Shown here: piece by piece, positions 1 to 44,931 of the stretch | Numbering within the stretch: position 1 is the first letter of the stretch | Layout: every line of letters starts with the position of its first letter | Source of the DNA: Flavobacteriales bacterium | GTDB taxonomy: Bacteria > Bacteroidota > Bacteroidia > Flavobacteriales > Flavobacteriaceae | Direction: 5' to 3' | NCBI GenBank assembly: GCA_024229195.1 | Contig: JAAESS010000081.1 | Coordinates: 1-44,931 of the forward strand | Length of the DNA: 44,931 nucleotides | Translations under genes and position numbers: made by a program | Notes under the pieces: model-generated | What the model saw: only the letters and a program-made list of their open reading frames with translations | Told to the model about the DNA's origin: nothing | Databases searched by the model: none

Positions 1-78
1 ATAGTATGATGAAAATCATAAAAATTTCTGGGTCTATCTTCTATTTTTACTTTTCTTAATCCTTGAAACGAAGTCTGC

Positions 79-1692
79 ATGAAAAAATTAGTTCTTGGTA
101 ATCAAGCGTTGGCACAAGGTGCCATTGACTCCGGTATATCAGGGGTTTATGCATATCCAGGAACACCTTCTACAGAAATAACCCAATACATCCAAAAATC
201 AAAAATTGCAAAAGAATTAGGTATTCATTGTAGCTGGTCGGTCAACGAAAAAACAGCCATGGAGGCTGCTTTAGGTATGTCTTATTGCGGAAAAAGAGCT
301 CTTACTGTCATGAAACATGTAGGGCTTAATGTAGCTTCAGATGTATTTATGAATATGGCTGTTTCAGGAATCAATGGAGGGTTGGTGGTGGTTGTAGCAG
401 ATGATCCGTCAATGCACTCTTCACAAAACGAACAAGACTCTCGCTTTTATGGAAAATTTGCGAAAGTACCTATATTGGAACCATCCAATCAGCAGGAGGC
501 TTACAATATGATGCATTATGCATTCGATCTTTCTGAAGACACTCAACTTCCTGTCTTATTAAGATTAGTAACCAGATTGTCACATTCCCGATCAGGAGTT
601 ACCTTCAAAGAAAGAAGGGCTCAGAATGGTATTCAATTACCCATAAATACGGATCGATTTGCACTGATTCCATCAAATGCTCGAAAACAATATGACAAAT
701 TAGTTTGCAAAAAACAGGACCTTTTAGAGGCTTCGGAGAAATCTCCTTTTAATAAACTTGGCCAACACAAGGACCGTTCATTAGGAATTGTTGCCTGCGG
801 TATAGGCTTTAATTATGTGATGGAAAATCTGGCCGATGACTTAGAGTTCTTTTCCTTACTTAAAATTTCACAATACCCTGTGCCAAAAAAAAAACTAAAA
901 AAATTATATGAGGATTCTGATGAAGTTTTGGTAGTTGAAGAAGGATATCCATTGGTTGAAGAACTCATTCATGACTATTTTGAACAAGATCCAAAAATTA
1001 CCGGAAAACTTAGTGGCCACCTTCCATTAACAGGAGAGTTAACGCCAAATATTGTTGCTAAAGCAATTGGTTTATACCGTAAGGAACCGGCTCCGGTTTC
1101 GGATCTTGTAGTGGCAAGACCTCCTCAATTATGCGAAGGATGTGGTCATATTGACCTTTTTAAAGTCATACAAGAAATACTCCCTGAAATAGGGCAAAAA
1201 AAAGTTTTTGGAGACATCGGATGTTACGCTCTTGGTGCATTGGCTCCTCTGAACACCGTTAATACTTTGATAGACATGGGAGCTTCAATTACCATGGCCA
1301 AAGGAGCAGCAGATGCAGGAATAGAAAATGCCATTGCCATTATCGGCGATTCCACCTTTACACATTCAGGAATGACAGGATTACTGGAAGCCGTGAATGA
1401 TAGGTCGCCAATTACTGTAATCATTTCAGATAACTCTACAGTAGCCATGACAGGCGCTCAGGATTCGGCAGCCACTGGTCGATTAAGAGAAATTTGCCTC
1501 GGGCTTGGAGTAGATCCTAATCATTTAAAAATGATGGTGCCCTTAAAAAAGAATTTTGATAAAAATCTCGAGCTATTGAGAAAGGAAATTAATTATCAAA
1601 ATGTATCCGTTATCATATCGGAAAGGCCCTGCGTAAGGCTAAGCAGGGACAGCAAAGAAAAGATCAAACAAAAAATAGCCTCACTTAACTAA
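79..1692 (+). CDS. iorA: Indolepyruvate:ferredoxin oxidoreductase alpha subunit (TPP-dependent), lacking the usual C-terminal 4Fe-4S domain
   Basis: 537 aa; N-terminal GNQALAQGAIDSGISGVYAYPGTPSTEI and PPQLCEGCGHIDLF...GDIGCYALGALAPL...GDSTFTHSGMTGL are IorA-type motifs; next to iorB. No C-terminal CxxCxxC clusters. Confidence 0.88.
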   Translation: MKKLVLGNQALAQGAIDSGISGVYAYPGTPSTEITQYIQKSKIAKELGIHCSWSVNEKTAMEAALGMSYCGKRALTVMKHVGLNVASDVFMNMAVSGINGGLVVVVADDPSMHSSQNEQDSRFYGKFAKVPILEPSNQQEAYNMMHYAFDLSEDTQLPVLLRLVTRLSHSRSGVTFKERRAQNGIQLPINTDRFALIPSNARKQYDKLVCKKQDLLEASEKSPFNKLGQHKDRSLGIVACGIGFNYVMENLADDLEFFSLLKISQYPVPKKKLKKLYEDSDEVLVVEEGYPLVEELIHDYFEQDPKITGKLSGHLPLTGELTPNIVAKAIGLYRKEPAPVSDLVVARPPQLCEGCGHIDLFKVIQEILPEIGQKKVFGDIGCYALGALAPLNTVNTLIDMGASITMAKGAADAGIENAIAIIGDSTFTHSGMTGLLEAVNDRSPITVIISDNSTVAMTGAQDSAATGRLREICLGLGVDPNHLKMMVPLKKNFDKNLELLRKEINYQNVSVIISERPCVRLSRDSKEKIKQKIASLN

Positions 1693-1701
1693 ATCCATAT
1701 T

Positions 1702-2295
1702 ATGAAGTCTAATATCATCTTATCCGGCGTTGGTGGACAAGGTATCCTTACCCTGGCTTCCATCATTGATACTGCAGCACTGTATCAAAATCTATTTGTT
1801 AAACAATCTGAAGTTCATGGAATGAGCCAGCGAGGCGGGGCCGTGCAATGCCATGTCAGGTTATCAGATAAGCAGATTTACTCTGACCTGATTCCTGAAG
1901 GGGAAACGGACCTGATCTTATCAGCAGAACCAATGGAGCTTTTACGACATATACCGAATCTTAAAAAAAATGGTTGGATCATTACTGATTCAAGCACTTT
2001 TGAAAATATCGTAAACTATCCTGACAAACACGAATTATACAAACAGATAAAAACACATTGGAACCATATCATTATCAATGCTAAAAGTTGTGCAAAAGAG
2101 ATGGGTAACTCCAAGATCTGCAATATGATATTGCTCGGTGCCGCTGCTGAACACCTACCAATTGAGGAAGAAAAATTCATTCAGGCCATCAGGCATTTTT
2201 TCAAAGAAAAAAGTGAAAAATTAATTCTAAAAAATATTGAGGCCTTTAAAGGAGGGCAAAAAAAGGCAAAAGCCTTTATTGATTTTCCCTCCTAA
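1702..2295 (+). CDS. iorB: Indolepyruvate:ferredoxin oxidoreductase beta subunit
   Basis: 197 aa; NIILSGVGGQGILTLASII and SEVHGMSQRGGAVQCHVR motifs; 9 bp after iorA. Confidence 0.88.
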   Translation: MKSNIILSGVGGQGILTLASIIDTAALYQNLFVKQSEVHGMSQRGGAVQCHVRLSDKQIYSDLIPEGETDLILSAEPMELLRHIPNLKKNGWIITDSSTFENIVNYPDKHELYKQIKTHWNHIIINAKSCAKEMGNSKICNMILLGAAAEHLPIEEEKFIQAIRHFFKEKSEKLILKNIEAFKGGQKKAKAFIDFPS

Positions 2296-3508
2296 ATTCG
2301 AGGTTTTCAACGTCCCTAATATGATCCTGAATAACTTGTGAAAGAAGTATTACTCCTTTCTCTATGGTATCTTTTGGCATATTCGAAAAAGATAGTCTAA
2401 TATGGTCATCTTTGTGGTTTTCCGGATCAAAGGTTCTACCGGTTACGAATACAACTCCTTTTTTTAAGCAGTCTGTAAATAAGCTGGATGCCTTTACTTG
2501 CTGGGGTAAGCTCAGCCATATATAAAATCCGCCACGTGGCTCTACCCAATTGATGCCTTTTGGCATATGCGTCTTAAGACTTTCCTGAAGGAGTATCTTT
2601 CTTTCGCTGTATTCTTTTCTTAAGAACTTGAGATAAGGTTCCAAATAGCCTCCTGTAATGAATTCAGTCGCCAAAATTTGCATAAAATTGGAGGTACAGG
2701 CATCAAGCGCCTGCTTTATCGACTCTGCTTTATCGAATATTTCAAAGGATGACAACATATAACCTAAACGGAAACCAGGGCCGAGAATCTTTGAAAAGGA
2801 CCCTGTATAAATGATCTCTACCTCATAGCCCTCAAATGATTTTATAGGCTTGGTGAGCCCTTTATCTTTGCGATCAAAATAGAGATCACCATAGGCATCG
2901 TCTTCGATCAAAATAATATCTGTTCCCGATAAAACACTGAGCAGCTCCTTCCTCCTCTCCTCGGTATAAATGATACCGGCAGGATTGTGAAAATTAGGGG
3001 TGATATAAAGAAATTTTGGCGGCTTATTTAATGTTTCAATAGCATTTTTTAGAAACTGAATATCAATTCCTTCGCTATCAATAGGTATGCTTACGATCTT
3101 TGCTCCATATGTCTCAAATACAGAAATGGCACCAACAAAACAAGGACTCTCAGTTAAAATAACATCTCCCTCATTCACGAATTCCTGCGTGATAATACTT
3201 ATGGCCTGCAAGGAACCTGTGGTAATCAAAACTTTATCGGTTTTTGCAGGTAACCCTTTCCTGAGCATTAATTTTTGGAGAGACCTTACCAAAGGTGGAT
3301 ACCCTGTTGTTGGGCCGTACTGAAAACAAAGTTTCTTTATATCATCATTTAAATTATTATAAATTTCGTCTATTTCCGAAACTGGGAACAGATCATTATT
3401 TGGCATTCCACCGGCAAAAGAAATCATACCCTCACCGGAAGATTGTTTCATTAATAATTTAATGTCTTCCGAGTGCATGGAATTTACGGTTCTTGAGAAT
3501 GCATACAT
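2276..3508 (-). CDS. PLP-dependent class I/II aminotransferase (2-aminoadipate/aromatic aminotransferase-like)
   Basis: 410 aa; ISFAGGMPNNDLFP, LYITPNFHNPAG, IEDDAYGDLYF, TGSFSKILGPGFRLGY (PLP lysine) motifs. Confidence 0.87.
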   Translation of the reverse strand: MYAFSRTVNSMHSEDIKLLMKQSSGEGMISFAGGMPNNDLFPVSEIDEIYNNLNDDIKKLCFQYGPTTGYPPLVRSLQKLMLRKGLPAKTDKVLITTGSLQAISIITQEFVNEGDVILTESPCFVGAISVFETYGAKIVSIPIDSEGIDIQFLKNAIETLNKPPKFLYITPNFHNPAGIIYTEERRKELLSVLSGTDIILIEDDAYGDLYFDRKDKGLTKPIKSFEGYEVEIIYTGSFSKILGPGFRLGYMLSSFEIFDKAESIKQALDACTSNFMQILATEFITGGYLEPYLKFLRKEYSERKILLQESLKTHMPKGINWVEPRGGFYIWLSLPQQVKASSLFTDCLKKGVVFVTGRTFDPENHKDDHIRLSFSNMPKDTIEKGVILLSQVIQDHIRDVENLEFRRENQ

Positions 3509-3629
3509 ACGATCTTCACTTAATTTTACTACTCAAAGTAAGCACATTTTGAACGTAAAAGACTTGATAAATATCATCTAATGAGTCATTTTTTTTAACT
3601 TATTTTACTTAGACGAATAATGCATTTAA

Positions 3630-5687
3630 ATGTTGCACGAAAAACTACTCAGACCTGCGAGCATTGCAGTCATTGGAGGATCTGATCATATTGACCATAT
3701 AGGAGGAAGTGTTCTGAAAAACCTGATTGATCAGGGATTTAAAGGTCAACTATTCGTTGTCAATCCAAAAAAAGATAGGGTTCAAGGCATCACTTCTTTG
3801 AAGAATGTATCATTTTTACCACAAATAGATCTCGCCATTATAGCCATCCCGGCTGATGATATACTTGCAAGTGTCAGAGAATTAATTGCAAAAAAAGAAA
3901 CCAAAGGATTTATCATTTATGCTGCTGGTTTTTCAGAACTTGACGATAGTGGTGCTTCGTTGGAAAAACAGATCGCAGACGAGATAAGTGCTTCAGGAGG
4001 TAGCTTGTTAGGACCAAATAACATCGGAATGATCAATCAACATTATGCCGGGATTTTCACCAGACCTCTTCCTTTGATAGACAGAACAGGACTGGATTTC
4101 ATTTCAGCTTCTGGTGCAACGGCCGTTTTCACCCTGGAAGCAGCTCAACAGATTGGTTTGCGTTTTTCAAATCTCTTTACAGTAGGAAACAGCGCACAAA
4201 TAGGGGTTGAAGATATTTTGGAGCACCTTGATAAAACCTTCAATAGCAAAAAAGGCAGCCCCGTTAAAATGCTGTATTTAGAAGATTTAAAAAACCCAAA
4301 AAAATTACTCAAACATGCCTTATCACTGAGGCAAAAAGGATGCTCGATCATTGCATTAAAATCTGGGGTCACTGAAAAAGGAAATGCAGCAGCAGCATCT
4401 CATACCGGAGCAATGGCCAATTCTGATCTTTTTGTGCAAGCCTTATTCGACAAAGCCGGTATCATAAGATGTAAGAGCAGATATGAACTGATTACCCTTG
4501 GTGCAATCTTGCAAACAACCCATCTAAAACTTAAGAATTTTGCTGTGATCACGCATGCAGGGGGTCCGGGAGTGATTGTAACAGACACCCTATCAGAAAA
4601 TGGATTAGTTGTTCCTGATCTAGACGAGAATCATCGAAATACGATTGCCCGGCAATTATATCCCGGAGCTGCAACTGCAAATCCAATAGACATTCTCGCA
4701 ACCGGTACAGCCGGGCAGTTAGAAAAGGTAATCAACTATTGTGAAAATGAGCTATCCGAGATCGATGCCATGATCATTATTTTTGGAAGTCCCGGATTAG
4801 GAAGTGTTAACGAGGCCTATGAGGTGATCCATCAGATGATCAAAAAATGCCGTAAACCTATATTTCCTATTTTTCCTTCAGTGGTAAATGTAAAAAATGA
4901 GATTGCTGAGTTTATCAAAAAGGGTCATATGGCGTTTTCAGATGAATATAGTTTTTCATCATGTCTTGCCAAAGTGATGGGCAACCAGCCTCCAATGAGC
5001 GATTCTGGCCTGAATCCGATTCCTGATCAGGTAAAAATAAGGTCACTGATCAATTCTTTCTCTGATGGTTTCTTGGAGCCCGATAAAGCCCATCAATTAT
5101 TAGAACATTTTGGGATTCCTGTGGCCAAACAAGTCCTGATAAAATCAGAAAATCAACTATTGAAAGCAACCAAAGATTTCAATTATCCTGTGGTTCAAAA
5201 AGTAGTTGGACCTCTCCATAAAAGTGATCATGACGGGGTCCTTATCAATGTCTCAAGTGATGACGAATTGATTGCTAACTACCGAAGATTGATACAGAAT
5301 AAAGAGGTTACAGAAATTTTGATTCAAGAAATGATCAAGGGTAAAGAAGTTTTTATCGGTGCCAAAAGGGAAGCCTCTTTCCCTCCTTTGATCATGTGTG
5401 GATCGGGAGGAATCTATATAGAAGCCTTGAAAGACTATACGAGTGTTTTGGCCCCAATTGATAGGTCTGAGGCAATAAATATGGTTGATCAACTTCGAAT
5501 AAAACCAATCCTTATGGGGATGCGAGGTGAACCTTCCTGTAATTTAGAAGCCCTTTATGATGCCCTTGAAAAAGTATCTAAGCTAATGCAGCTAGTTCCT
5601 GAAATCACAGAATTAGATCTCAATCCATTGATTTTGAATAAACAGGATATTGTTGCAGTGGATATTCGGATAAGAATTGAAAAATAA
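3630..5687 (+). CDS. Acetate/acyl-CoA ligase (ADP-forming), fused alpha-beta subunits
   Basis: 685 aa; N-terminal CoA-binding domain (PASIAVIGGSDHIDHIGGSVLKNL), catalytic SHTGAMANSD motif, C-terminal ATP-grasp. Confidence 0.87.
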   Translation: MLHEKLLRPASIAVIGGSDHIDHIGGSVLKNLIDQGFKGQLFVVNPKKDRVQGITSLKNVSFLPQIDLAIIAIPADDILASVRELIAKKETKGFIIYAAGFSELDDSGASLEKQIADEISASGGSLLGPNNIGMINQHYAGIFTRPLPLIDRTGLDFISASGATAVFTLEAAQQIGLRFSNLFTVGNSAQIGVEDILEHLDKTFNSKKGSPVKMLYLEDLKNPKKLLKHALSLRQKGCSIIALKSGVTEKGNAAAASHTGAMANSDLFVQALFDKAGIIRCKSRYELITLGAILQTTHLKLKNFAVITHAGGPGVIVTDTLSENGLVVPDLDENHRNTIARQLYPGAATANPIDILATGTAGQLEKVINYCENELSEIDAMIIIFGSPGLGSVNEAYEVIHQMIKKCRKPIFPIFPSVVNVKNEIAEFIKKGHMAFSDEYSFSSCLAKVMGNQPPMSDSGLNPIPDQVKIRSLINSFSDGFLEPDKAHQLLEHFGIPVAKQVLIKSENQLLKATKDFNYPVVQKVVGPLHKSDHDGVLINVSSDDELIANYRRLIQNKEVTEILIQEMIKGKEVFIGAKREASFPPLIMCGSGGIYIEALKDYTSVLAPIDRSEAINMVDQLRIKPILMGMRGEPSCNLEALYDALEKVSKLMQLVPEITELDLNPLILNKQDIVAVDIRIRIEK

Positions 5688-5691
5688 CAGA

Positions 5692-6813
5692 TCAAAGTTG
5701 AACTACTTCACCCCTGTCATCAGAAGTATCACTTCCTAAATAAAAAGAGCGGTCAACATAAACGATTCTTTTCTTCACATGCTGAATCAAAGGATTTGAA
5801 AAGGCCCCAACAATGTCTTTATAAGAGCAAAAACCACTGTCAAATAAAACCATCTCATTATCTTTTATTTCATCAGAAATTGATGTCAACCTGAATCCAT
5901 TAGAAGAGGGTAACTGTAACCTCAAATCCGATAAAAAGTCATCATTATCACTTATATAAACCCAATTTACCAATCTGGTTTGGGCCTTTGCTCGGCGGGG
6001 TACAGACATAGATTTTACAGAAATAATAGTATTGATCATGCTGTCAATCAAAACATATAGTGCCGCATTATTTGGAAAATGTTTCTTATAAAAAATACTA
6101 AGGGCTCCATAAAAATTTCGCAAGTAGAATTTATCTTTAACGGTACTTTCTCCTTTAAAATGTACAACTTTACATGTACCCACAAAGTGATTTTTATAAC
6201 CTGCCTTAGTAATGCGATAACTCAAATCAATATCTTCTCCATACATAAAGAAGTCCTCGTCAAAGCCACCTACTTCCTTATAGACCTTACTTTTAATGAA
6301 CATAAAAGCACCCGTCAGTATATCGATCTCCGCATTGGCATCTTTTTGAATATGATTGGCATAATAATACTTTGAATAACCTAAAAGCTTAGCACCAGCG
6401 ACCTTTAAATTCGGAAAATTTCGTTTACTTTCAGGGAGGAATTTTCCCGATCCATCAATAAAATGAACCCCTGCTGCACCAAATTGGGTTTGATTCTCAC
6501 TAAAATCTAACATTTCCGAGAGGGTTGTTTCATCCAGCACCGTGTCAGGGTTTAAAATCAGTAAATAATCTCCTTTAGCAACTGATGCACCTTTATTATT
6601 GGCTTTTGAAAACCCAAGATTCTCAGAATTTTGCAAAAGTTTTACCTCTGGGAATTCTTTTTGAAGCATCTCATTGCTGCCATCAGAAGAATTATTATCA
6701 ACAACGATGATCTCAACTTTTTCCATAATGTCAGAACTCAAAACACTGGCAATGCAGTTTTTTAAGAAATATTTAGCCTTATAATTGACAATGATAACTG
6801 AGATGCGTATCAA
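5692..6813 (-). CDS. Family 2 glycosyltransferase with C-terminal extension
   Basis: 373 aa; ISVIIVNYKAKYFLKNCIASV, EIIVVDNNSSDGS, LLILNPDTVL motifs; TTG start (no in-frame ATG just upstream). Confidence 0.85.
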   Translation of the reverse strand: MIRISVIIVNYKAKYFLKNCIASVLSSDIMEKVEIIVVDNNSSDGSNEMLQKEFPEVKLLQNSENLGFSKANNKGASVAKGDYLLILNPDTVLDETTLSEMLDFSENQTQFGAAGVHFIDGSGKFLPESKRNFPNLKVAGAKLLGYSKYYYANHIQKDANAEIDILTGAFMFIKSKVYKEVGGFDEDFFMYGEDIDLSYRITKAGYKNHFVGTCKVVHFKGESTVKDKFYLRNFYGALSIFYKKHFPNNAALYVLIDSMINTIISVKSMSVPRRAKAQTRLVNWVYISDNDDFLSDLRLQLPSSNGFRLTSISDEIKDNEMVLFDSGFCSYKDIVGAFSNPLIQHVKKRIVYVDRSFYLGSDTSDDRGEVVQL

Positions 6814-6897
6814 TCGGAGTTGGTTTTTGGTAAAAATATGACAATTTATTATTTAGTCAAGACTTAGCTCTATATTTGTGCAGTATAATCAGAGCAA

Positions 6898-7368
6898 ATG
6901 AAATCAGCTACCGTCAGAGAACTCAAAGCAGAACTTCAGGAAAGATCACCAAAGGAAATTCTTGACCTATGCTTACGTCTTTCTCGATTTAAAAAAGAAA
7001 ATAAGGAATTACTCACCTATTTACTTTTCGAATCTGGCGATGAACAAGGATATATTGAAAGTGTGAAGCAAGAGATCGATGCAAAATTTGAGCTCGTCAA
7101 TCTCAAAAGCCCGTATTTCATTAAAAAAAGTATTCGTGCGATATTGAATTACACAAAAAAATACATCCGTTATTCTCAAAGTAAGGAAACCGAATTGGAA
7201 TTGCTGATCTATTTTTGTCAAAAACTGAATACCTTCAAGCCTTCCATACATAGAAACAGAAAAGTAGAGACACTGTATTATCGCCTTGTTGAAGAATGTA
7301 AAAAGAAAACAAGGTTGTTGCATGAAGACCTGCAATATGATTACTTCCGTGAACTGGAAGATCTATAA
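6898..7368 (+). CDS. Conserved-looking helical hypothetical protein
   Basis: 156 aa ORF with TATATTTG promoter box at 6871-6878 upstream; no recognised domain. Confidence 0.65.
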   Translation: MKSATVRELKAELQERSPKEILDLCLRLSRFKKENKELLTYLLFESGDEQGYIESVKQEIDAKFELVNLKSPYFIKKSIRAILNYTKKYIRYSQSKETELELLIYFCQKLNTFKPSIHRNRKVETLYYRLVEECKKKTRLLHEDLQYDYFRELEDL

Positions 7369-7449
7369 CATAAATTCACAGGTAAATAGAATATTCCTTC
7401 GGACTTTAGATCTTGTTTTTTTAACTTAGCAGGTCTAAAATTCACCTAC

Positions 7450-9867
7450 ATGAAGTATTATCTATGTATCCTTATTTTTTTATTGAGTTTTTCCATCTTT
7501 TCTCAGGAAAATGTAAACTATCAAAAGCCTTCCAATGAAATTCTTGACCTTGTTGACGTCGAGAGAGCCCCGGGGGTTCTTTTTGATGATCAAAAAGAAT
7601 TTATGATTCTCTTGTATCGCGATGCGTATAAGTCTATTGAGGAATTGTCTCAGGAAGAAATGAGACTGGGTGGTCTTAGAATAGATCCCAAGACAAACAT
7701 TGGTAGTAGAACCACTTATTACAATAATATAAAAATCAAAGATCTTAAAAATAAAGATTTGGAACCTTCAGAGGTTTCAGGGATGCCTGAAAACCCAAGG
7801 TTATCAAATTTTTCGTTTTCTCCAGATGAGAAAATGCTTTCCATGACACACACTACAAATGAAGGTGTGGAACTTTGGATAGTCGAAGTTGCATCGGCCA
7901 CAGCCACCAAACTCACAGAGGCAACAATCAATGCAAATTTAAGAGATGTTATCAATTGGTTTGAAGACGGAAAACATTTATTAGTTAAAATGATTCCTGC
8001 TTCAAAGCAGGAATTAGTCAATACAAAAACAGCAGTTCCTTCAGGTCCGACAATCAGTGTCAATGAAGGAAAAAAAGCACAAAACAGGACATATCAGGAC
8101 CTCCTCAAAAATAAAAATGATGAATTTAATTTTGAACAACTGGCCTATACTGACATCGTAAAAGTATCCCTAGACGGTAAACAGGAGAAATGGCTGGAGA
8201 GCGACATGTATACCAGTATTAACTTTTCACCGGATGGAAATTATGTCATGGTGACGACCATCAAAAAACCATTTTCGTATTTAGTGCCTTATTATAGATT
8301 TCCCTCTGAAACAATCGTTTATTCTAAAAATGCAGCAAAAGTTCAATCAGTTTTAAGTGTTCCCTTAATAGAAGATCTCCCTAAAGGTTTTATGGCTGTG
8401 AGAAAAGGAAAAAGAAATTTTTCCTGGAGGTCTGATCAGGCTGCAACACTGGTCTATACTGTCGCATTAGACGAAGGAGATCCAAAAAATATAGTTCCTT
8501 TTAGAGATGAGGTTTTTCAATTACAAGCTCCTTTTGATGGCGCTCCAGAAAGCCTTCTAAAAACCGTAAATCGCGTTTCAAGATTGGAATGGGCCAATGA
8601 CAATATTGCTATAGCTAGAGATCGCTGGTTCAATTCCAGAAATGAAAAAATTTATTTGTTTGATCCAAGTGGTTCGGGTAAAGAAGCAAAAGTAATTTTT
8701 GACCGAAATTATCAGGATGTATACAGTGACCCTGGAAATTTTGTTAAAAATAGAAATGAATTTGGATCTAATGTGATTCAAATACAGAAAGGAAATGCCT
8801 TCTTGATGGGAAGAGGTTTTACAAAAGACGGTCAGTTCCCATTTATTGAAAAACTTGACCTTTTGACCGAAAAAAAGACAAGGATTTATACTTCTTCTTA
8901 TAAAGAAAAAAAAGAAACCATCAGCGATTATGATCCCAAAAAGAATGAGATAATCACCCGATTGGAATCTCCAACACTCTATCCAAATTATTATAGACAA
9001 AATTTGAAATCAGGAAAATTAAATCAGTTGACATTTTTCGAGAATCCCTTTAAGAGTATACAAAATGTACATAAAGAAGTCATCAAATACAAGAGAGATG
9101 ATGGTATTGATCTATCAGGAACCTTATACCTGCCTGTCGGATATGATAAAGCATCGAAAGAAAAAATGCCTATGATCATATGGGCCTATCCTACAGAATT
9201 TAAGGACAAATCTACTGCAGGTCAAAATACCCAAAATCCAAATGAATTTACTTATCCCTACTATGGATCAATGGTTTACTGGGTGAGTAAAGGATATGTT
9301 GTTTTGGATGATGCTTCTTTTCCGATTGTGGGAGTAGGTACTGAGGAACCCAACGACTCCTTCAGGAAGCAGCTTGTGGGAAATGCCAAGGCAGCCATTG
9401 ATGCAGTCGATCAGATGGGCTATGTAGATAGAAAAAAAGTGGCAGTAGCAGGGCACAGTTATGGTGCTTTTATGGTAGCAAATCTGCTATCTCATTCAGA
9501 CTTATTCGCTGCCGGAATTGCAAGAAGCGGTGCCTACAATAGAACGCTCACACCTTTTGGATTCCAGAGAGAAGAAAGATCTTATTGGGAGGCTCCAGAC
9601 ATATATTATACCATGTCACCTTTTATGCATGCAGAAAAAATGAAAACACCGCTCCTACTCATCCATGGAGAAGCAGACAATAATTCGGGTACGTATCCTA
9701 TGCAAAGTGAACGCTATTTTAACGCTTTAAAAGGTTTAGGTGCCACAACTCGTCTGGTAATTCTTCCAAAGGAAAGTCATGGATACCGGGCCAAAGAAAG
9801 TATTCTTCATTTATTATGGGAACAGGATCAATGGTTAGATAAATATGTAAAAAACAAGGATTTGTAA
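7450..9867 (+). CDS. S9 family (prolyl oligopeptidase-type) serine peptidase, secreted
   Basis: 805 aa; signal peptide MKYYLCILIFLLSFSIFSQ; C-terminal alpha/beta hydrolase with AVAGHSYGAFMVANLL and LLIHGEADNN, SHGY motifs. Confidence 0.9.
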   Translation: MKYYLCILIFLLSFSIFSQENVNYQKPSNEILDLVDVERAPGVLFDDQKEFMILLYRDAYKSIEELSQEEMRLGGLRIDPKTNIGSRTTYYNNIKIKDLKNKDLEPSEVSGMPENPRLSNFSFSPDEKMLSMTHTTNEGVELWIVEVASATATKLTEATINANLRDVINWFEDGKHLLVKMIPASKQELVNTKTAVPSGPTISVNEGKKAQNRTYQDLLKNKNDEFNFEQLAYTDIVKVSLDGKQEKWLESDMYTSINFSPDGNYVMVTTIKKPFSYLVPYYRFPSETIVYSKNAAKVQSVLSVPLIEDLPKGFMAVRKGKRNFSWRSDQAATLVYTVALDEGDPKNIVPFRDEVFQLQAPFDGAPESLLKTVNRVSRLEWANDNIAIARDRWFNSRNEKIYLFDPSGSGKEAKVIFDRNYQDVYSDPGNFVKNRNEFGSNVIQIQKGNAFLMGRGFTKDGQFPFIEKLDLLTEKKTRIYTSSYKEKKETISDYDPKKNEIITRLESPTLYPNYYRQNLKSGKLNQLTFFENPFKSIQNVHKEVIKYKRDDGIDLSGTLYLPVGYDKASKEKMPMIIWAYPTEFKDKSTAGQNTQNPNEFTYPYYGSMVYWVSKGYVVLDDASFPIVGVGTEEPNDSFRKQLVGNAKAAIDAVDQMGYVDRKKVAVAGHSYGAFMVANLLSHSDLFAAGIARSGAYNRTLTPFGFQREERSYWEAPDIYYTMSPFMHAEKMKTPLLLIHGEADNNSGTYPMQSERYFNALKGLGATTRLVILPKESHGYRAKESILHLLWEQDQWLDKYVKNKDL

Positions 9868-9890
9868 AAGATAGGTAAAAGAGATAGCCA

Positions 9891-9919
9891 CCGGATAACG
9901 TTTGTTGTCCGGTTTTTTT
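9891..9919 (+). terminator. Rho-independent terminator after the S9 peptidase
   Basis: ccggataa-cgtttg-ttgtccgg stem (8 bp, one G-U) followed by TTTTTTT. Confidence 0.8.
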
Positions 9920-10535
9920 AGCCCTTGAGTCCCTGTTCGAAAGGTACCCTGTTGATGATACTTCTTCCCAGTGTTACTTCATCGGCATATTCAATTTCAT
10001 CCCCTACAGAAATACCTCTGGCTATTGTAGTTAAATTCACATCGAACTTTTGCAATTGACGGTAAATATAAAAATTAGTCGTATCGCCCTCCATAGTTGA
10101 ACTTAAAGCCAATATGATCTCCTTGATCTCACCTTGAGCAACTTTTTCAACTAAATTTTCTATGGTAAGATTATGGGGACCAATACCTTCAATAGGTGAT
10201 ATTTTTCCTCCTAAAACATGGTATAAGCCTTTGAATTGCGCCGTATTTTCAATAGCCATTACGTCTCTGATATCCTCAACAACACAAATCACTTCAGGAT
10301 CTCGTCGACTGTTACTGCAAATCTCACATAATTCTACATCAGAGATATTGTGACAGTTTTTACACAACTTGATCTCATCCCGAAAATTTTTTAAAGCCTC
10401 TGACAAATAATGAGTTTGTTCCTTGGGCTGCTTTAATAGGTGTAATACCAGCCTTAGTGCGGTGCGTTTACCTATTCCGGGTAATTGAGCCATTTCATTG
10501 ACTGCATTTTCCAATAATCTAGAAGAAAAATCCAT
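9918..10535 (-). CDS. recR: Recombination mediator RecR
   Basis: 205 aa; [33 protein letters not shown] zinc finger, Toprim [12 protein letters not shown]. Confidence 0.96.
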
Positions 10536-10539
10536 GATG

Positions 10540-10547
10540 CAAATGTA
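10540..10547 (-). promoter_or_regulatory. Bacteroidota -7 box TACATTTG, 4 nt upstream of recR ATG
   Basis: Minus-strand TACATTTG-catc-ATG. Confidence 0.55.
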
Positions 10548-10662
10548 ATGTTTTTAATTTTTTAGAGGCCTTTTGCCAATTCAAAATGACAGGATTTCAA
10601 TGAAATCTTTTTAAGCTGATCTAAAGTTAAAATCTGTTACTTTTACATTTCAAATTTGAGTC

Positions 10663-12138
10663 ATGTCACCTTTTTTATTATTGAGTATAGTACTGATCTA
10701 TTTTGCCTTACTTATGGGCATTACATACCTTACTGCCAAGGATGACAGTAACCAGGTTTTCTTTAGGGCCAACAGAAATTCTCCCTGGTATATTGTGGCT
10801 TTTGGAATGATCGGAGCCTCCCTTTCAGGAGTTACCTTTATATCAGTTCCGGGATGGGTAGACAGCACACAATTCAGTTATATGCTTATCGTTTTGGGAT
10901 ATTTTTTAGGCTATCTGACCATTGCTTTGCTATTGCTTCCTTTGTATTATAAAATGAACCTTACTTCTATTTATGAATACCTGAAGCATAGGTTTGGCCC
11001 GAAAAGTCATAAAACTGGGGCATTTTTCTTTTTATTATCACGCATCTTAATTGCTTCTTTTAGGTTATTTCTTGTGGCCTCGGTATTGCAATATTTTATT
11101 TTGGATGCCTGGCAAATTCCATTCGAGCTTACAGTGGTCCTTTCAATTTTATTTATCTGGCTTTATACCGTCAGAGGGGGTATCAAAACAATTGTCTGGA
11201 CCGACACCTTACAAACATTTTTTATGCTATTGGCGGTGATTTTGGCCGTGGTCATTTTACTACAACAATTACCTTATGATCTTAAGGAATTTGTAGGTTC
11301 CGTAGACTTTGAAAAATACAGTAAAACTTTTTTCTACGAAGACATCAATGACCGCAAACATTGGCTAAAGGGTCTGCTTGGCGGGATATTTATTGCAATA
11401 GCCATGACAGGGCTTGATCAAGATAATATGCAAAAAAACCTCACCTGTAAAAACCTAAAAGACGCACAAAAAAATGTAATTACTCTCGGCTTGGTTTTGA
11501 TTCCGGTTAATTTGATCTTCCTGATTCTGGGAACCTTGCTTTTCACTTATGCACAGCAGTATCAAGTTGAAATCCCTATGATTGACGGAAAAGTCAAAAC
11601 AGATTTACTTTTTCCACAAATAGCGCTAAAAGAAAACCTGGGAACCGGTTTTGGGATTATATTTATCCTTGGACTGATGGCTGCAGCATATTCAAGCGCT
11701 GATAGTGCTTTGACTTCTTTAACCACCTCCTTTAGTATTGACTTTATGGATATTGACAGCAAGGAAAAAGGTGTAAAAAAGAGATTGCGTAAAAGAATTC
11801 ACCTGATCTTTTCCGGTGTATTGGTTTTGGTTATCATCTCATACAAATACTTACTTCAGGACAATATCATCAGTAGTTTATTATTGGTTTCCTCATTTAC
11901 TTATGGGCCCTTGTTGGGGCTTTTTGCCTTTGGCCTTTTTACAAAATATAAAATCTATGAAAAGTGGGTATGGTTAATCACCGTGTTATCGGTATTGATC
12001 AGCTACTTGCTCAATACCTATTCTACGGCGCTTTTTGATGGTTATAATTTTGGATATGAAATTTTGATCTTGAATGGCCTGCTCACCTTTGTAGGATTAT
12101 TCCTTATCCGTCAAAAAAATGGTAAAAGGAAAAATTAA
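10663..12138 (+). CDS. Sodium:solute symporter (SSS family)
   Basis: 491 aa multi-[47 protein letters not shown]. Confidence 0.88.
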
Positions 12139-12140
12139 CG

Positions 12141-12148
12141 TATTTTTG
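12141..12148 (+). promoter_or_regulatory. Bacteroidota -7 box TATTTTTG, 4 nt upstream of pdxH ATG
   Basis: TATTTTTG-cagt-ATG. Confidence 0.5.
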
Positions 12149-12152
12149 CAGT

Positions 12153-12800
12153 ATGGAAAAGGACCTCAGTCATTACAGAAAAAGCTACGAAAGAAATCCA
12201 TTGATCAGAGAAGATATTCCTGAAAATCCGATGGAATTATTTCGAAAATGGTTCATTGAGGCAGACGAATCTGATAGCCAGGACGAAGCCAATGCAATGA
12301 GTGTTTCTACCCTCGGATTGGATGGGTTCCCAAAAACCCGTATCGTTTTATTGAAAAAAATCACCTGGGAAGGGTTTATATTTTACAGCAACTACAATAG
12401 CGAAAAAGGCAAAGCCATTGAGGCAAATCCCAATGTTTGTTTGAATTTTTTCTGGCATGGGATGGAAAGACAGATCATCATAAAAGGAAAGGCAGAAAAA
12501 ATTGCGCCAAACCTATCTGACGGATATTTTGAATCAAGACCTGATGGCAGTAAACTGGGTGCATTGGCGTCAGACCAAAGCCAGGAAATCGAGTCAAGAG
12601 AAGCCATGGATGCCAAACTCAAACAACTAGAAGAAAAATACGCTCAAAAAGAGATTCCTAGACCTGAGCATTGGGGAGGTTATATGGTCAAGCCTGAATC
12701 AATCGAATTTTGGCAAGGAAGACCGAATAGAATGCATGATCGTATTTTATATTCCTTGCAGAAAGATTATAACTGGAAAACTTCAAGACTCCAGCCCTAG
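12153..12800 (+). CDS. pdxH: Pyridoxamine 5'-phosphate oxidase
   Basis: 215 aa; NAMSVSTLGLDGFPKTRIVLLK, FYSNYNSEKGKAIEANP, FWQGRPNRMHDR, W-x-x-x-RLQP C-terminus. Confidence 0.96.
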   Translation: MEKDLSHYRKSYERNPLIREDIPENPMELFRKWFIEADESDSQDEANAMSVSTLGLDGFPKTRIVLLKKITWEGFIFYSNYNSEKGKAIEANPNVCLNFFWHGMERQIIIKGKAEKIAPNLSDGYFESRPDGSKLGALASDQSQEIESREAMDAKLKQLEEKYAQKEIPRPEHWGGYMVKPESIEFWQGRPNRMHDRILYSLQKDYNWKTSRLQP

Positions 12801-12899
12801 ATAGGAACCAACAGATAAATCAAAGACAAAAAATAGCTTTATTTAAAATATTCCTTCACTTATTTGTTTATATTTGATTCAAATTGCGACCTGTAAAAA

Positions 12900-13388
12900 A
12901 TGAAAACACTCTTCATTGTTCGTCATGCCAAATCCTCCTGGAAATATGAAGGTATCAAAGATATTGACCGTCCTCTGAAAAAAAGGGGTATAAACGATGC
13001 TTATTTGGTTTCCAAGGTTTTGCAAAAAAAGATCGAGACACCTTCTGTCTTTTTATCCAGTTGTGCGAATAGAGCTTTACATACAGCGATGATCTTCAGT
13101 TATTCATTCAATTATCCTCTTGCAAACCTGAAAATCAGTAAATCACTTTATAGTTTTAGTGATGGTTATTTGATCAAAACAGTAAAGGCTCTTGATAACG
13201 GTTTTGACTCTGCTATTGTTTTTAGTCATGATCACGGGATCAATGACTTTGTGAATAAATTTGGTAGTAAGAAAATTGAACATGTGCCTACCTGTGGCGT
13301 AGTCGCCATTGAGTTTGACACCAAGCATTGGAAAAACATCAAAGATGGCAAGACCCTTTTTACAGAATTTCCTCGTTACCACAAATAA
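12900..13388 (+). CDS. sixA: SixA-like histidine phosphatase
   Basis: 162 aa; LFIVRHAKSSW RHG motif; TATATTTG box at 12869-12876. Confidence 0.82.
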   Translation: MKTLFIVRHAKSSWKYEGIKDIDRPLKKRGINDAYLVSKVLQKKIETPSVFLSSCANRALHTAMIFSYSFNYPLANLKISKSLYSFSDGYLIKTVKALDNGFDSAIVFSHDHGINDFVNKFGSKKIEHVPTCGVVAIEFDTKHWKNIKDGKTLFTEFPRYHK

Positions 13389-13429
13389 ATGACGGCAAGA
13401 TATCCTGTCTTATTTTTAAAATTTCAAAA

Positions 13430-15067
13430 CTAATTAGCCGTTTTAAATCGATACGGTTTTTTGATAGCACTGAGCACTGCCTTATCCCTCTTGTAAATGT
13501 CTTTCATAAACATTAAATTATTGTCCTGATCAACAGCAGCAGTGAGGTATATCAGATAAATATTAATCGGCTTAGGTAAGTTTATCGTCGTTGTTTTACC
13601 TGATTTCAAAATTTCATTGATTTTATCCTTATTCCAGACTTCGGGATCATCCATCAAACTCATTAACAGCCCCCATTTATCCTCTGTTCTGATACATCCA
13701 TGACTAAATGCCCTGTCTTGCCTGTTGAATAAGCCTCGAGAAGGAGTATCATGCAAATACACTGAATATTTATTAGGAAAGATAAATTTCACTTCACCAA
13801 GGGCGTTCCATGGACCGGCCTTTTGTCTGATGATAAAAGGGAAGTTCCCTGCCGAATATTGATTCCAGTCAATGTTAGCCGAATTAAGAATTTTTCCATT
13901 TCTATCTATGACCTCCATATGCTTTGCTGCCAAATAGCCAGGATCTTTTTTAAGCCTTGGCAAAGTTTCATGAGTCGAAATTGAATACGGTAAGGTCCAG
14001 GTGGGGTTCATCACTATGTATTTCATGACTCCTTTAAATACCGGAGTTTCCTTATGGTACTTCCCAACAATCACCCTGGAATCAAAAACCTCCTGCTTAT
14101 TAGAAATTCTTTTTACATGAAAACCTGCAATGTTCACGATCAAAAAGTCAGAGTCCGGCTGTTGAAAGACCCACCTTGTCCTTTCAAGATTGAGGATGAT
14201 CATGTCAATCCTGTCTTCAATAGGAACTTTCATTTGCTCAATAGTTCCTTTACCAATAACCCCATCACTGGTAAGTTTGTGTCTGATCTGAAACTTTTTG
14301 ACTGCTTCCTCTAATTCTTCATCAAATAACTCTTCCTCATCGACCTTACTTTTTTCGAGATCTCCAATGGCCAGTAAAAACTGTCTAATCGCTATAATTC
14401 TTTCATCCGAATCTCCAGGTTTTAATGTCTCTCCTTCACTTACCTCGGGCCATCCTCCATTTTCTGCTTCAGTCCTTAATTTCTTTAAATGAAATTTCAT
14501 CAGCTTATACATATAATGGTTGGGCTTAAAATCTTCGAGCGCACTTTTAATATTTTTATTATGCAGGGTAACGGTCAATAGACTATCTAGGTTCGAGGGG
14601 CCCTCGTTTCGTTTAACATCCCATTTTTTTCGAAGATCAGATTGGTCTAGTTTACCTTCAAGAAGATGTGACGCATACAAAATCAGTGCATCTGTCATAA
14701 GAAAATCCATGTCTGCTTTTTCAGTCAGACTTAACTTACTTTTTTTGGATTTCGCTACATACATTTTGATTTGCTCAAAATGATAGTCATTTGGATCTAG
14801 ACCTTCGTCATAAGCTGATTCGATACTCTCGAGAAGATCCATTTTATTCTTGTGATTTGTCCAGGCAGGTTCATATTCTCTATTGGCGTAAAACCTTGGC
14901 AATTCAATTTGAGAGTACAACTCCTTACCGTTTATAGCTATGGCTTCTTCTGAATCTTCCAAGACTAATTTACTTTCCATGATTTCCTCTATTGTTGCTT
15001 TTTGGGCATAAAAAGAAGTGGAAAAAATTAAAGTTAAAAACAGGGTTAAATAAGCGTGATTTTTCAT
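13430..15067 (-). CDS. L,D-transpeptidase (YcbB/LdtD-like) with peptidoglycan-binding domain
   Basis: 545 aa; signal peptide, PG-binding LTSDGVIGKGTIEQM, catalytic HDTPSRGLFNRQDRAFSHGCIR. Confidence 0.92.
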   Translation of the reverse strand: MKNHAYLTLFLTLIFSTSFYAQKATIEEIMESKLVLEDSEEAIAINGKELYSQIELPRFYANREYEPAWTNHKNKMDLLESIESAYDEGLDPNDYHFEQIKMYVAKSKKSKLSLTEKADMDFLMTDALILYASHLLEGKLDQSDLRKKWDVKRNEGPSNLDSLLTVTLHNKNIKSALEDFKPNHYMYKLMKFHLKKLRTEAENGGWPEVSEGETLKPGDSDERIIAIRQFLLAIGDLEKSKVDEEELFDEELEEAVKKFQIRHKLTSDGVIGKGTIEQMKVPIEDRIDMIILNLERTRWVFQQPDSDFLIVNIAGFHVKRISNKQEVFDSRVIVGKYHKETPVFKGVMKYIVMNPTWTLPYSISTHETLPRLKKDPGYLAAKHMEVIDRNGKILNSANIDWNQYSAGNFPFIIRQKAGPWNALGEVKFIFPNKYSVYLHDTPSRGLFNRQDRAFSHGCIRTEDKWGLLMSLMDDPEVWNKDKINEILKSGKTTTINLPKPINIYLIYLTAAVDQDNNLMFMKDIYKRDKAVLSAIKKPYRFKTAN

Positions 15068-15240
15068 GATGGCTTGAGTGGTTTAAAACAAAAATATTTA
15101 ATTAAACTTAAATGAGTATCATTTTGAGATTCTTAGTCAGAATTTATACTTGAAGAGGTCTACATTTCAAGTGTTTCTGAAGAAATGTTCAGGCAAGAAA
15201 AAATTTCTATCTTAGTCAACCGCAAGAAAAATAATTGATC

Positions 15241-15495
15241 ATGTCAAACAGAGATCTGAAAAAATACTGGAAAACGAATTTAAAATATTTAGGCATTCTT
15301 TTGTCAATATGGTTTCTGGTTTCCTATGTTATGGGAATTATTTTTGTAGACGAATTGAATACCATAAGGTTTGGAGGCTTTAAACTAGGGTTTTGGTTTG
15401 CACAGCAAGGATCAATTTATTTCTTTGTTCTGATCATTCTTGTTTATATAAAACTCATGAATAAGTTAGATAAAAAATACGGTGTAAACGAATAA
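15241..15495 (+). CDS. DUF4212 small subunit of sodium/substrate symporter
   Basis: WFLVSYVMGIIFVDELN...FGGFKLGFWFAQQGSIYFFVLIILVY; immediately upstream of the symporter. Confidence 0.87.
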   Translation: MSNRDLKKYWKTNLKYLGILLSIWFLVSYVMGIIFVDELNTIRFGGFKLGFWFAQQGSIYFFVLIILVYIKLMNKLDKKYGVNE

Positions 15496-15498
15496 ATC

Positions 15499-17187
15499 AT
15501 GACCCTACAAATCTGGACATGGCTTTTAATTGCCGTCACATTCTCTCTTTATATAGGTATTGCCATTTGGTCAAGAGCCTCATCCACCAAAGAATTTTAT
15601 GTTGCAGGCGGAGGTGTTTCACCACTAGCCAACGGGTTGGCTACTGCTGCTGACTGGATGTCTGCTGCCTCGTTTATTTCGATGGCAGGACTCATATCTT
15701 TTAGTGGCTATGATGGTTCAGTATATCTAATGGGCTGGACAGGAGGTTATGTATTACTTGCATTACTTTTGGCTCCTTATTTAAGAAAGTTTGGAAAATT
15801 TACGGTTCCGGATTTCATTGGTGACCGCTATTACTCAAATGTTGCAAGATCAGTTGCTGTATTTTGTGCCTTGATTGTTTCCTTTACCTATGTTGCAGGA
15901 CAGATGAGGGGAGTGGGACTTGTTTTTTCAAGGTTCCTTGAAGTGGATATCACAACAGGGGTAATCATTGGAATGATCATTGTCCTATTTTACGCTGTAT
16001 TGGGTGGCATGAAAGGAATCACCTATACCCAAGTGGCGCAATATTGTGTCCTTATTTTTGCCTTTATGGTACCGGCTATTTTTATTTCTATCCAAATGAC
16101 AGGCATACCGATTCCTCAATTAGGTTTCGGAAGTGCTGGTGAAGATTGCATCTATTTACTCGATAAATTGGATGGATTACACCGTGACTTAGGATTTCAC
16201 GAATATACTTCAGGCTCAAAAAGTAAGTTGGATGTATTTTTTATTACAGCCGCTCTTATGGTTGGAACTGCCGGACTACCTCATGTTATCGTTCGTTTCT
16301 TTACCGTAAAAAAAGTAAGTGATGCTCGTAAATCTGCAGGGTGGGCACTTCTTTTTATCGCCATTCTTTATACAACGGCACCCGCGATTGCCGTCTTCGC
16401 AAGAACCAATCTTATCGAAACAGTATCCGAAAAGCCTTACGATCAATTACCGGCCTGGGTTGAAAACTGGGAAAAAACCGGTTTGATGAAATTTGATGAT
16501 AAAAATAAAGACGGTTTGGTGCAGTATGTAGCTGATCCAACGATCAACGAATTAACTGTTGACAAAGATATTATGGTACTGGCAAATCCTGAAATTGCCA
16601 ACTTACCCAATTGGGTGATAGCCTTAGTTGCAGCTGGAGGCTTGGCAGCAGCACTGTCAACAGCAGCAGGATTATTATTGGTCATATCAGCTTCAGTATC
16701 ACATGACTTGATCAAAAAAATGATCAATCCTAAAATATCAGAAAAAGGCGAATTGATCGCTGCAAGAGTTTCAGCAATTGTTGCAGTATCCATTGCAGGT
16801 TATTTTGGTATCAATCCTCCTGATTTTGTTGCCGCCACAGTGGCATTGGCTTTCGGTCTTGCCGCTGCCTCATTTTTTCCGGCCATTATTTTGGGAATTT
16901 TTGTCAAAAGAATGAACAAGGAAGGTGCGGTTGCAGGAATGGTCATTGGTATGTTGTGTATGCTTTATTATATGGTTAAATTCAAGTTCGGCTGGTTTGG
17001 AGGAGGAAGCAAAGAAGACTGGTGGTTTGGGATCTCTCCGGAAGGTTTTGGAACTATTGCCATGATGATCAATTTTATCATCTCAATTGCTTTTTCTTTT
17101 ATGTTCCCAGAGCCCCCTCCCGAAATTCAGGAATTGGTTGAAAATATTCGCATTCCGTCCGGAACGGGAAAGGCCCATGATCATTAA
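15499..17187 (+). CDS. Cation/acetate symporter family protein (SSS, VC_2705-type)
   Basis: 562 aa; EFYVAGGGVSPLANGLATAADWMSAASFISMAG; followed by acs. Confidence 0.9.
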   Translation: MTLQIWTWLLIAVTFSLYIGIAIWSRASSTKEFYVAGGGVSPLANGLATAADWMSAASFISMAGLISFSGYDGSVYLMGWTGGYVLLALLLAPYLRKFGKFTVPDFIGDRYYSNVARSVAVFCALIVSFTYVAGQMRGVGLVFSRFLEVDITTGVIIGMIIVLFYAVLGGMKGITYTQVAQYCVLIFAFMVPAIFISIQMTGIPIPQLGFGSAGEDCIYLLDKLDGLHRDLGFHEYTSGSKSKLDVFFITAALMVGTAGLPHVIVRFFTVKKVSDARKSAGWALLFIAILYTTAPAIAVFARTNLIETVSEKPYDQLPAWVENWEKTGLMKFDDKNKDGLVQYVADPTINELTVDKDIMVLANPEIANLPNWVIALVAAGGLAAALSTAAGLLLVISASVSHDLIKKMINPKISEKGELIAARVSAIVAVSIAGYFGINPPDFVAATVALAFGLAAASFFPAIILGIFVKRMNKEGAVAGMVIGMLCMLYYMVKFKFGWFGGGSKEDWWFGISPEGFGTIAMMINFIISIAFSFMFPEPPPEIQELVENIRIPSGTGKAHDH

Positions 17188-17326
17188 TCCGTTTTTTTAG
17201 TCGTTCGTCGAATTTTTTTCTTGTTATTTATCATTAATTTTATATTCGTCATGTTTGTCGAATGACTGTATTTTGATCACCTTCAATTAGCCTCAATCGG
17301 CTGTTGAGTTAATTAATTTGATATTT

Positions 17327-19237
17327 ATGAAATCCTTACAAATCAACACCTTTAAAGAGTATAAAGAGAAATATGAACAAAGCGTTTCTGATCCGGAAGG
17401 ATTCTGGGCCGAAGTGGCAGAACATTTTCAATGGAAGCAAAAATGGGATAAAGTGTTGGAATGGGACTTCAGTAAGCCTGAGATCGAGTGGTTTAAAGGT
17501 GCAAAATTGAATATCACTGAAAATTGCCTGGATCGTCATTTAGAGACCATTGGTAATAAGACAGCCATCATTTGGGAACCAAACGATCCTGATGAGGAAT
17601 CGAGATATATATCCTATCGACAACTTTATGTGAAGGTATCTCGCTTTGCAAACGTTCTAAAAAATAATGGAATTAAAAAAGGAGATAGGGTGTGTCTTTA
17701 TATGCCTATGATCCCGGAGCTGGCAATTGCTATGCTGGCTTGCGCCCGAATTGGGGCAGTTCATTCTATTGTGTTTGCCGGATTCTCTTCTTCTGCACTT
17801 TCCAGTAGAATCAATGATTCTGAATGTAAAATGCTGATTACTGCTAACGAAGTGTACCGAGGAACAAAACCGATCAACTTAAAACAAGTATGTGATCAGG
17901 CATTAGAGAACTCTCCTTCAGTTGAAACAGTTATTGTATATCGAAGAACTGTTGAGCCAACAGAAATGACAGCAGGACGAGACAAATTTTGGTTTGATGA
18001 ACTCCAGAAAGTTGATAAATATTGTGATGCTGAATCCATGGATGCAGAAGATCTGTTATTCATTCTATATACTTCGGGTTCCACAGGAAGACCTAAAGGA
18101 ATGGTTCATACCACAGGAGGATATATGGTCGGTTCAACCTATACATTTGAAAATGTTTTTCAATGTAAAAAAGACGACATTTATTGGTGTACGGCTGATA
18201 TTGGCTGGATTACAGGACATTCCTATATCATTTACGGCCCCTTATGTGCAGGTGCTACAACTGTCATGTTTGAAGGTGTTCCTTCCTATCCCGATTACGG
18301 GAGATTCTGGGAGATTGTCGACAAATTGAATGTAACACATTTTTATACGGCGCCAACAGCAATTAGGGCCCTTGCAAAACATCCGCTAAACCTGGTTGAA
18401 AAACATGATCTATCCAGTTTGAAGGTGTTAGGGTCAGTTGGAGAACCCATCAACGAAGAAGCATGGCACTGGTACAATGATAATATCGGTAAAACGAAAT
18501 GTCCAATTGTTGATACCTGGTGGCAAACGGAAACAGGTGCCATGATGATCTCTCCTATTGCAGGAATCACACCAACTAGACCAACCTTTGCAACGCTTCC
18601 ATTACCTGGTGTTCAACCGGTCCTAATGGATGAACAGGGGAATGAAGTGACTCAAAAAAATATGGAACCCTCTGAGGGTAGACTGGCCATGAAAGCACCG
18701 TGGCCCTCAATTGCCAGAACAATCTATGGTGATCATCAAAGATACAAGGACACCTATTTTTCAACCTATAAGAATATGTATTTTACCGGAGACGGTGCAT
18801 ATCGAGATGCAAGCGGTAACTACAGAATTACCGGAAGAGTAGATGATGTTGTCATCGTTTCAGGGCATAATTTAGGAACTGCTCCAATCGAAAATGCGAT
18901 TGATGAACATGCTGATATTGTCGAATGCGCCGTTGTTGGCTTTCCGCATGATGTTAAGGGGAATGCTTTATATGCTTATGTTACTAAATATGACAACTGC
19001 TCCACTTCTGATGAGGACCTCAGAATTGAAATCAATAAACTAATCGCAAGTACGATTGGTGCGATCGCGAAATTGGATAAAGTACAATTCGTTTCAGGTC
19101 TTCCAAAAACAAGATCCGGAAAGATCATGCGCAGGATACTGAGAAAAATTGCCTCGAAAGAAGCGGATAGCCTTGGCGATATATCAACGCTCCTGAATCC
19201 TGAAATTGTTGAGGAAATAAAGGCTGGGGCACTTTAA
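17327..19237 (+). CDS. acs: Acetyl-CoA synthetase (AMP-forming)
   Basis: LFILYTSGSTGRPKGMVHTTGGYMV, DTWWQTETGAMMISP, KTRSGKIMRRILRKIA; ATG at 17327 preferred over upstream TTG. Confidence 0.96.
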   Translation: MKSLQINTFKEYKEKYEQSVSDPEGFWAEVAEHFQWKQKWDKVLEWDFSKPEIEWFKGAKLNITENCLDRHLETIGNKTAIIWEPNDPDEESRYISYRQLYVKVSRFANVLKNNGIKKGDRVCLYMPMIPELAIAMLACARIGAVHSIVFAGFSSSALSSRINDSECKMLITANEVYRGTKPINLKQVCDQALENSPSVETVIVYRRTVEPTEMTAGRDKFWFDELQKVDKYCDAESMDAEDLLFILYTSGSTGRPKGMVHTTGGYMVGSTYTFENVFQCKKDDIYWCTADIGWITGHSYIIYGPLCAGATTVMFEGVPSYPDYGRFWEIVDKLNVTHFYTAPTAIRALAKHPLNLVEKHDLSSLKVLGSVGEPINEEAWHWYNDNIGKTKCPIVDTWWQTETGAMMISPIAGITPTRPTFATLPLPGVQPVLMDEQGNEVTQKNMEPSEGRLAMKAPWPSIARTIYGDHQRYKDTYFSTYKNMYFTGDGAYRDASGNYRITGRVDDVVIVSGHNLGTAPIENAIDEHADIVECAVVGFPHDVKGNALYAYVTKYDNCSTSDEDLRIEINKLIASTIGAIAKLDKVQFVSGLPKTRSGKIMRRILRKIASKEADSLGDISTLLNPEIVEEIKAGAL

Positions 19238-19447
19238 AATATAGCATACAGCATGGAAAAACCAGAAGAAAAAACTTTATTTCAATGATATAAAAGATTA
19301 TATTTATTTGATTTTTTGGGTCTTCTAATGGACCAATTCTAAGAAAATCTGATTCTGATTCTGAATACTCAAGATCTTGGTAATTTAGTCTGAGTCTAGA
19401 TTGTAACACTATGATAACTTTTTGTCCACAATTAAATTGGATTTATG

Positions 19448-19455
19448 TAACTTTG
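19448..19455 (+). promoter_or_regulatory. Candidate -7 promoter box (TAACTTTG) for the nap operon
   Basis: TAACTTTG 20 bp upstream of napD ATG; TTTTTG ~23 bp further upstream as a possible -33 element. Confidence 0.45.
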
Positions 19456-19474
19456 GACACATCAAACCGAGTCC

Positions 19475-19708
19475 ATGCCGATTAAAAGTTACCTCGTACG
19501 TCCTCATGACGGCAAATTTTCTGAACTTCTTAATGAATTATCTCAATTTCAAGGCTGTGATATTATCCCTTCTACAAATCAAGAGGTTGCCGTTCTGGTA
19601 ACAGATACTCAGGATGAAATTGAAGACAATAAACTTCTTTCGCAGATCAATGCGATTGAGAGTTTAAAGATGCTATCTATGGTTTCTGGTTTTGATGTAG
19701 ATTCTTAA
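19475..19708 (+). CDS. napD: NapD-like chaperone of periplasmic nitrate reductase
   Basis: 77 aa; MPIKSYLVRP...GCDIIPSTNQEVAVLVTDT..; directly precedes napA. Confidence 0.78.
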   Translation: MPIKSYLVRPHDGKFSELLNELSQFQGCDIIPSTNQEVAVLVTDTQDEIEDNKLLSQINAIESLKMLSMVSGFDVDS

Positions 19709-19724
19709 TAATTATAATATAAGT

Positions 19725-22052
19725 ATGATTAAAAAAGTAACAAGTAGAAGAGCGTTTTTAAAAAAAATGGCGGCAGCTTCAGCGATGACAGCGGCAGCTT
19801 CATTTTTTCCGGGAATCGTTTTCGCAGCAGAGCAAATTGAAAATGCAGAATCATTCGGTGACCTCACCTGGAACAAAGCACCTTGCCGATTCTGTGGCGT
19901 TGGTTGTGGCGTCTTAATAGGAATGGAAAATAATAAAGCCGTTGCTGTTAAAGGTGATCCAAAATCTTCTGTAAATAAAGGATTGTGCTGTGTTAAGGGA
20001 TATCACCAAACCATCTGTATGTATGCAGAAGACAGATTGAAAAAAGCTTTGGTCAAGAAAAATGGAGTTTATGTGGAAACCTCAATGGAAGAAGCTCTTG
20101 ATCTTGTTGCTTCTAAAATGAGTGAAACGATCGAATTACATGGTAAAGATGCAGTAGCCATGTATACCTCCGGACAATCTACAATCCCTGAAGGCTATGT
20201 AGCCTCAAAATTCATGAAAGGGGCCATAGGTACCAATAATTTAGATTGTAATGCCAGATTGTGTATGGCCAGCGCCGTAACAGGATTCCTCACATCTTTT
20301 GGAGCAGACGAACCTATGGGATGTTATGATGATATTGATGAAGCAGATACCTTTATCACTTGGGGAAACAATATGGCTGAAATGCATCCTGTGCTATTCT
20401 CAAGAATGTTGGACCAACAACTTAAGAGAGGTGCTCAGATAATTGATTTTGCGACCAGGACTACCAGATCTAGTACAGCATCAGATCGATCTATTTTATT
20501 TCATCCACAAACTGATCTTGCCGTGGCTAACGCTATAGCCTATGAGATCATCAATAATGGCTGGGTGAATAAAAAATTCGTTGAAGATCATTGTAGTTTT
20601 AACAAAGGACTCACTAATATAGGTTATGGAACGGAAGATAAATTCAATTTTACTGATAAACCGGAAAAAATAGATTTTGAAGCCTATAAGGAATTTTTAA
20701 AAGACTATAGTCCTGAAAAAGTATCAGGTATGTCTGGAGTTTCGGTGAAGGATATTAAATTTTTAGCTAGTCTTTATGGCGATCCAAACAAAAAGGTCGT
20801 CTCATTCTGGTGTATGGGAGTCAACCAGCACACTCGTGGTACATGGATGAATAATCTTATCTACAATATCCACCTGCTGACTGGTAAAATTTCACAACCG
20901 GGTAACGGACCATTTTCACTAACCGGTCAACCAAGTGCATGCGGAACCGCCAGAGAAGTTGGAACTTTTACACACAAACTTCCTAAAGGTGTGGTGATGA
21001 ATGAGAAAAATCGAGAATTTGCTGCAAAAATTTGGAAGGTTCCTGTGGAAAGAATTCCTGCAAAACCGACCTATCACGCTACAGAAATGTTCCGAGCGCT
21101 AGACAGAGGAGATATCAAGTTTCTCTGGACGCAAGTGACCAATCCTTTGGTATCATTACCAAATGTTGGACGATTTACGAAAGGTGCAGAAAAAGAAGAT
21201 CGATTTATTGTAGTTTCTGATGTATTCCCAACACCTACTTCTGATGTTGCTGATGTAATCCTACCGGCTGCTTGGCATATAGAAAAAAGCGGAATGTATG
21301 GAAATTCTGAGAGAAGAACCCAACATTGGAACAAAATGGTTGATCCTCCAGGAGAAGCGATGCCAGATGCATGGCAAACAATTCAGGTTGCCAAAAGAAT
21401 GGGATTTGGAGACCTCTTCCCCTACTCTGAAGAAAATCATGAAGAGGAAATATTCAATGAATACCGACAATTTCATGAAGGTAAAAAACATGGAATGGCC
21501 CCATTAGAGGTCCTGAAAGAAAAATCAGGTGCCATATGGCCTTTTGTTGATGGAAAGGAAACAAAATGGAGATATAACGCTACCTATGATCCTGCCTGTG
21601 AAAATGGAAAGCAGTTTCATTTTTATGGTAAACCGGATGGTCGAGCTATCATTTGGCAAAGACCCTATGAACCGGCTGCTGAATCGCCTGACAATGAATA
21701 TCCGTTCTGGCTCAATACCGGAAGGGTAATAGAACACTGGCATACTGGTTCAATGACAAGGCGAATACCTGTTTTACATCAAGCTGTACCCAATGCCTAT
21801 GTTGAGTTACATCCTGATGATGCAGCTGCCTATTCTATAAGTAATGGTGAAAAAGTAAAGGTCATATCGAGAAGAGGAACCACAGTGCTTCCGGCTTCTA
21901 TCAATGAAAGAGGCCTCCCAACTAAGGGTCAGGTATTTGTGCCATTTTTCGATGAAAATATGATGATCAATGATACTACTTTAGATGCATTTTGTCCTAT
22001 TTCTAAAGAGCCTGATTATAAAAAATGTGCCGTTAGAATTGAAAAAGTCTAA
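19725..22052 (+). CDS. napA: Periplasmic nitrate reductase catalytic subunit (Mo-bisMGD)
   Basis: 775 aa; Tat signal RRAFLKKMAAASAMTAAASFFPGIVFA; CRFCGVGCGV...GLCCVKG 4Fe-4S; DCNARLCMASAVTGFLTSFG Mo-Cys region. Confidence 0.95.
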   Translation: MIKKVTSRRAFLKKMAAASAMTAAASFFPGIVFAAEQIENAESFGDLTWNKAPCRFCGVGCGVLIGMENNKAVAVKGDPKSSVNKGLCCVKGYHQTICMYAEDRLKKALVKKNGVYVETSMEEALDLVASKMSETIELHGKDAVAMYTSGQSTIPEGYVASKFMKGAIGTNNLDCNARLCMASAVTGFLTSFGADEPMGCYDDIDEADTFITWGNNMAEMHPVLFSRMLDQQLKRGAQIIDFATRTTRSSTASDRSILFHPQTDLAVANAIAYEIINNGWVNKKFVEDHCSFNKGLTNIGYGTEDKFNFTDKPEKIDFEAYKEFLKDYSPEKVSGMSGVSVKDIKFLASLYGDPNKKVVSFWCMGVNQHTRGTWMNNLIYNIHLLTGKISQPGNGPFSLTGQPSACGTAREVGTFTHKLPKGVVMNEKNREFAAKIWKVPVERIPAKPTYHATEMFRALDRGDIKFLWTQVTNPLVSLPNVGRFTKGAEKEDRFIVVSDVFPTPTSDVADVILPAAWHIEKSGMYGNSERRTQHWNKMVDPPGEAMPDAWQTIQVAKRMGFGDLFPYSEENHEEEIFNEYRQFHEGKKHGMAPLEVLKEKSGAIWPFVDGKETKWRYNATYDPACENGKQFHFYGKPDGRAIIWQRPYEPAAESPDNEYPFWLNTGRVIEHWHTGSMTRRIPVLHQAVPNAYVELHPDDAAAYSISNGEKVKVISRRGTTVLPASINERGLPTKGQVFVPFFDENMMINDTTLDAFCPISKEPDYKKCAVRIEKV

Positions 22053-22062
22053 GAATTAAATT

Positions 22063-22740
22063 ATGAAAAGACTGTTTATCATATTTTTGTTCGTTTTACT
22101 CCTTGGAGCCACCATTGGAGTGTGGAGCTACAGCTATTTTGAATCTCTTGAAGAAGCAACTGTTGAGACTACTAGAATTAGAGAATTTTCATCTATTCCC
22201 TCTGAATCAGGTATGTTTGACAGGTCCGGTTTTGCCATGGAATATGCTATAATGCCTCTTGATGAAGCATATCAAAGGAATTTAAAAAGTTATTACGACA
22301 ACAGGGCATTTCACGGTGCCCCTCCTACCATTCCTCATCAAATTGAAGAAGTAGGAATAGGGTCAAAAGACTGTCTGAAATGTCATGAAAATGGTGGATT
22401 TGTAGATCAGTTCAAAGCCTATACACCTGTCACACCGCATCCAGATAAATCTAATTGTGTTCAGTGCCATGTGCAAGTAAAATCTAAATCATTTTTTGTG
22501 CCTTCCGGGTGGGTGAGAAATAGCAGCCCTAAAACTGGAAATCAGGCACTTCAGGGAAGTCCGCCAACAATTCCTCATTCATTACAATTAAGAGAAAATT
22601 GTTTGTCATGTCATGCAGGGCCTAGCGCTGTCAAGGAGATCCGAACAACGCATCCGAACAGGGTAAATTGCAGACAGTGTCATGTAGTCAATGAGAAAAA
22701 GACTATCGATATCGGAACATTTAAAAGAGAAATAAAATAA
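22063..22740 (+). CDS. napB: NapB-type c-type cytochrome, tetraheme by internal duplication
   Basis: 225 aa; four CxxCH motifs (CLKCH, CVQCH, CLSCH, CRQCH); two copies of PPTIPH...CLxCH...HP...NCxQCHV. Confidence 0.82.
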   Translation: MKRLFIIFLFVLLLGATIGVWSYSYFESLEEATVETTRIREFSSIPSESGMFDRSGFAMEYAIMPLDEAYQRNLKSYYDNRAFHGAPPTIPHQIEEVGIGSKDCLKCHENGGFVDQFKAYTPVTPHPDKSNCVQCHVQVKSKSFFVPSGWVRNSSPKTGNQALQGSPPTIPHSLQLRENCLSCHAGPSAVKEIRTTHPNRVNCRQCHVVNEKKTIDIGTFKREIK

Positions 22741-22748
22741 TAAAACAT

Positions 22749-23372
22749 ATGCTTAGTAGTTCGCAAATTAAAATATTGACTATTACCATATTGGTTTTGA
22801 TCTCTTCCTGTAAAGGAAAGGAACATGAATACCATAATCTGATGCATAAGATTGAAGCAGAAAGTGTTTCTTATGTCAGAGACAGTATTCAAAATCAAAA
22901 CTTATTCGACGTCAATGATTTGGTAGCAATCGATGAAAATGATATCCATTTCTACATTCAGGAACGCAAGTCCAATATCCAATCTTATGCTTGCAGTGAA
23001 TGTCATAATAAACCCGTTGAACAATTGCACAAGGAGGGCTTAGGAAAGAAAGCACACTGGGATATCACCATCAAACATGCAGATACCAAAACAATGAGTT
23101 GTCTTTCTTGCCATAATTCGCAGAACATGAACAACCTAAAAAGTATTACCGGTGACCCTATTGATTTTAATAAAAGTTACAAGTTGTGCAGTCAGTGCCA
23201 TAATAGTCAGGTAAAAGATTGGGTTGGAGGTGCACATGGTAAAAATATCAGTGGTTGGAAAAGTGCAAGAGTATCAAAATTATGTGTTGAATGTCATAAT
23301 CCGCATCAACCTCAAATCGCCAAAAGATGGCCATCGAGATATAATGCTACGATGGTTAATGAACGTAAATAA
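22749..23372 (+). CDS. Tetraheme c-type cytochrome, putative lipoprotein
   Basis: 207 aa; four CxxCH motifs (CSECH, CLSCH, CSQCH, CVECH); N-terminal ILVLISSC lipobox-like. Confidence 0.82.
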   Translation: MLSSSQIKILTITILVLISSCKGKEHEYHNLMHKIEAESVSYVRDSIQNQNLFDVNDLVAIDENDIHFYIQERKSNIQSYACSECHNKPVEQLHKEGLGKKAHWDITIKHADTKTMSCLSCHNSQNMNNLKSITGDPIDFNKSYKLCSQCHNSQVKDWVGGAHGKNISGWKSARVSKLCVECHNPHQPQIAKRWPSRYNATMVNERK

Positions 23373-23386
23373 ACAGGCTTAAAAGT

Positions 23387-24439
23387 ATGATAAACAAGAG
23401 TATAAAGAAGTTTTTTACATTAGACTTAGGGCAAAAAAATGAGAAGAAATGTGGCTGTTCCGGTCAATCTTGTGATAGTACCCCTTCAAAACCAAAAGAT
23501 GGCTACGACCAGGTTTTTGATGTAAATATGAATAGAAGACAAGCCTTTAGAAAACTTACGGCTGGTCTTTTGATAGGCGCAGGTGCAGCGAATGCATCAT
23601 GCTCTGTCGCAGCAGATGACAACCATAAAGAAAAATCTGAAATAGAATGGGAAGAGTATTTTAAAGGGAATTATAAACTGATGTCTGAAGATGAAAAAGA
23701 CAATACTGTTGACAGACTTGTAAGATCTTATGAGTTACGAACCGGTAAAAAAATAAATATTTCATCAAAAGACGCCAATCCTGATGTTTTATTTGGTTAC
23801 GCATTTAATATCTCAAAATGTCAGGGATATATGGATTGTGTCAACGCCTGTGTCAAAGAAAATAATCAAGACAGAAACTCTGAAATGCAGTACATCCGAA
23901 TTCATGAAATGAATGATGGACAAGGACTCAATTTTACTGAAGCAGATGACACTTATTATCATGAAGTTCCTGCCGCAGGTCACTTTTATATGGGTACCCA
24001 GTGTTACCACTGTGATAATCCGCCTTGTATAGAAGTTTGTCCTGTTGAAGCTACATGGAAAGAAAAAGATGGTTTAGTTGTTATTGATTATGACTGGTGT
24101 ATCGGATGCCGCTATTGTATGGCAGCCTGCCCTTATGACGGAAGAAGATTCAATTGGACTACTCCGGAAGTTCCTGAAGAGGAAGTCAATAAAAATCAGC
24201 ATTATTTAGGAAATAGACTCAGAAAAAAAGGTGTGATGGAAAAATGCACTTTTTGTATTCAGCGAAGTAGAAATGGTCAGAATCCGGCATGTGTCGATGC
24301 CTGTCCTACAGGCGCAAGAATCTTTGGTAACCTACTCGATCCGGAAAGTGAAATCAGGTGGGTTTTGGCCAATAAAAAAGTTTTCAGACTTAAAGAAGAT
24401 TTGGGAACCGAGCCTAAATTTTGGTATTATATGGATTAA
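23387..24439 (+). CDS. 4Fe-4S ferredoxin electron-transfer subunit (NrfC/HybA/DmsB-like)
   Basis: 350 aa; CQGYMDCVNACVKEN, CYHCDNPPCIEVCPVEA, CIGCRYCMAACPYDGRRF, CTFCIQRSRNGQNPACVDACPTGA; internal twin-arginine NRRQAFRKL. Confidence 0.9.
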   Translation: MINKSIKKFFTLDLGQKNEKKCGCSGQSCDSTPSKPKDGYDQVFDVNMNRRQAFRKLTAGLLIGAGAANASCSVAADDNHKEKSEIEWEEYFKGNYKLMSEDEKDNTVDRLVRSYELRTGKKINISSKDANPDVLFGYAFNISKCQGYMDCVNACVKENNQDRNSEMQYIRIHEMNDGQGLNFTEADDTYYHEVPAAGHFYMGTQCYHCDNPPCIEVCPVEATWKEKDGLVVIDYDWCIGCRYCMAACPYDGRRFNWTTPEVPEEEVNKNQHYLGNRLRKKGVMEKCTFCIQRSRNGQNPACVDACPTGARIFGNLLDPESEIRWVLANKKVFRLKEDLGTEPKFWYYMD

Positions 24440-24457
24440 CCTCTGGAATAAAAACTT

Positions 24458-25684
24458 ATGAAGGTATTTAAAAAATTAGTCAAAGATAGCATCGTTTACT
24501 CTACTCATGGAAACGTTTATTACCATATTTGGATGGCAGTTCTTACAGTTCTGATGCTGGTTGGGATGTTTTGTTATTTTATGCAACTTGATCAGGGACT
24601 GAGTGTTACAGGAATGAATGATCGTGTAAGTTGGGGTCTCTACATTTCAAATTTTACATTTCTTGTGGGAGTAGCTGCAGCAGCCGTAATGCTCGTGCTT
24701 CCAACATATATTTTACACGATATTGACTTTAAACAAGCAGTCTTAATTGGAGAAGGTCTTGCTGTTGCCGCTCTTGTGATGTGTCTGGCTTTTGTTGTGG
24801 CCGATATGGGAGGACCCGCACGTCTCTGGCATATTATTCCATTTATTGGGGTTTTTAATTTCCCAAATTCTATGCTGACCTGGGATGTATTGGTATTGAA
24901 CGGGTATCTGTTTATTAACTTATCAATCCCGTTCTATATACTCTATCAAAGATATCAGGGAAAAACTCCAAATCCGAAAATTTATATTCCTGGTGTGATC
25001 ATTTCTGTTTTCTGGGCTTTTGCAATTCACTTGGTTACCGCGTTTTTATACCAAGGTCTGCAGGCACGACCGTTTTGGAATAATGCCCTATTAGGTCCTA
25101 AATTTTTAGCGTCTGCCTTTGCCGCAGGACCCTCTCTGATCATTATCGCCTTAGCCGTGATCCGAAAATTTACACAATTTCAAATAGAAGATAAAACGAT
25201 CAAAAAAATCGCTATGGTGGTCACTGTGGCCGCTCAGATCAATTTGATTATGCTTATTTCAGAATTGTTTAAAGAATTCTATGCACCAACCCACCACAGT
25301 GAAAGTGCCTATTATTTATATTTTGGATTACATGAAAAATCAAAACTTGTACCATGGATCTGGACAGCGATTTCTATGAATGTAATTGCGACGGTGACAC
25401 TCACATTTCATAAGTTGAGAAATAACCTGACAATATTATACATCGCCTGTGGTTTGTTATTTTTAGCCATATGGATTGAAAAAGGCTTTGGACTGATTGT
25501 TCCTGGTTTTATTCCCGGTCCCTGGGGAAAAATTGCTGAATATTTTCCGACTATGGTTGAAGTTGGAGTTACAATAGGAATATGGGCAATGGGGGCTTTT
25601 ATTTTTTCAATTTTGGCCAGAACAGGAATTGCCATAGAAATGGGCTTACTCACTTTTAAGAAATCATCTGCCAAGGATGATTAA
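24458..25684 (+). CDS. nrfD: NrfD/PsrC-family membrane quinone-interacting subunit
   Basis: 408 aa multi-TM; SWGLYISNFTFLVGVAAAAVML, DMGGPARLWHII..FNFPNSMLTWDVLVLNGYL motifs. Confidence 0.9.
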   Translation: MKVFKKLVKDSIVYSTHGNVYYHIWMAVLTVLMLVGMFCYFMQLDQGLSVTGMNDRVSWGLYISNFTFLVGVAAAAVMLVLPTYILHDIDFKQAVLIGEGLAVAALVMCLAFVVADMGGPARLWHIIPFIGVFNFPNSMLTWDVLVLNGYLFINLSIPFYILYQRYQGKTPNPKIYIPGVIISVFWAFAIHLVTAFLYQGLQARPFWNNALLGPKFLASAFAAGPSLIIIALAVIRKFTQFQIEDKTIKKIAMVVTVAAQINLIMLISELFKEFYAPTHHSESAYYLYFGLHEKSKLVPWIWTAISMNVIATVTLTFHKLRNNLTILYIACGLLFLAIWIEKGFGLIVPGFIPGPWGKIAEYFPTMVEVGVTIGIWAMGAFIFSILARTGIAIEMGLLTFKKSSAKDD

Positions 25685-25805
25685 CTAAATGATCGTAATT
25701 TTTACAAAAGGAATATTCTGAAAATTTAAATTCGAACAGAATATTTTAGTGAATCGTCAATTTCAATTATATTTACGGTACAATCAGGGATAAAAAAATG
25801 GTTTC

Positions 25806-26210
25806 ATGATTTCAAAAAAAACGAAATATGGTTTAAAAGCATTGGCCTATATTGCTCGTAGTAGTGATCAAATGATTCCAATAGCTCAAATCGCAGAGCA
25901 TGAAAACATACCTCATAAATTTTTAGAAAGTATTTTGTTGCTCATGAGAAAATCGGGATTCCTTGGTTCAAAAAAGGGGAAAGGCGGTGGCTATTACCTA
26001 CTCAAAGAAGCTTCAGAAATTTACATGACTGATGTAATGCGCATCCTCGAAGGCCCTATTGCTCCGGTGGCTTGTGTGAGTCTAAATTATTATGAAAAGT
26101 GTGATGATTGTGACGACGAAACCACTTGCAGTCTAAATAAATTAATGATTCAGGTTCGTGATGCCAACCTGCATGTCCTCCGAAATACTACCTTAGAGGA
26201 TCTTAAATAA
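25806..26210 (+). CDS. Rrf2 family transcriptional regulator
   Basis: 134 aa; MISKKTKYGLKALAYIARSSDQ...PIAQIAEHENIPHKFLESILLLMRKSGFLGSKKGKGGGYYL; Cys-rich C-terminal CVSLNYYEKCDDCDDETTC. Confidence 0.93.
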   Translation: MISKKTKYGLKALAYIARSSDQMIPIAQIAEHENIPHKFLESILLLMRKSGFLGSKKGKGGGYYLLKEASEIYMTDVMRILEGPIAPVACVSLNYYEKCDDCDDETTCSLNKLMIQVRDANLHVLRNTTLEDLK

Positions 26211-26232
26211 TTCAATTTTAACATTTCAAAAC

Positions 26233-26262
26233 TTTGCTAATTCAATATTTTATTTACATTTG
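26233..26262 (+). promoter_or_regulatory. Bacteroidota-type promoter for the cys operon: TTTG-N18-TACATTTG
   Basis: -33 TTTG at 26233-26236 and -7 TACATTTG at 26255-26262. Confidence 0.7.
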
Positions 26263-26269
26263 CATTATT

Positions 26270-26290
26270 ATCCTAGTTAACCGATAGGAT
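26270..26290. promoter_or_regulatory. Perfect inverted repeat ATCCTA-N9-TAGGAT, candidate operator
   Basis: atcctagttaaccgataggat located just downstream of the -7 box, over the predicted transcription start. Confidence 0.6.
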
Positions 26291-26313
26291 TATATGGTTA
26301 TATAAAATTTAAT

Positions 26314-26547
26314 ATGTTAGTTGATAAACTCTATAAAATAAGTTCCGACAGTAATGACTCTCACAGTAAAAGCATGTTGAAAGCGATTAGTTGGCGAATT
26401 ATTGGAACAATTGATACCATTGTGATCTCGTGGTTTATGACCGGAACACTGAGTCTTGCCCTCACCATTGGATCTATTGAGGTCTTTACAAAGTTTTTCC
26501 TCTACTATGGTCATGAGAGAATTTGGAATCTGATAAAATGGAAGTAA
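26314..26547 (+). CDS. DUF2061 domain-containing small membrane protein
   Basis: 77 aa; SMLKAISWRIIGTIDTIVISWFMTG...EVFTKFFLYYGHERIW. Confidence 0.87.
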   Translation: MLVDKLYKISSDSNDSHSKSMLKAISWRIIGTIDTIVISWFMTGTLSLALTIGSIEVFTKFFLYYGHERIWNLIKWK

Positions 26548-26548
26548 A

Positions 26549-27178
26549 ATGAAATACAATAGTGCACATACCCTTATCGCCAAAGCGAATGAATTATTGA
26601 AGGATAAAACTCCTTCAGAAATTATTGAGTGGGCTCTGGAACAATCCAACAGCCCTATTCTTACCACTAATTTTGGACCCTTTTCAGCAAGTTTGGTGCA
26701 CGCAGTTTCTCAGGTAAAGAATGATATTAATGTGATTTGGTGTGATACAGGATATAATACTCCCCAAACATATAGATATGCTCATGAATTAATTCAAAGA
26801 TTTGATTTGAACATGCATGTCTATACGCCGAGATCGACAGTAGGTTTCAGAGACGTTATCAAAGGAATTCCTCAAATAGATACGCAAGAACACAAAGAAT
26901 TTACAGAAGAAGTAAAACTTGAACCGTTTAGAAGAGCTCTGGCAGAACATCAACCCGATGTCTGGTTTACCAATCTCCGCGCTGATCAAAGTGAATTCAG
27001 AAAGAGTCTTGATATCATCCATATAGACAAACAGGGAATTCTAAAAGTAAGTCCTTTTTTCTATTATTCAGAATTCGAAATGGAGATATATCTCGAGAGA
27101 TTTGCACTTCCAAATGAAAAAAAATACTACGATCCCACAAAAGTGCTAGCCAATAGAGAGTGTGGACTACACTTATAA
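26549..27178 (+). CDS. cysH: Phosphoadenosine phosphosulfate (PAPS) reductase family protein
   Basis: 209 aa; VIWCDTGYNTPQTYR, WFTNLRADQSEFR, C-terminal ECGLH catalytic Cys; no CC...CxxC 4Fe-4S motif. Confidence 0.9.
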   Translation: MKYNSAHTLIAKANELLKDKTPSEIIEWALEQSNSPILTTNFGPFSASLVHAVSQVKNDINVIWCDTGYNTPQTYRYAHELIQRFDLNMHVYTPRSTVGFRDVIKGIPQIDTQEHKEFTEEVKLEPFRRALAEHQPDVWFTNLRADQSEFRKSLDIIHIDKQGILKVSPFFYYSEFEMEIYLERFALPNEKKYYDPTKVLANRECGLHL

Positions 27179-27204
27179 ATTACATCATCAAAAAAAAAAA
27201 TAGA

Positions 27205-29310
27205 ATGTTAAGTTTCAGAACTGAAATAGAAAATCCACTTGTTCAAAAAGACATAATTGACTTAGAGCAAAAGATCCACTTACACAAAAATGGTAAAATT
27301 GATGAAGATGGTTTTAGGTCACTTCGTCTGGCGCGAGGCATCTATGGCCAGAGACAAGAAGGTGTTCAGATGATCAGGATAAAGCTACCTTTCGGAAAAT
27401 TGAACTCTGAGCAGCTTCATAGAATTGCAGATGTCTCAGATGAATATTCCACAGGACGATTGCATATCACGACAAGACAGGATATTCAAATCCATTATGT
27501 AAGCCTCGATCGCACACCAGAACTTTGGGCTGAACTTGAGAAAAGTGATATTACCCTTAGAGAAGCATGCGGTAATGCCGTTCGAAATATAACTGCCTCT
27601 GAAACGGCTGGGATTGACCCTGAAGAACCATTTGATGTATCTGCTTATGCAGATGCAGTTTTCAAATTCTTTTTACGAAATCCTATTTGTCAGGAACTCG
27701 GTAGAAAATTTAAGATTTCTTTTTCCTCGAGCGACCAGGATAGTGCCCTAAGTTTTATACATGATCTTGGATTTATTGCTAAACTTAAAATTACAGATGG
27801 AATTGAGAAGAAAGGCTTTAAGGTAATGATCGCCGGGGGTCTTGGCGCTCAACCCAGACAGGCCGATGTCTTATTTGATTTTCTTGAAACCGATAAAATC
27901 ATTCCTTTTATTGAGAGCAGCCTCCGAGTCTTCGATAGATACGGTGAGAGAAACAGACGCGCCAAAGCCCGATTAAAACATTTGATCCAAAATATAGGGC
28001 TTGATCAATTCATAAGATACGTTCAGGAGGAAAAAAGAGCATTATCAGCTCAAAGTATAAAGATCGATATACCGGTATCTTCACAGAAAAATGAAGAAAT
28101 CAGGGAATTTCCCAAAGCTCAAATTAAGGATGAATTAGCTTATACAAACTGGAAAAAAAGTAATGTTTACACCCAAAAGCAACAGGGTTATTTTGCCATT
28201 GGCATCAAAGTCAGGCTTGGTGATTTTTATACTGACAAAGCCAGAATATTGGCAGATTTGATCAGAGATTACGCTCAAGACGAATTAAGACTGACCATAA
28301 GTCAGGGAATTTTGATCCGAGGTGTTCAGGAAGCGCTCTTACCTTTTTTCTACCAAAAATTAAATGAATTGGGTTTTGCAGATATTGGATATGGTAGCAC
28401 ATTAGATATTACATCTTGTCCCGGAACTGACACCTGTAATCTTGGAATCGCAAGTAGTACAGGGCTGGCAAGAGAATTGGAGAATACCTTGAGAAATGAA
28501 TTTCCTGCCTATGCTTACAATAAAGATATTTCGATTAAACTAAGTGGATGTATGAATGCTTGCGGGCAGCACAGTATTGCTCAAATTGGTTTTTATGGGA
28601 TGTCAATCAAAAAGGGAGCGCTTGTTATTCCTGCTTTTCAAGTGTTATTAGGAGGAGGAACCCTTGGAAATGGAAAAGGAAGATTCGCTGATAAAGTCAT
28701 TAAAATTCCCAGTAAAAAGGGTCCAGAGGCTTTAAGGCTCATTATTCATGATTATGAAGACAATAAAACTGATACCATGAGTTTTACTGACTATTATCTC
28801 GAAAAGGAAAAGGTTCATTTTTACAATTTACTTAAACCATTGGCTGACCTGTCTGAAGTGGACAAAGACATATTTATTGACTGGGGGCACAGTGAATCTT
28901 ATATCAAGGCTATTGGAGTTGGAGAATGTGCAGGTGTAGTCATAGATCTTGTCAGCACCCTCTTATTCGAAACCGAAGAGAAACTTGAAAATGCCAAACT
29001 AAGCCTTGAAGCAAAAAAATGGTCTGACAGTATTTACCACAGTTATGCTTCCATAATCAATACCGCCAAAGCTGTTTTGATTGGAGAGAATATAAAAACC
29101 AATACACAAGCCGGAATTGTGAAAGATTTTGACCAGTATTTTATTAAAAGTGGTTTGATCAATCTGGAGAGTAGCTTTAGCGAATTGATTTATCAGATCA
29201 AATCGAATAAGGCCGATGAAGCATTTTCAAAACAATATTTTAACGATGCACAAAAGTTCTACAAGCTTGTAGATAACCTAAGAACAAATGCCTTGAATAA
29301 TGAATCCTAA
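27205..29310 (+). CDS. Siroheme-dependent sulfite/nitrite reductase with HEPN-like C-terminal domain
   Basis: TGRLHITTRQDIQIHYV, CPGTDTCNLGIASS, LSGCMNACGQHSIAQIGFYG; C-terminal ~125 aa helical WSDSIYHSYASIINTAKAVL. ATG at 27205 preferred over GTG 27160. Confidence 0.9.
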   Translation: MLSFRTEIENPLVQKDIIDLEQKIHLHKNGKIDEDGFRSLRLARGIYGQRQEGVQMIRIKLPFGKLNSEQLHRIADVSDEYSTGRLHITTRQDIQIHYVSLDRTPELWAELEKSDITLREACGNAVRNITASETAGIDPEEPFDVSAYADAVFKFFLRNPICQELGRKFKISFSSSDQDSALSFIHDLGFIAKLKITDGIEKKGFKVMIAGGLGAQPRQADVLFDFLETDKIIPFIESSLRVFDRYGERNRRAKARLKHLIQNIGLDQFIRYVQEEKRALSAQSIKIDIPVSSQKNEEIREFPKAQIKDELAYTNWKKSNVYTQKQQGYFAIGIKVRLGDFYTDKARILADLIRDYAQDELRLTISQGILIRGVQEALLPFFYQKLNELGFADIGYGSTLDITSCPGTDTCNLGIASSTGLARELENTLRNEFPAYAYNKDISIKLSGCMNACGQHSIAQIGFYGMSIKKGALVIPAFQVLLGGGTLGNGKGRFADKVIKIPSKKGPEALRLIIHDYEDNKTDTMSFTDYYLEKEKVHFYNLLKPLADLSEVDKDIFIDWGHSESYIKAIGVGECAGVVIDLVSTLLFETEEKLENAKLSLEAKKWSDSIYHSYASIINTAKAVLIGENIKTNTQAGIVKDFDQYFIKSGLINLESSFSELIYQIKSNKADEAFSKQYFNDAQKFYKLVDNLRTNALNNES

Positions 29311-30064
29311 AGCGCAACTAACTCTGGTAGGTGCTGGTCCGGGTGATCCAGAACTACTCACTTTAAAAGGCTTAAATGCCCTAAAAAAAGCTGATGTAAT
29401 ATTATATGATGCCTTGGTAAATCCGATTCTTTTGGATCACGCACCAGAAGCCATAAAAATATTTGTTGGTAAAAGAAAAGGATTCCATCGCTATACTCAG
29501 GATGAGATCAATCATTTGATTGTAGAGCAAGCGTTTCTGAACGGTCATGTGATCAGATTAAAAGGAGGAGACCCTTTTGTATTTGGCCGAGGCTCAGAAG
29601 AACTGGATCATGCCGAAAATTTTGGTTTACCTACAGATATCATTCCTGGAATTTCTTCCAGTATAGCGGTTCCTGCGAGCATTGGTATTCCTCTTACAAA
29701 AAGAGGTGTATCCGAAAGTTTTTGGGTAATTACCGGCTGTAATTCCGACAGGCAATTGAGTTTAGATGTTTCCTTAGCAGCCCAATCTTCCGCAACGGTA
29801 GTCATCTTAATGGGTATGCACAAACTCGACCAGATTACGGGCATTTTTAAAGAATTAGGTAAAGGAGAAACTCCTGCTGCAGTGATACAAAACGGTACGA
29901 TGAAGAGTCAAAAAAGTGGGATTGGAACTATTAACAACATTACAGAAATTGTTAAATCAAATAATTTATCATCTCCTGCTATTATCATACTTGGAGATGT
30001 TGTGTCCGAAGCGAATAGCACAATGGAATTAAGTCAAAAAATAGAAATGTATCTCGCCTCTTAG
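29300..30064 (+). CDS. cobA: Uroporphyrinogen-III C-methyltransferase
   Basis: 254 aa; LVGAGPGDPELLTLKGLNAL, VRLKGGDPFVFGRG-type motif; overlaps preceding CDS by 11 bp. Confidence 0.95.
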   Translation: MNPKAQLTLVGAGPGDPELLTLKGLNALKKADVILYDALVNPILLDHAPEAIKIFVGKRKGFHRYTQDEINHLIVEQAFLNGHVIRLKGGDPFVFGRGSEELDHAENFGLPTDIIPGISSSIAVPASIGIPLTKRGVSESFWVITGCNSDRQLSLDVSLAAQSSATVVILMGMHKLDQITGIFKELGKGETPAAVIQNGTMKSQKSGIGTINNITEIVKSNNLSSPAIIILGDVVSEANSTMELSQKIEMYLAS

Positions 30065-30080
30065 AATATTGCTGAGTCAA

Positions 30081-30889
30081 TTATAAATTGAATTCAACAC
30101 TGAGTACAGGTCCTCCCAATCTAATTCCCATATCGAGAAATTTAAATTCAAAATCCTGACTGTAGTTAAAATTCATTACACTGTACCCGAGACCCATCGA
30201 AAACAATTTACTAAACCTGTAACTCGCATGTCCATTTACATACCAAGATAGGTGTTCATTGATTCCAAATCCGCCAAGGTCTGCCTTAACTGAAAAAAAC
30301 CAACGCCTTTACTGTATAGGAGCTTTGAATCCAATTAAAGGTTCAAACCAGTCAGGCCGAATGTCTAAAAAATCCGTATCTGTCGAATAAATATCCAAAT
30401 TGATATATCTTACCCCAATATATGGGTAAAGCTCTTAAAATACTTGTCCTTATTTGATGATTCCAGCACCTTATAACCCACCAGGCCGCGAAGAATTGTC
30501 CCTTCCATATCAACATAAAACTTGACCCGGTCAATATTTTCAAAGCCCAGATTACTTGCCAGGGTCGTATGAAAGCCATCAACATTAAAAAGCCAATTGT
30601 TCGGTTTATAACTGATGTCACCAATGAAATAGAAAGTAACTCCAAGTTCTCCATTGAGTCGATCAATCACTGTGAAATCTCCTCCTCCGGGATATATTTG
30701 AACCCCTCCATAGGAAAGAGAGCCTCTAAATCCCGGAACCCAAATGGGAACTTTCAATTCCCATTTTCTATCATCAATATGATTTAAAAAATCTAATTTT
30801 GGATTTTGGTTGACAATGGTGTCTTGTCCATAAATTTTGGAAAAGAATAGGCATTACAACAAAATAATTAAAAAGTTAACTCTAGACAT
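30081..30889 (-). pseudogene. Degraded outer-membrane beta-barrel-like protein gene
   Basis: Reconstructed MSRVNFLIILL*CLFFSKIYGQDTIVNQNPKLDFLNHIDDRKWELKVPIWVPGFRGSLSYGG...KSFT/(P)YIGVRYINLDIYSTDTDFLDIRPDWFEPLIGFKAPIQ*RRWFFSVKADLGGFGINEHLSWYVNGHASYRFSKLFSMGLGYSVMNFNYSQDFEFKFLDMGIRLGGPVLSVEFNL; stops at 30854-30856 and 30309-30311, frameshift near 30420-30428. Confidence 0.8.
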
Positions 30890-30894
30890 AAGTA

Positions 30895-31983
30895 CTAATC
30901 AAAATAACTAAACCCTTTTTTAGGATCTATCTCAAGTAATGTTTCATAAATCAATTTGATCACATTTTCCACGTCATCTCTATGCACCATTTCAACAGTA
31001 GTATGCATATATCTCAGGGCCAATGAAATCAGAGCAGACGGCACTCCACCGTTGGAATAGGCAAAGGCGTCCGTATCGGTTCCTGTCGCTCTTGAGGCAG
31101 CTAATCTTTGGAACGGTATTTTATGTTTTTCTGCGGTGTTAATAACCAACTCGCGTACATTATTCTGAACAGCCGGTGCATAAGAGATAACCGGTCCGTC
31201 ACCTGATTTTGTTTCTCCTTCTTTCTTTTTGTCGATCATAGGAGTAGTGGTATCATGACATACATCTGTAATGATCGCCATACTTGGCTGAATTGTATGC
31301 GTGATCATTTCAGCTCCTCTTAACCCTATTTCTTCTTGAACCGAGTTCGTGATATACAATCCAAATGGTAATTCCTTTTTGTTTTCCTTCAATAAACGAG
31401 CTACTTCCGCAATCATAAAACCACCCATTCTGTTATCCAATGCGCGACAAACAAAATTATTTTCATTGAGGATCATAAACTCATCAGGGTAAGTGATCAC
31501 ACAACCTACATGAACACCCAAAGCTTCTACTTCTGCTTTATTTTTACAACCTACATCGATAAAAATATTATCCAATTTTGGTGGCTCTTCTTTTCCTTTG
31601 TTTCTTGTATGTATGGCAGGCCATCCGAAAATTCCTTTTACAATACCCTTTTTAGTATGAATATTTACGCGTTTTGACGGAGCAATCTGATGATCACTTC
31701 CTCCATTTCTGATCACATAAATCAAACCATCATCCGTGATGTAATTTACATACCAAGAAATCTCATCTGCATGCCCTTCTATTACGACTCTGAATTTAGC
31801 TTTAGGATTTATAACTCCTACGGCAGTTCCGTAATTATCAGTTATAAACTCATCTACATAAGGCTTCAAATACTCCATCCAGATCTTTTGACCTTCCGAT
31901 TCATAACCAGTAGGAGAAGGATTGTTTAAATACGTTTCTAAAAATGAAATTGATTTTTTATTGAGAATTTTCTTTTGAGACAT
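30895..31983 (-). CDS. M42 family metallopeptidase (glutamyl aminopeptidase/endoglucanase-like)
   Basis: 362 aa; VVIEGHADEISWYVNYI, CRALDNRMGGFMIAEV, TNSVQEEIGLRGAEM, ATGTDTDAFAYSNGGVPS. Confidence 0.93.
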   Translation of the reverse strand: MSQKKILNKKSISFLETYLNNPSPTGYESEGQKIWMEYLKPYVDEFITDNYGTAVGVINPKAKFRVVIEGHADEISWYVNYITDDGLIYVIRNGGSDHQIAPSKRVNIHTKKGIVKGIFGWPAIHTRNKGKEEPPKLDNIFIDVGCKNKAEVEALGVHVGCVITYPDEFMILNENNFVCRALDNRMGGFMIAEVARLLKENKKELPFGLYITNSVQEEIGLRGAEMITHTIQPSMAIITDVCHDTTTPMIDKKKEGETKSGDGPVISYAPAVQNNVRELVINTAEKHKIPFQRLAASRATGTDTDAFAYSNGGVPSALISLALRYMHTTVEMVHRDDVENVIKLIYETLLEIDPKKGFSYFD

Positions 31984-32117
31984 GTCTTGAAATTTTGTAC
32001 GAAATTAAGAAATATAAGATAATATTAAGGAAAACATCTTACATATTCATAAATTTGCAAGGACAAATTCATATCGTATGTGAAGACCCATATGCTTTAG
32101 GATTTGAGACCTATACT

Positions 32118-32816
32118 ATGAAAAGAAGTTTTGTCATATTACTATTCATTTTTCCACTGATGATATTCTCACAAAAAGAGAAGAAACAGAAGTCTTTGGA
32201 TGAGTTTTATATCATAAAAAATGACTCCTTGACAATTCCTTTGGATGAAGTCATTGTTTTAGACAAGCGAAATTTTAACTCAAAAAAAGAAAAGAGATAC
32301 TATTACTGGTATTACAAAAAAGTCCATAAAGCCTATCCATTTGCACGTATTGCGTCTGATACGCTGGTAGAAATAAATCGTCAGCTGGAAGGTATCAAAT
32401 CAAAAAGAAAGAGAAAAAGAAAGATCAAGAAGATTCAGGAATATATGGAAGGTGAGTTTTCAGATCAATTAAAAAAACTCACTAAAACAGAAGGCAGAAT
32501 CCTGATCAAACTTATTTACAGACAAACCGGAGAAACAATGTATGAGTTGATCAAGGAATATCGAAGTGGCTGGAAAGCTTTTTGGTACAATTCAACTGCT
32601 AATATGTTCAGACTGTCCCTAAGAAAAGAATACAATCCATCAGATGAGGCTCTAGATTTTATCACAGAAGATATTCTTCAACGCTCCTTCAATAATGGCA
32701 CCCTTGAAAAAAGAGAACCTAAAATAAAAATCGATTATTTTGAGTTATTGAATCAATATCAAGACATTAATATTGAGAAAGAGATAACTGCCTATATCGA
32801 TAAATACATGAAATAA
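32118..32816 (+). CDS. DUF4294-like secreted/periplasmic protein
   Basis: Signal peptide MKRSFVILLFIFPLMIFSQ at internal ATG 32118; TAAATTTG box at 32050-32057 supports this start over 31995. Confidence 0.72.
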   Translation: MKRSFVILLFIFPLMIFSQKEKKQKSLDEFYIIKNDSLTIPLDEVIVLDKRNFNSKKEKRYYYWYYKKVHKAYPFARIASDTLVEINRQLEGIKSKRKRKRKIKKIQEYMEGEFSDQLKKLTKTEGRILIKLIYRQTGETMYELIKEYRSGWKAFWYNSTANMFRLSLRKEYNPSDEALDFITEDILQRSFNNGTLEKREPKIKIDYFELLNQYQDINIEKEITAYIDKYMK

Positions 32817-32818
32817 AT

Positions 32819-34489
32819 TTATCCTCCTCGTAAAGAAGACGCATTGGGGTCCATTTTATGATCGCGATCATCAAATTCATCCAGGATTTTTTTCAATTGC
32901 TTGTCGATTTCCGTTTTATCTTTCATATAAATTGGTGCCAAAGATTCTTTGCCAGGAAATTCTTCTATCATCATGGTAGTAGACGGGAATGCAAATTGAA
33001 CTCCCAGTGTTGCCGCCAGCCTCACAATTCCAAGATGCAGAATATGTTTGGATTCTTGCTCCTGGCCCCAATCAAGCCCTTTAAAATAAACATTTACCAT
33101 AATATTTAAAGACGATGCTCCAAAAGAGATCAAATCTACATTATATGATTGGCTCTTTGTTGATGGGTGTAATGCAATCAATTTTTTAATCCCCACTATA
33201 AATGCTTCAATCAAATCCGGAGGCGTATCATATCTCACTCCTACTTCAGTAGTATAACGTCTAAACACCCTAAGCCCCTTATTGTTGATATCTGCTTCAG
33301 AGATCTTGCTATTTGGGACCTGAAACAAAGTTGTGTCAGCAGCTCGTATTTGAGTAGATCTAAACCCAACCTTTTCAACAGACCCTTCCACTCCGGCGAA
33401 CTGTATCCAGTCATCCAATTGAAATGGCTTGTCCAAAAAGATCACCATGGTACCTATCAAATTTTTCACAGAGTCTTGGGCTGCAAATGCCACGGCAACA
33501 CCACCAATAGAGGCACCGGCTAAAACTGTTGTTGGGTCAACTCCAAATAATGTCAAAATATGTAAAAACCCAATCAATACGACTATTCCCTGCAATACCT
33601 TATTCAAGATTGGGGCCAGTTGTCTGTCTAATTTTGTCTTTTCCTCAGGATTATGCTCATGGTAAAAATTCAACACGACTTTCAGCAACTTAAGTATCAC
33701 AAAAATCCAGAAAACAGTTTCAGCAATCCTCAATCCTGTTAACAATAAGGCATTCAATTTTGCCATTTGAAAAGAAGGAAGTACTTTATTAATAAAACGA
33801 ATGATGACAATAAAAACAATTGGTTTTGCTAGTTCATGTAAGATAGTCATCGTTCTGCCATCAGAAATTTTTCTAAAAAATATACGCTGAAATAACCTTA
33901 AAATAAAGAACATAATTGGCTCAAGTATATAAAATAAAATTACACAGATGATCAAAGTAATTACTGCAGCAATTGGTTTCCATATCAATACTCCATTAAC
34001 TGCTGTTTGAAAAAACTCCGGAAATCTTTTATTGAACCATGAAAATTCTATCGGAAAAGTCTTTTTGTATATTTTATCAAGATTATCTACTGTTTCTTGC
34101 GAGAAATACCAATTTTTCCCTGACTTTTCAATATAAACCCCAGGAAGTCTTACTGGAAAAGGTGCATATCTATTGGCATTATGTTCTAACGTTCTTACAC
34201 CAAAATTTACTGTGTCGATATAATTTGCATCAATAGGGACTTTAGAAAAATCAAGGATCAAACCATTACCGTCAAAAATTTCTTTAATTCTTTTAGCCAC
34301 GAACTGCGCCTCCCCTGCTTTTAGCCCTTTTACAGTTCTCGCAGATTTAGCGATGTCATAATGTTCTGGCATCAAAAAGTATACATGGGTATACAGCGTA
34401 GCATTTGGGTTACTCAGATTAACTTTTTGCACTTTTTGTGCAAAAGATGAAAGGCTTATAAACAGAAATAAAAAGATTAATTTTTTCAT
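32819..34489 (-). CDS. MscS-family mechanosensitive ion channel
   Basis: 556 aa; signal peptide, multi-TM, GASIGGVAVAFAAQDSVKNLIGTMVIFLDKPFQLDDWI. Confidence 0.93.
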   Translation of the reverse strand: MKKLIFLFLFISLSSFAQKVQKVNLSNPNATLYTHVYFLMPEHYDIAKSARTVKGLKAGEAQFVAKRIKEIFDGNGLILDFSKVPIDANYIDTVNFGVRTLEHNANRYAPFPVRLPGVYIEKSGKNWYFSQETVDNLDKIYKKTFPIEFSWFNKRFPEFFQTAVNGVLIWKPIAAVITLIICVILFYILEPIMFFILRLFQRIFFRKISDGRTMTILHELAKPIVFIVIIRFINKVLPSFQMAKLNALLLTGLRIAETVFWIFVILKLLKVVLNFYHEHNPEEKTKLDRQLAPILNKVLQGIVVLIGFLHILTLFGVDPTTVLAGASIGGVAVAFAAQDSVKNLIGTMVIFLDKPFQLDDWIQFAGVEGSVEKVGFRSTQIRAADTTLFQVPNSKISEADINNKGLRVFRRYTTEVGVRYDTPPDLIEAFIVGIKKLIALHPSTKSQSYNVDLISFGASSLNIMVNVYFKGLDWGQEQESKHILHLGIVRLAATLGVQFAFPSTTMMIEEFPGKESLAPIYMKDKTEIDKQLKKILDEFDDRDHKMDPNASSLRGG

Positions 34490-34600
34490 GACATTGCTAT
34501 TATTTGACTGAACGAATGTAGCAATAATAAGGCAAAAAAAAGAGTGAATCTTGAGTAATTCAGAATCAATTAAATCACATAAAAATGATGCTAAATCAAT

Positions 34601-36538
34601 TTAACGTGGAGCTTTTCGTTTGTGTTTTAAAACACTGGTATACGTATTATCGTTAGTTTTTGACCTCATACTATTTTTTGAGGTATTTTGCTTGGACTTC
34701 CTGTCAGAGGGTAACAATCTTTTCAAAAGATCCTGTCGATCTACTTTTTTTAGTGTATTTCTGATCCAGTTTTGATTTTCTTTTTTATACCAGAAAAAGA
34801 ATCGATGTTGCTCATCCTTTTCCTTTTTTGATTTAGGCACATAAGACTTTTTCAAAGTATAAGGATGATAGCCACTATAGTAAATAACGGTAGCAACTGT
34901 CATTGGTGTTGGAGTAAATCCTTGTACCTGTTCCAGTTGGAAACCCATATCTTTGGTTTCTGCCGCCAAATTTGCCATATCTTCTAACCTACTTTCGGGA
35001 TGATTTGATATAAAGTAAGGAATCAATTGTAAGTTCAATTTTTTACGCAAATTGATCTTGTCAAAGGTTTTCTTAAACTCGTGAAAGTAAGAAAAAGAAG
35101 GTTTTCTCATTAATTTTAATACAGGATCAGAGGTGTGTTCAGGAGCCACTTTTAACCTTCCGGACACGTGATTGGTAATAACCTCTTCAGTGTAATCTTC
35201 TAATTCCTGCGGATCCGCATTTTTGTTAAAATCCGGCACCAGCATATCATATCTTATACCACTACCAATAAAAGATTTTTTGATTTTAGGGTTCTTATCA
35301 ATTGCTTGATATAGCTCTGTCATAGGTTTGTGTGACGTATCCAGATTATGACAAATCACCGGTGAAATACAAGACGGTGCAACACAACTATCACAAATAC
35401 TTTGCACCTTACCTTTCATTTGATACATATTGGCAGAGGGACCACCAACATCAGATAAATATCCTTTAAAATCAGACATTTCCGTTACAGCCTTCACTTC
35501 CTTTAAAACGGATTCCTGACTTCTACTGGCTATAAATTTACCCTGATGTGCAGAGATCGTGCAAAAACTACATCCTCCAAAACATCCACGATGGGTATTG
35601 ATCGAAAACTTGATCATTTCATATGCAGGTATCGGACCTCTTTTATCATATTTGGGATGGGGTAGTCTTGTAAAAGGAAGGTCATAGGAAGCATCGATCT
35701 CCTTTTCTGTCATGGTTGGAAAAACTGGATTGATGACCAATAGTTTTTGTCCACTTTTTTGAAGAATTCGTCTTCCCTTAATTTTGTTGGATTCCTGTTC
35801 GATTACTTTAAAGTTTGAAGCAAAGGTTTTCTTATCCTTTAAACAGGCTTCATGAGAATTGATCTCGATATCTTCCCAGTTCCTATTTCTGGGAAGTGAC
35901 TCCTCTTTATCTAATAAAAAAGCAGTTTGTCTGATCGTTTTTAAGGCTGAAAATGGTACTCCTTTTTTTAGAAGACTGATCAGCTCTCGTAAGGGCTGTT
36001 CGCCCATTCCGTAAACCAAAAGATCTGCCTTCGAGTCGACTAATATGTTGGGTTTTAAACAATCACTCCAATAATCATAATGAGTTACACGACGCAATGA
36101 AGCTTCAATTCCCCCGATCACAACAGGAACATCAGGAAATTTCTCTTTGAGAATCTTACTGTATACAGTTGTTGCATAATCAGGTCTAAATCCTTTGTCT
36201 CCATTGGGTGTATATGCATCTTTATCACGCCTTCTTTTGCTAGCCGTGTAATTACTCACCATGGAATCCATCGCGCCAGAAGTTACAGCAAAAAACAAAT
36301 TCGGTGTTCCTAACTTTTCGAAATCCTGCAAATTGTCATTAACATTAGGCTGTGGAACAATGGCCACACGAAGTCCGTAACTCTCCAAAATACGACCCAA
36401 TGCCGCAGGTCCGAAAGCTGCATGATCAACATAAGCATCACCACTAAAAATAATCACATCAAGATCTTCCCACCCCCTGATCTTCATCTCTCTTCGAGTT
36501 GTGGGTAACCAATCTGATAATTGAAGCGTTTTTTGCAT
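34601..36538 (-). CDS. YgiQ family radical SAM protein
   Basis: 645 aa; HRGCFGGCSFCTISAHQGKFI; ESRLEDMANLAAETKDMGFQLEQVQGFTPTPMT. Confidence 0.94.
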   Translation of the reverse strand: MQKTLQLSDWLPTTRREMKIRGWEDLDVIIFSGDAYVDHAAFGPAALGRILESYGLRVAIVPQPNVNDNLQDFEKLGTPNLFFAVTSGAMDSMVSNYTASKRRRDKDAYTPNGDKGFRPDYATTVYSKILKEKFPDVPVVIGGIEASLRRVTHYDYWSDCLKPNILVDSKADLLVYGMGEQPLRELISLLKKGVPFSALKTIRQTAFLLDKEESLPRNRNWEDIEINSHEACLKDKKTFASNFKVIEQESNKIKGRRILQKSGQKLLVINPVFPTMTEKEIDASYDLPFTRLPHPKYDKRGPIPAYEMIKFSINTHRGCFGGCSFCTISAHQGKFIASRSQESVLKEVKAVTEMSDFKGYLSDVGGPSANMYQMKGKVQSICDSCVAPSCISPVICHNLDTSHKPMTELYQAIDKNPKIKKSFIGSGIRYDMLVPDFNKNADPQELEDYTEEVITNHVSGRLKVAPEHTSDPVLKLMRKPSFSYFHEFKKTFDKINLRKKLNLQLIPYFISNHPESRLEDMANLAAETKDMGFQLEQVQGFTPTPMTVATVIYYSGYHPYTLKKSYVPKSKKEKDEQHRFFFWYKKENQNWIRNTLKKVDRQDLLKRLLPSDRKSKQNTSKNSMRSKTNDNTYTSVLKHKRKAPR

Positions 36539-36542
36539 TTTG

Positions 36543-36550
36543 CAAAGATA
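36543..36550 (-). promoter_or_regulatory. Bacteroidota -7 box TATCTTTG, 4 nt upstream of the YgiQ-family ATG
   Basis: Minus-strand TATCTTTG-caaa-ATG. Confidence 0.5.
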
Positions 36551-36690
36551 AGGCTAAATATAACAAAGTCCGCATATCGCAATTGTTGTAAAAAACTTAT
36601 CTATTTCTCAATAGCTTTTAATCAAAATTTTCTAAATACTGAAGAAAAAAAAGAATACCAGATTAATTTTAAGAAAGATGATCATAGAAT

Positions 36691-37881
36691 CTAAAATGAC
36701 CATTTAAATCGCACAAAAATTGCGGTACCACTCGACACCAGTGGATCCCCGCTGACATCACTCACTTCATCTGTACTGAAATACTGACCAATTCCTGCCA
36801 GTTCCATGGAATTTGAAATGGAATAGGTCAAGGTTGGTCCTATATATAAAAAATTACCATCCGGACCGTACATTCCGGCCAGCATCACTCTGAACAATGG
36901 ACTTACATCATATCCCCCACTTCCAAGAAACGCAATTTTTGTGGGAAAAAGATTCTTTGGACTAAGATCCTGAAATATGACATCACCAATACCATTTGAA
37001 AAATTGTCAGCTCCAAACCCATTGTAAAGCGTCTCGAACTGAAGATTCAGCGAGCTCTTAAAAGTATAGTCGTAATGAAGTGTCGCTGTTATCTTACCAC
37101 CATCATTCGGCTCATCCATAGGATGAAAATATATCATTTCTCCGCTAAAACCTCCTCCTGCAATACTTCCGGAAAAACCCCCTCCAATAACATAATCAGT
37201 TTGAGTGTAAACTCCTCCTAAGAACTGTATATCATATCCCTTGGTATTGAATCTATACAAAAGAACGGAGGTAAGCTCACTCTCTGAATTTAATGAGGTA
37301 CTCCACTCCAGTTTACTTGATTCACCAATATAATATTGCAACCTAAGTGCATCACTTCCTGGTTTTTCTTCATAATCAAAATCAAAATAAGAATAAGTAT
37401 TAAAAAGGTCATTTGGGTTCCATACGAATGTTTGCCCCCAATTGATCCGTTGTCTTCCTAAAGTAATTTGAAGATTTCCGGTTGTATAATCAAGCATAAA
37501 TCTGTCGAGCTGAGATACTCCGATCCACGAAGTTCCCTCTGCCCAGACCCAGGATAGATCTAAATAGCCATAATCTCTGCTCACATAGTCTGCATAACCA
37601 GGAATCAGACTAACATTATTTCCGATAATGATTCGGTTTCTCAATCCGGCTGTAAAAGTGAAATTATCGTTGACAAACCAGTTGATATCAAAGCGGTTAT
37701 GAACTGTATTTTCTAAGGCCATTTCACCATTGTCATCAATAGTTTGCATTGCGGTAAGACCCTTAATATAACCTTTTACCATCCAGTTATCCTGTGCATT
37801 AGCCGTAAGAGACAAAAATAAAAAAGCGATAAAAATTCTTTTATTTAGCATGCTGGATGATTTAAACCAAAATATTTTCAA
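36691..37881 (-). CDS. Putative outer-membrane beta-barrel protein
   Basis: 396 aa; signal peptide MLNKRIFIAFLFLSLTANAQ (alternative start 37851), alternating aromatic/hydrophilic strands, ends in FVRFKWSF. Confidence 0.78.
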   Translation of the reverse strand: MKIFWFKSSSMLNKRIFIAFLFLSLTANAQDNWMVKGYIKGLTAMQTIDDNGEMALENTVHNRFDINWFVNDNFTFTAGLRNRIIIGNNVSLIPGYADYVSRDYGYLDLSWVWAEGTSWIGVSQLDRFMLDYTTGNLQITLGRQRINWGQTFVWNPNDLFNTYSYFDFDYEEKPGSDALRLQYYIGESSKLEWSTSLNSESELTSVLLYRFNTKGYDIQFLGGVYTQTDYVIGGGFSGSIAGGGFSGEMIYFHPMDEPNDGGKITATLHYDYTFKSSLNLQFETLYNGFGADNFSNGIGDVIFQDLSPKNLFPTKIAFLGSGGYDVSPLFRVMLAGMYGPDGNFLYIGPTLTYSISNSMELAGIGQYFSTDEVSDVSGDPLVSSGTAIFVRFKWSF

Positions 37882-37896
37882 AACCAGATGAATACA

Positions 37897-38580
37897 TTAT
37901 TTCCTGATATCAGAGATCACCTTGCCATCATCAAGTGTGACTACCCTTCTGGCCTTATCCATTACACGTTGATCATGAGTTGCAAAAATAAACGTAATCT
38001 GCTCCTCTTTATTTAAATTTTCCATGATATCCAGCAGCTGATTTGTTGCTATTGAATCCAAATTTGCAGTAGGCTCATCTGCCAGTATAAATTTTGGTTT
38101 TGAGGCCAAGGCCCTGGCTACGGCAACTCTTTGCTGCTGACCTCCCGAAAGCTGATTTGGTTTACTATTTAATTTATCACCTAATCCAACAGATTGGAGA
38201 AGTGAAATAGTTCGCTTATCCATTTCTTTCTTATCCCAGTTCTGCAATTGCATAATAAATTCAACATTTTCTTTAGCTGTCAATACAGGAATCAAGTTAT
38301 AGGCCTGGAAAACAAAACCAATGTTTCTTAATCTAAAATCAATCAAATTATGAGAAGACAATTCCGACATAACACTTCCGTCCACAATCACCTTTCCTGA
38401 TGTGGGCTGTTCCAAACCTCCAATCATATTCATTAAGGTAGTTTTTCCACAACCTGAGGGTCCAACAATGGCTGCAAATTCTCCTTGCTCAAAACTAAGG
38501 TCTATTCCATTGACAGCATGAACCGGAATTTCAGTATCATGATAAGTCTTCGTTAAGTCATTGATCTGTATAATACTCAT
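37897..38580 (-). CDS. ABC transporter ATP-binding protein (LolD/MacB-like)
   Basis: 227 aa; Walker A GPSGCGKTTLMN, signature LSGGQQQRVAVARAL, Walker B ILADEPTANLDS. Confidence 0.95.
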   Translation of the reverse strand: MSIIQINDLTKTYHDTEIPVHAVNGIDLSFEQGEFAAIVGPSGCGKTTLMNMIGGLEQPTSGKVIVDGSVMSELSSHNLIDFRLRNIGFVFQAYNLIPVLTAKENVEFIMQLQNWDKKEMDKRTISLLQSVGLGDKLNSKPNQLSGGQQQRVAVARALASKPKFILADEPTANLDSIATNQLLDIMENLNKEEQITFIFATHDQRVMDKARRVVTLDDGKVISDIRK

Positions 38581-38606
38581 AACTGTTTGCTTTCCTAATT
38601 TTAAAA

Positions 38607-39833
38607 TTAAATTGACCTAAGGGCTTCTGCCGGATGTAATTTAAGCGCCTTCCAAGCAGGATAAACAGATGCCAAAATAGCTGTTATAATAACCAAAATT
38701 GTAATCTGTATATATCGGTATCCTTCTAACATAGGATATGTAATAGCAGCATAGCCAACTGATTCCATTCCTTCTGCCACAAAAGAAAGATCAATTCCCG
38801 ATTTATTAAAGTAATTGATGATCAATACACTTAGTATCTCTCCAATAATGGCGCCCACCATCGCTAGAAATATTGTCTCAAGCATGATCATTATAAAAAC
38901 CCTTCGCTTTGTCATTCCTACAGCCATTAACATGCCTAGCTCTTTGGTCCGTTCTAAAACTACCATAAGCATCGTATTTACAATCCCAAAACCAAGAGCC
39001 CCCAGAATTATTGTCATAAATAAACCCATCATCGTATCCATATAGCCAGACATCAAACTCAAATAAGGAGACATTTCTGCCCAGCCCTCAACTTTGGTAT
39101 CAGTAAATTTTGATTGTAATTGTGGCTCTAAAGTTGCAGCTTGTTCAAAATCATCTAATAATATCACTATTTCATGAGATTCATCCTCAGGTAATTCAAG
39201 GATCCTTCTCAAATCTTTATTCATGACAAAAACATGAACTTTGTCCCATGGATTATTGTCAGTTTTATAGATCCCAACAACCTTAAATGCAGCGCCGGTA
39301 ATTTCTCCGTTATAATCCTGAAACGTGAGTACAATCTTAGATTTCAATTTAGCTTTAAGCTCTTTTGCCAGAGCTCTGGATATTACAATTTGATTCTTTT
39401 TATTTGACTTAAAGAAAACTCCAGAACTTGAATCTATCTTTTTATTAATTTGAAAAATATCTGTTTCACTTTGCGGATCAACACCAACAATACTTACACC
39501 CATATTTTTATTTGCTGTTGCGGACATCCCTGTAACCAACACCCTCTGAGTAACTGCCTGAATTCCGGGTACCGTCTTCAATTCCTCTAATTTTTTCTGT
39601 GTACTTTGGATCGTCTTTTTTACATCTTTATTCTCAGCATAATCCGGATGATGCATCTGCATGTGTCCTATTTCATAAATAAAAGTATTTTCAACACGCT
39701 GCTTTGCCATACCGTTAATCCACGCACTTGAAAACAAACCGCCTAACAAGCCTGAGGCAATAGCAAAGATGACCACAGCACTTCTCAGTTTGCTTCTCCA
39801 TATACTTCTCCAGGCAATTTTTGTCAATACCAT
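38607..39833 (-). CDS. ABC transporter permease, FtsX/LolC-like
   Basis: 408 aa; IAWRSIWRSKLRSAVVIFAIASGLLGG; LERTKELGMLMAVGMTKRRVF; YPAWKALKLHPAEALRSI. Confidence 0.92.
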   Translation of the reverse strand: MVLTKIAWRSIWRSKLRSAVVIFAIASGLLGGLFSSAWINGMAKQRVENTFIYEIGHMQMHHPDYAENKDVKKTIQSTQKKLEELKTVPGIQAVTQRVLVTGMSATANKNMGVSIVGVDPQSETDIFQINKKIDSSSGVFFKSNKKNQIVISRALAKELKAKLKSKIVLTFQDYNGEITGAAFKVVGIYKTDNNPWDKVHVFVMNKDLRRILELPEDESHEIVILLDDFEQAATLEPQLQSKFTDTKVEGWAEMSPYLSLMSGYMDTMMGLFMTIILGALGFGIVNTMLMVVLERTKELGMLMAVGMTKRRVFIMIMLETIFLAMVGAIIGEILSVLIINYFNKSGIDLSFVAEGMESVGYAAITYPMLEGYRYIQITILVIITAILASVYPAWKALKLHPAEALRSI

Positions 39834-39835
39834 TT

Positions 39836-41059
39836 TTAAGATCTTAGGCCTTTTACAACATTTAGTTTTAATATTTTAATTGTGGGATACGACATCGCAA
39901 TCAGACTTAAAATACTGATTGCAATACCTTGAAATATGAAAATATTGAATTCCAAACTCATGGGCAGAACCGGTTCGAAATTAAAATCCTGCATAACTTC
40001 TACTGCATCTCCTGAAAACTCAATAGGATTATAATAGAAATAATACATGACTGGCAGACTAATAATAATACCTGCCAAAACTGCTAATGCCGTCAAAAAG
40101 AACAATTCTGCTACTACAACTGTTGCCAATTTACTTTTTTGCATACCAACAGAAACCATAACCGAAAATTCTCTCATTCTCTCATTGGTCATCATCAAAA
40201 CTGTACCGAATATTCCAAAGGCAATGACCATATACAAAATAGCAATCATAATCACACCTCCGGCATTATCCGTTTCTATCATCTGTAAAAGTTCTTTGTT
40301 CATTGCTTCCCAACTCATGACATTGTATTGATTTGCATCAATTTTAGAGGCAACGGATGTTTGAACTGCATTGACATCTTTCATATCATAAAGATCAAAA
40401 ACCAAAGCAGTATATCGATCATATGCTGAAAAAAGATGTTGAGCCTCAATGATAGGTAGGTATACCGTACTCCTGTTCATTTCAGGTGTAGGCAGTTTTA
40501 AAATTCCTTTTACCGGATATAATCCAGCCGCAGTAGCTCCATGATATCCTGACGAAAATAGAACAAGTGTATCATTCACACTAATTCCTAAAAATTTAGC
40601 TAAACCTTCTGCAATCATGATGCTTCTATCATTTGACTTTACAAATGATCCCATGAGAAGGTATGATTTTACCTGAGTCATCAAATCTTCTTTATCAGGA
40701 TCTATTCCCATAACTACTACTCCTTTTGTAGACTCTCCTGAAGAGGCAAGAGCAAATGACTCCAATCGCGGTATGATTACTTTAACCCTATCATCATTGG
40801 CCAGTTCATCGACCAGATTCTGATCAATTTCCATAGTATTATTGATATTCTTATCATCCCAGAAGTCTTTATTTTGAACCTGAAGATAACCAGAATAGGA
40901 CTCTACTGCATTTTCCTTCATTTTGGCATAAGATCCTTTTTGAAACCCTCTCATAATAATGGCAAAAAAAAGCGCAAACATAATTGAGGCAACCGTAATC
41001 ATGGTTCGCCGTTTGTTACGCCAAATATTTCTCCAAGCAATTTTAATGATTGTATTCAT
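39836..41059 (-). CDS. ABC transporter permease, FtsX/LolC-like
   Basis: 407 aa; IAWRNIWRNKRRTMITVASIMFALFFAI; NERMREFSVMVSVGMQKSKL; YPTIKILKLNVVKGLRS. Confidence 0.92.
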   Translation of the reverse strand: MNTIIKIAWRNIWRNKRRTMITVASIMFALFFAIIMRGFQKGSYAKMKENAVESYSGYLQVQNKDFWDDKNINNTMEIDQNLVDELANDDRVKVIIPRLESFALASSGESTKGVVVMGIDPDKEDLMTQVKSYLLMGSFVKSNDRSIMIAEGLAKFLGISVNDTLVLFSSGYHGATAAGLYPVKGILKLPTPEMNRSTVYLPIIEAQHLFSAYDRYTALVFDLYDMKDVNAVQTSVASKIDANQYNVMSWEAMNKELLQMIETDNAGGVIMIAILYMVIAFGIFGTVLMMTNERMREFSVMVSVGMQKSKLATVVVAELFFLTALAVLAGIIISLPVMYYFYYNPIEFSGDAVEVMQDFNFEPVLPMSLEFNIFIFQGIAISILSLIAMSYPTIKILKLNVVKGLRS

Positions 41060-41075
41060 AGGGCTTTTCTATATG

Positions 41076-41843
41076 CTACCGTATCCTTTTCATATTTTGT
41101 TGAGAAAAAAAAGATGCTTTCAACTCAATATCAAATTCTATCTCTTTTATGTATAACACTGTTTTTTTTCCTTCATCATCAGCAGGAACAATTTCAATTC
41201 TAGATGGAATCAATCTTCCATCCATTTTCTTAAAATCATATCCAAAATCGCTTTTGACCAAATCATCGTCCTCATCATAGTATTCCGATTTGATTTGAAT
41301 AAATTCATCTTTGGTAATCCATTTGTAAACCTTAGACCAAATCACGGGAGCCTCTTCTTTTGGTAACATCTGAATTTTATAACAATCAAAACCCTGTAAC
41401 TTTTCTTCCAGACTTATTGTATGCTCATAGTCTTTTACAATAGAACTCTCCTTAAGTATATCGTCATTAGTATAATCAGAACCCATCCACCCTTGTGACA
41501 TCATAGATGTAGGAATTTTAATCATTCGGCCGATTGTTGGCATCCAGTTCCACATCTCGGTTTCTCGTTTCATAAATACTTGACCCTTATCTCTGGCCGG
41601 ACCTGTAATATAAGTCATTGAGTAATCTAGGCCGTTTGTCCATCCTTTCATTGATATATTTCGTTTCCAAGTTGGCCTTATAATTTCCATTTCCATTACA
41701 GACACATTGGTTTTTCCTCTCACTTTTTCATCAGCCTTCTGAATTATTTCCAGGCCTGTAAGTTGTTCCTGGCAAATAACAGATTGTTGAATAAAAAAAA
41801 GAAAGATGATCAGTGTGAATGGGAAAGATTTAAAATTCATCAT
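41076..41843 (-). CDS. Outer membrane lipoprotein-sorting protein (LolA-like)
   Basis: 255 aa; signal peptide; EIIQKADEKVRGKTNVSVMEMEIIRPTWKRNISMKGW...MWNWMPTIGRMIKIPTSMMSQGWMGSDYTNDDIL. Confidence 0.88.
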   Translation of the reverse strand: MMNFKSFPFTLIIFLFFIQQSVICQEQLTGLEIIQKADEKVRGKTNVSVMEMEIIRPTWKRNISMKGWTNGLDYSMTYITGPARDKGQVFMKRETEMWNWMPTIGRMIKIPTSMMSQGWMGSDYTNDDILKESSIVKDYEHTISLEEKLQGFDCYKIQMLPKEEAPVIWSKVYKWITKDEFIQIKSEYYDEDDDLVKSDFGYDFKKMDGRLIPSRIEIVPADDEGKKTVLYIKEIEFDIELKASFFSQQNMKRIR

Positions 41844-41970
41844 ATTTTTAAGAATAAAATGAATTATAAAAATAAGGTTTTAAGTCAAAATTACCTAAAA
41901 AATCGCATGATAATCCCATGATCAAATAGTTGATATATGAGGTAGTTGGAACTATACATTCGAAATTGAA

Positions 41971-42100
41971 GTGATAGGAGCCGAGGTGCTAGGAACCGGC
42001 GCAGTCAAAAGTGAGGCGTTCAGAACTGACGCGTTCGGAAGTGAAATGTTCGGAAGTAAAATCCTCTGAAGTAAATCCTCTGAAGTAAATCCCTCAGGAG
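41971..42100. repeat. Degenerate ~14-15 bp intergenic tandem repeat
   Basis: Units gtgataggagccgag / gtgctaggaaccggc / (gcagtcaaaa) / gtgaggcgttcagaa / ctgacgcgttcggaa / gtgaaatgttcggaa / gtaaaatcctctgaa / gtaaatcctctgaa / gtaaatccctcagga. Confidence 0.72.
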
Positions 42101-42106
42101 ATGAAT

Positions 42107-42979
42107 TTAATATTGATGAAAGGCTTGAGAAACAAACTCAAGCACTTCAGGAAGCGATTCGCGCCAATAAGTCCAGTTATGGGCTCCGTTTCGAACCCTA
42201 TATTCATGGGGAATCTCTTTCTTTTTCATCTCAATATGAACCAGACTATTGCCCTCGTAAAGAAAATCATCATCGCCACAATCAATATACCACCGAACAG
42301 ACGATAGTTTATCTGCTGCCATACTTTTCACCAATTCCACAGCATTATGATTTTTAAAATATTCCTCAAGCTCTTCCTCAGAATAATTTAAATTTCCATC
42401 TCTATCGATATATGCCTTTAAATCATCAATGGTCAAGGGACCGGCATAGGCGCTTAATGGTGCAGATGAAGAAAATAGTTCAGGATGATGCAAGGCATAC
42501 ATAAAAGAACCTCCACCACCCATGGAAAGACCGGAAATGGCTCTGTAACGTTTTTCCTTTTTTATCCTGTAGATTTTCTCTACATAGGGCATTAATTCCT
42601 CGAAAAAGAAATCCTCATAATTCCATTTTCCGCTGATATCGTTATAATACCCTCTTTGACCCGTATTTGCATCAGGCATAACGATGATCATTGGTGTCGC
42701 TTTCCCTGTTTTGATTGACTCATCGGCAATACGCAAAACCTCACCAAACTGTATCCATCCGGTTTGATCATCTCCTGCTCCATGCAGCAAATACAATACA
42801 GGATAACTTCTGGACGAGCTTTCATAATCCGGTGGAAGATAGATGGCAAAATGTCTTTCTGAATTCAATATGGAACTTTTCATACTGAGCTTATCAAACA
42901 CTTTACCGTGCTGCGCAGTGATTTGACTCACCCATAAACTAACTGAAAAAAAAAGTAGAACAAGAATAATTTTTTTCAT
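42107..42979 (-). CDS. Secreted alpha/beta hydrolase, esterase D / feruloyl esterase-like
   Basis: Signal peptide MKKIILVLLFFSVSLWVSQITAQ; YPVLYLLHGAGDDQTGW, RAISGLSMGGGGSFMYAL, NGAHNWTYWR. Confidence 0.9.
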   Translation of the reverse strand: MKKIILVLLFFSVSLWVSQITAQHGKVFDKLSMKSSILNSERHFAIYLPPDYESSSRSYPVLYLLHGAGDDQTGWIQFGEVLRIADESIKTGKATPMIIVMPDANTGQRGYYNDISGKWNYEDFFFEELMPYVEKIYRIKKEKRYRAISGLSMGGGGSFMYALHHPELFSSSAPLSAYAGPLTIDDLKAYIDRDGNLNYSEEELEEYFKNHNAVELVKSMAADKLSSVRWYIDCGDDDFLYEGNSLVHIEMKKKEIPHEYRVRNGAHNWTYWRESLPEVLEFVSQAFHQY

Positions 42980-43017
42980 GATCAAATAAGATTAAAAAGA
43001 TATATCAATTTCGCGAT

Positions 43018-44529
43018 CTAGTCTGAATTACTCACAAAAGCAACCTTTTTGCTATCCGGTGACCAGCTGGGTACATTAATCGTTCCTTGCCCCCCATATA
43101 CATAGCTAAGAATTTTGGGTTCACCGCCGTCAACTGACATCATCCTCAGATAAACATGCTTATAAAACGGATGATCTCCAGACTCTACATCTGTCCCAAA
43201 CGATAAAAACATAATTTTTTTTCCATCAGGAGATATATGTGGGAACCAATCATTTAATTCGTCAAATGTGAGCTGTTCAACCTCACTCCCATCCGGCTTC
43301 ATTCTATAGAGCTGCATCGTTCCGGTTCGATTAGAATTGAAGTAAATATATTTTCCTTGTGGATCATATTCGGGCCCATCATCCAGTCCTTCTGTATCGG
43401 TCAATTGCGTCTCTTCACCAGTTTCAATATTGACGCTGTAAATATCATATTGGCCGTTGCGATTTCCTGTAAACACCAATTCTTTACTATCAGTTGACCA
43501 ACCGTGTAAATAGGAAGCTCCCATTCCCTTTTTTGTCACTCTAAACGGTTCCGAACTTCCTTCTGCGGGCAAAGTATATATTGCTGAATCTCCTTTATCA
43601 TCTTTATCATGATGACTAATCGCAATTTGAGTTCCGTCAAAAGACAATACATGGTCATTGTTATTTTTTACTGCCCTACCTGTATTGATCGTAGTTGTTG
43701 CATTGCTTTCAAGGTCATATCGATATAAATAACCATTTGAATTATAGATCAGAGCTTTTCCGTCAACTGTCCAGTTGGGAGCCTGAAGAGAGTGGGTTGA
43801 AGAGAATAATACTTTTCTTTCAAGTGTTTCGATATCTAGAACTTCTATATGACTTCCTAAATAGTCCTGATATCGCTCAAATGACTCATCAAACGGTTTG
43901 ATGATTCTGACGTTATTAAAGATTGCTTTCTCAATGAAATCAGGATTGTGAGAGCAGACAAAAAGACCTATAAATAATTCATTATGCAAGCCTGAAATAT
44001 CACGAGATACTTTCACCAAAGGTTCACCCATTTTGGCAGTTCCCATTATAAAAGTATTGCCTTTTCTTTCCAGCTGAATGACATCAGGTGCTGAATCAAC
44101 AGAAGTTAATTCTTCAGTATCTTCTCCCTTTTTCTGCCTATACTGAAGAGAAACCAATCCATCTCCATGAACAGCAGCAGTTACATGTTCTGCATCCGAT
44201 TGAAAACTATTTCTGGCCATCCAACCCAATTTGCGATGAGGATCAACGCCATCTCCAACAAATTTCACATTTGCTCTGAGTATAAAATCTCCTTGAATAC
44301 TTTTCCAAAGAAAGTGGAATTGGTCATCTGCAAACCACATGTTAGCGCCGGAACCTTCTATCAGGTATTCCTGATCCACGCTGTGGTAGGAAACTGTTCC
44401 CGGAAGCTCAACTGCACCTATATCAGCATGATCGTAAAAAATTCCTATCTCCTTGGTTTGAGCTGACACATTGAAATGAAAAAACATAATAAACAAAAGC
44501 GTTGAAACTACTGAAATTGAGTCGTTCAT
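43018..44529 (-). CDS. TolB/PD40 beta-propeller protein (WD40-like)
   Basis: PD40 repeats: STDSKELVFTGNRNGQYDIYSVNIETGEETQLTDTEGLDDGPEYDPQGKYIYFNSNRTGTMQLYRMKPDGSEVEQLTF; signal peptide from ATG 44529. Confidence 0.85.
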   Translation of the reverse strand: MNDSISVVSTLLFIMFFHFNVSAQTKEIGIFYDHADIGAVELPGTVSYHSVDQEYLIEGSGANMWFADDQFHFLWKSIQGDFILRANVKFVGDGVDPHRKLGWMARNSFQSDAEHVTAAVHGDGLVSLQYRQKKGEDTEELTSVDSAPDVIQLERKGNTFIMGTAKMGEPLVKVSRDISGLHNELFIGLFVCSHNPDFIEKAIFNNVRIIKPFDESFERYQDYLGSHIEVLDIETLERKVLFSSTHSLQAPNWTVDGKALIYNSNGYLYRYDLESNATTTINTGRAVKNNNDHVLSFDGTQIAISHHDKDDKGDSAIYTLPAEGSSEPFRVTKKGMGASYLHGWSTDSKELVFTGNRNGQYDIYSVNIETGEETQLTDTEGLDDGPEYDPQGKYIYFNSNRTGTMQLYRMKPDGSEVEQLTFDELNDWFPHISPDGKKIMFLSFGTDVESGDHPFYKHVYLRMMSVDGGEPKILSYVYGGQGTINVPSWSPDSKKVAFVSNSD

Positions 44530-44622
44530 AATTAAAATGACTTGGATCAGGTGTGGTATCCTGATCATGAAATACACTTTAAAAATAGAAAAAAAACACG
44601 AAAACTGATTCTATTCAAGCCT

Positions 44623-44931
44623 TTACTTTATGACAGCATCTTCAACAAGCAATGGATAAACATATCCGGCCCCAAATTCTCGGTCTAGAGCGAGGGTACC
44701 TTCAAATGTTACGGTATCTCCAACTTTTACCACATCCTTGGTTGTAAATGTGAGATCAGATCGATTCTCTCCTTTTGTTCCATCCATAAGATGAACCCAG
44801 TTCCGATCCATAATATCCATATTCACTTTGACCACTTGACCACGTACTTTAACGATTTGTTTATTATATTTTTCAGCATTTGTATAAAGATCACCAATGC
44901 TGTAACCACCCGAAACGGGACTGATCTTGAT
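44623..44931 (-). CDS. OB-fold-like / NrfJ-like protein, C-terminal part; 5' end outside window
   Basis: Frame stays open to the window edge: IKISPVSGGYSIGDLYTNAEKYNKQIVKVRGQVVKVNMDIMDRNWVHLMDGT..VVKVGDTVTFEGTLALDREFGAGYVYPLLVEDAVIK. Confidence 0.7.
   Translation of the reverse strand: MKISPVSGGYSIGDLYTNAEKYNKQIVKVRGQVVKVNMDIMDRNWVHLMDGTKGENRSDLTFTTKDVVKVGDTVTFEGTLALDREFGAGYVYPLLVEDAVIK

Follow-up and report, generated by a model that had tools for sequence, protein, structure and literature searches.

Periplasmic nitrate reductase (Nap) is usually treated as being fed by NapC or by NapGH. NapB is a diheme protein in the published account of Nap (PMC3475470), and in Nap systems without NapB, such as those of Desulfovibrio and Caldithrix, a tetraheme protein, NapM, stands in for it (PMC5317091). 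NrfD-like complexes have been reviewed as quinone-interacting and ion-translocating, and the term "nitrate reductase" does not occur in that review (PMC8076601). Here, a 44,931-nucleotide stretch of DNA (the window) from a Flavobacteriales bacterium (GCA_024229195.1, contig JAAESS010000081.1) was analysed, in which napA is followed by a gene encoding a NapB homologue with four heme-binding motifs.

This protein resembles canonical diheme NapB (PF03892; structures 1ogy, 3ml1 and 1jni) in its layout of PPxIPH, CxxCH, a conserved histidine and CxQCHV and in adjoining napA. It differs in that its two modules together hold four heme sites where the canonical protein has two, and in having a spacer of 5 rather than 18–20 residues ahead of each second CxxCH, and an N-terminal anchor that is probably uncleaved. 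Like NapM, it is a four-heme candidate donor to NapA, whereas NapM replaces NapB and clusters with NapGH (PMC5317091); the two are set apart here by description only. DsrMKJOP and other NrfD-type complexes (PMC8076601) share DsrO-like iron–sulfur and DsrP-like NrfD subunits and a multiheme cytochrome with the locus, but the module of the nap operon is linked to NapA and NapB. An initial sequence-only reading had proposed that this NapB arose by tandem duplication of the diheme module, and had named a tetraheme form already described as standard as an outcome that would count against this proposal. No published description of a tetraheme NapB was found in the literature searched, although most subscription journals lay outside its coverage and an earlier one is possible.

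Heme motifs and the probable N-terminal anchor

The gene and the parts of its product are as follows:
22063..22740, + strand: tetraheme NapB, 225 aa, two tandem diheme NapB modules and an N-terminal membrane anchor (CxxCH motifs, profile comparisons, conservation)
22063..22149, + strand: N-terminal hydrophobic helix, residues 1–29, predicted uncleaved anchor (AlphaFold; no A-x-A in relatives)
22288..22512, + strand: module 1, residues 76–150, with PPTIPH92, CLKCH108, PH126 and CVQCH136 (hhalign score against canonical NapB 73.3; Pfam NapB 7.4e-8)
22525..22737, + strand: module 2, residues 155–225, with PPTIPH172, CLSCH184, TH197 and CRQCH207 (hhalign score against canonical NapB 71.1 and against module 1 92; Pfam NapB 4e-4, sub-threshold)

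The open reading frame starts with ATG, its translation is identical to the peptide quoted in the sequence-only reading, and stop codons interrupt the complementary strand when read in this register. The translation contains exactly the four CxxCH motifs claimed in that reading (CLKCH 104–108, CVQCH 132–136, CLSCH 180–184 and CRQCH 203–207), and a count across relatives, which it had proposed as a check, found all four in 108 of 109 proteins. In the sole exception, L110:3885-4553, the last of the four heme sites reads CRQCN (CxxCN) rather than CRQCH. In a 33-row alignment, eight histidines (92, 108, 126, 136, 172, 184, 197 and 207) were invariant; four lie in the CxxCH motifs, and the other four, in PPxIPH and ahead of the second CxxCH of each module, are candidate distal ligands. 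By analogy with NapB structures (Brige 2002, as cited in PMC5114592), these eight residues are the presumed axial heme ligands. Heme attachment and histidine ligation are predictions.

The strongly hydrophobic N-terminus is followed by a conserved W-x-x-S-Y (W21, S24, Y25), and AlphaFold modelled residues 2–29 as one helix, with pLDDT values of 89–96 over residues 1–20. Beyond this helix, the model of the full protein (33 rows; mean pLDDT 41.8) was unusable, as was that of residues 57–225 (56 rows; mean pLDDT 48.6). An A-x-A site after the hydrophobic stretch was absent from 113 of 113 relatives, although this is a crude test, such a site being absent from 5 of 13 canonical NapBs as well. The helix is probably uncleaved, and the membrane topology is a prediction. 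The anchor, like the strict tie to an NrfD/DsrOP-type module described below, did not appear in the sequence-only reading.

Relationship and origin of the two modules

About 110 relatives were aligned, and the alignment was split at residues 76–150 and 155–225 to give module profiles. With hhalign, the modules matched each other with a score of 92 and 44% identity across 55 columns. Some similarity is expected between any pair of CxxCH proteins, and null scores were therefore obtained from 200 shuffles in which the CxxCH columns were fixed and all others shuffled; for module 1 against module 2, the null mean was 22.9 and the maximum 44. The canonical set comprised 13 proteins from Pseudomonadota and Campylobacterota (E. 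coli, Cupriavidus, Paracoccus, Cereibacter, Sulfuricurvum and others), all of them diheme. Against this profile, modules 1 and 2 scored 73.3 and 71.1, respectively, with null maxima of 35 and 37, and the operon's second tetraheme cytochrome, which served as negative control, scored only 21–27 against both modules. The whole protein matched Pfam NapB (PF03892) with 41.4 bits, above the gathering score of 25.1, and a PDB profile search ranked the three diheme NapB structures first (1ogy 2.7e-5, 3ml1 5e-4, 1jni 3.4e-3). The HHalign comparison suggested in the sequence-only reading therefore bears out its claim that each half repeats the NapB layout; a match of one half only, which it had regarded as telling against the claim, was not the outcome.

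It is very improbable that only module 1 is NapB and that the motif pattern of module 2, as a generic cytochrome segment with two hemes, arose by convergence. Module 1 alone matched Pfam NapB at 7.4e-8, while module 2 alone matched NapB (4e-4, below the family cut-off) and cytochrome c7 (3.8e-4) about equally, as convergence would allow. However, the profile score of module 2 to NapB is well above its null maximum, the control cytochrome stays at 21–27, and N-x-A, PPxIPH, CLxCH and HPxxxNCxQCH are common to both modules. Having four CxxCH motifs, the protein is homologous to NapB but carries the module twice and is not a canonical NapB. The doubling of the module and its conservation are demonstrated here, as is the gene order given below.

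The spacers bear on how the doubling came about. Between the presumed second distal histidine and the second CxxCH, 5 residues were found in both modules of 92 of the 93 proteins whose two modules were both recognised by a simple pattern, compared with 18–20 residues in the 13 canonical NapBs. This common 5-residue spacer argues for the duplication of one shortened module. Two other spacers are shorter in module 2 (7 and 12 residues) than in module 1 (12 and 17). In a tree of 51 modules (63 usable columns; root arbitrary and uninformative), all module-1 sequences formed one group (96/89), including those of Flammeovirga and of two genera of another family; canonical NapB formed another (92/85), and the module-2 group was weakly supported (67/4). 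The span of the module-1 group suggests that the doubling predates these families or was carried among them with the operon.

Two NapB genes of separate origin that became fused could account for the shorter spacers of module 2 and for the old split between the modules in the tree. We consider such a fusion improbable, given that the modules score higher against each other than either does against canonical NapB and that both carry the 5-residue spacer, which neither the 13 canonical NapBs nor the diheme NapB of Bacteroidota has. The unrooted three-group tree is also compatible with an ancestral tetraheme form from which diheme NapB lost one module; this is somewhat less probable again, since all 13 sampled NapBs are diheme, as are the NapBs of the three solved structures, and the shortened spacer is confined to the tetraheme form. 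The tandem duplication put forward in the sequence-only reading is thus well supported by the module-to-module score and the common spacer. A diheme NapB module that was already shortened would have been duplicated in tandem and in frame, either ahead of the divergence of the sampled Bacteroidota families or ahead of the operon's spread among them.

Operon context and distribution

On one strand, the gene order is napD-napA-napB, a second tetraheme cytochrome gene, a DsrO-like FeS gene and a DsrP-like NrfD gene. The neighbours of napB are:
19475..19708, + strand: napD-like chaperone ORF, 77 aa (Pfam NapD 1.8e-5, 25.2 bits, just below the 28-bit cut-off; a relative lies upstream in 80/80 loci with room)
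19725..22052, + strand: napA, periplasmic nitrate reductase catalytic subunit, 775 aa, with a SRRAFLKK Tat-type signal (NF010055 972 bits, cut-off 904; TIGR01706 931.7, cut-off 930.55)
22749..23372, + strand: second tetraheme cytochrome c and probable lipoprotein (ISSC), with no relation to the modules of NapB (four CxxCH in 111/112 loci; control scores 21–27)
23387..24439, + strand: periplasmic 4Fe-4S subunit, DsrO-like (NF045797 DsrO 195.6 bits, just below the cut-off of 200)
24458..25684, + strand: NrfD/DsrP-family integral membrane subunit, putatively for quinol oxidation (NF045798 DsrP 413.9 bits, cut-off 350; Pfam NrfD 1.3e-32)

NapA is 46% identical to that of E. coli. Where the neighbours of tetraheme napB could be examined, napA and the second cytochrome were present in 112/112 loci each, the FeS subunit in 111/111, NrfD in 82/82 and napD in 80/80; these loci come from two possibly overlapping collections and are not all independent species. 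The operon set also occurs in Flammeovirga, and the order from napA to NrfD recurs in four more genomes, of which three belong to other Flavobacteriales families. The second tetraheme cytochrome carries a conserved DWxGGAHGK...CVxCHNPHxP signature, and its own two halves resemble each other (score 43). Just 3' of the operon (25806-30064) lie genes for an Rrf2-family regulator, a cysH-like protein, a NirA/sulfite-reductase-like siroheme protein and a uroporphyrinogen methyltransferase.

In genomes of Bacteroidota and in plasmid records, tetraheme NapB was found in Flavobacteriaceae, other Flavobacteriales families and Flammeovirga. Among 151 sampled Flavobacteriaceae genomes, 32 gave a match, one of which was weak (E 2e-8) and was rejected because it lay in an octaheme protein of ~540 aa. 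The form was rarer in the rest of the phylum. In the class sample, NapA with 71% identity occurred in three more genomes; tetraheme napB was complete in two of these and cut by the contig end in the third, and plasmid records held tetraheme NapB only in Flammeovirga. Weak phylum-wide profile matches in genome G156 and the f17 genus were other multiheme proteins with many more CxxCH motifs, and a similar weak match occurred in G438. Distant NapA-like matches (41–42% identity) in G559 and G704, at loci L146:6466-9460 and L147:6589-9601 from two other Bacteroidota families, belonged to another molybdoenzyme group; in both, the gene is followed by one for a membrane protein that has four hemes and is NapC-like. 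In a Bacteroidota genome, L148:5985-10589 encodes three consecutive multiheme cytochromes, which carry 20, 28 and 9 CxxCH motifs.

The sole diheme NapB found in Bacteroidota was in the Flavobacteriales genome G825 (locus L156, G825:C203), directly after napH (340 bits). It shares with tetraheme NapB the bacterial order and the match to the NapB family (Pfam NapB and NCBIfam NF008609) but has two hemes and a long spacer, is a probable lipoprotein and adjoins napH. This genome represents a second type of Nap within Flavobacteriales, with a NapB that is probably lipid-anchored. In this sample, the heme number of NapB goes with the quinol module, the diheme side being one case on a single 4.1-kb contig.

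Proposed electron path and implications

In the host genome, no match to the NapC/NirT/NrfH family (PF03264) or NrfA and no NapH above the cut-off was found; the assembly is 90% complete, and the absence is accordingly soft. We favour, at a probability of about 0.75, the reading that a quinol dehydrogenase of the NrfD type supplies electrons to NapA through a membrane-tethered tetraheme NapB with a duplicated module, replacing NapC/NapGH. The uncleaved N-terminal helix would hold NapB at the membrane. The NrfD/DsrP-like membrane subunit would take up electrons from menaquinol, and these would travel via the DsrO-like iron–sulfur subunit and the neighbouring tetraheme lipoprotein to NapB, whose four hemes would relay them to the 4Fe-4S cluster of NapA; this route would stand in for NapC or NapGH. 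The order of electron flow, the quinone type and any ion translocation are inferred. The idea in the sequence-only reading that the duplicate extends the electron wire to NapA is plausible, in the form of a membrane-anchored four-heme relay tied to a DsrOP/NrfD-type module rather than to NapC/NapGH.

Module 2 could instead be a docking or storage domain off the electron path, with the neighbouring tetraheme cytochrome alone feeding module 1. It may serve docking, but both of its CxxCH motifs and two further histidines are invariant in the 33 aligned members, as expected if every heme is used, and we regard this alternative as unlikely. A more far-reaching and tentative proposal, to which we give less than even odds, is that Bacteroidota possess a separate membrane-bound quinol:nitrate oxidoreductase, in which NapA would be connected through eight c-type hemes (tetraheme NapB and the tetraheme lipoprotein) to a possibly ion-translocating DsrOP/NrfD module, with the NapB duplication as the enabling adaptation. 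If true, this Nap would be energy-conserving at the quinol-oxidation step.

One copy of tetraheme NapB was named "cytochrome c3 family protein", and annotation based on names can miss this form. With the heme number of NapB linked to the quinol module, the reason for the doubling becomes testable. A widespread group of marine Bacteroidota appears to combine a doubled, membrane-anchored NapB with a different quinol module, which suggests that nitrate respiration is wired differently in this group and may also differ in its energy yield.
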